A stretch of 64,000 nucleotides of DNA from an uncultured Piscirickettsiaceae bacterium. Lineage in GTDB: Bacteria; Pseudomonadota; Gammaproteobacteria; Methylococcales; Cycloclasticaceae. The translations under genes and the position numbers were made by a program. The notes beneath the pieces are model-generated. The model did no database searches. It saw only the letters and a program-made list of their open reading frames with translations, and had not been told where the DNA came from. Numbering within the stretch: position 1 is the first letter of the stretch; every line of letters begins with the position of its first letter. Location of the stretch: contig CAJXSK010000004.1 in NCBI GenBank assembly GCA_913061075.1, forward strand, positions 62,001 through 126,000, written 5' to 3'. Shown here one piece after another: positions 1 to 64,000 of the stretch.

Positions 1-360
1 TTGTTGGGCGTTTGTTTGGGGCATCAAAGCATTGGGCAAGCGTTTGGCGGCAAAATTATTCACGCTAAACAAATTATGCACGGCAAAACATCGCTCATTC
101 ATCATAACAATGCGGGTGTTTTTAGTGGCTTAACCAACCCCTATATTGCAACTAGGTATCACTCGTTGGTAGTTGAAAAAGAATCGTTACCAGACTGTTT
201 GGAAATAACAGCATGGACGGAGACGTCGAATGGTGACATGGATGAAATTATGGGTTTCCGCCACAAAGAATTAGACATTGAAGGCGTGCAGTTTCATCCA
301 GAATCTATTTTGACTGAGCATGGACATGGCCTGCTGAAAAACTTTTTAGAGAAGCGTTAA
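1..360 (+). CDS. trpG: Anthranilate synthase glutamine amidotransferase subunit (3' part)
   Basis: C-terminal part of the class I glutamine amidotransferase that supplies ammonia to TrpE for anthranilate synthesis. The gene runs off the left edge, so the TTG at position 1 is not its start. The nucleophile elbow GVCLGHQ is visible (Cys at fragment residue 5). The other two triad residues lie in the VQFHPES motif (His 99, Glu 101). The stop is two bases before trpD, which indicates a trpGDC operon. A dual role as PabA in folate synthesis is common for this family and cannot be excluded. Confidence 0.95.
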
Positions 361-362
361 TA

Positions 363-1400
363 ATGAATATAAAACAAGCCCTTGAGGCAGCTATTAATAA
401 CCAAGACCTATCAACTGAGCAAATGATTAGTGTGATGCGCGAAGTGATGAATGGCGAAACAACGGATGCGCAAATTGGTGGGTTTTTGGTTGCGTTAAGA
501 ATGAAGGGTGAATCGTTAGACGAAATTGAAGGCGCCGCCATTGTTATGCGCGAACTGGCATCTAAAGTGAGCGTTTCGGGTGATTATCTCGTTGATACCT
601 GTGGTACAGGGGGGGGTGGTTCCGAGTTATTCAATGTGTCCACTGCGAGTGCATTTATCGTTGCAGCGGCTGGCGGCCGAGTGGCTAAACACGGCAATCG
701 TTCTGTATCTAGCGTTACTGGCAGTGCAGATGTGCTTGAAGCAGCTGGCATTAGTTTAAATTTAACGCCAGAAGAAGTGGCTGAGTGTATAGCGGATATT
801 GGTATTGGTTTTATGTTTGCACCTGCGCACCACAGCGCCATGAAACATGCGATAGGGCCAAGGAAAGAACTGGCTCAACGTACTATATTCAATATGTTAG
901 GGCCAATGACTAACCCGGCAGGCGTAAAGAATCAGGTCATTGGTGTATTTAATGGGGCATTATGTAAGCCAATCGCCGAGGTATTAGGCCGCCTAGGTAG
1001 TGAGCATGTTTTAGTGGTGCATGCCCAAGATGGTTTGGATGAAATTAGTTTGGCTACACCAACACATGTGGCAGAGTATAAACAAGGTGCCGTCGAAGAA
1101 TATGACATAACGCCGGAAGAAATGGGCATTGAAAGTCAAAGCCTCATAGGTTTAACCGTTGATAGTGCAGAGCAATCATTAAAGTTAATAGAGGATGCAT
1201 TAGGTGAGCAACAGACATCTGAGGGCAAAAAAGCGGCGAATATGTTGGCATTAAATGCAGGGTCTGCTCTGTATGTATGCGGTATTGCGGCTACCCTGAG
1301 AACAGGCGTTGAGCTTGCCCAACAAACAATCGTATCGGGTGCCGCACTACAAAAAATGGCTGAATTAAAGAAAAAATCACAAGGTTACCAACATGACTGA
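363..1400 (+). CDS. trpD: Anthranilate phosphoribosyltransferase
   Basis: Joins anthranilate to PRPP to give phosphoribosyl anthranilate, the second committed step of tryptophan synthesis; cytoplasmic. The 345-residue length is normal. The KHGNRSVSS motif starts at residue 109 and is intact. The glycine-rich PRPP/Mg loop reads GTGGGG (81-86), whereas most family members have GTGGDG, so the usual Asp is Gly at residue 85. The codons there lie in a run of eight G bases, but the frame stays open through the gene. It overlaps trpC by 8 bases, suggesting translational coupling. Confidence 0.97.
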
Positions 1401-2190
1401 TACGCCTGATGCATTAAAAAAAATTCTTGCTAGAAAGTGTGAAGAAATTGCAGAAAGATCAGCGAAGGTTTCTATTGAGGATTTAAAAAAACAAATTGAA
1501 ACAGCGTCTCCTGTCCGTGGCTTTATTAAGGCCATCCAGCAGAAACTAGCTGAAGGCCAAGCGGCAGTGATAGCAGAAGTAAAAAAGGCGTCGCCAAGTA
1601 AAGGTTTGCTACGTGAAAATTTCGTGCCAGCAGACATTGCGGCGAGTTATCAAGCGGGTGGGGCAGCGTGCTTATCTGTCTTAACGGATAAGGACTTTTT
1701 TCAAGGGTCCGAGGCGTATTTGGTAGAAGCTAGAGGCGCTTGCAATTTGCCGGTGATTCGTAAAGATTTTATTATAGATGCGTATCAGGTGTATGAAGCG
1801 AGAGCGATGGGTGCCGATTGTATTTTATTAATTGTTGCTGCCTTGGATGATGAGCCATTAAAAACGCTTCATGAATTGGCGAATAGTCTAGGTATGGATG
1901 TATTGGTTGAAGTGCATGATGTAGAAGAGTTACAACGTGCATTAAAGCTTAATCTTTCGTTGGTTGGTATTAATAATAGAAATTTGCGAACGTTTGAAGT
2001 CTCGCTTCAAACGACACTGGATTTGTTAGCAGATATTCCAGATAACGTAGTGGTGGTTAGCGAAAGTGGTTTGCATAAAACAGATGATATTGCGCTATTA
2101 AGGCAGCACCATGTGAATACGTTTTTGATTGGAGAAGCGTTTATGAGGCAAGAAAACCCCGGTGAGGCGTTACGACAGTTAGTTGCTTAG
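1393..2190 (+). CDS. trpC: Indole-3-glycerol phosphate synthase, monofunctional
   Basis: Closes the indole ring from CdRP to indole-3-glycerol phosphate. A single (beta/alpha)8 barrel of 265 residues, not fused to TrpF as it is in enterobacteria. Conserved stretches are [11 protein letters not shown] (61-71), RKDFI (123-127), VEVHD (172-176), GINNRNL (192-198), SESG (223-226) and IGEAFM (246-251). These contain the catalytic lysines and glutamates of the family. The 3' end overlaps the convergent Crp-type gene by 12 bases, with no room for a separate terminator. Confidence 0.97.
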
Positions 2191-2862
2191 CGCGTTTCTT
2201 TTTACCACGATCGTTTTACCGGCCACGTCGATGTGGCCTTCTTGTTTTAAGGCCTTTAGAACACGCCCAGCCATTTCTCTAGAGCAACCCACCATACGGC
2301 CTAAGTCTTGACGAGTGACTCGAATTTGCATGCCATCCGGATGGGTCATTGCTTCAGGTGTTTCTGTTAAATCAATTAACGTTCCCGCAATCCTGCCAGT
2401 AACGTCTAAAAATGCAAGATGCCCGGCTTTACGACTGGTTTGTAATAAACGTTTTGCTAGTTGTTGGCCCAGTGCGAAAACAATTTCTTTGCTTTCGGCT
2501 TCCAGCTCGTTTTCTAACAAATTATTTAATCGTGCATACGTTATACCTGCCAATTGGCATTGAGAGCTTGTTTGGACATAAACATCACGCTTTTCACGGT
2601 TATCTGGCGTTTCAAAATAACCAGCTTCGCCAATAAAGTCGCCACGACTAAGGTTCGCTAAAATAAATTGGTGGCCGTCTACTTCGTCTACACGAACGTA
2701 GGCAGAGCCTTCAACAAAGTAGTACAAGGTATCGGCTTCATCACCGGGTTGAATGATATCGGTTTTGTTAGCGTATTCGCGTTTATGGCAGTAACTAATA
2801 AACTTGCTAAAAGTTTCATCAGACATGCCGGAAAAATTGAGAATTGTTTTTACTTTAGCCAT
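2179..2862 (-). CDS. Crp/Vfr-type transcriptional regulator
   Basis: A 227-residue Crp-family activator with an N-terminal cyclic-nucleotide domain (about 15-125), a dimer helix (about 125-155) and a C-terminal winged helix. The recognition helix keeps the Crp contacts: SRE at 194-196 and Arg 200. The FLDVTGRIA hinge is nearly identical to E. coli Crp. In the nucleotide pocket the Glu (79), Arg (92) and the Thr-Ser pair (142-143) are present. The residue after the Arg is Asp 93, where E. coli Crp and Vfr have the cAMP-contacting Ser. An acidic residue at this place is, as I recall, a feature of Xanthomonas Clp. DNA specificity is thus likely Crp-like, while the ligand is open. Confidence 0.9.
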
Positions 2863-2970
2863 GAAATAAGTCTAGCAGAGAATCCTAAATTTTCAGGAAC
2901 CTGCATTAATCAACGTAAAGCGATTTTTATGATATTCTTCCCACAATATTTTTATTGCGGGAATGCAACG

Positions 2971-3396
2971 ATGGATGTACGAATTAAGTGGGTGGATGGT
3001 GCAATGTTCTTGGGCGAGTCAGGCAGTGGGCATGCGGTTGTTATGGACGGAGCACCAGAAAATGGCGGTCGTAATTTAGGGCTACGCCCAATGGAAATGT
3101 TGTTAACAGGCATGGGTGGTTGTACTGCTTTTGACGTAAAAATGATTCTAGATAAAGCACGTCAGAATGTAACGGATTGTGTGGCGGAGATTCATGCAGA
3201 CCGTGCAGATGCAGTACCTGCGGTGTTCACTAAAATTCACGTGCATTTTATTATTTCTGGCAAAAAACTTACGGATAAAGCAGTCGCACGAGCAGTGAAC
3301 TTATCAGCTGAAAAGTATTGCTCAGCATCTATCATGCTAAGCAAAGCTGTTGAAATAACGCATGATTATGAAATTATAGATGTTGATGCCGAATGA
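2971..3396 (+). CDS. OsmC/Ohr family protein
   Basis: OsmC-fold protein of 141 residues, typically a thiol-dependent peroxidase for organic hydroperoxides or a redox-stress protein. The start at 2971 is chosen because the reading frame before it runs back into the divergent crp gene and is not family-like, while the peptide from here (MDVRIKW) aligns with OsmC starts. The two family cysteines are at 51 (in GMGGCTAFD) and 117 (in EKYCSAS). It is transcribed divergently from the Crp-type gene (108 bases apart) and overlaps the next gene by four bases. Confidence 0.88.
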   Translation: MDVRIKWVDGAMFLGESGSGHAVVMDGAPENGGRNLGLRPMEMLLTGMGGCTAFDVKMILDKARQNVTDCVAEIHADRADAVPAVFTKIHVHFIISGKKLTDKAVARAVNLSAEKYCSASIMLSKAVEITHDYEIIDVDAE

Positions 3397-3785
3397 AGCG
3401 GCCTAACTCCACTACTGGATTGCGACACGTTGCGCTGAATGTGCGCGATTTAGCGGCGGCGGAACATTTTTATGTTGAGTTAATGGGTATGACGGTTGAG
3501 TGGCGGCCCGATGCAGATAATGTCTATCTAACATCAGGCAATGATAATTTAGCCTTGCACGTGGTGACTGGCGAAGAAACAGGTGTTCCTAAGCTGGATC
3601 ATATTGGTTTCTTTTTAGACACGGATGAAGATGTGGATGATTGGTTTGAGTTTTTATCACATCACGGCATTAAAATGAAAACGCAACCGCGTAAGCATCG
3701 AGATGGGGCGAAGAGTTTTTATTGTGTTGATCCAGAAGGGGTGACGGTGCAGATTATTTGTCATCCGCCGTTGGTTGGGAAGTAA
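3393..3785 (+). CDS. VOC (glyoxalase/bleomycin-resistance fold) family protein
   Basis: A 130-residue vicinal-oxygen-chelate protein made of two beta-alpha-beta-beta-beta modules. The first begins LRHVALNVRDL (10-20) and contains a candidate metal-binding His 12. The second begins LDHIGFF. The final strand reads VTVQII, where many metal-dependent members have Glu instead of Gln, so metal binding is uncertain. It shares an ATGA start/stop overlap with the OsmC gene, so the two are very likely co-translated. The substrate is unknown; dioxygenase-like or lyase roles are possible. Confidence 0.85.
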   Translation: MKRPNSTTGLRHVALNVRDLAAAEHFYVELMGMTVEWRPDADNVYLTSGNDNLALHVVTGEETGVPKLDHIGFFLDTDEDVDDWFEFLSHHGIKMKTQPRKHRDGAKSFYCVDPEGVTVQIICHPPLVGK

Positions 3786-3801
3786 TCGCTTAATTTTTTG
3801 G

Positions 3802-4509
3802 TTAGTTCGTTTTTGCATTTAACATAAATAAAAACATACCGGGCGCACTACCAGCTTGTATCATAACTTTTGGAAAAACCTGCATAAAAATAGCAGATGA
3901 TTCATAGAACTCAGCGGCCGCTGCCCAAACCTTTTTTTCATTTAAACTCTGAATTGTATTGAGCTGCAAAAGAGCATCAGAATCACGATGTGCAATTATT
4001 GAGTTTCGCTCAAAATGAAGTATTTTTGCAGCCTTCCCCTGAGATTTACGTAGTAACCTAAGAGCTAGAAATAACTCTTTTTGTAAAGCTTCATCAACTG
4101 AAGAACGGCAAAGTAGGTCTTTTAAATTTTTACTACTTGCCTTTCCCATATCCCATTCATATATTGTTAATAGAATAACCCTTAAAGATAATAGTCTTTT
4201 CCATTTATCGTGATGAGTTAACGCATCAATTTTGACCGTTTGAATATCTTTTTCTGCAATAAGATAGAACAAACCTATATTCATTAGTACTTGCGTACAC
4301 TCATTCCCCTTTTTTTTGGCTCTCTCTGCTCCAACTTTAAATGTTTGAATCGTGTCATTTAAAACACGATTTTTCTTCCGTTCTTTAATTGTCAGAGATA
4401 TTCGTGAATAAAAACGGCCAATTGCCATGAGTTTATTAGCATATCTTATTTGAAAATACCTTTTTCTTACTTCTAGCGGAACATCTGCGATGCTTTCATA
4501 TTTTGGCAT
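3802..4509 (-). CDS. Hypothetical protein, orphan, helical
   Basis: I do not recognise this 235-residue protein. It is rich in Lys, Leu and Ile, predicted by eye to be mostly helical, with no signal peptide and no clear membrane segment. A basic, charged stretch lies at about 43-68. The gene is isolated between a convergent VOC gene and a repeat-bearing region, and its AT-rich codon use differs from the housekeeping genes nearby. A purine-rich GGAGG lies upstream of the start. It may be a recently acquired accessory gene; no function is proposed. Confidence 0.6.
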   Translation of the reverse strand: MPKYESIADVPLEVRKRYFQIRYANKLMAIGRFYSRISLTIKERKKNRVLNDTIQTFKVGAERAKKKGNECTQVLMNIGLFYLIAEKDIQTVKIDALTHHDKWKRLLSLRVILLTIYEWDMGKASSKNLKDLLCRSSVDEALQKELFLALRLLRKSQGKAAKILHFERNSIIAHRDSDALLQLNTIQSLNEKKVWAAAAEFYESSAIFMQVFPKVMIQAGSAPGMFLFMLNAKTN

Positions 4510-4743
4510 TGATAAGTTTACCTTGGAGGTCTAACTGATTGTTCAGGAGGATAAAACCCTCTCTAACTTCTATATTTACATGGAGAAATAGTTCTCGTGT
4601 AATACGATACTCAAGAGTAAGCAGAGCAATATGTTTGGTTTTCAGGAGGTTAAGATAACATATAATATTATTGGCTTTTTGCTGCCGCAGGCGATGTTCA
4701 TTTTTTGCGTTGCCAAAAAACGAACCAAAAAAGGCAACCCTAA

Positions 4744-4862
4744 AACCTCACCTACGGTTCCCTCAAGCTCATTGATTTTATAGCCGTTGTGGAACTCGCC
4801 AAAAGCAGGCTCAAACAACCACAACGGAAAGCCCTATAAAAGCAACGAGTTTCGGTGAGGTT
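4744..4862. repeat. Large imperfect inverted repeat
   Basis: The arms AACCTCACC (4744-4752) and GGTGAGGTT (4854-4862) are exact inverses. Inside them TTTATAG (4777-4783) pairs with CTATAAA (4834-4840), and CCGTTGTGG (4784-4792) pairs with CCACAACGG (4819-4827). Bases between the arms also match partly, so the whole 119 bp can fold as one interrupted hairpin. A 60-codon frame on the minus strand (4642-4824) runs through it, but its codons follow the repeat and not a protein family, so I do not call it a gene. It resembles a mobile or dispersed intergenic repeat; copy number cannot be judged from one window. Confidence 0.7.
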
Positions 4863-4887
4863 GAAAGGGAATTAAAATCAAAGGCGT

Positions 4888-5049
4888 CTATTGGATAATT
4901 TCCGATACTACTTGCTTCATGGCAGACGTTACATGAGATAAGTCATCCGGCTCAATAATAGAAGGCGGCATGACATACACCAGCCTAGAGAAGGGGACGT
5001 ACCCAAGCGCTAAGTTCAAAAAAACCTGGGTTGCATACAGTGAATATCA
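4888..5049 (-). pseudogene. Decayed 3' fragment of a second bioA copy
   Basis: Read on the minus strand from about 5049, the codons give DIHCMQPRFF, then after a frame change ELSAWVRP, then after another change FSRLVYVMPP and a tail IIEPDDLSHVTSAMKQVV ending at TAG (4888-4890). This matches the last 50 or so residues of the intact BioA (residues 379-429: DIHWMQPRFV, VWIRPFSNLVYVMPP, IIEPNDLSSITSAM). Two frameshifts and the missing upstream part make it non-coding. It ends a few bases beyond the stop of the Kef-type gene, so that gene is flanked by a bioA 3' end on both sides. Confidence 0.88.
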
Positions 5050-5066
5050 ATAGGTTTTTGAGCGGT

Positions 5067-6671
5067 TTATTTGTTGATCGCGAACGTATGCAGTTCGTTG
5101 GCAAAACCTAGGCCAGCTTCTGTGTATATGTTGAATGTATGGTCAACGCCAATGGCTTTTAACGCATCTTCTTCATCGGGGTATTTTGTTGTTGCAGCGA
5201 TACTGCCTGTGTAACCCATTTCTTTTAGCCGTGTTGCTGCGTTCATGTTGGCTTGGTGGGTTGGCAAGGTAAGTAATACCCATTCTAAGCCATCTAATAA
5301 ATCGGGGGCGCGTCCCCAGATATCTGGGTTCGTAGCATCCCCACAAATAACGTTCATGCCCGCCTCTATGTCTTTTTTGGCTTTGTCTTCGTCTATTTCA
5401 AAGCCGACCAAATGTGTCTCGTAGTCTTGTCTCATTGCATTATAGGCAGCGACACCCATTCGCCCCATGCCAAGAACCACCGCTTTCACGTGTGCTAAAT
5501 CTAGGTTTTCTTCTCCTGATAAACGCTTTGAGCGTTCGAAGCGCTTTAGCCAAGGCCGGTATGAAAGGTATATTTTGTCGCGAACATTGACGAGTGGTGC
5601 GGAAAGAATAAACGAGAGGGACATAACAACGGCAAAAACAGATATCCATTCTTTAGGTAACCAGCCTGATGATATGGCTATTGCACCTACAATAAGGCCG
5701 AACTCACTGTAATTGGCTAAGTTGAGTGACGTGCGCCAAGATGTGCTGGCCCTAAGTTTGAATAGGCTGAATAAGCCAAAGTACATGGCTACTTTTAGTG
5801 GTAAAACTAAAATAAATAAAATGGCGATGAATACTTCGGCCCAGCCAGGCATAGCAGCCATACCTACACTAAGGAAGAACCCAATTAAAAATAGTTCTTT
5901 GAATCCCAATAATGCCTTTGCAAGTTCATTGGCCTTAGGGTGATTTGCAAGCAACATGCCGAAGACTAGGGCGCCTACATCGGCTTTCACGCCCACAGAT
6001 TCGAATAAAGCTGAACCAACTAGAGCAGTCATGATGCCAAATAGAATCAAAAGCTCGCCGTGGCCAACAATATTGAAAAGTTTATAAATGAGGTGGCGAA
6101 GTGGGATGAGTGCGAAAAGCCCTATAGCAAATGGGCTTGGAAGTTTGCCCATAGAAACAGCAATGAACACAACCGCTGCAATGTCTTGCATCACCAGTAC
6201 ACCAATAGAAATACGGCCATTCATTGAACTAGTTGCGCCCAGTTCATCTAGTACTTTTACTGCGAACACAGTGCTAGAGAATGATAACGCAAAGCCGATG
6301 ATAAGCGCAGTTTCAAAATCAAGCCCCGATAATAACGGTAAGCTAGTATAAGAAAATAGTAAAACAATACCGGCCATCAATAACGTAACGGCGGCCATAT
6401 GTAGCGTAGCAACGCCCCAAACTTCTGGTTTTGCTAAAGAACTTAGCTTGAGCTTGAGTCCGATAGAAAACAATAATAAGGTGATGCCCAAGTTAGCTAA
6501 TGCGTCCAGAAATTCGCCGCTTTGTGCGTCTAGGGCATTAAGTACAAAGCCTGCACCTAAAAAACCTATTAAAGGTGGTAGGCCAATTTTTTTTATTAAA
6601 AGTCCACAAACAAAGGCGATGGCTATCCAAAGTGGATCGCTATGTTGAATATTAAATAGTTGAGATTCCAT
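5067..6671 (-). CDS. CPA2-family monovalent cation:proton antiporter with RCK domain (Kef-type)
   Basis: Inner-membrane antiporter of 534 residues. The hydrophobic part (about 10-365) holds roughly a dozen membrane segments, including the CPA2 Gln-Asp pair (MQDIAAV, 161-167). A cytoplasmic RCK/TrkA-N domain follows, with the nucleotide loop GMGRMG (401-406) and an acidic strand end near 424-430. Kef proteins move K+ out in exchange for protons under control of bound nucleotides or glutathione adducts; here the cation is inferred. It ends after RCK_N without the longer tail of E. coli KefB/C. It lies between bioA and a bioA remnant. Confidence 0.92.
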   Translation of the reverse strand: MESQLFNIQHSDPLWIAIAFVCGLLIKKIGLPPLIGFLGAGFVLNALDAQSGEFLDALANLGITLLLFSIGLKLKLSSLAKPEVWGVATLHMAAVTLLMAGIVLLFSYTSLPLLSGLDFETALIIGFALSFSSTVFAVKVLDELGATSSMNGRISIGVLVMQDIAAVVFIAVSMGKLPSPFAIGLFALIPLRHLIYKLFNIVGHGELLILFGIMTALVGSALFESVGVKADVGALVFGMLLANHPKANELAKALLGFKELFLIGFFLSVGMAAMPGWAEVFIAILFILVLPLKVAMYFGLFSLFKLRASTSWRTSLNLANYSEFGLIVGAIAISSGWLPKEWISVFAVVMSLSFILSAPLVNVRDKIYLSYRPWLKRFERSKRLSGEENLDLAHVKAVVLGMGRMGVAAYNAMRQDYETHLVGFEIDEDKAKKDIEAGMNVICGDATNPDIWGRAPDLLDGLEWVLLTLPTHQANMNAATRLKEMGYTGSIAATTKYPDEEDALKAIGVDHTFNIYTEAGLGFANELHTFAINK

Positions 6672-6861
6672 GGTTTATCGTTGGGTAAGATGCTTTGTGG
6701 TTTGAATTTAAGTTTGTTTTCAATCACTTAAATTTAGCAGATTTTTAAAACTTTGCTGTTGGATAAGAAATGTGCCGATTGTCAGTAAGTATTATCTGAA
6801 AAGGCGTATCAATTGATCGTAGTGCTGTTTTGAAAAAAAGAGGGGTGTTGTGGTCTTTTAA

Positions 6862-6882
6862 AGCTCAGTATAAAAGTGAGCT
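6862..6882 (-). terminator. Possible weak terminator hairpin after bioA
   Basis: AGCTCA and TGAGCT form a 6-bp stem with a 9-base loop, overlapping the bioA stop codon. On the minus strand a short, mixed T/A tract follows. The stem is short and the T tract poor, so this is tentative. Confidence 0.3.
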
Positions 6883-8170
6883 AGTTAATCTCTGATACAA
6901 CCTGAGCCATCGCTGATGTGATAGAAGATAGGTCGTTTGGCTCAATAATATACGGAGGCATGACGTAAACAAGGTTAGAGAATGGGCGAATCCAAACGCC
7001 AAGATCTACAAAGCGAGGTTGCATCCAATGAATATCGTCCGCTTTGTGTAATTCAATCACACCAATCGCGCCTTTGACTCTGATGTCTTTTACAGCGCTG
7101 AGGTCACGACAGGCTTCCAGTTCGATTGATAATTGTTGCCCTATGGATAAAGCACGTTGTTGCCAAGGCGAATTAAGCAATAGTTTTAAGCTAGCATTCG
7201 CGACTGAGCAAGCTAGGGGGTTAGCCATAAAGGTTGGCCCGTGCATTAGCGTTGGGAATTCACCGGTGCCAATTCCATCAGCAACTTTGCTGGAACAAAG
7301 GGTCGCAGCCAAGCTTAAATAACCCCCCGTTAATGCCTTACCAACACATAAAATATCGGGTGCTATGCCGGCTTGTTCGTAAGCAAATAAGGTGCCTGTA
7401 CGCCCAAACCCAGTGGCGATTTCATCGAGTATTAGCAGTACGTTGTATTCATTACATAGCTCGCGCACTTTTTTTAGGTAAGAGGTGCTGTAAAAACGCA
7501 TGCCGCCAGCGCCTTGAACTAGGGGTTCAAGAATAACGGCGGCTATGGATGAGGTGTTGTTTTTTAGTAGCGATTTGAAGTCTCTAATGGCTTCTTCATC
7601 GTATTGTTCTTGATTGAAGCATTCTGGGCTTTTGGCGAATAGGTGTTGAGCGAGTACATCTTTAAATAAATGATGCATGCCATTGTCCGGGTCGCATACG
7701 GCCATCGCGCCAAAGGTGTCACCGTGGTAGCCATTTTTAATGGTGAGTAAGCGTTGTTTTTGTGGCTGTCCTTTTGATGCCCAATATTGAATGGCCATTT
7801 TAATAGCCACTTCTACAGCGACTGAGCCGGAGTCTGCAAAAAAAACGTGTTGTAAGTCATCGTGGGTGATATCGATTAACGTTTTGGCTAAATTAATCGC
7901 TGGCTTATGGGTTAACCCACCAAACATAACGTGAGACATGGATTTAAGCTGGTTCTCAATCGCAGCATTTAACACGGGGTGGTTGTAGCCGTGAATAGCG
8001 GCCCACCAAGATGACATGCCGTCGATTAGCTCTCGACCATCAGCCAGTTTAATGCGTACACCAGAGGCGGATTCAACGGGAAAGGTCGGGCTGGGGTGCT
8101 TTAAACTCGTGTAGGGGTGCCAGATGTGTTGCCTGTCAAAATTAGCAAGCGCTTGCCAGTCATCTTGCAT
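6881..8170 (-). CDS. bioA: Adenosylmethionine-8-amino-7-oxononanoate aminotransferase
   Basis: PLP enzyme that uses S-adenosylmethionine as amino donor to turn KAPA into DAPA in biotin synthesis. Length is 429 residues, as usual. Visible motifs are the N-terminal HIWHPYTS (15-22), GMSSWWAAIHGYNHP (51-65), YHGDT (148-152), LDEIATGFGRTG (248-259 with the PLP-contacting Asp 249), and the Schiff-base Lys 278 in CVGKALTGG. No other bio genes are in the window. A decayed second copy of its 3' end lies downstream at 4888-5049. It is followed closely by coq7 upstream on the same strand (6 bases apart), so the two may be cotranscribed. Confidence 0.97.
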   Translation of the reverse strand: MQDDWQALANFDRQHIWHPYTSLKHPSPTFPVESASGVRIKLADGRELIDGMSSWWAAIHGYNHPVLNAAIENQLKSMSHVMFGGLTHKPAINLAKTLIDITHDDLQHVFFADSGSVAVEVAIKMAIQYWASKGQPQKQRLLTIKNGYHGDTFGAMAVCDPDNGMHHLFKDVLAQHLFAKSPECFNQEQYDEEAIRDFKSLLKNNTSSIAAVILEPLVQGAGGMRFYSTSYLKKVRELCNEYNVLLILDEIATGFGRTGTLFAYEQAGIAPDILCVGKALTGGYLSLAATLCSSKVADGIGTGEFPTLMHGPTFMANPLACSVANASLKLLLNSPWQQRALSIGQQLSIELEACRDLSAVKDIRVKGAIGVIELHKADDIHWMQPRFVDLGVWIRPFSNLVYVMPPYIIEPNDLSSITSAMAQVVSEIN

Positions 8171-8176
8171 GATGCA

Positions 8177-8821
8177 TTAAACCCAGTGTGATGCTTTTGT
8201 CATGACGTTAGAAACCAGTTGCATGCCTTGTTTGATAGGCTCAGGCAGTTCTGCTGCACCGCTTTCAATAGCGGTTGTTGCGTGTTGATTTTCGTCGTCA
8301 CGCATTTGCTCGAGTATTGCGCGTGTTTTGTGGTCAGTTTTTGGTAATTGCTCAAGGTGGCTGTCGATATGTTTAACGACTTGCCTTTCTGTTTCGGCCA
8401 AAAATCCTAAATTCCACTTATCGCCCGCAAGACCGGCTATTGCGCCAATGGATAACGAGCCCGCATACCATAATGGGTCAAATATACTGGTTCTTTCACC
8501 CAATTCAGTCACGCGGCCCTTGCACCATGCAAGGTGATCATTCTCCTCTTCAGCGGCTTGCTTCAGCTTGTCTTGGATTGTTTTATCTTTTGCTGTGAGC
8601 GCTTGCCCCTGGTATAAGGCTTGCGCCGCCACTTCGCCAGCATGGTTTACACGCATTAATTGTGCAGATAGGTGTGCGTCAGTGTCGTCGAGTTCAATGT
8701 CTTCAGCAATGGTAGCAGCAGGGTTTGGGCGACCTGTCGTTTTAGCGTGCCCCGTTAAGGTGCGAATCACGCGGTCAGCGTGGCCAATCAATATGTCTGC
8801 GGGAGAAAAAATTCTTTGCAC
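8177..8821 (-). CDS. coq7: 3-demethoxyubiquinol 3-hydroxylase, Coq7 type
   Basis: Di-iron membrane-associated hydroxylase that adds a ring hydroxyl late in ubiquinone synthesis, the alternative to UbiF. Length 214. Candidate iron ligands are Glu 63 (NHAGEVA), Glu 93 and His 96 (EENDH), Glu 145 (ETERQ), Glu 177 and His 180 (DDENQH), the repeated ExxH pattern of the family. A hydrophobic turn GSLSIGAIAGLAG (121-133) suits interfacial membrane binding. Its presence means the two flavin hydroxylases at 36111-38484 need not include a UbiF. Confidence 0.96.
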   Translation of the reverse strand: MQRIFSPADILIGHADRVIRTLTGHAKTTGRPNPAATIAEDIELDDTDAHLSAQLMRVNHAGEVAAQALYQGQALTAKDKTIQDKLKQAAEEENDHLAWCKGRVTELGERTSIFDPLWYAGSLSIGAIAGLAGDKWNLGFLAETERQVVKHIDSHLEQLPKTDHKTRAILEQMRDDENQHATTAIESGAAELPEPIKQGMQLVSNVMTKASHWV

Positions 8822-9005
8822 GATTTATGTCCTGTTGTCTTTGGTAATAATGATACCTGATGCTAAGCGCCAATGCATGGTTTGGTGTTACAAAGGAAGT
8901 GATAAGAAAAAAAGGGGTGTGCGAAAGAGGAAAGTCACTTATAATTAACTTGCATATATAATCGATATTATATTCAAATTAGTTATAAAAAAACCTGTTA
9001 AGATT

Positions 9006-9920
9006 ATGACCATTAGTAATAAAAAATTAACACACCTTAAGCGTTTAGAAGCTGAGTCCATTCACATTATGCGTGAGGTTGTAGCAGAATTCGATAATCC
9101 GGCGATGTTATACAGTGTTGGAAAGGACTCTTCTGTGATGTTGCACCTTGCCCAAAAAGCCTTTAACCCTGCGCCTCCGCCTTTTCCGCTTGTACATGTT
9201 GATACAACATGGAAGTTTAAAGAAATGATTCAATTCCGTGAGCAACGCGCTAAAGAAGTAGGCATGGAGCTAGTGGTATATATTAATCCGAAGGGTAAAG
9301 AGTTGAATATTTCCCCCTTTGTGCATGGCTCATCTATGCACACGGATATTATGAAAACTGAAGGTTTGCGTCAGATGTTGGATCAATATCAATATGATGC
9401 GGTGTTCGGTGGCGCAAGGCGTGATGAAGAAAAATCACGAGCGAAGGAGCGCATTTATTCTTTCAGAGATAAAAATCACCGTTGGGACCCAAAGAATCAA
9501 CGCCCTGAATTATGGGATACGTATAACGGCCGTCATCAACAAGACGAGTCTATTCGGGTGTTCCCATTGTCCAATTGGACTGAATTAGATATTTGGCAGT
9601 ATATCTATTTAGAAAGCATCCCTATTCCAGATTTGTACTTTGCGAAAGAGCGCTCTGTCGTTGAATACGGCGGAACAAAAATTATGGTGGATGATGATCG
9701 TATGCCTGAAGAATTACGGGCAAGCGCAACCATGGAAAAAGTTCGTTTTAGAACATTGGGGTGTTATCCGTTAACGGGTGCGGTCAGTTCAAGTGCCGAA
9801 ACATTGCCTGAGATTATTCAAGAAATGTTGCTAACTAAAGTGTCTGAGCGCCAAGGTCGTTTGATTGACCACGATGAGTCGGGGTCCATGGAGAAGAAAA
9901 AGATTGAGGGGTATTTCTAA
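9006..9920 (+). CDS. cysD: Sulfate adenylyltransferase subunit 2
   Basis: Catalytic subunit of ATP sulfurylase, which makes APS from ATP and sulfate. The 304 residues include the PP-loop SVGKDSS (37-43) and the C-terminal [12 protein letters not shown] motif typical of CysD. Stop and start of cysN meet, sharing one base, which indicates tight coupling. The 184-bp gap to the divergent coq7 is AT-rich just before the start and should hold the promoter, but I cannot assign a CysB site. cysC and cysH are not in the window. Confidence 0.97.
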
Positions 9921-11350
9921 TGGCGATTGAACAAAATACGCTGATTGAATCAGATATAGAGAGCTATCTTCACCAGCATGAAAACAAAGAGCTGCTTCGT
10001 TTTATAACGTGCGGCAGTGTGGATGACGGAAAAAGCACCTTGATTGGTCGTTTATTGCACGACAGTAAAATGATTTTTGAAGACCAGCTGGCGGCAATTA
10101 ATAAAGATTCTAAAAAACACGGTACAACGGGCGAAACAGTTGATTTGGCGTTGTTAGTGGATGGGCTGCAATCTGAAAGAGAGCAAGGCATAACCATTGA
10201 TGTGGCGTATCGGTTTTTCGCCACCGACAAACGTAAGTTTATTATCGCGGACACGCCAGGGCACGAGCAATACACGCGCAATATGGCCACGGGTGCGTCC
10301 ACAGCAGATCTTGCTATTATTCTTATTGATGCACGTTATGGGGTGCAAACACAAACGCGTCGCCACAGTTACATCACCAGTTTATTAGGTATTAAGCATG
10401 TTATCGTGGCCGTGAATAAAATGGACTTGGTTGATTTTAGTGAGCAACGCTTCAATGAGATTAAATCTGAATACAAAGCGTTCGCGACTAACATTGGTAT
10501 TGATGCGCCTGTTTTCGTACCGGTATCTGCGTTGACCGGTGATAACGTAGTGAACCCAAGTAGCAACATGCCTTGGAATACTGATGTGCCACTCATGGAG
10601 CAGCTGGACACCATTCCACTAGAAGATACTGTTAATCTAGAGAATTTCCGTTTACCCGTTCAGTATGTCAATCGTCCTCACCTAGATTTCAGAGGGTTTT
10701 GCGGCACTATCGCAGCGGGCACAATAAAAGTGGGTGATGCTGTAACAATATTGCCATCAAAGAAAACGTCGGTCGTTAAACACGTCATTCAGCCTGCGAT
10801 TGGCGAAGAAAATATGGCCGTGGATGAAGCGTTTGCACCGATGGCTGTTACGTTAACGCTTGAAGATGAGGTTGATATTAGTCGTGGGGATATGATTGTT
10901 AAAACATCGAATGTACCCATGATGTCAGACCAGCTTGAGGTAATGCTTGTGTGGATGGGGGAGGTTCCTATGCAGCCGAATGTCGAATACTTAATTAAAC
11001 GTGCAACCAATGTTGTACCAGGAAGTTTTACGCGTATAGACCATAAGGTTGATGTGAACACATTAGCGAAGGGTGATGCATCAGAGCTTCAACTCAATGA
11101 AATTGGGCAATGTCAATTATCACTCAATAAACTTATTTCTTTTGATGCGTATGCTGATATTAAAGGGACCGGTAGTTTTGTTGTTATTGATAAGTATACG
11201 CATGCAACGCTAGCGGCTGGCATGATTAAAGGGACTGTGGAAACAGCGGGGAAAAAAGCTCAGCTGCGTCAATACACGTCATTTGAAAAAGAGCTGAATG
11301 CGATGGTAAGGGAGCACTATCCCGAATGGGGTTGCAAACTGATTGACTAA
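9920..11350 (+). CDS. cysN: Sulfate adenylyltransferase GTPase subunit 1
   Basis: Translation-factor-like GTPase whose GTP hydrolysis drives APS formation by CysD. The 476 residues contain G1 GSVDDGKS (32-39), G3 DTPGHEQY (111-118) and G4 NKMD (166-169), followed by two beta-barrel domains. There is no C-terminal APS-kinase fusion, so this is CysN and not NodQ/CysNC. It follows cysD with a one-base overlap. Confidence 0.97.
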   Translation: MAIEQNTLIESDIESYLHQHENKELLRFITCGSVDDGKSTLIGRLLHDSKMIFEDQLAAINKDSKKHGTTGETVDLALLVDGLQSEREQGITIDVAYRFFATDKRKFIIADTPGHEQYTRNMATGASTADLAIILIDARYGVQTQTRRHSYITSLLGIKHVIVAVNKMDLVDFSEQRFNEIKSEYKAFATNIGIDAPVFVPVSALTGDNVVNPSSNMPWNTDVPLMEQLDTIPLEDTVNLENFRLPVQYVNRPHLDFRGFCGTIAAGTIKVGDAVTILPSKKTSVVKHVIQPAIGEENMAVDEAFAPMAVTLTLEDEVDISRGDMIVKTSNVPMMSDQLEVMLVWMGEVPMQPNVEYLIKRATNVVPGSFTRIDHKVDVNTLAKGDASELQLNEIGQCQLSLNKLISFDAYADIKGTGSFVVIDKYTHATLAAGMIKGTVETAGKKAQLRQYTSFEKELNAMVREHYPEWGCKLID

Positions 11351-11448
11351 GTTGCTAGCTGAGCGTGTGATGGTCGTCAGTTTTTTACATTAGTTTGTAT
11401 AGTGTAATTGATTTATAATCAGGCTTTTATTTAGCGGGCTTTCTAGGC

Positions 11449-11757
11449 GTGTCTTACTACAAACACCATGTTTTTTTCTGTACAAACCAACGCACCGATG
11501 GTCGCGCATCTTGCCAGGATCACAATGCGCAAGAAATGCGTGATTATTTAAAAAAGAAAGTTAAAGAGGCCGGTTTATCTGGCCCCGGTGGCATTCGAAT
11601 TAATAACGCAGGGTGTTTAGATCGTTGTGGGCAAGGCCCGGTATTGGTAATTTACCCTGAAGAAAAATGGTATCAATATAAAACCAAAGAAGATCTTGAT
11701 GTGATATTTGCACAGCATATTAAAAGCAATAAGCATGTAAAAAGGCTTTCGATATAA
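11449..11757 (+). CDS. Thioredoxin-fold (2Fe-2S) ferredoxin
   Basis: Small 102-residue protein of the thioredoxin-like 2Fe-2S family. The cluster cysteines are at 11 and 22 in the N-terminal part (HHVFFC, RASC) and at 56 and 60 in GCLDRCGQGP. The GTG start at 11449 puts the conserved YYKHHVFFCTNQR motif at the right distance from the N terminus. The electron partner is unknown. It lies 98 bases after cysN on the same strand; a role in sulfur metabolism would be inference from position only. Confidence 0.92.
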   Translation: MSYYKHHVFFCTNQRTDGRASCQDHNAQEMRDYLKKKVKEAGLSGPGGIRINNAGCLDRCGQGPVLVIYPEEKWYQYKTKEDLDVIFAQHIKSNKHVKRLSI

Positions 11758-12216
11758 AACCTTTGGCTTAATAGGTCCTATAATAATACAAAATTCACAG
11801 GGAGTAGTATTGCGCCAAAAAGCATGAATGTAGTCTGATAATATCGGGCTGACGACGAAATAGATTTATTTTAATTATTTTCGTGGCTGTTTCAGCAGTG
11901 ACCATTGGTTGATGTTTTATAGGTAGTTTCATCGTGCTCTATATTCCCAAGCAGTATGAGGTGACGGCGTAAATAGCATTGCCAGAGTTATCTGCCGTGA
12001 TGAGGGGCTTTTTCTTACAAGATAACCAAAATAAAATAACTAAGGATGTCACGTTTGTTATGGTTTAGCCTTTAATGCTGATATATCAATTGATATTAGT
12101 GGGGTATGAAGAATTTAAATCCAGCTATTTTAAAAAAATGTTGTAATTGACGCTAAAGGTATTTCTTAAAAAGAGGTGAAGGTAAAGCTTGCCGCTCCAA
12201 ATATTTATGAGGGTGT
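11758..12216. other. 459-bp non-coding leader before the polysaccharide locus
   Basis: No convincing gene on either strand. The region is AT-rich. The one clear structure is the perfect 14-bp palindrome ATATCAATTGATAT at 12083-12096, about 120 bases before the first gene of the locus, a reasonable operator candidate. I did not find a clear JUMPstart/ops element. The length suggests a long 5' leader or decayed sequence. Confidence 0.6.
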
Positions 12217-12762
12217 ATGAAAATTATCGCGCAATTGTTCTTAATCGTGGGAAAAGCTAAAAGTAAAGCGTACGCGAAACTTTTTGGAAGTTTGTTTGCA
12301 GAGGCGGGTAGCAATTTGGTTTTTTCTCCAAAGGGGTCTTATTTTACTTATGAATCTGTAATGCTAGGGGAGAACGTTTTTATTGGGAAGGGAGCTTTTT
12401 TTTCTTCAGCTAAAGGTGCTGAAATTTTGGTTGGAGATAACGTGATGTTTGGCCCAAACGTAACTATTTTATGTGGTGATCATGAAATATCAGAAATAGG
12501 CGTTACTATGAATAATTCTAAAAATGATGCGGAAAAAAATTCTCATCCAGTTAGTATATCTGATGACGTTTGGATTGGGGCAAATGTTACTTTATTGAAA
12601 GGGGTTACAATTGGTGAAGGCGCGGTTGTAGCTGCGGGAAGTGTCGTGGTAAAGGATGTGCCGGACTATACAGTTGTGGCAGGAGTCCCAGCTGTTTTTT
12701 TAAAAAAACGCTTTACTGATAGTCAATTAAAATTACATTTAGATAGAAAACTAAAATGTTAA
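12217..12762 (+). CDS. Hexapeptide-repeat O-acetyltransferase (maltose/serine acetyltransferase type)
   Basis: Left-handed beta-helix acyltransferase of 181 residues. Imperfect hexapeptide repeats run from about residue 45, with the clearest block SDDVWIGANVTLLKGVTIG followed by GAVVAAGSVVVKDVP and AGVPA near the C terminus. The GDHE motif at about 89-92 provides a candidate catalytic His. It probably acetylates a sugar of the glycan made by the downstream genes, using acetyl-CoA. It overlaps the flippase gene by 7 bases and is the first gene of the run. Confidence 0.88.
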   Translation: MKIIAQLFLIVGKAKSKAYAKLFGSLFAEAGSNLVFSPKGSYFTYESVMLGENVFIGKGAFFSSAKGAEILVGDNVMFGPNVTILCGDHEISEIGVTMNNSKNDAEKNSHPVSISDDVWIGANVTLLKGVTIGEGAVVAAGSVVVKDVPDYTVVAGVPAVFLKKRFTDSQLKLHLDRKLKC

Positions 12763-13976
12763 AGCAAGTGATTAGCTTCCTATCATCAACGTTCCTAGCA
12801 AAATTAACACCGGTAGTTCTAGGGTATGTTTTAGCTACGGAGTTAGGAAACAGCGCGTATATTGGTTTTGTTTCGTTCGTATTGTTTTCGGGGTTAATTT
12901 CAAATATATCGATACTGGGTGCAAATCCACAAATTATTTCTTTGGAAGGCAAGCAAGAAGTTAGAAATTCGGAGTATTTTAGAATTACGGTCTGCGGGCT
13001 CTTGTTTTTAACTTTTTGTACGATGTCGGTGTTTGTGGTTTCTATTTTTAATTTTCTGCCAATTTACTTGATTGATTTAATGGGATATAAAGCAGTAATG
13101 GTGGCGTTTTTATATTCATTAGGGATATATTTTATTTATATCTCAACGGCAAAATTAAATAACGCACTTTTAGTAAGGGAAGCTTCTACTATTTGGTTTG
13201 GTTATTCAGCAATGACTGTTGTTGTAGCTGCACTTTGGTTCTTACTGGATAAAAACAATCTATTTTTGTTGGTTTCGCTAATGGCTGTTTCGGCACTCAT
13301 AGTAGGGGCTCTAGGTCATTGGTATGCCGGAAGTTCAAGCTCAATGGTAGGCGCTATGGTAGTGAAAGAACAAACTGGATATAAAAAAATATTGAGAAGA
13401 CAATTAAGCTTTTCTTTTTTTGGTTTTGGTGTTGTGGGTGTGTTCTTTTATTATCAAAATGCACTGTCTTTGCAGTCTGCAGAGGACGGCGCGCTCTTTT
13501 CCTTGTTTTATCAACTCTTCGCATTAATATTATTTGTTCCATCGACGCTCGGAAATATAGTAGTGCCAAGGCTTGTGAAAAAAGTAAAGTCTGGTTTCCC
13601 TTTAAAGGTGTACTTGTATTACTTTTTAATTGCTTTTCTTCTTTGTGTAGCCATTTTTGGAGCATTGCCATATCTGTTAGTGGAATATAATATTGACATG
13701 CATTTGTATAGCGGCAACTTGTTTCTAACTTTACTTGCGGTCTCGCTTATAGCAGGAGTTAACTCTTACTCAACCCAAGTACTGGTTGCGAAAAAAAACT
13801 ATGACTTTTTAATGCTGTCAACTGCACTGTGGGCATCTGTAGCCCTTGGGCTAACTGCTTGGCAAGGGATTAGCGTTCAGTCAGTTTCAGTTTCTCTATT
13901 GGCTGCCTATTTGGTATCGTCATTTGGTGTTGTGTTTGGTATTTATAGGCTTGGGTACTTTAAGTATTTTGACTAA
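12756..13976 (+). CDS. wzx: Wzx-type polysaccharide flippase
   Basis: Integral membrane protein of 406 residues with about twelve hydrophobic segments separated by short basic loops, matching the MOP/PST superfamily of lipid-linked oligosaccharide flippases. Expected to move undecaprenyl-linked repeat units across the inner membrane. The assignment rests on topology and on context between sugar-modifying and polymerase genes, since Wzx sequences diverge strongly. Codons are more AT-rich than in flanking housekeeping genes, common for O-antigen-like loci. Confidence 0.82.
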   Translation: MLKQVISFLSSTFLAKLTPVVLGYVLATELGNSAYIGFVSFVLFSGLISNISILGANPQIISLEGKQEVRNSEYFRITVCGLLFLTFCTMSVFVVSIFNFLPIYLIDLMGYKAVMVAFLYSLGIYFIYISTAKLNNALLVREASTIWFGYSAMTVVVAALWFLLDKNNLFLLVSLMAVSALIVGALGHWYAGSSSSMVGAMVVKEQTGYKKILRRQLSFSFFGFGVVGVFFYYQNALSLQSAEDGALFSLFYQLFALILFVPSTLGNIVVPRLVKKVKSGFPLKVYLYYFLIAFLLCVAIFGALPYLLVEYNIDMHLYSGNLFLTLLAVSLIAGVNSYSTQVLVAKKNYDFLMLSTALWASVALGLTAWQGISVQSVSVSLLAAYLVSSFGVVFGIYRLGYFKYFD

Positions 13977-15105
13977 AAAGAAAACTATTTACTGGCTTGC
14001 AAATTCTAAAAGCCCACATGTGAGGCATTGGGATGAAATAATAGCTAAAGTGGCTTGCGATTATGATTTCCAAATAATATCTATTTGGCATAAAAATAGC
14101 CTAGAAGAAATTGAGTTAGGAACGGTTACGTGTAAACAAATTTTGCCTAAGTTTTTCAGCGTCTTCCCAGAAATTTTCCAATACTTTTTTTTAGGCGTGA
14201 TAATTCGATTTGTCGCTAAAAATGAAGCTTACGCTTTGCATGCACATGGCACAAGTGGTTATGGCCTTGCGGCTTTAGTTTCCGGTTTTAAGTATGGGGT
14301 GACAACATATGGTAGTGAAATATATGCGGCATCTAAAAGAGGATGCGTATATAAAGCACTAATCAATAAAATCTTAACCTCCTCAACGGCGATTACTTCC
14401 GCATCTCCGAAAATGACTGATACACTTAAAAGAAATTTTAACGTTGAAGATGCGAAAATTCATGAGTTTAGCTTGGGTGTTTCTAGCACATTTTACTTTA
14501 GCGCCAAAGAAAGCAAGCGTGTTAGAGATAAATTAGGAGTTGTTGAGGGGCCTATCTGGGTTGCAAATAGGAGGGTGGCGCCTATTTATCATACGCTCGA
14601 GCTTGTACAAGCCTTTATCCGAACAAGGAAAAGAACAAATACTGGTCATCTATTAATTATGGAAGGTGACGCCGACAAAAGTTATTTATCTGATGTAGAG
14701 TTACTTTGTGAAACTTGTCCTCATATAACTATAATTTCTGGTTTTATCAATCAGGGTGGTTTACGTGCATTTTTGTCGGCGGCAGATTTTGCGATTTCTA
14801 TACCGGATACCGATCAACTTTCAAGTTCAATTCTTGAGGGTGCTGTATGTGGCGCAATACCGTTGTTAAGAAATTTGTCTTGTTATGATTTAGTAAAGGG
14901 GTTTAGTATTGTTTTCGAAATAAATGATAAAGATAGTTATGAAGAAATTTTTCTTAAATCGTCTTTAATCTATCATAAAGGTGAGTGTGCGGATTTAGTG
15001 AAAAAAGTATTGGCTGGTGTTGAGAAGTTTAAAATGGAATTTGCAATTCCGGATATGTTGAATTTTTATAGAAGTATTTTTGCTGTATTGTGCCCGAAAA
15101 GCTAA
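13969..15105 (+). CDS. Glycosyltransferase, GT-B fold
   Basis: About 378 residues with two Rossmann-like halves. A His-rich ALHAHGTSGYG segment in the N-terminal half and a C-terminal part with IPDTDQLSSSILEGAVCGAIPLL resemble the nucleotide-sugar site of GT4-type enzymes. The start is uncertain. TTG at 13969 gives an 8-base overlap with wzx and a family-like TKKKTIYWLANSK beginning. An ATG at 13924 would add 15 hydrophobic residues and a 53-base overlap. The sugar added is unknown. Confidence 0.8.
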   Translation: MTKKKTIYWLANSKSPHVRHWDEIIAKVACDYDFQIISIWHKNSLEEIELGTVTCKQILPKFFSVFPEIFQYFFLGVIIRFVAKNEAYALHAHGTSGYGLAALVSGFKYGVTTYGSEIYAASKRGCVYKALINKILTSSTAITSASPKMTDTLKRNFNVEDAKIHEFSLGVSSTFYFSAKESKRVRDKLGVVEGPIWVANRRVAPIYHTLELVQAFIRTRKRTNTGHLLIMEGDADKSYLSDVELLCETCPHITIISGFINQGGLRAFLSAADFAISIPDTDQLSSSILEGAVCGAIPLLRNLSCYDLVKGFSIVFEINDKDSYEEIFLKSSLIYHKGECADLVKKVLAGVEKFKMEFAIPDMLNFYRSIFAVLCPKS

Positions 15106-16382
15106 TGAATACATTGCAAGAAAGGTCTATAAGTGAGGGTAAGTATCGTATGTTTGTTATTTGCGCTATACTTTTCTATTTGCCGCTAGCTTTTAATGTA
15201 ATTGAGTTTAAAGGGAAGCCAGTTGATATTGCAGCTTCTGATATTATTGTATTGTTCTTATTGCTTATATACGGGTATATGTATTGGCAAAAAAAAGTAA
15301 ATAGGAGGGAGAGTCAGTATTTATTGTTACTTGTAGTGGCGGTTACTTTTTTTTTATTTTTAGCTTTCTTTGGGTATGGGGAAAGTGGGGGGATGATGCC
15401 AATTCTCTCGGCGATTAAATTTGAAAAAGTATTTTTAGCCTTGATTGCAGGCATGTGCTTTTCGAGGTTCTGTGACTTTAATAATTTTTGGCGCATTTCA
15501 TCCATAGCTGCGCTGCTTATCTTATTGAGTTTATATATATCGCAATTGTTAATATCTGGTTCCTTTTCAACACGTTGGGGTGCAACAGCATTTGGTTACC
15601 CAGTGTATGGTTTTCCTAACTCATCAGCATCGTATTACATATTGTTTGTTATGTTCGCTGTGATCGCTTGTATTAGAGGTTTAAACCGTTATGCGTATGC
15701 AGGACTGGCATTTTTATCAGCCGTGTTTATGGTAATGAGCTATTCACGTTCAGCATTGGTTATTTTAATTTTTTTTCTGTTGCTAATTTTATTTTATTTA
15801 CCCGTGAAAAAGATAATAATAGGATTAATTGCTATGCTGCCAGCCGTTTTGATATTTTGTGTAACGTTATTAGCAGCTAGTAGTCAGTCGGTTATAAATG
15901 ACAGTAGATCGGCCAGTCTTAATTTCGAGGCAAGAGCGAATCAAACGTTTTATTCAAGTAAGCCTTTTGGAGGAAGAATAGAGATAGCACTGGAAACTAT
16001 CTCTTTGGTGGAGAAGAAACCATTTTTTGGCTATAAATTTGAATCTTTTAGTAATTATAATAGTGTTTTTGACACGCCACATAATCAGTATTTGGAAATT
16101 TTATTTAAGAGTGGCCTGTTTGGTTTTTTACTGTATTTCGGTGTGTTAGTGTTCTTTCTCTTTATTGTGCTTAAAAAGACATATAGTCCGGGTGTTTCAA
16201 TAATGGATAGGCGTAGCGTAGTTTGTTTTTTATTGGCATTATTATCTTTGATGCTTGGTAATTTGGCGCAACCTAATTTCACATTTACTCAAACGGGAAA
16301 TGTATCATTTTTTATATTAGGGTTTTTGTTGATGACAGATATGACTAAATTTAATTCCGCCACAAATAAGTCGAATGAATAA
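15105..16382 (+). CDS. wzy: O-antigen polymerase/ligase-like membrane protein (Wzy/WaaL fold)
   Basis: About 425 residues with some ten to twelve membrane segments and a large periplasmic loop near 245-305. The Wzy_C/O-antigen ligase signatures are SYSRSALV before a membrane helix and TPHNQYLEIL followed by GLFGFLLY after the loop. The chosen ATG overlaps the preceding stop by one base (TAATG); a GTG at 15090 is an alternative. With Wzx upstream it fits a Wzx/Wzy pathway, though ligase function cannot be excluded by sequence alone. Confidence 0.82.
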   Translation: MNTLQERSISEGKYRMFVICAILFYLPLAFNVIEFKGKPVDIAASDIIVLFLLLIYGYMYWQKKVNRRESQYLLLLVVAVTFFLFLAFFGYGESGGMMPILSAIKFEKVFLALIAGMCFSRFCDFNNFWRISSIAALLILLSLYISQLLISGSFSTRWGATAFGYPVYGFPNSSASYYILFVMFAVIACIRGLNRYAYAGLAFLSAVFMVMSYSRSALVILIFFLLLILFYLPVKKIIIGLIAMLPAVLIFCVTLLAASSQSVINDSRSASLNFEARANQTFYSSKPFGGRIEIALETISLVEKKPFFGYKFESFSNYNSVFDTPHNQYLEILFKSGLFGFLLYFGVLVFFLFIVLKKTYSPGVSIMDRRSVVCFLLALLSLMLGNLAQPNFTFTQTGNVSFFILGFLLMTDMTKFNSATNKSNE

Positions 16383-16454
16383 TATTAAGCGCCGTATGTT
16401 TTATGGTGATGTTGTGCATAAGGTAATGAGGATAGTAGGTATAGGTAAGTATGA

Positions 16455-18596
16455 ATGAAACAAATTCTACAAAATATGGGAAGTGGTGAAACATACCTTG
16501 TATCAGCCCCCTCACCGCAGGCAAAATCAGGCAGTTTATTAATTCATTCTGTATCAAGTTTGGTTTCTGTTGGTACTGAAAGGATGCTGGTGGAATTCGG
16601 TCAAGCGAATATTTTACAAAAAGCACGTAAACAGCCTGATAAGGTGAAAATGGTGCTAGATAAAGTGAAGTCAGATGGCCTAGCAACCACGATTGATGCT
16701 GTAAAAAGTAAGCTGGATCAACCTTTGCCATTAGGATATTGCAATGTAGGTCGTGTTGCAGAAGTTGGGCGTGGAGTTGATGGTTTTGCAAAAGGAGACC
16801 GCGTTGTTTCCAATGGTCCTCATGCGGATGTTGTTCGTGTTCCTAAGAATTTAAGCGCGAAGATTCCAAGTAATGTAACAGATGAAGAAGCAACGTTTGC
16901 GGTGCTGGGATCTATTGGTTTGCAAGGTGTTCGCTTAGCTAATCCATCGTTAGGTGAATGTTTTGTTGTAACGGGCGTTGGTCTTATTGGCTTAATGACG
17001 GTGCAGCTGTTGATTGCAAATGGTTGCCGGGTCCTGGCAATTGATTATGACGAATCAAAGTTAAAACTCGCACAGCTGTTTGGTGCTGAAATTTGCAATC
17101 CAGGCAAAGGTGAAGATGTTATAAATACGGGAGTGGCGTTTAGTCGTGGAATGGGGGTTGATGGCGTTATTATTACAGCGTCAACCGCGTCAAATGATCC
17201 AGTTTCTCAAGCCGCTAAAATGTCACGTAAGCGCGGCCGTATTATTTTAGTGGGCGTGGTTGGGCTTGAGCTAAGCCGCGCAGATTTTTATGAAAAGGAA
17301 TTGTCGTTCCAAGTATCCTGCTCTTATGGACCTGGGCGTTATGAAGCTGACTATGAAGAAAAAGGCAATGATTACCCGATAGGTTTTGTTCGTTGGACGG
17401 AGCAGCGAAATTTTGAAGCCATTTTAGAGTTACTCTCAAGCGGTAAGCTTGATGTTAAGCCACTCGTTTCTCACCGCTATAACTTTAACGATGCGCTTGA
17501 TGGTTATGCGACGCTTACGAATGATAAATCGGCCTTAGGTATTATTCTACAATATCCAGAGGTTGGACCTGAGGAGCTAACGAATACTCAGTTGGAACTT
17601 AAACCGTATATTTCATCGGGTAGTTGTGCCCCTGTTGTTGGGTTTGTTGGTGCGGGGAATTATGCGTCGAGAGTATTAATTCCTGCATTTAAAGAAGCCG
17701 GTGCTCAATTACATACGTTGAGTACTTTTGGCGGCGTTAATAGTGTTGTGCATGGCGAGAAAAATGACTTTCATAAGGCATCTACTGATACGGATGCAAT
17801 GCTTAAAGATCATGAAATTAACACGATAGCTGTTGTTACACAGCATAACTCACATGCGCGATTTGTATCGCAAGCATTGAGTGAGGGCAAAAACGTATTT
17901 GTTGAGAAACCTTTAGCTATTAATGTTGAACAATTAGAAGAAGTAAAGAAAGCATATGCTTCACAACTGGAAGAGGGGAAAGGAGCTCGAGTAATGGTCG
18001 GTTTTAATCGTCGCTTTGCACCTCAGGTGCAAAAAATGAAAGAGCTGGTCTCTGCAGTTTCGGAACCAAAGTCCTTTATTATGACGATGAACGCAGGTTC
18101 TATTCCAGCTGATCATTGGACGCAAGACAACGAAGTGGGCGGTGGGCGTATTATTGGCGAGGCGTGTCACTTGGTTGATTTAATGCGCTATTTAGCAGGA
18201 AGTGAAATTGTTTCTGTTCAAGCAAGGCGGATGGGTGATTCAGATGCAGTGATGGTTAAGGAAGATAAAGCAGCTATTATCTTGGGGTTTGCGGACGGTT
18301 CGTTTGGTACGGTTCATTATTATGCCAATGGGGCGGCCTCATTTCCCAAAGAGCGGGTTGAGATTTTTACGGCGGGTAAAACACTACAGTTAGATAATTT
18401 TAGGAAACTAAAGGGTTTTGGCTGGAAGGGGTTCACCAAAATGAATTTATGGCAACAAGACAAAGGACAAAAGGCGTGTGCGAAAGCTTTCTTAGATGCT
18501 GTGTCAGAAGGCAAACCTGCGCCTATTTTGGCTGAAGAAATTTTTGAAGTTGCGCAAGTGAGTATAGATATTGCTGAACAACTACGTGCGCAGTAA
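16455..18596 (+). CDS. Bi-domain oxidoreductase: MDR dehydrogenase fused to Gfo/Idh/MocA
   Basis: A 713-residue fusion. Residues 1 to about 365 form a zinc-type medium-chain dehydrogenase fold with nucleotide loop GVGLIG (174-179). Residues from about 393 form a Gfo/Idh/MocA enzyme with GFVGAGNY (396-403), EKPLA (484-488) and GGGRIIGEACHLVD (562-575, candidate catalytic His 572). Such fusions are known from polysaccharide loci next to heparinase-like genes, but their reaction is not established to my knowledge. Oxidation or epimerisation of a nucleotide or lipid-linked sugar is inferred. The next gene overlaps its 3' end. Confidence 0.9.
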   Translation: MKQILQNMGSGETYLVSAPSPQAKSGSLLIHSVSSLVSVGTERMLVEFGQANILQKARKQPDKVKMVLDKVKSDGLATTIDAVKSKLDQPLPLGYCNVGRVAEVGRGVDGFAKGDRVVSNGPHADVVRVPKNLSAKIPSNVTDEEATFAVLGSIGLQGVRLANPSLGECFVVTGVGLIGLMTVQLLIANGCRVLAIDYDESKLKLAQLFGAEICNPGKGEDVINTGVAFSRGMGVDGVIITASTASNDPVSQAAKMSRKRGRIILVGVVGLELSRADFYEKELSFQVSCSYGPGRYEADYEEKGNDYPIGFVRWTEQRNFEAILELLSSGKLDVKPLVSHRYNFNDALDGYATLTNDKSALGIILQYPEVGPEELTNTQLELKPYISSGSCAPVVGFVGAGNYASRVLIPAFKEAGAQLHTLSTFGGVNSVVHGEKNDFHKASTDTDAMLKDHEINTIAVVTQHNSHARFVSQALSEGKNVFVEKPLAINVEQLEEVKKAYASQLEEGKGARVMVGFNRRFAPQVQKMKELVSAVSEPKSFIMTMNAGSIPADHWTQDNEVGGGRIIGEACHLVDLMRYLAGSEIVSVQARRMGDSDAVMVKEDKAAIILGFADGSFGTVHYYANGAASFPKERVEIFTAGKTLQLDNFRKLKGFGWKGFTKMNLWQQDKGQKACAKAFLDAVSEGKPAPILAEEIFEVAQVSIDIAEQLRAQ

Positions 18597-20418
18597 TTTT
18601 TTCGTAAAAGTAAAAACTGCAGTTGATCTTGGAGTTGTCAATATAGGGCGAATTTTTTGGTACCGTTTGGGCCTTGTTGTTGGGTTTAACCTAGTAAAAG
18701 GATTGAAAACTAGTATTGAACAAGGTGATTTTTTTCGTGAGCATTCAGGTAACTACAACGTTGAATTAGAAGCCAATGATCAGTGGTTGAATAAGCAAAC
18801 TTATTTTGGTCGCCAGTTTAATAGCTCTTCAGAAATGCCAAATTGGCATCAAAGCTGCTTGATAAACGTAGCGGTCAAGCAACCATCGCGTCCTTGGTGG
18901 GAAATGGCTGATTTTGACGATGAGCTGGGTGATATTAAAGGTGTTTGGGAGGCGTCACGTTTTGATTGGGTACTGTCTTTTGCGCAACAGGCGGTTTTGG
19001 GAGAAAAAGAAAGCGTAATTAAATTGAATGATTGGTTGAATGATTGGCTGCAAAAGAACCCGCCTTACTTAGGTGTTAACTGGAAGTGTGGGCAAGAGGC
19101 ATCTATACGTGTAATGCATCTTGCGATGGCATCAGTCATTATGGGGCAGCATAAATGTACGACTAAAACATTATTGGACTTTATTAAAGCGCATTTAGCA
19201 CGGATTGCCCCAACAATCTCTTATGCAATCGCCCAAGATAATAATCATGGAACATCGGAGGCGGCTGCGTTGTTTATGGGAGGTAGCTGGCTCGTAGAAA
19301 ATGGTGATGAAGATGGAGAAAGATGGTGCCAGCAGGGGAGAAAATGGCTGGCAAATAGAGCGAAGCATTTGATTGATGCTGACGGAAGTTTTAGCCAGTA
19401 TTCTACAACCTATCATAGAGTAATGCTTGATACATACAGCATGGCTGAGGTCTGGCGAAAGAGTTTAGACCTGCCGCTATTTGATGGCATTATTTACATT
19501 AGATTGGATGCAGCAACCGATTGGTTGTTCAATATGACTCAATTTGAGACAGGTGACGCCCCAAATTTAGGCGCAAATGATGGCGCTCGTTTATTGCCTT
19601 TAACCGGTGGTGATTATCGTGATTTTAGGCCATCTGTTCAATTAGCGTCAGCACTGTTTGTAAAGAAAACTGCATACGATAAGGAAGGTGATTGGAATCA
19701 GCCTTTAAAGTGGCTGAGGGTTCAAAAACCAATTTTGAGTAATAAAAAAGCAACGAGCTTGGATATGCCTTTGGGTGGGTATGGCTTGTTACGTAATAAA
19801 AGAGCTTTCGTTTTGCTGAACTACCCTAGGTTTAGATTTAGGCCAAGTCAGTGCGATGCTCTGCATGTTGATTTTTGGCTTGCCGGCGAGAATTTGTTAA
19901 GGGATGCCGGAACGTTTAGCTATAATGCGGGCCAAGAAGTTATTGACTATTATGGCGGGACTCAAAGTCACAATACAGTTCAGTTTGATGAGCACCAGCA
20001 AATGCCTAGATTAAGTCGTTTCTTGCTGGGTGGTTGGCTTAAAACGGGTTTTAAACAGGAATTAAAAGTTGAAGCGTCTGAAGCTAGTATTGCGGCTAGG
20101 TATAAAGATCGTTTTAACTGCCAACACATCAGAGCAGTAAAGCTAACAGGCCAAAGCCTTTTAGTTGAAGATCAGCTTTCTGGGTTTAAGCGTAGAGCCG
20201 TTGCGCGATGGCGGTTGAGCCCTGGGAATTGGCGCATAAATGGCCATCAGATTGCTAGTGACGAGTATGTTATTGCAATTGAATCAGATGTGGGGATTTC
20301 TAGACTTGAGTTAATAGAAGGTCGAGAGTCGCGTTATTATTATTTGGAAGAAGCTGTTCCTGTTATAGAAATAGAGATAAATAAGCCAGGCATTATAAAA
20401 ATGGAGTTTAGGTTTTAA
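18586..20418 (+). CDS. Heparinase II/III-family protein
   Basis: About 610 residues. An alpha/alpha-toroid N-terminal half contains DNNHGTSEAAALFMG and YSTTYHRVMLDTY, the His/Tyr region of the family. A beta-sandwich C-terminal half contains HVDFWLAGENLLRDAGTFSYN and SHNTVQFDE. The family cleaves uronic-acid polysaccharides by beta-elimination. No signal peptide is evident, which is odd for a lyase of exported glycan. Start choice: GTG 18586 (11-base overlap with the upstream gene) or TTG 18571. Close pairing with the bi-domain oxidoreductase suggests joint action on one uronic-acid-like sugar. Confidence 0.88.
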   Translation: MRSNFFVKVKTAVDLGVVNIGRIFWYRLGLVVGFNLVKGLKTSIEQGDFFREHSGNYNVELEANDQWLNKQTYFGRQFNSSSEMPNWHQSCLINVAVKQPSRPWWEMADFDDELGDIKGVWEASRFDWVLSFAQQAVLGEKESVIKLNDWLNDWLQKNPPYLGVNWKCGQEASIRVMHLAMASVIMGQHKCTTKTLLDFIKAHLARIAPTISYAIAQDNNHGTSEAAALFMGGSWLVENGDEDGERWCQQGRKWLANRAKHLIDADGSFSQYSTTYHRVMLDTYSMAEVWRKSLDLPLFDGIIYIRLDAATDWLFNMTQFETGDAPNLGANDGARLLPLTGGDYRDFRPSVQLASALFVKKTAYDKEGDWNQPLKWLRVQKPILSNKKATSLDMPLGGYGLLRNKRAFVLLNYPRFRFRPSQCDALHVDFWLAGENLLRDAGTFSYNAGQEVIDYYGGTQSHNTVQFDEHQQMPRLSRFLLGGWLKTGFKQELKVEASEASIAARYKDRFNCQHIRAVKLTGQSLLVEDQLSGFKRRAVARWRLSPGNWRINGHQIASDEYVIAIESDVGISRLELIEGRESRYYYLEEAVPVIEIEINKPGIIKMEFRF

Positions 20419-20420
20419 AA

Positions 20421-21629
20421 ATGAAGATACTATATTTTCATCAGCACTTTTCTACGCCGAAAGGTTCGGCGGGAATTCGGTCATACGAAATGGCGCGACG
20501 CGCAATCCATTATGGACACAAAGTAACAATGGTTTGCGGCAGTTACGGTGGTGGAAAAACAGGGCTATCTGGAGATTTTACTAAAGGGAAGCGCGTTGGG
20601 AATGTTGATGGAATAGATATTGTTGAGTTTGACTTGAGTTACTCAAATGCCGACACGTTACTCACGCGTACTAAGACATTCATTAAGTTTTCAGTGAAAA
20701 GTATTGGGCTAGTGTTCACTGAGAATTATGATCTTGTGTTTGCAACAACGACTCCATTGACAGCGGGAATTCCAGGGATCTTCGCGCGATGGTTAAGGAG
20801 AAAACCCTTTGTTTTCGAGGTTCGAGACTTATGGCCTGAGTTACCTAAAGCAATGGGAGTGATTAAAAACCCTGTCGTGCTCGGCTTAATGTCATTTTTA
20901 GAATATATTTCTTATCAGTCTGCATGCCGATGTATTGGGCTTTCTCCCGGTATTGTTAACGGAATAGAAAAGCGTGGTGTGGCATTAGATAAAATTAAAT
21001 TGGTTCCAAATGGGTGTGATTTAGATATTTTTAATTCAAATGTCGATGCTTGGCGTCCTGATGGTGTTAAAGAAAGTGATTTATTGGCCATTTTTACAGG
21101 AACGCATGGCGTGGCAAATGGGTTGGATGCGGCATTAGATGCTGCCAAAGAGCTTAAAGAGCGAGGAAGAAAAGATATTAAGCTTGTGTTTGTAGGGCAG
21201 GGTAAGCTCAAAACCCAGTTACAGCGTAGAGCCAAGGTTGAAGAATTAGAAAATGTTATTTTTTGCCATCCAGTTGGTAAAACTAAGCTTGCTGGGCTTA
21301 TGTCTGGTGCAGACATAGGTATGCAGTTGTTAACAAACATTCCTGCCTTTTACTTCGGAACATCGCCCAATAAATTTTTTGACTATATTGCTGCAGGGTT
21401 GCCGGTGTTAAATAACTATCCAGGCTGGTTGGCTGAAATGATAGTTGAGAATAAATGTGGCTACGCTATAGAGCCTGAAAATATTAAGGAATTTGCTGAT
21501 GCTCTTGAGTCGGCAAGTGAGAATAGAGCTGAATTAAAAGAAATGGGAATAAAATCAAAAGCTTTAGCGATAGATGCTTTTTCGAGAAAGAATTTAGCGG
21601 ATGAATGGGTTGAATGGGTTTGTAAATAA
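20421..21629 (+). CDS. Glycosyltransferase family 4 (WcaI/WbuB-like)
   Basis: A 402-residue GT-B glycosyltransferase. The N-terminal donor-independent half begins [20 protein letters not shown], with [15 protein letters not shown] near 130-146. The C-terminal half has [18 protein letters not shown], which holds the nucleotide-sugar-binding Glu/Asp region of GT4. This pattern matches WcaI/WbuB-like transferases that often act on N-acetylated amino sugars in O-antigen loci. It starts two bases after the heparinase gene stop and precedes the priming transferase. Confidence 0.9.
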
Positions 21630-21630
21630 A

Positions 21631-22221
21631 ATGAAGCGCTTACTTGATATAGCCTTATCACTATTAGCTTTGCTGATACTCAGCCCTGTTATTCTACTTC
21701 TATCCATTCTTGTTGCACTTAAGCTTGGTAGGCCTGTTTTATTTAGGCAGAAGCGCCCTGGACTAAAGGGTAAGGTTTTTGAAATGCTAAAGTTTCGTTC
21801 AATGCGTGATGCTGTGGACGAACAAGGAAATGTGTTGCCAGATTCGAAGCGTTTAATTTCTTTTGGCAAAAAACTACGTAGTACAAGTCTAGATGAGCTC
21901 CCTAGCCTTTGGAGTGTTCTGAAAGGTGATATGAGCCTTGTCGGGCCCCGACCTTTATTGGTGGAATATTTGCCGCTGTACTCTAAAGAACAGGCTAGGC
22001 GGCATGATGTTCGGCCTGGTATTACTGGTTGGGCTCAAGTGAATGGGCGTAATGCTATTTCTTGGGAAGATAAGTTTAAACTGGATGTTTGGTACGTTGA
22101 TAATCAATCATTTTGGTTGGATCTTAAAATATTATTATTAACTGTGAAAAAAGTGTTTTTTAAAGAGGGGGTTTCAGCTGAAGGTGAAGCAACCATGCAT
22201 AAATTCACGGGTAATGAATAA
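21631..22221 (+). CDS. pglC: Undecaprenyl-phosphate sugar-1-phosphate transferase, PglC type
   Basis: Short monotopic phosphoglycosyl transferase of 196 residues, the minimal PglC catalytic core. It has one N-terminal re-entrant hydrophobic helix (about 9-31), FRQKRPG (38-44), KFRSMRD (54-60), the catalytic Asp-Glu pair 88-89 in SLDELPSLW, and MSLVGPRP (101-108). It should transfer sugar-1-phosphate, probably diacetyl-bacillosamine-type given the PglD/E/F-like neighbours, onto undecaprenyl phosphate. Start at 21631 is preferred over 21601 because the family begins MKRLLDI and this avoids overlap with the upstream transferase. Confidence 0.92.
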
Positions 22222-22266
22222 ATTGTTATACTTTCTAGTATTAATTAGCTAATTTTAGGTGTGGTT

Positions 22267-22488
22267 ATGAATACAGTAACGTTAATAAATGAAATAACGT
22301 CGCTTCCTGTAGAAGAACGTGCATTAGTTGTAGAGTCGGTATTACAAAGTTTAAATCAACCTGAATGTAAACTCGATACAGTTTGGGCTGAAGTGGCTAA
22401 AAGTAGATTAGCTCAATTGGAAAGTGGCAATGTAGAATCAGTTGATGGTAAACAAGTTTTTGATAAAATTTGGCAGCGCTTTAAATAA
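22267..22488 (+). CDS. Type II antitoxin, addiction-module component (TIGR02574-like)
   Basis: A 73-residue acidic/helical protein with the family pattern ITSLPVEERALVVESVLQSL, a spacer of variable residues, and the C-terminal SVDGKQVFDKIWQRF that would wrap the toxin. ATG 22267 is preferred; a GTG lies two codons earlier. The stop shares a base with the toxin start. It lies between the PglC-like and PglD-like genes, so it interrupts a sugar operon. Autoregulation is expected for the family but no operator stands out. Confidence 0.85.
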   Translation: MNTVTLINEITSLPVEERALVVESVLQSLNQPECKLDTVWAEVAKSRLAQLESGNVESVDGKQVFDKIWQRFK

Positions 22489-22778
22489 TGAACTTTCAAT
22501 TTCATCCAGAGGCTGAAATTGAGTTAAATGAAGCTATCTCTTATTATGAAAAAATTGATAAAGGTTTAGGCTTTGATTTTGCTATTGAAGCTAATTTAGC
22601 AAATCAACGAGCACTTTTTTTACCTAAAGCCTGGGCTGAAATAGACGTAAATATTCGTCGTTCTTTACTTGCGCGTTTTCCTTATGGCATTGTATATACG
22701 GAAACAGATAAAGAAATTTATATTCTTGCTGTAATGAATTTACATCGCCAACCTAATTATTGGAAACATAAAAGCTAA
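22488..22778 (+). CDS. RelE/ParE-family toxin
   Basis: A 96-residue ParE/RelE-fold protein. It begins with the strand-helix FHPEAEIELNEAISYYE, and its core strand SLLARFPYGIVYTE is followed by IYILAVMNLHRQPNYWKHK, the typical end of this toxin group. By homology it either cleaves ribosome-bound mRNA (RelE) or poisons gyrase (ParE); sequence alone does not decide. The paired antitoxin precedes it. The next gene starts immediately after its stop, so transcription of the pgl genes may read through it. Confidence 0.87.
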   Translation: MNFQFHPEAEIELNEAISYYEKIDKGLGFDFAIEANLANQRALFLPKAWAEIDVNIRRSLLARFPYGIVYTETDKEIYILAVMNLHRQPNYWKHKS

Positions 22779-23402
22779 ATGAAAACACTTGCGATAGTGG
22801 GCGCTAGTGGCCATGGTAAAGTTGTGGCTGACTTAGCTGAATTGTGTGGCTTTGATGTTGTCTTTTATGATGATGCGTATCCACAAAAACAAAATATTGA
22901 ACACTGGCAAGTTGTTGGTCAGTTTGCTGACTTGTTAAATTCAAAAGAAGATTGTAAACACGCTATAGTTGCTATTGGAAATAATCAAATTCGTTTTAAT
23001 CTAAGTGAGCAATTACTTGATTCTGGCTTTAACCTACCTGTACTTATTCACCCTAGCGCAGTAGTCAGCCAATATGCACACATTAATGAGGGTACGGTCG
23101 TTTTTGCTAATGCCGTTATTAATGCTTTCTCACAAATAAGTCGCTACTGCATAATAAATACCGCCACTATTGTTGAGCATGATTGCATGCTTGGTGATGC
23201 CGTTCATTTAAGCCCCTGTGTAGCATTAGCTGGGGGCACTAAAATCGGTAAGCTGTCTTGGTTAGGTATTGGCGCAGTAACTAAACAATTAGTTGAAATA
23301 GATTCTAATGTCACCATAGGTGCTAATTCAACCGTAATAAAAAACATTCCTGCAAACGTTGTAGCTATTGGCTCCCCTGCAGTCATTAAAAAACATCAAT
23401 AA
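22779..23402 (+). CDS. pglD: Sugar O/N-acetyltransferase, PglD/NeuD type
   Basis: A 207-residue NeuD/PglD-family enzyme. The N-terminal Rossmann-like part holds ASGHGKVVADLAE (9-21), the UDP-sugar site. The rest is a left-handed beta-helix with the motif TATIVEHDC, whose His is the catalytic base in PglD, and GAVTKQLVEIDSNVTIG. In the bacillosamine path PglD acetylates the 4-amino sugar using acetyl-CoA. The neighbours PglE- and PglF-like support this. It abuts the toxin gene upstream. Confidence 0.9.
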   Translation: MKTLAIVGASGHGKVVADLAELCGFDVVFYDDAYPQKQNIEHWQVVGQFADLLNSKEDCKHAIVAIGNNQIRFNLSEQLLDSGFNLPVLIHPSAVVSQYAHINEGTVVFANAVINAFSQISRYCIINTATIVEHDCMLGDAVHLSPCVALAGGTKIGKLSWLGIGAVTKQLVEIDSNVTIGANSTVIKNIPANVVAIGSPAVIKKHQ

Positions 23403-23416
23403 AGGATCTTCTTTAC

Positions 23417-24592
23417 ATGTCAAACAAACCATTTTCTTCTTGGCCATCATTTGCGCAAGAAGAAGCTGATGCTGTTTCTAGGGTTTTACTATCGAATAAA
23501 GTTAATTATTGGACGGGCTCAGAAGGTCGTGAATTTGAAAAGGAGTTTGCTAGTTGGGCAGGGTGTGAGTATGCCGTTGCCCTAGCGAATGGAACGGTTG
23601 CGCTAGATTTAGCGTTTAAGGTGTTGGGCATAAATGATGGCGACGAAGTTATCGTTACATCACGTACTTTTTTAGCCTCTGTATCCTCGATTGTAACAGC
23701 AGGAGCAGTGCCAATATTTGCTGATGTATCGTTGGATTCTCAAAACATTACTGTTGAGAGTGTGCGAGAGAAAATCTCACCTAAAACGAAAGTGATACTG
23801 TGCGTGCATCTAGCGGGTTGGCCATGCGACATGGATGGCATGATGGCTATAGCCGAGGAATTCGGCCTGTATGTGATTGAAGATTGTGCTCAGGCACATG
23901 GGGCGAAATATAAAGGAAAGCCCATTGGCTCAATAGGGCATATCGGTTGTTGGTCTTTTTGCCAAGATAAAATTATGACGACTGGCGGTGAAGGCGGCAT
24001 GGTGACAACCAATGACCATGATTTGTGGTCAAAAATGTGGTCGTACAAGGATCATGGTAAATCATGGCGTTCAGTTTACGAAAAAGAACATCCACCAGGT
24101 TTTAGATGGTTGCACGATTCTTTTGGCACTAATTGGCGCATGACAGAAATGCAAGCTGCGATTGGTCGTATTCAATTAAAGCGTATGCTGAGTTGGTCAA
24201 ATTCTCGCCAGGCTAATGCTAATAAGATCTGGGAAGTGGCCAAGCAATGTAACGGTCTGCGCGTTCCTTCTGTGCCTTATTATTTCGAGCATGCGGCTTA
24301 TAAGTGTTATGTGTTTGTTGAGCCTAACAAACTAAGGGCTGACTGGAATCGTGATCGCATTATGTCTGACATTAACGCGCTGGGCGTTCCGTGCTATTCA
24401 GGCTCTTGTTCTGAAGTCTATTTGGAAAAGGCTTTTGATGACACTACCTTTCGCCCAACAGAGCGCCTACCCAATGCAAAAAAACTAGGTGAAACATCAT
24501 TGATGTTTTTAGTTCATCCGACACTAACTGAAGAAGAAATAGCTCAAACGCGTGATGCCATCAGGCACGTTATGGGGATTGCCGAGGTATAA
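23417..24592 (+). CDS. pglE: DegT/DnrJ/EryC1 aminotransferase, PglE type
   Basis: PLP-dependent sugar aminotransferase of 391 residues. The Schiff-base lysine is Lys 185 in SFCQDKIMTTGGEGG. Conserved EDCAQAHGA (155-163) and the substrate-loop GTNWRMTEMQAAIG are visible. PglE-type enzymes add an amino group from glutamate to the 4-keto sugar made by PglF. It follows pglD with a 14-base gap containing a weak AAAGGA ribosome site. A related perosamine-type synthesis is possible, but PglD and PglF neighbours favour bacillosamine. Confidence 0.92.
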   Translation: MSNKPFSSWPSFAQEEADAVSRVLLSNKVNYWTGSEGREFEKEFASWAGCEYAVALANGTVALDLAFKVLGINDGDEVIVTSRTFLASVSSIVTAGAVPIFADVSLDSQNITVESVREKISPKTKVILCVHLAGWPCDMDGMMAIAEEFGLYVIEDCAQAHGAKYKGKPIGSIGHIGCWSFCQDKIMTTGGEGGMVTTNDHDLWSKMWSYKDHGKSWRSVYEKEHPPGFRWLHDSFGTNWRMTEMQAAIGRIQLKRMLSWSNSRQANANKIWEVAKQCNGLRVPSVPYYFEHAAYKCYVFVEPNKLRADWNRDRIMSDINALGVPCYSGSCSEVYLEKAFDDTTFRPTERLPNAKKLGETSLMFLVHPTLTEEEIAQTRDAIRHVMGIAEV

Positions 24593-24602
24593 TCACTGCG
24601 GC

Positions 24603-24701
24603 GATGTAAGTATATGCTTACATCAAGTGAAGTCTTTCCCTATAGTAATGGATGATCGAATAGAGTAAGTTATTGCTTAGTGCCACATAAATTTAATGTG
24701 G
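24603..24701. repeat. Two adjacent hairpins between pglE and comEA-like gene
   Basis: GATGTAAG (24603-24610) and CTTACATC (24617-24624) form a perfect 8-bp stem with a 6-base loop, eleven bases after the pglE stop. CCACAT (24683-24688) and ATGTGG (24696-24701) form a second, 6-bp stem. Neither has a following T tract, so they are not classical intrinsic terminators; the first could stabilise the mRNA 3' end or be an operator. Confidence 0.45.
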
Positions 24702-24739
24702 GGTACTGGAACTTTTCTTATTAAATCATGGAGGATAAT

Positions 24740-24994
24740 ATGTTTAGAAATCTATTTTTATGTGTCTTGTTGCTTTTAGCAGCTTCAGCTTTTGCAGTTG
24801 ATATTAATAAAGCGTCAACAAAGGAGCTTGCGAAAGGGTTAAAAGGCGTAGGAGAAAGTAAAGCAGCAGCAATTGTTATGTATCGTAAAGAACACGGGCC
24901 TTTTAAAACGATGGCTGACTTGGCGAAAGTAAAAGGTATTGGCGCTGCTACAGTTGATAAAAACCGAGAAAATATCGAGCTAAAATCAAAATAG
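24740..24994 (+). CDS. Exported ComEA-like helix-hairpin-helix protein
   Basis: An 84-residue protein with a signal peptide (1-19, ending in AFA) and a tandem HhH domain: DINKAS (21-26), LKGVGESKAAAIV (34-46) and VKGIGAATV (64-72). Related small proteins bind DNA in the periplasm and aid uptake (ComEA), but orphan copies of unproven function are common in gammaproteobacteria. The start at 24740 is set by GGAGG at 24730-24734. It has its own terminator and sits between pglE and pglF, so it may be independently expressed. Confidence 0.88.
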   Translation: MFRNLFLCVLLLLAASAFAVDINKASTKELAKGLKGVGESKAAAIVMYRKEHGPFKTMADLAKVKGIGAATVDKNRENIELKSK

Positions 24995-25017
24995 TACGCT
25001 CAATAAAAGTAATAATT

Positions 25018-25041
25018 AGCCCTGCTTGTCAGGGCTTTTTT
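25018..25041 (+). terminator. Intrinsic terminator after comEA-like gene
   Basis: AGCCCTG (25018-25024), five-base loop, CAGGGCT (25030-25036), then a run of T. A strong rho-independent terminator 23 bases after the gene. Confidence 0.9.
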
Positions 25042-25142
25042 ATATTTGTTGGTATTTTCTTACGAATGATCAGCGTTTCGCTTTAGATTGTTGGCGATGT
25101 ATAATCGGCACAGAAGTTCAACGTTAAGGGAAGCAAGGTTTT

Positions 25143-27107
25143 ATGGATAAAAATACTTTTTTATTGCCGAAGTGGCTGTTGTCCCAAAACCGTCAAATAA
25201 AAAGAGGTATTACCTTACTATTTGATTTGCTCACTATTGAGTTGTCATTGTGGATTGCTTTTTCCTTACGGCTTGGTGAGTTTTATTTGCCAAGTGGCGG
25301 CGTGGGCTACCTCTTCATGGTGGCTCCAGTGCTTGCGATACCCATTTTCATTAGATTGGGCCTGTACAGGGTAATTATTCGATATATGGGCTTTCATTCC
25401 TTATGGGTGGTAGTTAAGGCTGTTTCTCTTTATGCCTTATTATTAAGTCTTGTAGTCTTGTTGGGGCGCATTGAGCTTGTGCCACGATCTGTTCATATCA
25501 TTAATTTTCTAGTTGTATTGCTCTCGATTGGCGGCAGCCGCATGATTGCACGGTGGTGGCTGTTTGAGGTACCTAACAACACTCTTGTTAAAAACTTACG
25601 TAAAGTGGTTATTTATGGGGCAGGTTCATCAGGCGTCCAAGTATTTGACCAATTACGAACAAAAAGAGACATGAAGGTTGTTGGCTTTATTGATGACGAG
25701 CTGTCTCTACATAACAGGCAAATACGAGATATACGAATACGGTCGCTTTCACATTTAAGCAAAATGGTAGAGCGCGAAGGTGTGACTGATGTGTTATTGG
25801 CAATGCCGTCAGTTGCTCGGTCACGACGCAACCAAATCATTACATTATTAGAACCATATTCTGTAAAAGTGAAAACGTTACCTTCTCTTGCCGAAATAGC
25901 AACAGGTGAGGTGACGGTGGATGATATTCGTGATGTGGAAATTGAAGATTTATTAGGTCGAGATATTGTGGCGCCTGATGAGGCGTTATTGGATAAGAAT
26001 ATTACAGGTAAAACGGTAATGGTGACGGGCGCTGGAGGCTCGATTGGTTCTGAGTTATGCAGGCAGATTTTACGTTTGCAGCCTCGTAAGTTGGTTTTGT
26101 TTGAGAATAATGAGTACGCTCTTTACGCGCTAGAAAAAGAGTTGCAACACATGCACGTGTTGCTAAAATTTGGCGAATCAGTGACGGTATTGCCCGTTTT
26201 GGGTTCGGTGTTTAATAAAGTACGAATTGAAAAAGCATGTTTAAATTGTGGGGTGGAAACGCTTTATCATGCTGCCGCTTATAAACATGTGCCTTTAGTA
26301 GAGCAAAATCCCGGTGAGGCAATACAAAACAATGTGTTGGGTACTTTATATACAGCCCAAGCCGCCATTCAGGCAAACATTACATCCTTCATTTTGGTTT
26401 CAACAGATAAGGCGGTTCGCCCGACAAATACGATGGGTGCCTCTAAGCGATTGGCCGAGCTTGTATTGCAGGCATTAGACAAAAGAGGCAGCAAAACACA
26501 ATTTAGCATGGTCCGTTTTGGTAATGTGCTGGGTTCGTCTGGCTCAGTTATTCCCTTATTTAAAAAACAAATTAAACAAGGTGGTCCTGTTACAGTGACG
26601 GATCCTAAAATAATTCGTTATTTTATGACGATACCTGAAGCGGCGCAGCTTGTGATACAAGCGGGCGCAATGATGAAGGGCGGTGACGTATTTGTTTTGG
26701 ATATGGGTGAGCCGGTTAATATTCTTGAATTAGCTCGAAAGATGATTCATTTAAGTGGTATGGAAGTGCAGGATGATAGTCACCCAAACGGCGATATTCC
26801 TATTAAATACACCGGCCTTAGGCCAGGTGAAAAGTTGTATGAAGAATTACTAATTGGCGACAACGTGTCTGTAACAAAACACCCGAAAATCATGCGTGCA
26901 ATAGAGAACGTTATACCGTGGGATACCTTGGAGCCAATATTAATGCAATTAGAAGACGCAGTTAAAAAAAGTGATTTTGAAAAAGTAAGGACTATGTTGT
27001 TGGAAACTGTCGTAGGGTTTAAGCCGCAATGTGAAACGCAAGATGTGGTTTCTAAAAATATTCAGAAAAATGAATTATTGCAAGATGCAAACGTGATTAA
27101 GATTTAA
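25143..27107 (+). CDS. pglF: Membrane-bound UDP-sugar 4,6-dehydratase, PglF/WbpM type
   Basis: A 654-residue protein with four N-terminal membrane segments (about 20-140), a first Rossmann-like region with YGAGSSG (158-164), and the catalytic SDR domain with TGAGGSIG (295-302). The active site STDKAVRPTNTMGASKR (420-435) has Met where ordinary SDRs have the catalytic Tyr, as in PglF/WbpM/FlaA1 dehydratases. It converts UDP-GlcNAc to the 4-keto-6-deoxy sugar, the first step toward bacillosamine. It lies downstream of a terminator, so probably has its own promoter. Confidence 0.93.
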   Translation: MDKNTFLLPKWLLSQNRQIKRGITLLFDLLTIELSLWIAFSLRLGEFYLPSGGVGYLFMVAPVLAIPIFIRLGLYRVIIRYMGFHSLWVVVKAVSLYALLLSLVVLLGRIELVPRSVHIINFLVVLLSIGGSRMIARWWLFEVPNNTLVKNLRKVVIYGAGSSGVQVFDQLRTKRDMKVVGFIDDELSLHNRQIRDIRIRSLSHLSKMVEREGVTDVLLAMPSVARSRRNQIITLLEPYSVKVKTLPSLAEIATGEVTVDDIRDVEIEDLLGRDIVAPDEALLDKNITGKTVMVTGAGGSIGSELCRQILRLQPRKLVLFENNEYALYALEKELQHMHVLLKFGESVTVLPVLGSVFNKVRIEKACLNCGVETLYHAAAYKHVPLVEQNPGEAIQNNVLGTLYTAQAAIQANITSFILVSTDKAVRPTNTMGASKRLAELVLQALDKRGSKTQFSMVRFGNVLGSSGSVIPLFKKQIKQGGPVTVTDPKIIRYFMTIPEAAQLVIQAGAMMKGGDVFVLDMGEPVNILELARKMIHLSGMEVQDDSHPNGDIPIKYTGLRPGEKLYEELLIGDNVSVTKHPKIMRAIENVIPWDTLEPILMQLEDAVKKSDFEKVRTMLLETVVGFKPQCETQDVVSKNIQKNELLQDANVIKI

Positions 27108-27272
27108 GGCGACCCATTGAAAATGGGAAAGGTTGATTTTAACGAAACCTGACTAAATATAAAAATAATAGAAAACAGTTTGAACTGGCCATTGTGGTTA
27201 GGTGAAAAAATAGATAGAATACGCGGCTCTTTTAAGTATAAGTAAGCACCTGCGAAGTAGGTGAGGTAAAAA

Positions 27273-27701
27273 ATGAAAACATTTAGTGCAAAAGCAGAAG
27301 AAGTAGAACGCGATTGGTATGTTGTAGATGCTGAAGGTAAGGCATTAGGCCGTTTGGCTACAGAAATTGCCCTTCGTTTACGTGGCAAACATAAGCCTGA
27401 ATTCACACCGCATGTTGATACTGGCGATTACATTGTTGTAATCAACGCAGAAAAAATTGGTGTGACAGGTAATAAAGAAAAAGACAAGATGTATTACCAT
27501 CACACAGGTTATATCGGTAACTTAAAGTCAGTTTCATTAGGTAAGTTACGTGAAACATATCCTGAACGTATTATTCAATCTGCTGTTAAAGGCATGTTGC
27601 CAAAGAATACGTTAGGCAGAAATATGTTTAAAAAAATGAAAGTATTTGTTGGTGCTGAACATACACATCAAGCACAACAACCTAAAGTTTTAGAAATTTA
27701 A
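27273..27701 (+). CDS. rplM: 50S ribosomal protein L13
   Basis: A 142-residue protein matching bacterial L13 throughout: [15 protein letters not shown] start, [23 protein letters not shown], and the [10 protein letters not shown] motif. It is an early assembly protein of the large subunit. It forms the conserved rplM-rpsI pair, with 16 bases between genes. The promoter should be in the 165 bp after pglF, where a CCCATT/AATGGG hairpin (27113-27127) follows the pglF stop. Confidence 0.98.
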
Positions 27702-27717
27702 TTAAGAGTTTATAAAC

Positions 27718-28110
27718 ATGGCACAAACCGAATATTACGGAACAGGTCGACGTAAAAGTGCAGTAGCACGAGTATTTGCGCGCCCAGGAAAAGGCGAAAT
27801 TAAAGTTAACAACGCATCGTTAGATACGTATTTTGGTCGTGAAACAGATCGAATGATTGTTCGTCAGCCACTTGAAACAGTCGAAGTGACAGGCAAGTTC
27901 GATTTGCTAGTAACTGTTAAAGGCGGCGGCCCTTCTGGTCAAGCCGGAGCGATCAGGCTTGGTATCACACGTGCGTTGATGGAATATGATGAAGAGCTTC
28001 GTCCAGCGTTGCGCAAAGCAGGCTTTGTGACACGTGATTCACGTCAAGTGGAACGTAAGAAAGTTGGTTTACATAAAGCTAGAAAACGTCCTCAATACTC
28101 TAAGCGTTAA
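27718..28110 (+). CDS. rpsI: 30S ribosomal protein S9
   Basis: A 130-residue S9. The N-terminal [15 protein letters not shown] and the C-terminal [19 protein letters not shown] ending in YSKR, whose tail reaches the P-site tRNA, are both present. Cotranscribed with rplM and followed by a strong terminator. Confidence 0.98.
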
Positions 28111-28144
28111 TAAAAAGCGTTTAAGTACGGTACCTATTTTAAAA

Positions 28145-28170
28145 ACCCATCATTTTGATGGGTTTTTTTT
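28145..28170 (+). terminator. Intrinsic terminator of rplM-rpsI
   Basis: ACCCATCA (28145-28152), three-base loop, TGATGGGT (28156-28163), then eight T bases. Confidence 0.93.
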
Positions 28171-28269
28171 ATGCTTATAGAAAGTTGTAATTATGTGGTA
28201 TCCCGATAAGATAAAGCTTTTGGTTTTAAATGTTTTAAAAGCCTGCTTGGGTAATTGAAAGGAGAGTTA

Positions 28270-29787
28270 ATGACGGACTACAAGGAAAAGTTTCAGAAAG
28301 CGATTAAATCACTTGATGAATCCGAGCGTGAAGCGACAGACAATATTGCAGCATTGTATAAAGCCTTACTTGGGATGTTAAATGTTGTAAAAACTAAGCA
28401 TAAGCTAATTGCTAAAGCAGTTGCAAAGCTCCCTAAAAAGGTTCAGCCAGACAGGCTTCCTCTGGTTGACCTTGAGCGTATCAAGGACCTTTTGATTAGT
28501 CACATGGGTGATAGTGAGGAAGCTGATTCTAGTTTGTTAGTCTTAGAAGAGCTGCTATTACATTTGAGTGCTTCTTCAGTTTTTAAAGATGATGTTTTAG
28601 CGGTTCAAAAGATGTTGTCTTCAGCTGCCAATTCAAAAGACTTTATCAATATTGCTCAAAAAATTGCCACAATCGTACTAGATAATAATGATACGGCAGG
28701 TAGCCTGGGAAATTTATCTGAAGGATCCATAGAGGCAATTAAAGATGGGTTATTGGCGAAATTAAGTGAACTTGAAACGTCAGATACTGATATTGCACGG
28801 TCACTTGATATAGTTAGCCTTAAAGAGAAGTTGGCCAAAGTAACGAACTTAAGAAGTTTAGAGGAGTTTTATAAGCAAATTTTTGAAGGCTTTGGTGAAA
28901 AGCTAACAAAGAAAGATGAGTTTATTGTAGAGCTCTCTGGGTTGATAGAAACTGTCGCACAGCAACTGTCTAGTATTTCGTTAGAGATAAAAAAAGAAAA
29001 TATAAATGATGAGGCGGTTTCGAAAGACAGGTGGCGTTTAACAGAGTTAATGAGCGAACAAGTAAATACTATTAGAGAAAGTGTTTTACAAGCTGAAAGT
29101 TTGTCGACGCTTAAGGAGCTTGTAAGCGAGCGTATGAATGTTTTGAATTCTAATGTGAATGAGCTTGTGGCTATAGAAAGCCGCCGAGTGAAGGATGCAG
29201 AAGCGAATACGAGACGTATTGAAAATAAGTTAAATAAGGTTCAAAGTGAGGTTTCTTCGTTAAAGTCATCTTTAAATAAAGCCCATGATCAAGCATTTGT
29301 TGATCCTTTAACAGGTGTTGCAAATAGGCGTGCTTATGACGAAAGAATTAAGCTAGAGTTTGAGCGATGGAAGCGTAATAAAGAACCATTAGCCATAGCA
29401 ATTATGGACGTCGATAAGTTTAAGAAAATTAATGATACCTTTGGTCACCCTGTTGGAGATAAGGTGCTTCGAACAATTAGTCAGTTGATACATAAAAAAG
29501 TAAGGGGCAGTGACTTTTTTGGGCGCGTTGGTGGTGAGGAGTTCGTTGTTATTTTTGCTGGTAGTGATCTTGCTAACATTATGACGAGGCTAGAACAGTT
29601 TAGGAAAAGTATCGAAGACTGTAAATTTGGCTCTAAAGGTAATAGAGTTGTAATTACTATGTCTGTTGGTTGCGCATTATTTTCAAATGAGGATAACCCA
29701 AGTAATGTCTACGAGAGGGCCGATCAGGCGCTATTGAAAGCAAAGCAGACAGGGCGAAATAAATGCCTTAGCGACCAAGACCTTTAA
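28270..29787 (+). CDS. Diguanylate cyclase with long helical N-terminal region
   Basis: About 505 residues. The C-terminal GGDEF domain makes c-di-GMP. It has DPLTGVANRR, the metal Asp in IMDVDKFKKIND, and the signature GGEEF at 421-425. An RGSD inhibitory I-site lies five residues before it, so product inhibition is expected. The first 340 or so residues are predicted to be soluble and helical, ending in a coiled coil that feeds the GGDEF domain. I do not recognise a named sensor domain. The ATG at 28270 is favoured by GGAG at 28261-28264. Confidence 0.92.
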   Translation: MTDYKEKFQKAIKSLDESEREATDNIAALYKALLGMLNVVKTKHKLIAKAVAKLPKKVQPDRLPLVDLERIKDLLISHMGDSEEADSSLLVLEELLLHLSASSVFKDDVLAVQKMLSSAANSKDFINIAQKIATIVLDNNDTAGSLGNLSEGSIEAIKDGLLAKLSELETSDTDIARSLDIVSLKEKLAKVTNLRSLEEFYKQIFEGFGEKLTKKDEFIVELSGLIETVAQQLSSISLEIKKENINDEAVSKDRWRLTELMSEQVNTIRESVLQAESLSTLKELVSERMNVLNSNVNELVAIESRRVKDAEANTRRIENKLNKVQSEVSSLKSSLNKAHDQAFVDPLTGVANRRAYDERIKLEFERWKRNKEPLAIAIMDVDKFKKINDTFGHPVGDKVLRTISQLIHKKVRGSDFFGRVGGEEFVVIFAGSDLANIMTRLEQFRKSIEDCKFGSKGNRVVITMSVGCALFSNEDNPSNVYERADQALLKAKQTGRNKCLSDQDL

Positions 29788-29811
29788 TGTATTAAGCATT
29801 TTATTATGCGG

Positions 29812-31509
29812 TTATTTTTTTAAAGCCTGCATTGCCTGGTGGGTGCTTAAGTAGATGTTTTCAGCGCCTAACTTTTCAATAAATTCTGTTTGTTTCAGCT
29901 TGTCCATAACGGGGCCTTTGATTTCTGCTAAATGGAGTTTGATACCAGCTTTCTCTAACCGATAATGAATATCGTCTAATGATTCGAGTGCGCTAGTATC
30001 AATATAGCTTATTGAATTACAGATGAGTACAACGTGGTCTAGTGCACTATTATCGGCCACGTGCGTCATAACCGTATCTTCTAAAAAGTTGGTATTGGCA
30101 AAATACAGGTTTTCATCAATTCGCATGGCGAGAATATGCTCATCTGTTTTGACTTTATGTCGGTCAATATTTCTATAATGCTCGGTGTTTCCCACTTGCC
30201 CTACAATCGCGACATGTGGTTGACTGCTTCTGAAAAGATATAGCCCTATCGACATGATGATGCCCGCTATTATGCCGCTTTCTACATCAATTATTAGTAC
30301 TGTAAAAAAGGTCACGAGCATGGAGAAGGCATCTGTTCGGTCATAACTCCAAGCATGCTTTAATGTGTATGCATCAATTAAAGGAATAACAGCAAGTACA
30401 ATAATGGCCCCTAATGCTGCTTTAGGTAAAAAGAAGAAAAGCGGCGTCAATATAATAAGAGTAAGAGCAACTAATCCGGCGGTAATGATAGAGGCCAAAG
30501 GTGAGTTGGCCCCGGCCGAAAAATTCACCATAGAACGACCAAAACCACCTGCTACAGGGTAGCCGCCGCTTATTGCAGAAGCAATGTTGGCAGTTCCAAG
30601 GCCGATGAGTTCTTTGTTGGAGTCTATTTTTTGCCGCTTCTGGCTGGCCATTGATTTACCAATAGAAACGCTTTCAAGATAGCCAATTAATGCAATTAAA
30701 AACGCACTAGGCAATAGCTCTTTTAAGAGCGAGTATTCTAGATTGGGTAAGATGAACGAAGGCAGCCCTGGTGGAATGCTGCCAATAATGGCAACGTTTT
30801 CATGTGTGTTTAGGCCCATGTAATAAACAGCGAGGGTGCTTACCACAACGGCTGCTAGCGGACCGGACTTAGAAATAAATTGTATTAAGGCTTCATTGCT
30901 TGTGTGCTTTTTAAGAAATGTAAATAACGGGCTTTTGAATGCCCATAATAGAAAAAGGCTGCCTAGGCCAATAATAGCGGTGGCTAGGTTGCTTTGAAAT
31001 AGTTGGGAAATGATAAGGTAAGCTGATTCATAGGCTGGTAGTCCACGTGGTATATCTAAACCCAGGATGTGTTTTATCTGGCTTAGAGCAATAATAAGGG
31101 CAGATGCGCTTACAAAACCAGAAATAACTGGGTGGCTAAGGAAGTTAATAATAGCACCAACTCTCGCGACACGCATGAGCAGCAAAATGAGGCCAACTAA
31201 TAACGCTAATGTATGTGCGGTGCTAACCATGTCTTCTATATTGGTTATATTTAACTCAATAAGCGTGGCGCCTGTCATAAGTGACATCAGGCCAACAGGT
31301 CCTACAGCTAATGTTTTACTGCTGCCAAATATTGCATATAAGAGAAGTGGCAGAACAGAAGAATACAATGCTACTTGTGGCGGCAGCCCAGCGAGTAACC
31401 CATAGGCCATGGATTGGGGAACTAAAACAACAGCGACGATAACACCAGCAATGAGGTCGCCAGATAGCTCTGTTTTTTTATAGTCTGTTACCCAATTAGG
31501 TAGAAGCAT
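29812..31509 (-). CDS. SulP-family anion transporter with STAS domain
   Basis: Inner-membrane transporter of 565 residues with about ten to twelve helices. It has the SulP signature GLLAGLPPQVALYSSVLPLLLYA in the first helices and the conserved GGYPVAGGFGRS region. A cytoplasmic STAS domain (about 440-555) includes ICNSISYIDTSALESL. SulP members carry sulfate, bicarbonate or C4-dicarboxylates. Sulfate would suit the cysDN genes in this window, but they are 18 kb away and the substrate is not settled by sequence. Confidence 0.93.
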   Translation of the reverse strand: MLLPNWVTDYKKTELSGDLIAGVIVAVVLVPQSMAYGLLAGLPPQVALYSSVLPLLLYAIFGSSKTLAVGPVGLMSLMTGATLIELNITNIEDMVSTAHTLALLVGLILLLMRVARVGAIINFLSHPVISGFVSASALIIALSQIKHILGLDIPRGLPAYESAYLIISQLFQSNLATAIIGLGSLFLLWAFKSPLFTFLKKHTSNEALIQFISKSGPLAAVVVSTLAVYYMGLNTHENVAIIGSIPPGLPSFILPNLEYSLLKELLPSAFLIALIGYLESVSIGKSMASQKRQKIDSNKELIGLGTANIASAISGGYPVAGGFGRSMVNFSAGANSPLASIITAGLVALTLIILTPLFFFLPKAALGAIIVLAVIPLIDAYTLKHAWSYDRTDAFSMLVTFFTVLIIDVESGIIAGIIMSIGLYLFRSSQPHVAIVGQVGNTEHYRNIDRHKVKTDEHILAMRIDENLYFANTNFLEDTVMTHVADNSALDHVVLICNSISYIDTSALESLDDIHYRLEKAGIKLHLAEIKGPVMDKLKQTEFIEKLGAENIYLSTHQAMQALKK

Positions 31510-31650
31510 TGACGGAGATGTTTTTTGTAATTGAGTTCATTATAGTTGCAATAGAAGAGTAATTATTAATATATCAAAAAAGAATAGTTTTATAAGCAAA
31601 ATAAATGTGACGGGCTACCTATGTCTGTGAGCCGTTGTTAGGTCGGCAAC

Positions 31651-31670
31651 TTGTTGCAGAGCAGCAACAA
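31651..31670. repeat. Perfect 7-bp inverted repeat
   Basis: TTGTTGC (31651-31657), six-base spacer, GCAACAA (31664-31670), followed by A bases on the plus strand. It lies about 40 bases before the putative small-RNA promoter and could be an operator. Confidence 0.5.
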
Positions 31671-31707
31671 AAAAGCGTAAAATCAACGTTTTAAGTGTAT
31701 TTTTTTG

Positions 31708-31735
31708 TTGCATAAATGCAAAAACTTGATATATT
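31708..31735 (+). promoter_or_regulatory. Putative sigma-70 promoter for an orphan small RNA
   Basis: TTGCAT (31708-31713) and TATATT (31730-31735) with a 16-base spacer. No protein gene follows before the terminator at 31817. Confidence 0.5.
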
Positions 31736-31741
31736 GTAATC

Positions 31742-31840
31742 ATAACAAGGAGGGGGAGGCAGCCTTTACATTGGTAAAACTGCACCAAAAAAACAATAAA
31801 AATAATAAAAAACTTAAGGGGCCTTTGGTCCCTTTTTTTT
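31742..31840 (+). ncRNA. Putative small non-coding RNA
   Basis: A transcript of about 100 bases is predicted from a sigma-70-like promoter to an intrinsic terminator. It begins with a purine-rich AGGAGGGGGAGG stretch, continues with an A-rich, weakly structured middle, and ends in the terminator. No open frame with a properly spaced ribosome site is seen; a TTG-started 26-codon frame runs through the terminator and is unconvincing. The gene flanks are SulP (minus) and rpiA (minus), so the transcript is not part of a plus-strand operon. The terminator is the firmest part; function is unknown. Confidence 0.5.
31817..31840 (+). terminator. Intrinsic terminator with no upstream protein gene
   Basis: AGGGGCC (31817-31823), TTT loop, GGTCCCT (31827-31833), then a run of T. 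The stem has one G-T pair. Confidence 0.85.
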
Positions 31841-31918
31841 GTCTGTCGTAATTTAATCCTTAATCGGTTGTACCATTAAAGGTTAATCACGCAAGTGATG
31901 GGTGGAAAGGCAAAACTA

Positions 31919-32575
31919 TTAGCGTGTTAGCGTTTTTATACCTTCTTCTCGAGCTAATAAGAGAATGTCAGCTGAACGTTCAGCAAATAGTCCTGTCGTC
32001 ACTACGCCGGTGAGGTTATTCAACGTGTTTTCTAGCTTGACGGGCTCGAAGATGTCTAAACGATGGATGTCTAGGATGATGTTGCCATTATCAGTAATGA
32101 AGTTTTCACGCCAGACTGGGTGCCCGCCCAGTTTTATGATTTCTCTCGCTACATAGCTGCGCGCCATAGGGATAACTTCTATAGGTAATGGAAAAGCACC
32201 TAGACAGCTGACCAATTTGCTTTCGTCGGCTATACAAATAAATTGTTTACTAGCAGCCGCGATGATTTTTTCTCGAGTTAATGCGCCGCCGCCACCTTTT
32301 ATCAACTGCAGGTGTTTATTTGTTTCATCGGCGCCATCGACGTAAATATCTAACGAACCGACGGTGTTCAAATCTAATACAGGAATGCCTAGAGCATGTA
32401 GTTTTTTTGAGCTGGCTTCAGAACTTGATACAGCGCCTTCAAATTGATGCTTTATGGGCTCAAGAAGATCGATAAAATAATTGACGGTTGAACCGGTGCC
32501 TACACCAATAATATCGACATTATGAGTGTATTCAATGGCTGCTTCAGCGGCTTGCAGTTTCATGTTTTTTTGCAT
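31919..32575 (-). CDS. rpiA: Ribose-5-phosphate isomerase A
   Basis: Interconverts ribose-5-phosphate and ribulose-5-phosphate in the non-oxidative pentose phosphate path. The 218 residues include [11 protein letters not shown] (25-35), DGADE (80-84) and [11 protein letters not shown] (93-103), the last two holding the catalytic Asp, Glu and Lys. It has normal length and a separate 81-bp gap to the cyclo-ligase gene upstream. Confidence 0.97.
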
Positions 32576-32656
32576 AAAAAGTTGTAGAGATTGATGTGTT
32601 ATATGTATGTTAACGTATTAGGTGTTGAACGTGCGGGCATTAGTTTGTTAAATGTA

Positions 32657-33286
32657 TTACGTACGCAATAGAGCTATTGCTCGCTTTGAAAAGCAACGTG
32701 TTTGCTTTTCTGTAATTACCGCATCTAACGGTATATCCCAGGTTTGAGGGCTTAGCGCCTCGGTTTCTTGGCAGCTGTAAGCAATGCCAATTAATAAAGG
32801 ACTGATTTTATTTGATGTCTGCGCTGAAAATTGTAATGTGCGGTCATAATAACCGCCTCCAGCACCCAATCTATTTCCTTTGTTATCAAAACCAACTAAT
32901 GGCATCAATAATGTTGATAAGAACTTGCACTGTAACGTGCCGTAAGTGTCGGCTTCTTCAATATTAAATTGATTATATTTAATGCGGTCGCCCCACGCAT
33001 ATGCTGAAAAGATAAGTTGTTGGTTTTTTGTTAATGAAGGTAAGTAGTGAGGAATGTGTCGGTCAAAACAGGTTTTAATCGTACTTTCTAAATTAGGTTC
33101 TCCATTGTGAGTCATATAGCTAGCAATCCGTGGGCGCCTTAATAAAACGCCAGAGTTTGCTATTCTCATGTTGATGAGAAAATCATAATGTTCTCTATGG
33201 GAAGGTGGTATTGCTAGCCTAGTTTGCCGCAAGAATTGTCTTTGATTAATTACTGGGTCAGTAGCCATGATATGGTTGGTCGCCAA
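32657..33286 (-). CDS. fau: 5-formyltetrahydrofolate cyclo-ligase
   Basis: ATP-dependent enzyme that recycles 5-formyl-THF to 5,10-methenyl-THF. The 209-residue protein has the C-terminal signature GAGGGYYDRTL and the LLIGIAYSCQE strand, plus an N-terminal RQTRLAIPPSHRE helix that fits the ATP-binding region. It lies directly downstream of the 6S RNA, as ygfA does in E. coli, so readthrough transcription from the 6S promoter is likely. Confidence 0.93.
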   Translation of the reverse strand: MATNHIMATDPVINQRQFLRQTRLAIPPSHREHYDFLINMRIANSGVLLRRPRIASYMTHNGEPNLESTIKTCFDRHIPHYLPSLTKNQQLIFSAYAWGDRIKYNQFNIEEADTYGTLQCKFLSTLLMPLVGFDNKGNRLGAGGGYYDRTLQFSAQTSNKISPLLIGIAYSCQETEALSPQTWDIPLDAVITEKQTRCFSKRAIALLRT

Positions 33287-33288
33287 AT

Positions 33289-33480
33289 AAAGTGTTCCCC
33301 ACGAGCGCCGTAGTCGGAGTGTCTACCTTGAACCAAGCGGTTCAAGTGGGAACGAAGATATTGTGTTGGGTTTCTCTACTGAAAGAGCATACACGCCTAC
33401 AATACAACTCGTTTTCCCTAATATTTAAATAGGCTCAAGGTTTTTGTCACTTAGCTTCGAACGCAGCAGGGAACACTTAA
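33289..33480 (-). ncRNA. ssrS: 6S RNA
   Basis: Minus-strand RNA of about 190 bases between zapA and the cyclo-ligase gene, the usual gammaproteobacterial place. The ends pair: AAGTGTTCCC at the 5' side with GGGGAACACTT at the 3' side. The internal CACTTGAACC-CTTGGTTCAAGG hairpin matches the E. coli 6S arm (CACCTTGAACCAAGGGTTCAAGG). The 5' strand has TTGAGCCTATTT, like CTGAGCCGATATTT of E. coli. It binds sigma-70 RNA polymerase and lowers transcription in slow growth. The exact ends are estimated from the closing stem. Confidence 0.92.
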
Positions 33481-33559
33481 AGTGTAGACCTAAATTGCTT
33501 ACGTGTCATTAAATTTCCCTGTAAACAAGAAAATTGAAAAAGGCGGATGGATTAGCGTG

Positions 33560-33859
33560 TTATTTGCCGAAAGAATTTATGGCGAAATCTAACTTGTTTT
33601 GTAAGGCATTAATCTTTTCACTGATATCCAGTGAGACATTATTCTTTTTATCGCCTTCATTAAGTAAGTCATGCGTAATGTTAAGGCCAGCCATGACAGC
33701 AATACGATCTAGCCCAATAATTCGACCAGACTGTCGTATATCATTCATTTTTTGATCCAAATAACGAGCCGAATGTTCTAATTGAGGCTTCTCTTCCTCG
33801 GGACAGTTGACTTGATAGTCTTTATCTAAAATTGTTACGGTAACAGGGACTGAAGCCAT
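33560..33859 (-). CDS. zapA: Cell division protein ZapA
   Basis: A 99-residue FtsZ-ring stabiliser. The N-terminal VPVTVTILDKDYQVNCPEEE fold is followed by the coiled-coil dimer helix, with the family pattern LDQKMNDIRQSGRIIGLDRIAVMAGLNITHDLL. It follows a small coiled-coil gene by two bases and precedes 6S RNA, the conserved order. Confidence 0.93.
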   Translation of the reverse strand: MASVPVTVTILDKDYQVNCPEEEKPQLEHSARYLDQKMNDIRQSGRIIGLDRIAVMAGLNITHDLLNEGDKKNNVSLDISEKINALQNKLDFAINSFGK

Positions 33860-33861
33860 CG

Positions 33862-34080
33862 TTAGATTTCCATTACTTTGAGGCGTGAAATCATCGCTTC
33901 AACACGTGATTTTGCTTTATCGGTCTTATCCATTAACGCGCTACGTTGTTGGACAAGGTCTGCCTGCTGGTTTTTAAGCTGGCTATTTTCTTCGTGCAAA
34001 CGTTGACATACCTGAACTAGCGTATCAATACGTTGCTCAAGATGCTGGAGGGCTAATTCTGGATTTTGTTCTATGCTCAC
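33862..34080 (-). CDS. TIGR02449-type small coiled-coil protein
   Basis: A 72-residue all-helical protein with heptad-like spacing over most of its length (LEQRIDTLVQVCQRLHEENSQL). It sits two bases before zapA, as the TIGR02449 family typically does. Like ZapB it may act in division-ring assembly, but no function is shown; the coupling to zapA is the main argument. Confidence 0.85.
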   Translation of the reverse strand: MSIEQNPELALQHLEQRIDTLVQVCQRLHEENSQLKNQQADLVQQRSALMDKTDKAKSRVEAMISRLKVMEI

Positions 34081-34217
34081 GCCGTAAATCTTAGGTGTGA
34101 TTGGGCCTCAGGTCAACAGGAAGTTTATTATAAGCAACTTTTTGTGAGCTAAGTTTTGGTGTGAGCGCTAGCAGTGATAGCATACACCTAATATAAACAG
34201 AGCAAGTTGGAGTTAAG

Positions 34218-34784
34218 GTGGAACAATTAGGCGATTTTGACAATATGCAATCATTATTAAACGCTCACGATGCATATATGAGCGCGGCAGAAGTGCACGG
34301 GTTAGCTGCAGGTATGTTGTGTGTGGGGTTTGATGCGAAATTTGACCGCTGGGTGGTTGCTGTTTTTGAAACAGATGAGCAGCTAGAGGGATTGGACGAT
34401 AGCGAAAAAGGTGATTTGATAGGGTTGTTTGAAGGCACGTGTGAATTACTCAAAAGTGACGAATTTATATTTGACTTATTTTTACCCGATGATGGGGTGC
34501 CAATGGTTGAAAGGGCAAAAGCACTCAGTGAGTGGTGCCAAGGGTTTTTATACGGTATTGCTTATATGGGGGCTAAAGATGATACCGATTGGGGCGAAGA
34601 CGGTAGAGGGATTTTGAGAGATTTTCTAGAGCTATCTAGAATAGATGCAGATGGGGCGGAAGAAGCAGATGAACAGTCGTATATGGAGCTTCAGGAGTAC
34701 GTAAGGTCTGCTGTGCATGTGATGTTGATGGAGCTGCAGCCAGCCGTTGAAGCCAATGCGACAACGTCTCCAAGGCTTCATTAA
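34218..34784 (+). CDS. ygfB: UPF0149 (YgfB/YecA-like) family protein
   Basis: A 188-residue acidic helical protein. Family features are AAEVHGLAAGMLCVG near the N terminus, SEWCQGFLYGI (about 110-120) and EYVRSAVHVMLMEL at the C terminus. GTG at 34218 is the likely start. It lies 2 bases before pepP, the same order as E. coli ygfB-pepP-ubiH. In Pseudomonas a YgfB homologue affects gene regulation and beta-lactam tolerance, but transfer of that role here is inference. Confidence 0.92.
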   Translation: MEQLGDFDNMQSLLNAHDAYMSAAEVHGLAAGMLCVGFDAKFDRWVVAVFETDEQLEGLDDSEKGDLIGLFEGTCELLKSDEFIFDLFLPDDGVPMVERAKALSEWCQGFLYGIAYMGAKDDTDWGEDGRGILRDFLELSRIDADGAEEADEQSYMELQEYVRSAVHVMLMELQPAVEANATTSPRLH

Positions 34785-34786
34785 TA

Positions 34787-36121
34787 ATGGGCCAACAAAA
34801 CATAAGCGCTACAGAATTCGCAAAGCGCCGTAAGCAATTTCTACGCTTGTTGGGTGCAGGCAATATTGCGGTGATCCCAGGTGCCTCTATTCAACATAGA
34901 AACAGAGATGTCGAGTATTTGTTTCGCCAAAACAGTGATTTTTATTACCTAACGGGTTTTGATGAAGCGGATGCAGTGGCCGTGTTTGTGCCCGGCCGTG
35001 AGCAGGGCGAATATATATTATTTTGCAATGAATACGATGAACAAACGGCGTTGTGGGTAGTTGCAAATGCAGGTATAGATAACGCGATGAGCGTATTTGG
35101 TGCGGACGATGCGTTCCCCATTGACGACATTGACGATATTTTGCCGGGCTTATTGGAAAATAATAATAAGCTGTACTTTCCAATGGGTATGAATCCAGCG
35201 TTCGATCAACAGTTAATGGACTGGTCACAACAGGTGCGGAGTAAATCAAGAGCAGGTGTAACAGGGCCCGCAGAGTTTATTTCAACGGACCATCTGTTGC
35301 ACGAAATGCGTTTAATAAAATCATCGCAAGAAATTAAGCAGATGAAAAAGGCGGCAAAAATTTCTGTGGTGGCTCATAAAAAGGCCATGCAGGTTTGTAA
35401 GCCAGCTATGTATGAGTATGAAGTTGATGCAACGTTAAAGCACCATTTTATTAGTAATGGGGCACAGCAAGAGGCTTATCCCGCTATTGTTGGCGGCGGT
35501 GTGAATGGATGTATTCTTCATTATGTACAAAATAATGCGCAACTTAATGATGGCGAATTGTTATTGATTGATGCAGGGTGCGAATGGGAAAAATACGCCT
35601 CTGATATAACACGAACATTTCCCATAAACGGGGTGTTTAGCGAGGAACAAAAGGCGTTATACCAATTGGTATTGGATTCGCAATATGCTGCGATTGAGCA
35701 GGTAAAACCAGGTAATCATTGGAATGACCCTCATGAAGCGGCTGTTAAGGTGTTAACAAAGGGGTTGGTTAAGTTAGGAATTCTTAACGGACGTGTGCCA
35801 ACGTTGATTAAAAATGAAGCGTATAAACCGTACTATATGCACCGAACAGGGCACTGGTTAGGCATGGATGTTCATGACGTCGGTGATTATAAAATAGACA
35901 AACAGTGGCGCTTGTTGGAGCCGGGCATGGTGCTTACTGTAGAGCCAGGTCTGTATATTCAGCCGAATGCAAAAGAAGTTGATAAGAAATGGCGCGGAAT
36001 TGGTATTCGTATTGAAGATGATGTATTGGTAACGAAAAAAGGCCATGAGGTTTTAACTGACGGCGCACCGAAAGAAGTCAACGATATTGAATCGTTGATG
36101 GAGAAAGCGCGTGTCGGATGA
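34787..36121 (+). CDS. pepP: Xaa-Pro aminopeptidase P
   Basis: Pita-bread metalloprotease that removes an N-terminal residue before proline. The 444-residue protein has the family N-terminal domain (about 1-170) and a catalytic domain with the five metal ligands Asp 262, Asp 273, His 356, Glu 386 and Glu 410, in LIDAGCEWEKYASDITR, MHRTGHWLG, TVEPG and RIEDD. It overlaps ubiH by 11 bases. Confidence 0.96.
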   Translation: MGQQNISATEFAKRRKQFLRLLGAGNIAVIPGASIQHRNRDVEYLFRQNSDFYYLTGFDEADAVAVFVPGREQGEYILFCNEYDEQTALWVVANAGIDNAMSVFGADDAFPIDDIDDILPGLLENNNKLYFPMGMNPAFDQQLMDWSQQVRSKSRAGVTGPAEFISTDHLLHEMRLIKSSQEIKQMKKAAKISVVAHKKAMQVCKPAMYEYEVDATLKHHFISNGAQQEAYPAIVGGGVNGCILHYVQNNAQLNDGELLLIDAGCEWEKYASDITRTFPINGVFSEEQKALYQLVLDSQYAAIEQVKPGNHWNDPHEAAVKVLTKGLVKLGILNGRVPTLIKNEAYKPYYMHRTGHWLGMDVHDVGDYKIDKQWRLLEPGMVLTVEPGLYIQPNAKEVDKKWRGIGIRIEDDVLVTKKGHEVLTDGAPKEVNDIESLMEKARVG

Positions 36122-37307
36122 CTATGATGTCATCATTATTGGTGGTGGCATGGTGGGTGGCTGCTTAGGTTTAGCATTAAGCCAATCATCGCTTCGCGTT
36201 GCTATTGTAGAGGCGCGAGAGTTTTCAGAAAAACAATCGGACAGTGCGGGTAAGCGAGCCATCGCGCTGTCTTGGGGAAGCCGCTGTGTTCTTGAACAAT
36301 TAGGTATTTGGCAGCCCATAAATGATGCAGCGATGGCGATTAAGCACATTCATGTGTCAGACAAAGGCCATTTCGGCAAAACGCGGTTATCAGCCGAGTC
36401 GCAACATGTTGATGCGCTAGGTTACGTGGTAGAAGCAGCAAAAATTGAAGCAGTCGTGGCAGATAGTTTAAAACAATCAAATATAGATAGTGTCTGTCCA
36501 GCAAGTTTAGTTGATTACGTAGTACATGATGACGGTGCAGACGTAACGATTAGTTTAAATGGCAAAGAGAAAACGTTGTCGTGCAGGTTATTAGTCGGTG
36601 CGGATGGCGGCTTATCTAAAGTACGCGAAGGCGGTGATTTTGATCTAAAAGAATATTCATATGAGCAGCACGCTATAGCTGGCTTAATTAAAGTTGAGTC
36701 GGATGTGCATGATATAGCCTACGAGCGTTTTACATCAGAAGGCCCAATAGCAATGTTGCCACATTTCGATGGATTATATTCCTTGGTGTGGACGATGCCA
36801 TCAGAACTGGCGCTAGAGACAATGCAGTTGCCGGAAGATGAATTTTTAGATCGATTACAATCACGCTTTGGCCAATGGTTAGGGGAGCTAAGTTTGTCGG
36901 GTAAGTGCCAAAACTTCCCATTAAATTTATCACATGTTCCAAACAATACGGCAGAACGCGTTGTGCTGATTGGTAACGCCGCGCACCAGCTTCATCCTGT
37001 AGCGGGGCAAGGGTTTAACTTGGGTTTGCGAGACGCAGCGATTTTAGCGGATGTATTAATGACGGGCGAGAGTGATATTCGCAATGTGCTTGAAGTCTAT
37101 GCAAAACACCGACAGTTAGACCAAACCCTAATAACAGGTTTTACCGATAATGTGATTAAGCTGTTCTCCACAAATAACGTGTTATTTAGTGTGGTGCGTA
37201 ATAGTGGTTTACTCATGCTGGATAAAATACCTATGTTTAAAAATCAATTTGCTCGTCAAACGATGGGTTTGGGTTCTCGCTTAGCTAGGTTGAAGAACGT
37301 TGGCTAA
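36111..37307 (+). CDS. ubiH: Ubiquinone-biosynthesis flavin hydroxylase, UbiH type
   Basis: Class A FAD monooxygenase of 398 residues that hydroxylates the polyprenylphenol ring. It has the FAD dinucleotide loop IIGGGMVGG (9-17), and a second FAD motif reading LIGNAAHQLHPVAGQGFNLGLRD. The Asn in GNAAH, instead of Asp, is also the E. coli UbiH form, so it is not a defect. GTG start at 36111. Order pepP-ubiH-ubiI is conserved with E. coli pepP-ubiH-visC. Confidence 0.93.
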   Translation: MSDDYDVIIIGGGMVGGCLGLALSQSSLRVAIVEAREFSEKQSDSAGKRAIALSWGSRCVLEQLGIWQPINDAAMAIKHIHVSDKGHFGKTRLSAESQHVDALGYVVEAAKIEAVVADSLKQSNIDSVCPASLVDYVVHDDGADVTISLNGKEKTLSCRLLVGADGGLSKVREGGDFDLKEYSYEQHAIAGLIKVESDVHDIAYERFTSEGPIAMLPHFDGLYSLVWTMPSELALETMQLPEDEFLDRLQSRFGQWLGELSLSGKCQNFPLNLSHVPNNTAERVVLIGNAAHQLHPVAGQGFNLGLRDAAILADVLMTGESDIRNVLEVYAKHRQLDQTLITGFTDNVIKLFSTNNVLFSVVRNSGLLMLDKIPMFKNQFARQTMGLGSRLARLKNVG

Positions 37308-38484
37308 AGATAAAGACTATCAAGTAGCAATAGTGGGCGGCGGCATGGTCGGTGCTAGTCTTGCGTGTTTGTTGGCGGGAAAAAACGTGTCCGTTGCGTT
37401 AATAGAGGCGGGCGACCCAGCGGCAAGTTGGCCAGAAAATACGTATGACTTACGTGTGTCAGCACTAACTTTGGCGTCCATTAACCTATTTAAAAGCCTC
37501 GACGTGTGGGCAGGTGTTGTTGAGCAAGGTGAGCAAGCGGTAGAAAAAATGTTTGTTTGGGATCACTTTGGTAGCGGTGAGTTGGATATAGATTCAGCCG
37601 ATGCAGGTGAAGTGCAAATGGGTTCGGTGGTTGAGAATCGTATTTCTGTTTTGGCGATTTGGAAAAAACTTCAGCAATTAGATAGTTGTGATGTGTTCAC
37701 TTCATCGCAATTAGACGATTTTACTGTGGATGACGACGGTTTAGATATTAACTTATCAAATGGCAAAAAAATTAGAGCCGCTTTGCTAGTGGGTGCAGAT
37801 GGTTCAAATTCAAAGATAAGGCAAATTAGCGGTATTGATGATTACGGTTGGGAATACCAACAAAAAGCCTTAGTTGCGACGGTTAAGCCAGAAAAGTCAC
37901 ACCAAAATACCGCATGGCAACGTTTTTTGCCGGAAGGGCCGCTTGCCTTGCTGCCTTTGCGTGATGGATTAATCTCCATTGTTTGGACATCAAGCACACA
38001 AACCACAGTAGATAATTTGAAATTGAGCGATGCTGGTTTCTGCGACGCTTTGGCAGAAGCATCTGAGCATCAATTAGGTGATTTTGAACTGGTCGGCGCA
38101 CGCGGTGCATTCCCGTTAAAGCTGCAGTTTTCACCAGAATACACTCAGCAACGTATGGTGTTAATTGGAGACGCCATTCACACCATTCACCCGCTAGCAG
38201 GGCAAGGCGCAAACCTTGGGTTAAAAGATGCAGTGACCTTAGCAGATGTGATTATTCAAGCACATAAAAAAGGCCGAGACATTGCTAGCGAACAAGTACT
38301 TCGTCGTTATGAGCGCCAACGCAAAGGAGACAACTTGTTAATGATGGGGATAATGGATGGTTTTAAACGCTTATTCGGTGCGGATGATATGTTGGTTCAA
38401 TTCGCTAGAAGTTGGGGTATGGGCGTGGTTAATAGTTCGACAATTATTAAGAATCAGATATGCAAGTACGCGATGGGTTCGTAA
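37300..38484 (+). CDS. Ubiquinone-biosynthesis flavin hydroxylase, UbiI/UbiF/UbiL group
   Basis: A 394-residue paralogue of the previous gene. It has GGGMVGASLACLLAG at the N terminus, VGADGSNSKIR in the middle, and GDAIHTIHPLAGQGANLGLKD. By gene order it corresponds to E. coli visC (ubiI), the C5 hydroxylase. Because coq7 supplies the C6 step, UbiF is not required. TTG at 37300 is the likely start, overlapping ubiH by 8 bases. Regiospecificity cannot be fixed from sequence. Confidence 0.9.
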   Translation: MAKDKDYQVAIVGGGMVGASLACLLAGKNVSVALIEAGDPAASWPENTYDLRVSALTLASINLFKSLDVWAGVVEQGEQAVEKMFVWDHFGSGELDIDSADAGEVQMGSVVENRISVLAIWKKLQQLDSCDVFTSSQLDDFTVDDDGLDINLSNGKKIRAALLVGADGSNSKIRQISGIDDYGWEYQQKALVATVKPEKSHQNTAWQRFLPEGPLALLPLRDGLISIVWTSSTQTTVDNLKLSDAGFCDALAEASEHQLGDFELVGARGAFPLKLQFSPEYTQQRMVLIGDAIHTIHPLAGQGANLGLKDAVTLADVIIQAHKKGRDIASEQVLRRYERQRKGDNLLMMGIMDGFKRLFGADDMLVQFARSWGMGVVNSSTIIKNQICKYAMGS

Positions 38485-38509
38485 AAATTTCGATATAAAT
38501 AGCAGATAT

Positions 38510-38548
38510 AAAAAAGCCGCCATCGCTATTAGCGATGACGGCTTTTTT
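38510..38548. terminator. Bidirectional intrinsic terminator
   Basis: Six A bases, GCCG, one unpaired base, CATCGCT, three-base loop, AGCGATG, one unpaired base, CGGC and six T bases. It serves the ubi operon on the plus strand and the convergent MAPEG gene on the minus strand. Confidence 0.92.
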
Positions 38549-38564
38549 ATTTGCGTAAAATGTT

Positions 38565-38954
38565 TTACATTAAAACTTGTAGCGCCAGAACAACTTGGCA
38601 GCCAAAGCCCGCTGCAAACGCTAACGTACGTACCCAAGGAATGCCAAATGTATGCGTTAACAAATGTGCAACACGAGCATAAAAGAAAATCATCGCAGCC
38701 ATTGCGGTTGTTTCATTATTCGCCCCAGCCGCTTGTACAACTAAAATAAGTGCAGAAAAAACAACTAGATTTTCAATAGCGTTGGCGTGAGCATTTTTCA
38801 TACGAACAGCCCAACCAGCCATGCCTTCAACATCAGCATGTGGGCCGACAGCGTTTAGTAAACCTCCAGCAATAATGTAGTTAAGTGCATAAGGCACCCA
38901 AATAACAGCGGTTAATAGAGCAGTAGCAGCTAAGTAATATAGTTCTGGTGTCAT
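38565..38954 (-). CDS. MAPEG-family membrane protein
   Basis: A 129-residue protein with four hydrophobic helices. The family motif is visible as MKNAHANAIENLVVFSALILV (about 52-72), where the Asn-Ala-x-Glu-Asn pattern binds glutathione in MAPEG enzymes. Bacterial members are often annotated only by fold, and glutathione transferase or peroxidase action is inferred. Stands alone, convergent with the ubi genes. Confidence 0.88.
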   Translation of the reverse strand: MTPELYYLAATALLTAVIWVPYALNYIIAGGLLNAVGPHADVEGMAGWAVRMKNAHANAIENLVVFSALILVVQAAGANNETTAMAAMIFFYARVAHLLTHTFGIPWVRTLAFAAGFGCQVVLALQVLM

Positions 38955-38989
38955 CGTAAATCTCCGTCTTGTTGTGGGTTAATTGGTTG

Positions 38990-39223
38990 TTATTTTAATA
39001 AAATCCCATGAATAGAATGGACGCTCTCACAGGCTATGCGGCCCATGCTAGTTAAATAGCCACCGTCTGGTTTATCAATAAGCCCTTTGTCATGTAGACG
39101 TTTTGCGGCTTCAATGACGTTGATTTCAGCATCATGGTGTATTTTTATCCCCTGCTGGGTATTAGATAAATCATATTGAATAAGGATGTTAAGCTCATCT
39201 GTGGCTGTTTGATTAAATTTCAT
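38990..39223 (-). CDS. TIGR02647-family small protein
   Basis: A 77-residue protein matching the TIGR02647 pattern: DELNILIQYDLSNTQQGIKIHH, then AAKRLHDKGLIDKPDGGYLTSMGRIACE. It has the look of a winged-helix-like small domain. The role is unknown. It is transcribed away from the gcv operon, 35 bases upstream of the MAPEG gene start, so the two may be cotranscribed. Confidence 0.8.
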   Translation of the reverse strand: MKFNQTATDELNILIQYDLSNTQQGIKIHHDAEINVIEAAKRLHDKGLIDKPDGGYLTSMGRIACESVHSIHGILLK

Positions 39224-39247
39224 AGGTTAAGTTAAATAATTTCTGTG

Positions 39248-39263
39248 GCGTTAAGCTTAACGC
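39248..39263. promoter_or_regulatory. Perfect 16-bp palindrome upstream of gcv
   Basis: GCGTTAAGCTTAACGC is a perfect palindrome between the divergent TIGR02647 gene and the glycine riboswitch. It may be an operator for either promoter. No regulator is assigned. Confidence 0.5.
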
Positions 39264-39401
39264 TTAAATGGGTGTTGATGCAATCGTAATAGTAAGTCTT
39301 AACGATCTTAGTGGTCAGTTAAGTAAAAAATCTAATTTGCGCCTGTCTGGAATGGAAAAAAAGAGAGGTTCAGGTTATAGTGCAGCACTAATTTACCTCT
39401 T

Positions 39402-39600
39402 TTGGGAGAGCTCGGCATTAGGCCGACGCCGAAGGCGCAATCCGTCCGGAATCGCTCAGGCAAATGGACCATAAGAGAGATTGTTTAAATATATTTAGCA
39501 ATCAGTTAGTTCTGGAGAGTGGTGAGGTGTTAAAGCTTAGCCCACCGAAGAGGAAAGAGGGTGCGCTATATGATGCCCCTTAAACTTTCAGGTTTTGGAC
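39402..39600 (+). promoter_or_regulatory. Tandem glycine riboswitch
   Basis: Two glycine aptamers in series. The first has GGAGAGC, then GACGCCGAAGGCGCAA and GCTCAGGCAAATGGACCAT. The second has GGAGAGTGG, then CCACCGAAGAGGAAAG and CTTTCAGGTTTTGGACAGA. These are the conserved cores of the GcvB-type aptamer pair. An intrinsic terminator follows, so glycine is expected to prevent termination and switch on the glycine cleavage genes. Confidence 0.95.
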
Positions 39601-39603
39601 AGA

Positions 39604-39640
39604 AGGGCGGCATGTGGTTTTCGCGTGCCGCCCTTTTTTT
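39604..39640 (+). terminator. Riboswitch expression-platform terminator
   Basis: AGGGCGGCA (39604-39612), thirteen-base loop, TGCCGCCCT (39626-39634) and seven T bases, ending 13 bases before gcvT. Confidence 0.92.
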
Positions 39641-39652
39641 GAGAATATTGAG

Positions 39653-40738
39653 ATGACTAATAAAACTATCCTAAATAGTGCTCACCGTGAACTAGGTGCC
39701 CGAATGGTCGATTTTGGCGGTTGGGATATGCCCGTTAATTACGGTTCACAAATTGATGAGCATCATTACGTAAGGCAATCAGTGGGGATGTTTGATGTAT
39801 CCCATATGACAGTAGTGGATATTAATGGGCTAGAAGCTAAAGCATATTTACAGCATCTGTTAGCCAATGATGTGGCTAAACTCACGCGACAAGGTAAGGC
39901 GTTATATAGTTGCATGCTCAATGAGAAGGCGGGCATTATCGATGATTTGATTGTCTACTTTTTAGATGAACAAAATTACCGCCTCGTGGTGAATGCGTCA
40001 ACGCGTGATAAAGATATTGCCTGGTTAGAGCAACAAGCAGAAGACTTTGATGTGACGATTAATGAAAAACCAACACTGGCAATGATTGCTGTTCAAGGCC
40101 CTAAGGCGCGTCAAAAGGTGTGTCCTTTGTTGCCTGAGCGCCTTGGCTTGGCGGCGGCTGAAATAAAACCATTTAGCGCTTGCTGGCATGGAGAATGGTT
40201 TGTTGGTAGAACCGGCTATACCGGTGAAGATGGCTTTGAAATCATCTTGCCGGAAGATAAAGCTGAAGGCTTTTGGAAACAATTGATTAGCGTGGGTGTA
40301 CACCCATGTGGCTTAGGTGCGCGAGATACGTTGCGACTTGAAGCGGGTATGAATCTGTATGGTCAAGATATGGATGAAAGCAAGCACCCCATAGAGTCCG
40401 GCTTGAACTGGACGGTAGCTTGGGAGCCAGGCGTGCGTAATTTTGTTGGCAAGCAAGCATTGTTATCTATTAAGGAACAAGCAAATTCAGACAAGTTTGT
40501 CGGCTTGATTTTAGAAGATAAGGGCGTGCTTCGTGGGCACCAAACTGTCGTGTTGGACGATGGCAGTAGAGGTGAAATAACCAGTGGAGGTTATTCGCCT
40601 ACGATGGAACGCTCAATTGCGTTTGCACGAGTTCCCGCAAACATTGGCAAAACCTGTAAAATTGATATTCGCGGTAAATTAAAAGTCGCTCGCGTCGTAA
40701 AACCCTGTTTTGTACGCCGGGGCGAAGTACAAATTTAA
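39653..40738 (+). CDS. gcvT: Glycine cleavage system T protein (aminomethyltransferase)
   Basis: Tetrahydrofolate-dependent subunit that releases ammonia and forms methylene-THF. The 361-residue protein from ATG 39653 begins TNKTILNSAHRELGARMVDFGGWDMPV, the conserved T-protein start; an earlier GTG at 39614 lies inside the terminator hairpin and is rejected. The FDVSHM motif is near residue 55, and GLGARDTLRLEAGMNLYG carries the folate-binding residues. First gene of the riboswitch-controlled operon. Confidence 0.97.
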   Translation: MTNKTILNSAHRELGARMVDFGGWDMPVNYGSQIDEHHYVRQSVGMFDVSHMTVVDINGLEAKAYLQHLLANDVAKLTRQGKALYSCMLNEKAGIIDDLIVYFLDEQNYRLVVNASTRDKDIAWLEQQAEDFDVTINEKPTLAMIAVQGPKARQKVCPLLPERLGLAAAEIKPFSACWHGEWFVGRTGYTGEDGFEIILPEDKAEGFWKQLISVGVHPCGLGARDTLRLEAGMNLYGQDMDESKHPIESGLNWTVAWEPGVRNFVGKQALLSIKEQANSDKFVGLILEDKGVLRGHQTVVLDDGSRGEITSGGYSPTMERSIAFARVPANIGKTCKIDIRGKLKVARVVKPCFVRRGEVQI

Positions 40739-40754
40739 ATAATAGGAACTAAAT

Positions 40755-41144
40755 ATGTCAAATACACCTGATGATAGAAAATACGCCGATTCTCACGAGT
40801 GGGCCTTGCTGGAAGCCGATGGTAATATCCGTGTTGGCATAACAGACTACGCTCAAGAGCTATTGGGGGATTTGGTTTTTGTTGAATTGCCAGAAGTTGG
40901 GCAAAAGCTTGTTCAAGCCGATGAGTGTAGTGTTGTTGAATCAGTGAAGGCGGCATCAGACATCTATAGTCCTGTAACGGGTGAGATTGTTGCTATTAAT
41001 AATGATTTAGAAGACAGCCCCGAAGCGATTAACGACTCGCCTTATGAGGATGGTTGGATTTTTATCATAAAGCCGGAAGATGTTAGCGAACTTGATAATT
41101 TATTAGATGCTGAAAGCTACCAAAACTTAACCGAAGACGAGTAA
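40755..41144 (+). CDS. gcvH: Glycine cleavage system H protein
   Basis: Lipoyl carrier that shuttles the aminomethyl group between P, T and L proteins. The 129 residues have the hammerhead motif with lipoylated Lys 65 in [13 protein letters not shown], and the usual C-terminal [12 protein letters not shown]. It sits 16 bases after gcvT and 6 before gcvPA. Confidence 0.97.
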
Positions 41145-41150
41145 AAACGT

Positions 41151-42515
41151 ATGCCATTTATTCCTCATTCAGAACACGATATTTCTAAAATGTTATCGAC
41201 GATTGGCGTCGATAGTATTGATGATCTGTTCGATGAAATTCCTGATAATTTGCGTTGTGGAGAGCTAGAGAAAATCCCAAGTGGCATGAATGAAATGGAA
41301 GTTTCTCGGTTATTACGCGATAAAGCCGCGCAAGATGGTTTGCCGCTATGCTTTCTCGGTGCAGGTGCTTATGAGCATCATATTCCTGCCGCCGTTTGGG
41401 AAATCACCACACGTGGTGAGTTTTATAGCGCGTACACGCCGTATCAAGCAGAAGCATCACAAGGTACGCTACAATTGCTGTACGAATTTCAATCGATGAT
41501 GGCTAGCTTAATGGCGATGGATGTGTCGAATGCCTCATTGTACGACGGCGCATCGGCCTTGGCAGAAGCAGTACTCATGGCGGTGCGAGCGAACAAGAAA
41601 TCGACATCTCGCAAAATCTTAATGCCCAGAACCATTAACCCCGTTTACCGTTCCGTAACGGAGGCTATTGTTAAGAACCAAGCGATTGAGTTAATTGCTG
41701 TGCCTTACGATACTGAAACGGGTAAAACAGATCTGAGCGCATTACAGCAATACGTTGATGAAGATATTGCAGCGCTGGTTATTCCGCAACCTAACTTTTT
41801 TGGAGTGATAGATGATGTAGACGCCTTAACGCAGTGGGCTGCTGAAAATGGCGCGCTATCTATTGCTGTCGTAAACCCAATGGTGATGGCTTTATTGAAA
41901 CCACCAGGTGAATGGGCTGAATCAGGTGTAGACATTGTGTGTGGCGAAGGCCAACCGTTAGGCGTGCCGTTAGCATCCGGTGGGCCGTATTTTGGTTTTA
42001 TGTGTTGTAAACAAAAGCACGTTCGACAAATGCCAGGGCGCATTATTGGGCGTACAACAGACTTAGACGGCAAAGAAGGTTTTACGCTAACGTTACAAGC
42101 GCGTGAGCAACACATTAGGCGTTCAAAAGCGACGTCAAACATCTGTACCAACCAAGGTTTACTGGTTACAGCGGCAACGATTTATATGTCGTTATTAGGC
42201 CCAGAAGGGCTGAAAAAAGTGGCGCTCAACTCACATAAAAATACGCAATTATTGATTAACCGCATAACGGCTATCAACGGTGTAGAGCTGGTTTTTGCCT
42301 CGGCTACCTTCCACGAATGCGTAATAACAGTGGATGTGGATGCAAAACAATTGATTGAAACGTTGGCTGAAAAGAACCATATTCTAGCTGGCTTCGATAT
42401 GTCAGTGGATTATTCAGAAATGGGAAATGCTTTACTGGTGTGTGCGACCGAAACTCGCACAATAAACGACATTGAGCAATTTGCAGGTACGCTCGATTCA
42501 TATATAAATTCATAG
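41151..42515 (+). CDS. gcvPA: Glycine dehydrogenase (decarboxylating), subunit 1
   Basis: N-terminal subunit of the split P protein, 454 residues. Conserved stretches are FIPHSEHDI at the start, [15 protein letters not shown] (64-78), and [21 protein letters not shown] (95-115). It lacks the PLP lysine, which is in GcvPB, and forms the alpha2beta2 enzyme with it. The stop is 10 bases before tpx. Confidence 0.97.
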
Positions 42516-42525
42516 GAGACTTATC

Positions 42526-43026
42526 ATGGCGACTATTACACTACAAGGTAACGAAATTCACACAAACGGCGACGTGCCAGCAGTTGGAGAACAAGCACCG
42601 GGTTTTTCTTTAACCACTAAAGAATTAGCCGACGTAACATTGGCTGATTATGCGGGTAAGAAAAAACTGATCAGCATCGTGCCGAGCTTAGATACGCCTG
42701 TTTGTCAGTTATCAACTAAAAAGTTTAACGATCACGCTAAAAATCATGCGGACACAGTGATCTTAATTGTGGCGGCTGATTTACCGTTCGCCATGTCACG
42801 TTTTTGCGGTGATGAGGGCTTAGAGAATGTGGTGACGCTATCGATGATGCGTGATCGCAACTTTGCGAAAGACTATGGCGTGTTAATAGATGATGGCCCA
42901 TTAAAAGGTATTACGGCTCGTGCGTTGATTACTTTAGATGAAAACAATAATGTATTGAGTTCAGAATTAGTGGGTGAAATTGCCGACGAACCAGACTACG
43001 AAGCAGCACTCGCCGCACTAAAATAA
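42526..43026 (+). CDS. tpx: Thiol peroxidase (Tpx) inside the gcv operon
   Basis: Atypical 2-Cys peroxiredoxin of 166 residues. The peroxidatic Cys 60 is in SLDTPVCQLST and the resolving Cys 94 in SRFCGDEG. Both are present, so it should reduce hydroperoxides through thioredoxin. It lies between gcvPA and gcvPB with 10- and 15-base gaps on the same strand, so it should be expressed under the glycine riboswitch. A functional tie to glycine oxidation is inferred from position. Confidence 0.95.
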   Translation: MATITLQGNEIHTNGDVPAVGEQAPGFSLTTKELADVTLADYAGKKKLISIVPSLDTPVCQLSTKKFNDHAKNHADTVILIVAADLPFAMSRFCGDEGLENVVTLSMMRDRNFAKDYGVLIDDGPLKGITARALITLDENNNVLSSELVGEIADEPDYEAALAALK

Positions 43027-43041
43027 GAGAGTTAAACCTGC

Positions 43042-44496
43042 ATGTTAATATTTGAGCAGTCCCATCGTGGGCGTGGCGCTAATGCGCAATTTCCAACAGA
43101 TAATAATGATGTTTCGTCACTACCTGCCGGTGCGCTAAGGTCTTCTAAGCCGAACTTGCCTGAAGTGTCAGAAATGCAAGTGGTGCGTCACTTTACAAGG
43201 TTATCGCAAAAGAATTTTTCGATAGACACGCACTTCTACCCACTGGGTTCATGCACCATGAAATACAACCCGCGTGCGTGTAATACCTTGGCGAGCTTGC
43301 CGGAATTTACAGGGCGTCACCCATTAGGGCCAAGTTTGCACGGGCAAGGTTTTTTGTCTTGTATGTATGAATTACAAGGGATGTTGAAAGAGGTGACGGG
43401 GATGCAAGCCGTATCGTTGTCTCCAGCGGCTGGCGCACAAGGTGAATTTGCCGGTGTGGCGATGATAAAAGCTTACCACGATGATCGTAATGACATGGTA
43501 CGTAACGAAATTTTAGTGCCCGATGCTGCACACGGCACCAATCCAGCGTCTGCCGTCATGTGTGGTTATAACGTTAAAGAAATCCCAACGGGTAAAAATG
43601 GAGACGTGGATATTGATGCGTTAAAAGCCGCAGTCGGACCACAAACGGCTGGCATAATGCTGACAAATCCCAGCACGTTAGGGGTTTTTGATCGCAAGAT
43701 TAAAGAAATTGCTGCCATTGTTCATGATGCTGGTGGTTTGTTGTACTACGACGGTGCCAACCTAAATGCTATTTTAGGTAAAGTACGCCCGGGAGATATG
43801 GGTTTTGATGTGATCCACATGAATCTGCATAAAACATTCTCCACACCGCATGGTGGCGGCGGCCCAGGTGCTGGACCTGTTGGTGTCAGCAAACGTTTAA
43901 AACCCTATTTGCCTGTGCCGATTGTTGGTAAAAAAGAGGGTCAATACGTATTATTGGACGAGAATGATTGCCCCCAAACGATCGGCAGACTGTCCGCTTT
44001 TGCGGGCAATGCAGGTGTATTGCTTCGCGCGTACATTTACGCAAAAATGCTAGGGCGTGAAGGCATGTCTCGTGTGGCAGAGTTCGCCACCTTGAATGCA
44101 AACTACTTATTAAAACGCTTAATGGAAGTAGGTTACGATGCTGCTTACCCCGAAAGGCGTGCGACACACGAATTTATTTTAACGCTTAAAAAACAGGCCA
44201 AAGAACTTAACGTAACTGCAATGGACGTAGCAAAACGCTTGTTGGATTATGACTTCCATGCACCAACGACATACTTTCCTATGTTAATTCCTGAGTGTTT
44301 GTTAATCGAACCCACCGAGACAGAAGCTAAGGAAACACTCGATGGGTTTGTCGACACGATGGCGATTATTTTGCAAGAAGCGAAAACAGACGGAGCGATG
44401 CTAAAAGCAGCCCCGTATAACTTACCTGTTAAACGGCTTGATGACGTTAAAGCAGTAAAAAAACTGGACGTTGTCTGGAAAAGAAAAGAGGGGTAA
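43042..44496 (+). CDS. gcvPB: Glycine dehydrogenase (decarboxylating), subunit 2
   Basis: Catalytic subunit of the split P protein, 484 residues. The Schiff-base lysine is Lys 264 in [31 protein letters not shown] (64-77) and the [12 protein letters not shown] block (160-171) match family. It decarboxylates glycine and hands the aminomethyl group to GcvH. Stop is two bases before the PfkB-type kinase. Confidence 0.97.
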
Positions 44497-44498
44497 CG

Positions 44499-45431
44499 AT
44501 GAGTGCACTAATCTGCGGTTCAATGGCATTTGACACCATTATGGTATTCCCTGATAAATTTCAAAACCATATCCTGCCGGACAAAGTGCACATGCTCAAC
44601 GTGTCATTTTTTGTACCGGAATTACGCCGTGAATTCGGTGGTTGTGCCGGTAATATTGCATATAATTTACACTTATTGGGCGAAAAAGCCCTACCGATGG
44701 CAACCGTGGGGCAAGACTTTGCATCCTATGCGGATTGGATGACGAAAACCGGTGTCAGCCAAGAATACTTAACCGTATTGGGTGATGAGTTTACTGGCCA
44801 AGCCTATATCACAACCGATATGGACGACAACCAAATTACCGCCTTTCACCCCGGTGCAATGGGGCGTTCAGAATTGAATAAAGTACCCACGGATGCAGGT
44901 ATATCAATAGGCATAGTCTCGCCCGATGGTAAAGCAGGCATGATCGAACACGCCGAACAATTTGTAGCCGCAAGCGTACCGTTTATTTTTGATCCAGGTC
45001 AAGGGTTGCCCATGTTCGATGGTGATGAGCTTAAGGTGTTTATCGAACAAGCCACGTGGGTGACGTTGAACGATTACGAAGCTGCCATGTTACAAGACAA
45101 AACGGGCTTATCGCCTCATGAAATAGCAGAACAAGTAGAGGCGTTAATCATAACCAAAGGCGCAGAAGGGTCCTTGATATACACCAAAGATAAACGCATT
45201 GAAATACCGCCAGCGCAAGCCAAAAACGTAATAGACCCAACGGGTTGTGGTGATGCTTACCGCGGTGGTTTGTTGTATGGCCTAATGAACGAGCTAGATT
45301 GGGAAGTAACTGGCCGTATTGCGGGCTTAATGGGCGCGATTAAAATTGCGCATGCAGGAACACAAAACCATAAAGTGACGTTAGATGACGTTAAAGCTCA
45401 ATATGCGGAACAGTTTGGCCATACTTTTTAA
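44499..45431 (+). CDS. PfkB-family carbohydrate/adenosine kinase
   Basis: Ribokinase-fold kinase of 310 residues. The substrate-side GGCAGNIAYNL (48-58) and the anion-hole/catalytic motif DPTGCGDAYRGG (246-257, catalytic Asp 252) are clear. The pattern is close to adenosine-kinase-like members. As the last gene of the gcv run it may work on a nucleoside or one-carbon-linked substrate, but this is inference; the substrate is unknown. Confidence 0.88.
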   Translation: MSALICGSMAFDTIMVFPDKFQNHILPDKVHMLNVSFFVPELRREFGGCAGNIAYNLHLLGEKALPMATVGQDFASYADWMTKTGVSQEYLTVLGDEFTGQAYITTDMDDNQITAFHPGAMGRSELNKVPTDAGISIGIVSPDGKAGMIEHAEQFVAASVPFIFDPGQGLPMFDGDELKVFIEQATWVTLNDYEAAMLQDKTGLSPHEIAEQVEALIITKGAEGSLIYTKDKRIEIPPAQAKNVIDPTGCGDAYRGGLLYGLMNELDWEVTGRIAGLMGAIKIAHAGTQNHKVTLDDVKAQYAEQFGHTF

Positions 45432-45558
45432 GATTGAATATAGGGCTCGGCATATAAGTGTTTGCGCAAGGTTAGCCGAGAATTGGTCGAGTAAATGTTG
45501 CTTAAAACGTCAAAACACAAGCTTAGAATATAAAGATATTATTTAGAGGGAAAGTAAA

Positions 45559-47121
45559 GTGAGAATTGGAGTTCCAAAAGAAATTGAAGAGGGTGAAAAA
45601 CGAGTAGCGTTAACACCAGAAACAGCGCACCAAATACAAAAACTCGGCTTTTCAATAGCCATTGAGTCTAAAGCAGGTGAACTAGCTAATTTTAATGATG
45701 AATCCTATGCCAATGTCGGTGTGGAAATTATTGAAGATGCCCAAGAGCTTTGGGAGACGTCAGATATTATATTAAAGGTTCGTCCACCAAAAGAGCATCC
45801 AGAGTTGGGTTTCTATGGTGTGGAGTTACTTCGTGAAGGCCAAACGTTAATCAGCTTTTTATATCCAGCACAAAACCAAGAATTGCTGCAAGAGTTATCC
45901 AACCATGGCGTAACGGCGCTAGCGATGGATAGCGTGCCAAGAATATCCAGAGCTCAAAAAATGGACGCCCTCAGTTCAATGGCAAATATAGCGGGTTACC
46001 GTGCTGTTGTGGAAGCGGCCCAACATTTTGGTCGTTTCTTTACCGGTCAAATTACTGCGGCAGGCAAAATACCACCGGCTAAGGTATTAGTCATTGGTGC
46101 AGGCGTTGCGGGTTTGTCTGCTATTGGCGCAGCAAAAAGCATGGGAGCAATTGTTCGTGCTTTTGATACACGTCCAGAAGTAAAAGAGCAAGTTGAAAGT
46201 ATGGATGCTGAGTTCTTAATGCTTGAATTTGATGATGAAGATGGTTCAGGTGATGGCGGTTACGCAAAAACGATGAGTCCAGAGTTTATTAAAGCGGAAA
46301 TGGATTTGTTTGCATCGCAAGCGGCTGAAGTAGATATTATCATTACAACCGCGCTGATTCCCGGTAGACCAGCCCCCGAGTTAATTACAGAGCGCATGGT
46401 AGTTAATATGAAGCCAGGCAGTGTAATCGTTGATTTGGCTGCGGAGGCAGGTGGTAACTGTAAGTTAACAGAGGCCAATAAAGTGGTTGTGAAACATGGT
46501 GTTACTCTGATTGGGTACACCAATTTACCCAGCAGGCTTGCAGCCCAGTCCAGCCAACTATATGCAACTAACTTGCGACATTTACTAACCGACCTATGCC
46601 CAGAAAAGAACGGTGAACTAGACGTTAATATGGACGATGAGGTGATTCGTGGAGCAACAGTCGTTAACAAAGGTGAAATAAGTTGGCCTCCACCAGCACC
46701 AAGAATCTCTTTGGCGCCCAAAGAAGACATTGGCCTTAAAGCTAAAGAAGCGCTTGCTAAACCAGAGGATAAGCTTGCGCATCCGATGGCATTTTTGATT
46801 CCGCTAGTCGCCTGCGGGCTTGGGTTGTTTGGCTTGGGCTCTGTTGCGCCGCCAGCCTTTATCGGCCATTTAAGCGTGTTTGTGTTGTCGTGTTTTATTG
46901 GGTATATGGTGATATGGGGTGTTTCTCACTCGTTACACACGCCATTGATGAGTGTTACAAATGCTATCAGTAGCATTATTGTTATTGGTGCCATCATCCA
47001 AGTATCAAGCACAAACCCAATTGTTGTTGGCTTATCCGTATTAGCCATTTTTATAACCAGTATCAACATTGTTGGGGGATTTGCCGTCACCCACCGTATG
47101 TTGCGTATGTTTCGTAAGTAA
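45559..47121 (+). CDS. pntA: NAD(P) transhydrogenase subunit alpha
   Basis: Couples hydride transfer from NADH to NADP+ with proton flow; inner membrane. The 520-residue protein has the NAD(H)-binding domain I with GAGVAGLSAIGA (180-191), the mobile loop region RAQKMDALSSMANIAGYRA (131-149), and a C-terminal part with about four membrane helices (roughly 405-510). GTG start with GAGGGAAAG upstream. Confidence 0.96.
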   Translation: MRIGVPKEIEEGEKRVALTPETAHQIQKLGFSIAIESKAGELANFNDESYANVGVEIIEDAQELWETSDIILKVRPPKEHPELGFYGVELLREGQTLISFLYPAQNQELLQELSNHGVTALAMDSVPRISRAQKMDALSSMANIAGYRAVVEAAQHFGRFFTGQITAAGKIPPAKVLVIGAGVAGLSAIGAAKSMGAIVRAFDTRPEVKEQVESMDAEFLMLEFDDEDGSGDGGYAKTMSPEFIKAEMDLFASQAAEVDIIITTALIPGRPAPELITERMVVNMKPGSVIVDLAAEAGGNCKLTEANKVVVKHGVTLIGYTNLPSRLAAQSSQLYATNLRHLLTDLCPEKNGELDVNMDDEVIRGATVVNKGEISWPPPAPRISLAPKEDIGLKAKEALAKPEDKLAHPMAFLIPLVACGLGLFGLGSVAPPAFIGHLSVFVLSCFIGYMVIWGVSHSLHTPLMSVTNAISSIIVIGAIIQVSSTNPIVVGLSVLAIFITSINIVGGFAVTHRMLRMFRK

Positions 47122-47133
47122 GAGAGTAGTTAA

Positions 47134-48537
47134 ATGAGTCCAGGAATAATAACGGCTTCCTATATTGGAGCAAGTGCCCTATTTATATTGGCATTAAGCG
47201 GTTTGAGTAATCAAGAAACGGCGAGACGCGGTAATTTTTATGGCATGTTGGGGATGGGGTTAGCGCTGTGCGTAACCATTTTTGGTTTGGTCACAGATAA
47301 CCAATTTCTATTGATTGCCGGTATGGTAGTTGGGGGCGTTATCGGTTGGGTGCTAGCCAAACGTGTTGAGATGACGCAGATGCCTGAGTTAGTGGCTATT
47401 CTTCACAGTTTAGTTGGCTTGGCAGCTGTGTTTGTAGGCTATGCGAATGCATTGGATCATGGCACGGCAGAACTGACAGACATTGAAAAAACGATTCATG
47501 CAGTAGAAACGTATATAGGCGTGTTGATTGGTGCAGTGACCGTGGCAGGCTCTCTTACAGCTTATTTGAAGCTCAGTGGAAAAATTGGTGGCAAGCCAGT
47601 ACAACTACCGGGTCGCCACCTTTTTAACCTTGCACTATTGTTGGGTTCCATCTGGCTAGGCGTTGTCTATGCCGAACAAATGTTTGTTGATGGGGGCATG
47701 CCAGCATTAGTAGTGATGACATTGCTTGCGTTGTTATTTGGCGTACATATGGTTATCGCGATTGGCGGAGCAGATATGCCGGTAGTTGTTTCAATGCTAA
47801 ATAGCTATTCAGGTTGGGCCGCTGCCGCGATGGGCTTTATGCTAGGTAATGATTTATTGATCGTGGTAGGCGCCTTGGTGGGTAGTAGTGGTGCGATTCT
47901 TAGCTATATTATGTGTAAAGCAATGAACCGTAAATTCATCAATGTGATTTTGGGTGGTTTTGGGTCAAAGCCAGCAGGAACAGCAACGAGTGTTGTTGGT
48001 GATGTGGGTGATGTTCGTTCAATTGAAGCTGAAGAAACGGCTGAGCTACTTAGAAATGCTAAAGAAGTCATGATCATTCCTGGTTATGGGATGGCCGTTG
48101 CTCAGGCTCAGCATACGGTGTATGAAATCACAAAAAAATTAAAAAACAGTGGTGTAAATGTTAGGTTCGGCATACACCCAGTGGCGGGGCGTATGCCAGG
48201 CCATATGAATGTATTACTGGCTGAAGCCAAAGTGCCTTACGACATCGTATTTGAGATGGATGAAATAAACGACAATTTTCCAAACGTAGACGTGTCAGTG
48301 GTCATTGGGGCAAATGATATTGTTAACCCCGCCGCGCAAGATGTGCCCGATAGTCCTATTGCAGGTATGCCTGTTTTAGAGCCGTGGAATGGTACAACGA
48401 CTATTGTGCTGAAACGCGGAATGAGTACGGGCTACGCAGGTGTTGATAACCCACTGTTTTATAAAGAAAATACCAGAATGTTGTTTGGTGATGCAAAAGA
48501 CCGAGTTGATGAGATTTTACAGTTTCTTAGTAAGTAA
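47134..48537 (+). CDS. pntB: NAD(P) transhydrogenase subunit beta
   Basis: A 467-residue membrane subunit. His 91 in [14 protein letters not shown] is the proton-path His of the family. The NADP(H)-binding domain III at the C terminus has [10 protein letters not shown] (317-326), [10 protein letters not shown] and [16 protein letters not shown]. Follows pntA by 12 bases. Confidence 0.97.
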
Positions 48538-48573
48538 AATTGGTTTAGCTTTGCCGGGCGAGTGTTGATGATT

Positions 48574-49536
48574 TTAATTCGAAGTCACTTTTTTGTTTTC
48601 ATACATTAGCGCATCACTGGCATCTAATAATTCTTCAATAGAGCTATGCTTTTTTGGATCATGGTCTGTAATGCCATAAGAAAAAGACATTTCATATCCA
48701 TGCTTTTCTTTTTGGGCGTATTCCAACAAAGATTGTTGTAAACGAACCATGTGTTTTTCGGCCTCATCTTTAGATGTGTTGATAAAGAGGATGACGAATT
48801 CATCGCCACCCAGTCTAGCTAAAAGGTCAGATTCTCTACATACTTGGCTCATTTGAGTGGCAAAAGTGGATAGAACTTTGTCCCCCGCCATATGACCGTG
48901 AGTATCGTTAATAGACTTAAAATTATCCAAGTCCATATACGCTAATGTAGCGGGTAGTCGTTGTCTAATGCAAAGTTTTAGGCTATGTTGAGCCACTATC
49001 ATGAATCCCCTTCTATTAGGAATATTAGTTAGTTCATCGATGGTCGCCATTTGTATTGCTGCAAGTTCGCGTTCAGCAGTAGAGGCAAGGTCTTTTAAGG
49101 CGTCTAAATCATCTTTATTTAGTGTTCTTGGTTTTTGGTCAATGATGCAAAGTGTCCCCAACATGCTTCCATCTAAAAACCGCAAGGGGCAGCCTGCATA
49201 GAATCGAATATTGGGCTCATCAGTTACTAAGGGGTTATCAACAAAACGCTCATCTTTGGTTGTATCGGGAATGACGAATATCTCATTGCCAAGAATTGCG
49301 TGCCCACAAAATGAAATGTCGCGAGCTGTCTCTCTAACACTTAAACCAATGCATGATTTAAACCATTGGCGGTTTTCGTCAACCAAACTAACCAGAGCGA
49401 TAGGTACATCGAACATTCGTTTTGCAATACGCATTAATCGGTCAAAACGTTCTTCAGCGGAGGTGTCCAAAATATTAAGTGAACGAAGAGTGTTTAGACG
49501 AGCGACTTCATCTTTTGGGGTATCAGGGATTTTCAT
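48574..49536 (-). CDS. GAF-GGDEF diguanylate cyclase
   Basis: A 320-residue cytoplasmic protein. An N-terminal GAF domain (about 22-165) includes VSLVDENRQWFKSCIGL and SFCGHAIL, the GAF pattern often seen in front of GGDEF. The catalytic domain has the metal Asp in YMDLDNFKSIND and the signature GGDEF (243-247). An RESD I-site lies five residues before it. It should make c-di-GMP in response to an unknown ligand of GAF. Convergent with pntB. Confidence 0.93.
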   Translation of the reverse strand: MKIPDTPKDEVARLNTLRSLNILDTSAEERFDRLMRIAKRMFDVPIALVSLVDENRQWFKSCIGLSVRETARDISFCGHAILGNEIFVIPDTTKDERFVDNPLVTDEPNIRFYAGCPLRFLDGSMLGTLCIIDQKPRTLNKDDLDALKDLASTAERELAAIQMATIDELTNIPNRRGFMIVAQHSLKLCIRQRLPATLAYMDLDNFKSINDTHGHMAGDKVLSTFATQMSQVCRESDLLARLGGDEFVILFINTSKDEAEKHMVRLQQSLLEYAQKEKHGYEMSFSYGITDHDPKKHSSIEELLDASDALMYENKKVTSN

Positions 49537-49592
49537 TTATGCTTCTTTATTTGATCAATCATATTCTATGAAGTAGCGGTGTGAATGATATT

Positions 49593-49799
49593 CTATTTTT
49601 TTGTTTGTGAATTTTTTTTAAAAGATTCAGAAATAGCTGAGCCATACTGAGTTTCTTTTTCGCGACCGACTTGTTCTTGTTGATGCTTAATTTCTTTTGC
49701 CTTTGCCCTGAGAGGGTTTGAACCCATGTTTTCTTGGGGGTCGCAGCCTATTAGAAATAGGGTTGTTATAGCGATCAATAGTATATTTTTACAGTTCAT
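49593..49799 (-). CDS. Small putative lipoprotein
   Basis: A 68-residue protein with a lipoprotein signal peptide: MNCKNILLIAITTLFLIGCDPQ, lipobox LIGC. Asp follows the lipidated Cys, which may favour inner-membrane retention by the E. coli rule. The rest is short, charged and Gln/Lys rich. No function known. ATG 49799 is chosen over an earlier start ten codons upstream because it gives a clean signal peptide. Confidence 0.7.
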   Translation of the reverse strand: MNCKNILLIAITTLFLIGCDPQENMGSNPLRAKAKEIKHQQEQVGREKETQYGSAISESFKKNSQTKK

Positions 49800-49888
49800 T
49801 GTTTTGCGAATAATTGTATATATTAACAATTATAGTTTATTGTGAGAAATAACTGTTAATGGCTTAAATAAATGCCAGCCCCTCTTGC

Positions 49889-49922
49889 AATAAAGCCCCA
49901 ACTAATAAGCTGAGGCTTTATT
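49889..49922 (-). terminator. Terminator after MetE-core gene
   Basis: Perfect 9-bp stem AATAAAGCC (49889-49897) and GGCTTTATT (49914-49922), 25 bases past the gene end on the minus strand. The T tract is weak. Confidence 0.6.
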
Positions 49923-49946
49923 TAACATGGGTTTGTAGTTAACGGA

Positions 49947-51008
49947 TTATCCGTTTTTTAGTGCCTCAAAAGCTAATTGTGTGCCATTAACCCGAGCAGT
50001 TATTTTAGAAAATGCAGTGCTTCTGTTAGTGGCAACATCATCACAAAACGGAGAGAAACCACAGTCATCCGTTGTTCCTAACTGTTCCAAAGGTATATGT
50101 TTAGCAGCGGTTAACACGCGGTTTTTTACTGTCTCTGCCGATTCAATTTCTTCATTAATTACATCTATGACGCCTATAAAAATTCGTTGATTGGGTTTTA
50201 TATTTTCACCAATAATTTTAAGTGCTTTTTCCGGATCAGCTTCGCTCGCCATTTGCATATAAAAATTGTCTGCGTTTAGCGTTAGAAGCATTGGAATAAG
50301 TTCTCCATAGTCTACGTCTGCACTATGTGTTGAATCATGATCCCCGCCTGGGCAGGTATGGAAACCAATGTTTTTACGTTCTTCAGCAGAAAAATGTGAC
50401 ATCACTTGATTATTCAAATCGATAAATTGTTGTAACAAGCCTTTAGAAGGGTCGAGCTTGATGGCTAAGCGCCCTTCCGTGAAATCAATTTGTACCCGTG
50501 TAGCACCGTTGTCAAAACAGCTACGAATATCGGCTACTGCTTCGTTTATTAGGTCATTGATGAATTGCTCTTGTGTGTATCCAGGAATTCCATCTGCAGG
50601 GTACAACAAACTCATGGCTGAAGCCGATATAACGGCTTGTTTAAGTGGCTTGTTAGTGAACTTCTTTGCGCGAGGTATGTATGAACCCGCATAATTAGCA
50701 TAACGAAAAGGACCTTTCGTTAATATTGGAAGTTGTCTAGTATGACCATCTTCAAAAGGGATTATGACTCCTTCAGGAGCAACGTTTTCTAAGCCATCTA
50801 AAGGGTAGGTGGCAAAACTTGATTTTGTTTGTTCGCCATCGGTTAATATTGGCGACCCTGTTGCGTCCATATTCGATAAGGTGTCTTGGACGGCCTCATC
50901 GTATAAAATATTTAGCTCATCTTCAGAGATTTTTGGATTAGCAAGTAAGCCATCTAGTAATTTTTTTGTTCGTGGAATACTACCAACTGATTCGGTTTGA
51001 ATAGACAT
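49947..51008 (-). CDS. Cobalamin-independent methionine synthase-type protein (MetE core)
   Basis: A 353-residue protein equal to the C-terminal catalytic barrel of MetE, lacking the N-terminal half. It begins with the typical SVGSIPR (7-13). The zinc-ligand pattern is present as His 217 and Cys 219 (GFHTCPGG) and Cys 316 (TTDDCGFSPF); Glu 256 in MASEAD is a candidate fourth ligand. Short MetE-core proteins transfer methyl groups from donors other than polyglutamyl methyl-THF in some lineages, and the donor here is unknown. A 23-bp palindrome lies just upstream. Confidence 0.9.
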   Translation of the reverse strand: MSIQTESVGSIPRTKKLLDGLLANPKISEDELNILYDEAVQDTLSNMDATGSPILTDGEQTKSSFATYPLDGLENVAPEGVIIPFEDGHTRQLPILTKGPFRYANYAGSYIPRAKKFTNKPLKQAVISASAMSLLYPADGIPGYTQEQFINDLINEAVADIRSCFDNGATRVQIDFTEGRLAIKLDPSKGLLQQFIDLNNQVMSHFSAEERKNIGFHTCPGGDHDSTHSADVDYGELIPMLLTLNADNFYMQMASEADPEKALKIIGENIKPNQRIFIGVIDVINEEIESAETVKNRVLTAAKHIPLEQLGTTDDCGFSPFCDDVATNRSTAFSKITARVNGTQLAFEALKNG

Positions 51009-51031
51009 ATATTCTCCATTTAATTATTGTT

Positions 51032-51054
51032 AATTTTATTCTTACAATAAAATT
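51032..51054. promoter_or_regulatory. Palindromic operator candidate upstream of MetE-core gene
   Basis: AATTTTATT (51032-51040), spacer CTTAC, AATAAAATT (51046-51054): perfect 9-bp arms, 24 bases before the start codon. It would suit binding of a dimeric repressor. Confidence 0.5.
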
Positions 51055-51117
51055 GACCTGAGGCAACTATAAAATCTTTCTGGTAGTATTGAAAAAGGTA
51101 AAGAGTTTTTTTGTGCT

Positions 51118-51453
51118 TTAAGCTTTTTTTACAAAAATAGATTTAAGCTTCATAGGTCCGATACCCGAAATTTTGCAATCAATATCGTGATCGCCTTCAA
51201 CCAATCGGATGTTCTTTACTTTGGTTCCTACTTTAACAACGGCGGATGATCCTTTTACTTTTAAGTCTTTAATCACGGTAATGGTATCGCCGTCTTGTAA
51301 TAAGTTGCCGTTAGCGTCTTTTACGATTAATGCATCGTCGTCATCGGTTTCACCTGCAGACCATTCGTTGGCGCATTCGGGGCAAATAAGTAGATTGCCG
51401 TCTTCGTAAGTGTATTCTGAATTACATTGTGGGCAGTTGGGTAAGTTGCTCAT
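51118..51453 (-). CDS. yjdM: Zinc-ribbon protein YjdM (PhnA family)
   Basis: A 111-residue protein with an N-terminal zinc ribbon, [11 protein letters not shown] and ICPECANEW (Cys-x2-Cys twice), followed by a KOW-like beta domain with [27 protein letters not shown]. This is the YjdM/PhnA pattern. The old name as a phosphonoacetate hydrolase is not supported for the family; the function is unproven. Confidence 0.93.
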
Positions 51454-51487
51454 TAAATCATCCTTAATGTTGAATAGCTATTTTAGG

Positions 51488-51901
51488 TTAATCAGACACG
51501 CGACCGCGCATTTGCTTTAATTTGCCACGTTGGGTTTTACTGTCTGTGCGCTTCTTCTTTGCATTTTTGCTAGGCTTTGTTGCACGTCGGGCTTTTTGAA
51601 CGATGGTGGAACTTCTGACGATGGCCGTTAATCTTTCAAGGGCATTGGCACGATTTTTTTCTTGTGTGCGGTATTGCTGTGCTTTGATGATGATTATGCC
51701 GTCTTTATTAATACGTTGATCTTGACGAGCAAGTAAGCGTTGTTTGTATAACTCGGGTAGTGACGATGCGCGAATGTCAAACCGTAAGTGTATGGCTGAC
51801 GATACTTTGTTGACGTTTTGCCCGCCTGCACCTTGTGCACGAATGGCGGTGAGTTCTATTTCGTCGTCGCTAATTGAAAGGTGTTGATTAATGTGAAGCA
51901 C
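51488..51901 (-). CDS. arfB: Alternative ribosome-rescue factor ArfB (peptidyl-tRNA hydrolase)
   Basis: A 137-residue protein with the release-factor-like domain carrying GGQ at 26-28 (RAQGAGGQNVNKVSS), which hydrolyses peptidyl-tRNA on stalled ribosomes. A basic C-terminal tail (about 100-132) would enter the empty mRNA channel. The length is typical of YaeJ/ArfB. Confidence 0.95.
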   Translation of the reverse strand: MLHINQHLSISDDEIELTAIRAQGAGGQNVNKVSSAIHLRFDIRASSLPELYKQRLLARQDQRINKDGIIIIKAQQYRTQEKNRANALERLTAIVRSSTIVQKARRATKPSKNAKKKRTDSKTQRGKLKQMRGRVSD

Positions 51902-51924
51902 GGGACACTATTACGATATAGCGT

Positions 51925-52146
51925 TTATTTACGTTTTTCTGCGCGACGTTTGTTTTGCGTGCTTTGCTTCTCAGTAAATGTAACCAATTCCTTTTCTGCC
52001 CATTGTTTGGCTTCAACTTCTGTTTTAAACCCGGTTTGAGTTTTTGTAACAACAATGTTTTTTGCACTGGCACGGCGTACGATGGCAGCGTTCCAGCTGC
52101 CTTGTTCCTGTGAAAGGCTGAAGCCGTATTTTTTACTTTGAGGCAT
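51925..52146 (-). CDS. DUF3622-like small basic protein
   Basis: A 73-residue protein with the pattern KKYGFSLSQEQGSWNAAIVRRAS, then TQTGFKTEVEAKQWAEKEL and a basic tail. It matches my recollection of DUF3622, a small gammaproteobacterial domain of unknown role. It lies between arfB and cvfB on the same strand, possibly in one transcript. Family name moderately sure; function unknown. Confidence 0.75.
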   Translation of the reverse strand: MPQSKKYGFSLSQEQGSWNAAIVRRASAKNIVVTKTQTGFKTEVEAKQWAEKELVTFTEKQSTQNKRRAEKRK

Positions 52147-52175
52147 AATATGTTTGGGTAGTTAAGATGATTGAA

Positions 52176-53012
52176 TTATTTATCGACAAGGCGAATGCCG
52201 TCTTTACCAATGGTGATAATGCGTTGCTTGTAGAGGCCGCCAATGGCTTTTTTGAAAGCACCTTTGCTCATGCCGAATGTGTCGGCAATGATTTCTGGGC
52301 TGGACTTGTCGTGTACAGGCGCAAAGCCGTCTTTCTTTTCTAAATAATTAAGGATGATTTTGGTGTATTTATCGCGCGTTTCTTTGCCGCCTTGCAGGCT
52401 TAAGTCAATCTTTCCGTCTTCACGAATACGCTTGATAAAACCTTTTTTAGATTGCCCAAAACTGAGTGTTTGGAACACATCGTTTTTGTATAAAACACCC
52501 CAGTGGCTGTTATTAATAATAGCCTTGAAGCCTAAATCGGTTGTATTGGCGATGATGAGGTCAACTTGTTGCTGGGGCGTGAAGTCATGGGGCCTTTCAT
52601 CATCAAGGTATTTGTTAATTTTAGATGAGGCGACGATGCGACCATCATTTTTGTCGAGATATAAATACACGAGGTAGGACTTATCAACGTCCATTGGGAC
52701 GTGTTGTTCAGCAAAGGGGACGAGTACGTCTTTTTCTAACCCCCAGTCTAGGAATGTACCGACGTGTGTGCGGGCAACGGCTTTAAGATAAGCAAATTCG
52801 CCAACTTTAGCTTTAGGGACCTTGGTTGTCGCAATGGGGCGATCTTCTGAGTCGAGATACAAAAATACGTACACGCTTGATCCAACAACTAAGTCATTAG
52901 GTGCGTGTTTACCCGGCAGGAGAACTTCGCCTAATTCTTTTGCGTCTAAATAAAAGCCGAAATCTAATACTTTGATAACGTCTAATTGGTAGGTATTGCC
53001 GAGCGTAATCAC
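52176..53012 (-). CDS. cvfB: CvfB-like S1 RNA-binding protein
   Basis: A 278-residue protein with tandem S1-like OB domains: LGNTYQLDVIKVLDFGFYLDA, then KAVARTHVGTFLDWGLEKDVLVPFAEQ, and a third near 135-200. A C-terminal winged helix reads SPEIIADTFGMSKGAFKKAIGGLYKQRII. This is the CvfB/YitL architecture; members bind RNA and affect virulence genes in staphylococci. Function in this host is unknown. Confidence 0.93.
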   Translation of the reverse strand: MITLGNTYQLDVIKVLDFGFYLDAKELGEVLLPGKHAPNDLVVGSSVYVFLYLDSEDRPIATTKVPKAKVGEFAYLKAVARTHVGTFLDWGLEKDVLVPFAEQHVPMDVDKSYLVYLYLDKNDGRIVASSKINKYLDDERPHDFTPQQQVDLIIANTTDLGFKAIINNSHWGVLYKNDVFQTLSFGQSKKGFIKRIREDGKIDLSLQGGKETRDKYTKIILNYLEKKDGFAPVHDKSSPEIIADTFGMSKGAFKKAIGGLYKQRIITIGKDGIRLVDK

Positions 53013-53065
53013 ATGGTGTCCTAGGATGTTGTTTCTAGCTCAGGATTATACAGGTTGAAGCGCCG

Positions 53066-54063
53066 TTATACGGTTAAAACAATTTTCCCTATATGCTGGC
53101 TACTTTCCATTAATTCATGTGCTTTAGATGCATCTGACAGTGGGAATGTTTGATATATAACAGGGCGAACTGTATTGTTTTCTATCAAAGGCCAAATGCT
53201 CTCTTTAAGGCCATTTCTAATGGTCGCTTTAACATCGAGAGGCTGTGGTCGAAGAACGGATCCGGTCATTGTTAACCCGTTTATTAAAACAGGCGTAAAG
53301 TTGACAGTTGCGGTACTGCCATTAAGGTAAAAAAGGTTGATGAGTTGCCCGTTTTTAGCAAGGCAAGATAAATTTCGTTGTATGTAGTCCCCACCCATTA
53401 GGTCAACCAGCATGTTGACTCCGAGTTTATTGTTTTCTTTGGCCACAACCTCTACAAAATCTTCGTTATTGTAGTTAATGGCAACGTCTGCACCTAGCTT
53501 TAAACAAGCGGTGCATTTTTTATCTGTTCCTGCAGTAATGAATACTTTTACACCGAAAGATTTGGCGATTTGAATAGCGGTTGTACCAATGCCGCTAGTA
53601 CCACCGTGAACAAGTAAGCTTTGGCCAGCATGTAAACCCCCTCTGATAAATAGATTAAACCAAACGGTAAAAAAGTTTCTGGTATGGCGGCTGCTTCTAT
53701 AGCCGTTAGTCCTTTTGGTATGTGCAAACTTTGTTCTTGAGGTGCAACGCAGTATTCAGCGTAGCCGCCACCAGGTGTTAAGGCGCATACCTCATCACCT
53801 ATTTGAAAATCAGTCACAGAAGGACCAATTTTTACGATAACACCTGCTACTTCTAAGCCAGGTAAATCACTGGCATCAGGTGGGGGTGGGTATAAGCCTT
53901 TGCGTTGTAAAACGTCTGGGCGATTAATGCCAGCGGCCCCTACCTTAATAAGAATTTCGTTATTCTTCGGCTCTGGAACAGGACGCTCAACGTCCTTTAA
54001 AACAGAAGGTTCGCCGGGCTCGGAGATCTCGATACAGCACATTTTGGAAGGTATTGTTGTCAT
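53066..54063 (-). pseudogene. NAD(P)H:quinone oxidoreductase-like MDR gene, frameshifted
   Basis: Two minus-strand frames together make one zinc-free MDR quinone oxidoreductase. The first (from ATG 54063) holds the N-terminal half, INRPDVLQRKGLYPPP and PGLEVAGVIVKIG. It then goes out of frame at a homopolymer (six A on the plus strand, 53669-53674; seven would restore TFFTVWFNLFIRGG). The other frame continues with GGTSGIGTTAIQIAK and ends at 53066. A single-base loss in the run explains it, as a true inactivation or a base-call error. Confidence 0.9.
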
Positions 54064-54157
54064 GATAATAATTGGATTGTTGACGGCATGTTTTGATTTT
54101 AGGTGACGAACCAAGGTTTGAATTTCTGGTTAAGTCATATTGCTTTTTAAGGTTGGT

Positions 54158-54607
54158 TTAAAAGTCGTATTTGTCGGCCAATTGAATGGCCTCTGGTAAC
54201 CATGTTTCGTGAATGTGTAACCATTCTAATGGCTGGCTTATTTTGAATATAACAGAGGCAATTCGACCATTATTTGGTGATGTGGATGCTAGCGCGTTTC
54301 GTTGCCATTCTTCGTATGTGACGAGCATGTGGTCGGCAAAAACACGTTGCAATGTGACGTTGCGAATTTGAATGTGGAATACTGGGTTGGTCGCGTAGCT
54401 GTTTCGTATGGCCGAACTCAGCTGTTCAAGGTTTAACAGTGTGCCAGCTGGTGGTATGAGTTTGAAGTCTGGGTTGAATCGCGTAGAGAACTCCTCAGTA
54501 AAAGAGCCTTTGGTGCAACGACCTGAGAACCAATCTTCAAAAAACACATGTAGTGACTCGATTTCTTCGCGCGCACTTTGTTCAAGCACTGCATGTGGTT
54601 GATGCAT
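54158..54607 (-). CDS. Hypothetical protein, possible SnoaL/NTF2-like fold
   Basis: A 149-residue soluble protein. The pattern of an N-terminal helix followed by strands with FKLIPPAGTLLNLEQLSSAIRNSYATNP and DHMLVTYEEWQRN suggests the NTF2-like cone fold (SnoaL/DUF4440 type). No catalytic residues are identifiable. It starts 12 bases before the end of the monooxygenase-like gene upstream, so the two look cotranscribed. Confidence 0.7.
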   Translation of the reverse strand: MHQPHAVLEQSAREEIESLHVFFEDWFSGRCTKGSFTEEFSTRFNPDFKLIPPAGTLLNLEQLSSAIRNSYATNPVFHIQIRNVTLQRVFADHMLVTYEEWQRNALASTSPNNGRIASVIFKISQPLEWLHIHETWLPEAIQLADKYDF

Positions 54608-54619
54608 GAAGTGACTGAA

Positions 54620-54916
54620 TTATTTTGTAGGAATGGTCGCTAAATAGGTAACAGCAGGCGGCGCAGATAACAACGAAACTAATTTATCAATTTCACCACG
54701 CTCTGTTCTCCAGCCCATATAGCTTTCGTGGTCGGAACGTTGATCCCACTTTTCTAATAAGACGATGTTGTGGATGTCGTCTTCATTTGACGTAACAACA
54801 ACGCTTTGGCAGCCTTGATAGGCACGTGTATCTGGCAAAATAGCTTCAAACACAGCGAGTAACTCTTCTCTGTTTTCCGGATTTACTTGCAAGTTTAATA
54901 TCACATCAACAGACAT
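54620..54916 (-). CDS. YgiN-like antibiotic biosynthesis monooxygenase domain protein
   Basis: A 98-residue ferredoxin-like (ABM) domain protein. ILNLQVNPENREELLAVFEAIL is followed by YQGCQSVVVTSNEDD and IVLLEKWDQRSDHESYM, the typical strands and helix. Members dimerise; some oxidise quinols, many have unknown roles. Position next to the frameshifted quinone oxidoreductase hints at redox of quinone-like compounds, as inference. Confidence 0.82.
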   Translation of the reverse strand: MSVDVILNLQVNPENREELLAVFEAILPDTRAYQGCQSVVVTSNEDDIHNIVLLEKWDQRSDHESYMGWRTERGEIDKLVSLLSAPPAVTYLATIPTK

Positions 54917-54985
54917 ATCAGTCTCCTAGGTTTTAATTAAGTTGGCTACTGAGTATATGCCTCTTGTTTAAAACTGGCAATGCAG

Positions 54986-55411
54986 TTATTTATTGTCCCA
55001 ATAACGTTGCATTTCATAATATAAGAATGAAGCTGTCCAAGTAATGAGGACCAGCCCGGTGAGGGATTCAAGGCCAGTGAGGTGCCGCAAATCACCAATT
55101 GGTTGGATGTCGCCAAGGCCTAAGGTAGTGAAAATAGTGAAAGACAAATAGGTGCAATCGAGTAAGCTACCATCGAAATTACCTTCCAGGTGCCCCCAGC
55201 CATCAGCATGATGCATGAAGTAGTAGGCGAAAGCGAAAACCCACACCTCAATGGCATGTGCAATAAGCGCAGCAAAAACGCCGAATAAAATTCTCAGGCG
55301 GTGCTTTAGCTTCATCGTTGGAATGAGACGGGATATGCGGTACAAAAATTCGTAATGAATAATGACAGCAATCGCTACGACGAGAGAATTTAAAACAAAG
55401 ACTGAGATCAT
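54986..55411 (-). CDS. Two-pore-type potassium channel-like protein
   Basis: A 141-residue membrane protein with hydrophobic helices at about 4-22, 42-66 and 113-131 and a pore loop before the last. The selectivity filter reads TTLGLGD (95-101), a variant of TVGYGD also found in related small channels, so some cation conduction is likely. No cytosolic gating domain. It shares an ATGA overlap with the EEP gene upstream, so the two are translationally linked. Confidence 0.85.
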   Translation of the reverse strand: MISVFVLNSLVVAIAVIIHYEFLYRISRLIPTMKLKHRLRILFGVFAALIAHAIEVWVFAFAYYFMHHADGWGHLEGNFDGSLLDCTYLSFTIFTTLGLGDIQPIGDLRHLTGLESLTGLVLITWTASFLYYEMQRYWDNK

Positions 55412-56484
55412 AGGAGGGCTACGCGTAAATTAAAATTAGCAATAATAGGATAGTGGTCTGAAATGTTGGCCGTGTCGTGTTGACGGACAGTTTTGGAGGT
55501 ACAAGTCAACATGGGCGAATAAAACAGATAATCGAGCGTTCTATCGGGTTCGGTCACCTCAGGGTCGTTTGAATAGAAGCTGTACCATTTAGACGGGGCT
55601 TCTTTGATATCCATATTGGAGGGCACGCAAGGGAATTGGTCTGTTAAGTCGCAAAGTTCAGTTTCAGGTCGATAATAGGCACGTTGTTTTGGTTGAAGGG
55701 TGTTGTACTGGCTGGGTGGTAATAAGTTGAAATCACCACCGATTACCCAAGGGGTTTGTTGTTGCGTTAGGTCATCTAGTAAGCCGCGAACGTAATCAAC
55801 TTGTTTTTGTAAGGTATCAGATTGTTTGGAAAAGGCTTCTAGGTGAGTATTGAGCAAGACCAATTCACCACCTTCTTTGAAAGGGATATGCGCCTCTAAG
55901 ATTGCTCGTTTGATACCTAGGTGTTTGGCTAAAATGTTATCGGGCGTTAGTGCTAATTGGTGCCGTGTTGCACTGGCGATGGGGTGTTTCGATAAGATGC
56001 TTAGCTTCATCCCTGTGCGACCTAATATGCGCGGATGCGGCACGAAGCCAGATTTCCAATAAAATGTTGAGGTGTGATAAGCGTATGCTTGTGGCAAGCG
56101 TTTTAATAATACTTTAAGTTGATCTTGTTTGTTTGTGCGTTTAGCGCCGTCGTCTACTTCTTGTAAAAAGATAAAGTCAGCATCTTCATCAATAATGATC
56201 TTAGCGACATCTGCGATTGTTTTTTGTACAGCCTCTGGGCTCGGGGAGTTGTCAGGGCCGTTGCCACCGGGCACATCAAACCAGAAAACGTAATCTTTGC
56301 CGGCCATAAACTGCACGTTGTAACAGAGCACTTTAAACTCTTTGGTGTTACTTAACGGCGGCGCCTGATTCTCGGCACGTTTAACAACCGTTTCTGGTTG
56401 TTGTTGCTTGGGGTAGTGGCCTAAGGACAGCAGTCCAATCAGCATGCCTGTTAATAAAACGAAAAGGGCGATTAAAAACATCAC
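55408..56484 (-). CDS. Membrane-anchored endonuclease/exonuclease/phosphatase-family protein
   Basis: A 358-residue protein with one N-terminal membrane helix (about 1-23) and a periplasmic-looking EEP domain. The motifs are FKVLCYNVQF, FLQEVDD (with the metal Glu), WVIGGDFNLLP (Asp-x-Asn) and SDHYPI (Asp-His). Such domains cut phosphodiester bonds in nucleic acids, lipids or sphingomyelin; the target is unknown. It overlaps the TAXI gene by four bases. Confidence 0.88.
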   Translation of the reverse strand: MMFLIALFVLLTGMLIGLLSLGHYPKQQQPETVVKRAENQAPPLSNTKEFKVLCYNVQFMAGKDYVFWFDVPGGNGPDNSPSPEAVQKTIADVAKIIIDEDADFIFLQEVDDGAKRTNKQDQLKVLLKRLPQAYAYHTSTFYWKSGFVPHPRILGRTGMKLSILSKHPIASATRHQLALTPDNILAKHLGIKRAILEAHIPFKEGGELVLLNTHLEAFSKQSDTLQKQVDYVRGLLDDLTQQQTPWVIGGDFNLLPPSQYNTLQPKQRAYYRPETELCDLTDQFPCVPSNMDIKEAPSKWYSFYSNDPEVTEPDRTLDYLFYSPMLTCTSKTVRQHDTANISDHYPIIANFNLRVALL

Positions 56485-57764
56485 GCTTTATTTAGCTTTT
56501 TCCTAACGAGGTTTATATGTGCTAGTAGGTGATACACTTTTTCGGCATAAGATAACGGAGTTTTTACTTTGTTAACTTCATTCTCAATACGGCTAAGCTC
56601 TTGGTGAAAGTTTAGTCGTTGCTCTTCAGTTAGTTCTTTGCCGTGGATATTGTCATCAACTTCATGAAGCGACTCATACCAACGATAGATCCGTGAACTT
56701 ATTCGCCAGCGGTATAAAGGTGGCAATACTTTAAATAGCGGTATTAATAATGCCAGTAGAGGAATCAGCATGACGATAAATCGGTCAATCAAAATGGCTG
56801 TCCAAAAAGGTAAGTAGCGCATCAAGAAAGGTGGGCCTTTTTTGTAAAAGCGATCCGCAACATCATTAATGGGCGCGGTGACATTGTTGCTATTTGGGAA
56901 TTGGTTAGCGGCCGCAAAAATGCCTGATTGTTTATGTACTTGCTGAATGGCTTGTAATACCAGCACACTTAATGCAGGGTGAAAGTTGGGGTGCATTAGT
57001 AGGTTGGCAGTGGGAGCTAACAACACTTTTTGGGTGTTGGGTATGTTGGTTTTTAAATCAATAATGCCCTCAGGCAAGGTGATTTTGGATAAAAACGGAT
57101 GCAATCGATGGTAGGCATCCGCACGTTGAAGAGAGATTAATTCAATGGACGGTTCCCGCAATAATCGTTGTATGACGGGGGATTCAGCCGGGCCGATAAA
57201 AAAGGCGGCATCGATTTCTTTTGCGAGCAGTTGGTCGGCAGCGGTTGAACCTGCGCTATCTAGTATCGTGGTGTTTTTTAAGAGTTGATTGTCAGCCAGT
57301 AATAAATTGGCTAGGCTGCGTGTGCCGCTGCCCTCCGGGCCAATAGCAACCTTTTTACCAGCTAAATCCGTGAGCTTGTTAAGAGGCTGATCTTTTTGGT
57401 GAAAAATCCACGTAGGTTCGTAATATAAACTACCTAATGATTGCAGTTTGGTGTCTGCTGCTGTTAAACCGCCTTGTACGAGCGCCAAATCAGTTTCATT
57501 CGCGATTAAGCGCTGTAGATTTTCTGTTGAGCCAGCAGACGTTTGTATGTTGAGGGTAATGCCTTGTTTAGCGAGTAGTTCTTTGTATTTAAGGGCATTA
57601 GCGTAATAAGCGCCTTCTTTACTGCCGGTGCTGATAGTGAGGTCAGTCGGAGGTGCGGGTTCAACAAATTGATAGGCTAACCAAAAACCCGCAATGATTA
57701 ATACAATAGCGATGGCTATTGTAACGATGGAGTCTTTTTTTGACGTTCTTTCTGAGGCAGCCAT
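56481..57764 (-). CDS. TAXI-family TRAP solute-binding protein, membrane-anchored
   Basis: A 427-residue protein. TAXI-type solute-binding features are ISTGSKEGAYY (44-54) and NIQTSAGSTENLQRL (76-90), the ligand pocket near the N terminus. It has an N-terminal membrane helix (about 12-33) without a cleavage site and a second hydrophobic stretch near 335-355, so it is tethered. Ordinary TAXI proteins are free in the periplasm and pair with fused membrane subunits; none of those genes are here. The gene order TAXI-EEP-channel suggests a small signalling or uptake unit. Confidence 0.87.
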   Translation of the reverse strand: MAASERTSKKDSIVTIAIAIVLIIAGFWLAYQFVEPAPPTDLTISTGSKEGAYYANALKYKELLAKQGITLNIQTSAGSTENLQRLIANETDLALVQGGLTAADTKLQSLGSLYYEPTWIFHQKDQPLNKLTDLAGKKVAIGPEGSGTRSLANLLLADNQLLKNTTILDSAGSTAADQLLAKEIDAAFFIGPAESPVIQRLLREPSIELISLQRADAYHRLHPFLSKITLPEGIIDLKTNIPNTQKVLLAPTANLLMHPNFHPALSVLVLQAIQQVHKQSGIFAAANQFPNSNNVTAPINDVADRFYKKGPPFLMRYLPFWTAILIDRFIVMLIPLLALLIPLFKVLPPLYRWRISSRIYRWYESLHEVDDNIHGKELTEEQRLNFHQELSRIENEVNKVKTPLSYAEKVYHLLAHINLVRKKLNKA

Positions 57765-57773
57765 AGCGTTTAC

Positions 57774-59987
57774 CTAGTGTTTTATTAACGATATTTTCCA
57801 ACAATAATGTATTTTTGGGTTTCTTTCAAAGTCTTTTGGCAGGCTTTGTTTGCTTATGTTTTCTATGTTGAGTTTTTCTAGTGCTGGCTCGTTAAGTTTG
57901 AACTTGCGGAAATTGGTGGAAAAAATAAGGGTGCCTTTTTTTGTTAATAATTGGGCGGATTTATTAATTAGCTCAACGTGGTCACGTTGGATATCAAACA
58001 CATTGTCCATACGTTTTGAATTTGAAAACGTCGGTGGGTCAATAAAGATCAATTCGTACTTTTGTTCTTCCTCAATGGCTTTATCTAGCCACTCTATGCA
58101 GTTTGCGCGAACTAATTGGTGTTTTTCTAAATTGATATTGTTTAATTCGAAATTATTTTTTGCCCAGTCTAAATAGGTTTTGGACATATCCACCGTGGTG
58201 GATGTTGTTGCGTCACCTAACACTGCTTGAACAGTGGTAGCACCCGTATAGGCAAATAAATTTAAGAATTGTTTACCGCTAGCATTTTCGTTAATCCATT
58301 GTCGAATAGGGCGGTGATCTAAAAACAGGCCTGTGTCGAGGTAGTCTTTAAAGTTAACGAGAAGCGTTGCGTTGCCTTCTTGAACTTGATGATAGCCACC
58401 GTCAGTGCCTTGTTTCTCATACTGTGTACTGCCTTTTTGTCGACGGCGAATTTTTAGGGATAACTGTTGAGGGGGGATGCCTAAAACATCAGGTAAAACC
58501 GCTAAAGCATCTTGCAAACGTTGGATGGATTTTTTTTCATCAATGGTTTTAGGTGCTTCGTATTCTTGCACGTGCGCCCATTTTTTTTCACCATGGTAAA
58601 TATCAATGGCGAACGCATATTCTGGCAAATCTGCATCGTATAAGCGATAACAGTGAATATTGTTTTTGCTGACCCATGATTTGAGTTTCTTTATATTTTT
58701 GCGTAAGCGGTTGGCCAGCATTGTTGCACCATCGCTCCACTCCCCAGAGCTAGGCAGTAATGCTTTTTTTAAGTTGTCGCCAATTTCCTGTTGTTGACCT
58801 GCTTCCTGCCCTTCAAAGTGGCGCTCTGCTTCTACAGAAAAATTATACAACTTACACGCAATAGCCCCGTTATAAAGCTGATACGACTTGTGCGATTTAA
58901 GCGATACCTTAAAAGCAAGTTCTGTATTGCCTGTAAAAATGGATGCTTTCCAGCCATTAAAACGGGCTTTAAGGATCGTGCCTATTTCTTGATACAGAGG
59001 CTGTAGATTTTTAACATCACCTAGGCGTTCACCATACGGTGGATTAACAACCAGTAATCCTGGGGCCCAGCTTTCTTCTGGGGCCACCTTAATTAGCGGT
59101 AAGCTGACGGCTTTAATGTATTGGCTTAAGTTAGCGGATTTGATGTTGGCTTTCGTGATGCCAGCACATTTAATACTGATATCTGAGCCCATAATAGGCG
59201 GGATTTTTTCAAGCCCTTTGTCGCGGCGGTATTCGGCCTCTTTAATGAGGCGCTCCCAAATGGCCGAATTGTATTGGTTCCATCCGAAAAAGCCGTAGTA
59301 GTCGCGTAGTAATCCGGGGGCAATATCACCTGCCATCATGGCCGCTTCAGTGAGAAGGGTGCCCGAACCACACATGGGGTCATATAATGCGCCACCTTCA
59401 GCAGCAATGCTTGGCCAGCCCGCGCGAATTAGAATGGCAGCGGCGAGGTTTTCTTTTAAAGGCGCTTCAACAGACTCTGAACGATAGTGTCTACGGTGTA
59501 AGCTATCACCTGATAAGTCGATGCTTAATGTTGCTCTGTCTTCGTTAATATAGGCGTTGATGCGGATATCGGGTTGCTCACGCTCTACATTAGGCCGGTC
59601 GTCTAACCGTTCTTTAAACTGGTCAACAACGGCATCTTTAATGACTTGTTCGGCATAACGTGAGTGGGTGATTTTTGAACGGCGTATGGACGCATCTATC
59701 GCAAAGGTTTTAGACACATTAAGGTGCTGGAACCAGTCAGTTTTTAATGCGCCTGCATACAGCTGTTCAGGTGTGGGCGCAGAATAGTTGGCGATAGGCA
59801 TTAGTACGCGGTTAGCCAAGCGAGACCATAAACATATGCGAAGGGCAGTTTCTAAATCACCTTCAAAATAGACGCCGCCGGCAGCTTGCTTGACGTTTTC
59901 AGCACCTATAGTTTGAATTTCATCGGCAAGGATTAATTCCATGCCTTTTGCAGTGCTAGCAAAAAAGTTTGTTTGGTTATAATTCAA
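57774..59987 (-). CDS. rlmKL: Bifunctional 23S rRNA guanine methyltransferase RlmK/L
   Basis: A 737-residue enzyme made of two methyltransferases. The N-terminal THUMP and RlmL part makes m2G2445; its SAM site and LLVVNPPYGERLGD motif are present. The C-terminal RlmK part makes m7G2069, with FLNLFAYTGATTVQAV and IFIDPPTFSNSKRMD. The length is close to E. coli RlmL (702). It ends 10 bases before the TAXI gene start, so they may be cotranscribed. Confidence 0.95.
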   Translation of the reverse strand: MNYNQTNFFASTAKGMELILADEIQTIGAENVKQAAGGVYFEGDLETALRICLWSRLANRVLMPIANYSAPTPEQLYAGALKTDWFQHLNVSKTFAIDASIRRSKITHSRYAEQVIKDAVVDQFKERLDDRPNVEREQPDIRINAYINEDRATLSIDLSGDSLHRRHYRSESVEAPLKENLAAAILIRAGWPSIAAEGGALYDPMCGSGTLLTEAAMMAGDIAPGLLRDYYGFFGWNQYNSAIWERLIKEAEYRRDKGLEKIPPIMGSDISIKCAGITKANIKSANLSQYIKAVSLPLIKVAPEESWAPGLLVVNPPYGERLGDVKNLQPLYQEIGTILKARFNGWKASIFTGNTELAFKVSLKSHKSYQLYNGAIACKLYNFSVEAERHFEGQEAGQQQEIGDNLKKALLPSSGEWSDGATMLANRLRKNIKKLKSWVSKNNIHCYRLYDADLPEYAFAIDIYHGEKKWAHVQEYEAPKTIDEKKSIQRLQDALAVLPDVLGIPPQQLSLKIRRRQKGSTQYEKQGTDGGYHQVQEGNATLLVNFKDYLDTGLFLDHRPIRQWINENASGKQFLNLFAYTGATTVQAVLGDATTSTTVDMSKTYLDWAKNNFELNNINLEKHQLVRANCIEWLDKAIEEEQKYELIFIDPPTFSNSKRMDNVFDIQRDHVELINKSAQLLTKKGTLIFSTNFRKFKLNEPALEKLNIENISKQSLPKDFERNPKIHYCWKISLIKH

Positions 59988-59999
59988 AATATTACTCAG

Positions 60000-60908
60000 T
60001 TATTCTTGTTTAATGAATGAGTCAATATCATCCAGGACGGGGGCAAAGTACAAAAAAGGCGCGTTTGCCAACGCCAGTAAAAGCCCTACATGGGACATGT
60101 TTTTATACGTGATAACAGTAGCGTTACCGCCTAAGCTGTTAAGCTTTTTTGCCATGCTGTGACTGTTGCTAGGAAAGAGTGTTTTATCTTTTTTACCATG
60201 CAACAATAACATTTTAGGTTCGCTGCCATCAATAAAGGTGATGGGTTGAGTCTCTGCATACGTGTTGGCGTTAGCAAAGACAGCCTTAATATCATCGTCT
60301 GTTATCTTGAAATTAAGAGGGCCTGATAAAGAAATAACGCCTTTAACTTGATGCTGCTTAATGCCTGCGGCAGGTAAATAGGTTTTGTTTGTGACCAGCA
60401 TGGTTGCGATGTGTGCGCCTGCTGAGTGACCCATCAAATAGACCTGCTTGGTATTTCCACCATAGTGTTGAATATGTTCGAAAACCCATGTAGTTGCTTT
60501 TGCAGCATCTTCGATAAACACGGGAAATTCGACGCTTGGGTATACGCGGTAATCGGCTATAACACTAATGTACCCTCGGTCCGCGAGTGATTGACCGACA
60601 AACGCATATTCAGCACGTGAGCCACTTTGCCAACGCCCACCATAAAAAAAGATAATGACAGGTGTGTTTTTATTAAAGGTGGTTGGCTGGTAAATATCCA
60701 GTTTTTGCTTTTCTGCAGGCCCGTAAGATAAGTTGCTGATCTGAATAGCATCACCATCTGGAACAATAGCGTTAAGGGTATTTAAAGAGGAACACCCGTT
60801 TAAGCTGAGCAGTATTGTTAATGCAATAAGTAGGTTAGTATTTAAGTGGAGCTTTAAGCCGTTCACAATTTGCTGTGCTCGAGTAGATCTCTTTTTATTG
60901 GGCATCAC
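60000..60908 (-). CDS. Alpha/beta-hydrolase esterase lipoprotein
   Basis: A 302-residue hydrolase. The lipobox LNGC (36-39, lipid Cys 39) follows a longer-than-usual basic leader. The nucleophile elbow is GHSAG (160-164, Ser 162), with Asp 241 and His 273 as likely triad members. An oxyanion-hole-like FYGGRW (88-93) replaces the HGGG of hormone-sensitive lipases, as in kynurenine-formamidase-like esterases. It should act on short acyl esters in the envelope. Substrate unknown. Confidence 0.87.
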   Translation of the reverse strand: MMPNKKRSTRAQQIVNGLKLHLNTNLLIALTILLSLNGCSSLNTLNAIVPDGDAIQISNLSYGPAEKQKLDIYQPTTFNKNTPVIIFFYGGRWQSGSRAEYAFVGQSLADRGYISVIADYRVYPSVEFPVFIEDAAKATTWVFEHIQHYGGNTKQVYLMGHSAGAHIATMLVTNKTYLPAAGIKQHQVKGVISLSGPLNFKITDDDIKAVFANANTYAETQPITFIDGSEPKMLLLHGKKDKTLFPSNSHSMAKKLNSLGGNATVITYKNMSHVGLLLALANAPFLYFAPVLDDIDSFIKQE

Positions 60909-60916
60909 AGGCCAAG

Positions 60917-61495
60917 TTAGTTTAGCTTAATGGCAATGCTGTCGATGTGATGCCTGTGAAGTGTGTTTTGGATTTTATCGACGTTTCGAAACGACTTATA
61001 TGGCCCGGATTTAACTCTATGCCAAATCACACCTTTTTGATTAACGGTTTGAATTTTTGTTTCAATGCCTAATAATGCAATATTGGCTTTCATTGTATCG
61101 GCTTGACTCATTTTTTTGAACGAGCCAATTTGCACAATAAACGTGCCTGGTTTGCTTTTTCCAGTACCCTCTAAACGACGCCTTTCGTCAATTTCATGCT
61201 GTGGAATGACGATTTCTCTTTCTGGCAAAATGGTATAAAAATCATACCTTGGTTTGTTTTTATTTAAATCTTCAAAGGTGCTCTTTTCAACTTTTTTTAC
61301 GTCCCTAACATCTTGTTTCTTAATGGCGGACTTGGTATCAACAATATTGATTTTTGTGGTTTCTTGAAGATTAGATAAGAACATGATGAAGCCGCCGATT
61401 AAAAGCCCAACAACAAGCCACCACCAACCTGGAATAGGTTTGCGTTGTTTTTTTCGTGTATTGCGTGGTACGCGATTTTTATAATCTCTTGGCAT
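60917..61495 (-). CDS. SPOR-domain membrane protein (FtsN-like)
   Basis: A 192-residue bitopic protein with a basic N terminus, one membrane helix (22-41) and a C-terminal SPOR domain (about 116-190), GTFIVQIGSFKKMSQADTMKANIA, which binds septal peptidoglycan lacking stem peptides. Position right after argS is common for this family in gammaproteobacteria. It overlaps argS by one base, so expression is linked. Role in cell division is inferred from the domain. Confidence 0.92.
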   Translation of the reverse strand: MPRDYKNRVPRNTRKKQRKPIPGWWWLVVGLLIGGFIMFLSNLQETTKINIVDTKSAIKKQDVRDVKKVEKSTFEDLNKNKPRYDFYTILPEREIVIPQHEIDERRRLEGTGKSKPGTFIVQIGSFKKMSQADTMKANIALLGIETKIQTVNQKGVIWHRVKSGPYKSFRNVDKIQNTLHRHHIDSIAIKLN

Positions 61496-63252
61496 TACAT
61501 TGACTCTGGTGCATTGACACCCAATAAATTCAAACCATTGTGGATGACTTGTTTCGTTGAAATAATCAGTACTAAACGAGCCTGCATAAGTTCTTTGTCA
61601 TCAATAATAAACTTATGAGAGTTGTAATAGCTATGAAATAGATGCGCTAATTCGCGTAAATAATGCGTTAGTTGATGAGGTTCGTATTGTTGAGCGGCTT
61701 GCGTGAGCTTTTCAGGGTAACGGTTTAGCGCATCAATTAGGCTAGTTTCATGTGACTCGGCTAGCTTGTCGACATGCACTAGACCATCATTCGGTGAGTA
61801 GCTTATGTTTTTTTCTTTAAGTAATCGTAATACGCTGCAGATTCGAGCATGCGCATATTGTACGTAAAACAGCGGGTTTTCGTTTGATTGGGACGTGGCT
61901 AAATCTAAGTCAAAGTCCATGTGTTGTTCAGCTTTTCTCACCACATAAAAATAACGCGCCGCATCGGAGCCAATCTCATCGCGCAATTCTCTAAGCGTTA
62001 CGAATTGCCCAGAACGCGTGGACATTTGCATTTTTTCGCCATTTTTATACAGCACAGCAAACTGAACGAGTAGCACAGTTAAGCGGCTAGGGTCTGCCCC
62101 CATCGCTTGTAACGCGGCTTTTACACGCGGAACGTAACCGTGGTGGTCTGACCCCCAAATATCCACAATGTCGTAACCGCGATCAAGCGTGTGCAGGTGA
62201 TAAGCAATATCGGATGCGAAATAGGTGGTTTGACCGTTATCTCGAATAACAACACGGTCTTTTTCATCACCAAATGTTGTTGACTTAAACCACCAAGCGC
62301 CTTCTTTTTGGTACATGTGGCCGGAATCTTTTAGTTTCTTTATCGCCGTAGAAATGGCTTTGTTGTCCATTAACGAACGTTCTGAAAACCAATTGTCGTA
62401 GTTAACGCCAAAGCCTTTAAGGTCTTCTCGAATATCACTTAAAATTGAGTTTAAGGCGGTATCGAACACATGTTTGTAATTGTCTTCCCCAAGTATTGTT
62501 TTGGCGTTGTTAATTAATGCATCAATGTGTTTTTCTTTATCGCCACCAGCGGGTTCGTCAGCAGGAATGTTGTTAAAAACATCCGCAGTAGTGGCTTTAA
62601 AGGCATCGCCATTTTGTTTTTTGATGTCAGAAGCAATGTCTAAAACATAGTCACCCTTATAGCCATTACTTGGGAAAGTGATTGTTTCGCCGCACTGCTC
62701 AAGATAACGTAGCCAAACGCTCGCGGCCAAAATATCCATTTGGCGCCCAGCGTCGTTGACGTAATATTCTCTGTGCACATCATAACCAATAGCGCTTAAT
62801 AGATTCGACACGGTGGCGCCGTATGCCGCGCCGCGGCCATGACCCACGTGTAGAGGTCCAGTTGGGTTGGCAGAAACAAATTCAACTTGAACTTTCTTAC
62901 CATTAGCGATGTTTGATGTACCGAATGCTGAACCTTGTTCCAAGATAGTGTTGATAATGGTGTTTTGGCTTTCTGGGTTGATAAAGAAATTGATAAAACC
63001 TGGACCGGCTATTTCAACCTTCGATACATTTTTATCGTCTGGTAAATGTTGAATAATGGCTTCTGCGATTTGGCGAGGGTTCTTTTTTGCGGGTTTCGCC
63101 AGCATCATGGCTACGTTGCAAGTAAAATCGCCATGGGCGGCATCACGCGCATGCCCAATTTGTACGTCTACGGATAATTCTTCGGGCAACCAGCCGTTAG
63201 CTTGTAGTGAAGATATAGCTTGTTGGAGCAATGAAGCCAAACGTGTTTTCAT
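61495..63252 (-). CDS. argS: Arginyl-tRNA synthetase
   Basis: Class I synthetase that charges tRNA-Arg. From ATG 63252 the protein has 585 residues and starts [11 protein letters not shown], like family; an upstream start would add twelve unrelated residues. The HIGH-type motif reads HVGH (135-138) within [13 protein letters not shown], the KMSK position has [10 protein letters not shown], normal for ArgRS, and the C-terminal DALRYF-like and anticodon-binding DALRY region ends the protein. Confidence 0.97.
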
Positions 63253-63368
63253 AGTAATTATCAGTTGTGTGGTAACGCCGGGGAGCAATGAGGGCCTCGT
63301 TGCTTAAAGTTAGTGTGTATTATCGCTTGTAGGGTAAAACATGCAAGTACAAGTGTGACGCAATGAAG

Positions 63369-64000
63369 CTAATACAAATCAACGGGGTCAACATCTATGG
63401 ACCAGCGAACTTGTCGCGAAGATTTCAGTTGTTCAATTTGAGATAGTAGCGTTTTTATGAATAAGTGTAATGGTTTGCGTTCAGCTGTTTGAAGGAGTAA
63501 CTGATAACGAAACCGCCCAGCACGTTTTAACATGGGAGCTGGCACTGGGCCAAAAATAGATACGTTAGGTGCGTTTAATAGATCTGTTATTTGACTAACG
63601 TCGTTTAAAAAGCTAAGCACGGTTTGTTCGTTGATAGCGTTAACGCGTAATAAGGCTTGATGGTGATAAGGTGGTAGTTCGGCTTGATGGCGTTCTAGTA
63701 ATGCATCGTTAGCAAAATGGCCATAACCTTGTTTTATTAAGGTATTTAAAAACGGGTGATCGGGGTGATGTGTTTGAATGAGTACGTGGCCTTGTTTATC
63801 TTCGCGCCCAGATCGTCCGGCTACTTGAATGATGAGCTGAGACATGCGCTCCCCGGATCTAAAGTCACAACTGAATAAACCGGCATCAATATCTAACATA
63901 CCGACTAGGGTGACATTAGGGAAGTGGTGACCTTTTGCGAGCATTTGTGTGCCGACTAAAATCTGCGCCCCGCCTTTGTGGACTTGATCGATAACCGTTT
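63369..64000 (-). CDS. priA: Primosomal protein N' (PriA), C-terminal part
   Basis: 3' part of the replication-restart helicase; it continues past the right edge on the minus strand. Visible are GTQMLAKGHHFPNVTLVG and VAGRSGREDKQGHVLIQTHHP, helicase motifs V and VI, followed by the C-terminal domain ending WSIDVDPVDLY. The reading frame is open to the edge, so the ATG at 63944 is internal. Gene order priA-argS-SPOR is conserved in related bacteria. Confidence 0.96.
   Translation of the reverse strand, partial: TVIDQVHKGGAQILVGTQMLAKGHHFPNVTLVGMLDIDAGLFSCDFRSGERMSQLIIQVAGRSGREDKQGHVLIQTHHPDHPFLNTLIKQGYGHFANDALLERHQAELPPYHHQALLRVNAINEQTVLSFLNDVSQITDLLNAPNVSIFGPVPAPMLKRAGRFRYQLLLQTAERKPLHLFIKTLLSQIEQLKSSRQVRWSIDVDPVDLY

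Follow-up and report, generated by a model that had tools for sequence, protein, structure and literature searches.

A broken copy of the 3' end of bioA lies behind the antiporter gene kef, and we consider it probable that this relic is the displaced, non-functional end of the resident bioA, with kef and a tail of the genus's own type having come in by recombination within the gene. The window, the 64-kb stretch of DNA analysed here, belongs to a genome (G000) of 2.26 Mb in 20 contigs, which was compared with those of 17 genus mates. Read along the minus strand, coq7 comes first, then bioA, kef, the bioA relic, a palindromic repeat and an ORF of 235 amino acids, followed by a convergent glyoxalase gene. 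The relic has the same orientation as bioA and sits on the far side of kef.

Intact bioA (6881–8170, minus strand) encodes 429 amino acids, with PF00202 extending over residues 27–424, and the product is approximately 74–84% identical to those of genus mates. The intergenic region between bioA and kef (6672–6880, minus strand) has no match in the inserts of the mates. The kef gene (5067–6671, minus strand) is likewise intact, with 534 codons for a CPA2-type antiporter, and both domains of CPA2/Kef antiporters are recognized in its product by Pfam, Na_H_Exchanger (PF00999, E 2.7e-38) and TrkA_N (PF02254, E 1.3e-16).

The relic (4888–5060, minus strand) comprises the last 55 or so codons of bioA, interrupted by two +1 frameshifts, and runs into what was the downstream flank of the old gene. 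Since the start region is absent it cannot be a working bioA. The minus strand of 4888–5069 matches that of 6886–7036 at 112 of 153 positions (73%, E 5e-19, blastn within the window). The local score of relic against intact tail is 98, compared with a maximum of 34 among 500 dinucleotide shuffles. An independent repeat search of the window pairs 4896–4996 with 6886–6986, again at 73%, and a genus-wide BioA search recovers the relic with an E of 1.7e-10. Direct reading places the first frameshift in a T run (5018–5024, minus strand) and the second in a C run (4993–4996, minus strand), so that both fall in homopolymers. The translation with the extra bases marked, QKPIDIHCMQPRFF(+T)ELSAWVRP(+C)FSRLVYVMPPSIIEPDDLSHVTSAMKQVVSEIIQ*, reads around these frameshifts as a BioA C-terminus.

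A frameshifted minus-strand copy of the last bioA codons, and an antiporter gene with a bioA end on both sides, had been described in the first-pass annotation, and both descriptions hold. The kef gene ends at 5067 and homology to bioA starts six bases on, the right junction (5061–5066, minus strand) being what separates the kef stop codon from the relic. The annotated location of the relic, 4888–5049, was right but its extent slightly short, as the homology reaches approximately 5060. When the 48 ORFs of at least 150 amino acids in the 64-kb window were scanned, bioA was the only gene with a partial copy of its end. The other non-self matches were one paralogous pair and GGDEF proteins. Paralogous neighbouring genes occupy 36111–38484 of the window and share 34% amino-acid identity.

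What did the site look like before kef? The same annotation had pointed to a kef-less arrangement in relatives, with bioA ending at this site, as the informative comparison, and such an arrangement is present in G007 (locus L079). The G007 contig starts inside bioA, which is followed by the palindromic repeat and then by glyoxalase, osmC, crp and trpC; kef is absent. The end of bioA together with the repeat in G007 aligns over 348 bp (84%) with the relic plus its flank, and the match resumes beyond this for another 118 bp at 77%. The distance from stop to repeat is 5 bp in both, G007 having TAATAG plus five bases and the relic CAATAG plus five bases. A relative without the cargo therefore has a gene that ends at the site of the relic with the same flank, and the identical spacing indicates that the relic occupies, and so marks, the old bioA end, with kef and a second tail placed in between.

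The two tails differ at 11, 7 and 28 of 55 first, second and third codon positions, respectively, which is similar to values between species of the genus. Neutral decay in place with 28 of 55 third-position differences predicts about 18 second-position differences as opposed to the 7 observed (P approximately 7e-4), and first and second positions together give P 1e-4, the expectation and both P values being simple Jukes–Cantor estimates. The concentration of differences at third positions suggests that selection acted on both tails while they diverged, each in a different lineage. All 23 genus-invariant residues are retained in the intact tail. The relic departs at approximately five residues that do not vary among 15 other genomes, although the outermost of these changes (H to Q) may belong to the flank. 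A sixth change at an invariant residue (R to G) proved to be an artefact of gap placement in the alignment. The simplest account of the sequences would be that each tail evolved as part of a working gene, in two separate lineages, and that they were later joined, the displaced one decaying since.

Turning to the origin of the cargo, kef occurs in one of the 18 genus genomes. No close relative was found in the 17 mates, where there are distant antiporters (best E 2e-20), or across 311 genomes of the order (best 46%). In a pattern-based search of 84,980 genomes the closest genes, 76% and 72%, came from two gammaproteobacterial MAGs, where they have unrelated neighbourhoods and are not beside bioA. 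The best bioA-like tails in those MAGs share 46% and 37% identity with the intact tail, the range for genus mates being 68–84%. By these comparisons kef is foreign to the lineage, and both bioA tails, the replacement included, are of the genus's own type. A replacement tail of genus type means that kef must have met a genus bioA either prior to the exchange or in the course of it. A donor with kef beside bioA was found neither in the pattern-based search of 84,980 genomes nor in the 311 genomes of the order nor in viral contigs.

The sequence of events that we favour is as follows. A segment with kef behind a bioA 3' end, derived from another lineage of the genus, would have entered by recombination within bioA. 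Uptake of the incoming tail would leave the bioA reading frame intact and add kef behind it, whilst the resident tail would be pushed to the far side of kef and then decay. The joining would have relied on homology at the bioA end of the segment, with an illegitimate junction at the opposite end, perhaps by homology-facilitated illegitimate recombination or by a single crossover of a circularised fragment. Position and flank make the relic the likelier resident end, and we infer that the intact tail is the newcomer. The replacement would then cover the 3' part of bioA, with 6881–7049 as its minimum extent. Between the two tails we saw neither a recombinase nor an insertion sequence nor an attC-like site, and the locus is best read as an acquisition without a visible integrase, anchored in bioA. 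Several points speak against this explanation. The donor searches described above came up empty, RecA-type crossovers between tails just 73% or so identical are rare, no recombination breakpoint was detected within bioA, and trees of its two halves resolve nothing. In addition G011, the weakly supported sister, lacks the repeat, so that the sharing of the repeat with G007 calls for loss in G011 or for a different branching. Of the two histories offered in the first-pass annotation, insertion of a kef segment with a new bioA 3' end is supported by G007, and tandem duplication is at odds with the kef-less flank and the third-position pattern. Its further suggestion, that the fragment came from elsewhere, is probably backwards given the position and flank of the relic. 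The third-position pattern supports an origin of the tails in different lineages, and the tree of the tails places neither of them.

The opposite polarity also has to be considered. Here bioA and kef would be resident, and the relic tail, the repeat and the 235-aa ORF would have come from a relative without kef, with the anchor on the side of the glyoxalase gene. The number of events is equal, one gain of kef behind bioA and then one exchange between kef-bearing and kef-less chromosomes, and the 235-aa ORF is low in G+C and, within the interval, private to this genome. The presence of kef in just one of the 18 genus genomes weighs against it. Backbone trees from genes on the left and on the right both return the same weak sister, G011, and so favour neither side as the incoming one. 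We regard this reversed history as unlikely, though it is the strongest of the competitors. Still less probable is duplication of the bioA tail in tandem and in place, whether or not kef was included, with subsequent loss and decay. A tree of the tails that includes the relic (166 columns) places neither of them, and on these data alone the two tails as sisters are not rejected (p-AU 0.43), nor is a grouping of the relic with G007. Relic and new tail differ mostly by synonymous changes, and this speaks for exchange between lineages rather than duplication; the shortfall at second positions, alone or with first positions, is hard to reconcile with decay in place. In addition, the relic is followed by a kef-less flank, and a duplicated kef would need to have disappeared exactly.

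A remnant of an integrative element, which used the bioA 3' end as its attachment site, brought its own replacement tail and has since lost its integrase, would produce the same geometry. Indeed prophage e14 of E. coli leaves an icd tail of near-equal length, 165 bp, on its far side (PMC11148124, PMC6379469). However, kef is the sole gene between the tails, with no recombinase gene there, and none is apparent among the ORFs of the genus mates' inserts. Phages, plasmids and viral contigs were searched, and all bioA tails in them were below 60% and none of genus type. The tails here are 73% identical, with the identity spread out rather than gathered in a long identical att core. We judge such a remnant improbable, marginally more so than duplication in place. 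Equally doubtful is a broader version, in which the bioA 3' end would be a recurrent entry point for an unseen element of the genus that carries replacement tails, kef being cargo left over after loss of the recombination genes. An assembly chimera, two strains joined at bioA, might be suspected since the genome is a draft of 20 contigs and each frameshift falls in a homopolymer. The junctions are inside a 237-kb contig, however, and besides its frameshifts the relic lacks residues that 15 other genomes keep without exception, unlike the functional bioA of any strain, which makes an artefact of this kind very improbable indeed.

The displaced-tail reading places the entry of kef in a gap that has taken up different cargo in different members of the genus. 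Genomes with bioA and the glyoxalase gene on one stretch have trpC-crp-osmC-glo and bioA-coq7-cysD arranged around a variable interval, and the distance from bioA to the glyoxalase gene ranges from 10 bp to 5.7 kb. In the window the conserved boundaries are the glyoxalase-family gene on the far side (3393–3785, plus strand) and the coq7-like gene upstream of bioA (8177–8821, minus strand). Insert contents in the mates were assigned by running representative proteins alone against Pfam. The gap is empty in G014 and G011, with 22 bp separating bioA from the glyoxalase gene in the latter. In G005, G013 and G009 a trypsin-like protease gene occupies it, and in G012, whose contig stops there, the same gene comes after bioA. 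G006 has an SBF transporter and G004 an SASA-type esterase gene. RND pump genes are present in both G001 and G017, the gap of G008 contains a mix with HigB-like and acetyltransferase genes, and that of G000 contains kef with a private ORF. G007 carries a BrnT/BrnA toxin-antitoxin pair and then a 71-base attC-like site ending GTTAGAC (L079, 671–1286), which together look like an integron cassette. Two genes are split in two frames, by decay or draft-assembly error: an RND pump gene in the G001 insert (L072) and a crp-like gene in G005 (L068, 5695–6373). The interval is a variable site of the ordinary kind, and among the genus genomes a bioA relic is found there in that of the window only.

The repeat that abuts the relic (4640–4885) is a palindromic interspersed element with a DNA fold z-score of -3.4, about three further copies in the genome and many in the genus; further copies include L080 9694–9978 and L081 6961–7168. 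Two other copies of the main repeat are accompanied by a second palindromic repeat (GTTATTAACAGGAAT...ATTCCTGTTAATA), which is located at L080 9630–9720 and L081 6738–6838. An Rfam search of 3700–7200 gave no match, the palindromic repeat included. The 235-aa ORF (3802–4509, minus strand) has a G+C content of 33–35%, belongs to no Pfam family and has no match in the inserts of genus mates; it is possibly a second foreign gene at the site. We also considered kef as an integron cassette and set this aside: with the pattern used, no attC-like site was matched behind kef in the interval, whereas the G007 insert has one. G000 has three integron-integrase genes above the NCBIfam cut-off, one with an internal stop, all outside the window (C1:92229–93176, C1:365692–366639 and C6:88399–89343), and at least one such gene occurs in 13 of the 18 genus genomes.

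The relic thus lets one read how a small gammaproteobacterial genome came to hold a gene that is foreign to its genus, with no mobile element in evidence. The value of the locus is that of a well-documented example; the mechanism is not new. At E. coli icd, prophage e14 leaves the 165-bp relic icdC, and as here the incomer supplies a gene tail and an old tail of about 54 codons remains on the far side (PMC11148124, PMC6379469). The differences are that e14 integration is site-specific, uses an integrase and has tails that differ at 12 of 165 bases, whereas an integrase is absent here and identity is 73%. Integration hotspots, variable intergenic insertion sites, share with the bioA–glyoxalase gap the conserved flanks and genome-specific contents, but the gap carries a gene-end relic in the window's genome only. 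In experiments with E. coli lacZ, single crossovers of circularised fragments left partial gene duplications of 109–950 bp (PMC3240628); there too one homologous anchor admits non-homologous DNA and a gene end is duplicated. Homology-facilitated illegitimate recombination typically yields deletions with 3–10 bp of microhomology, whereas the bioA–kef case is read from its product. In V. cholerae T6SS effector arrays, displaced 3' parts have been proposed to arise by such recombination, the incoming module taking the place of a whole gene or of its end, with the old 3' portion moved downstream, as at bioA (PMC5361080). Those modules encode effector and immunity proteins, whereas here the gene is biosynthetic and the cargo an ion antiporter. 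The bioA relic beside kef is clearly the product of a known kind of event, a fossil of gene transfer rather than a new system.
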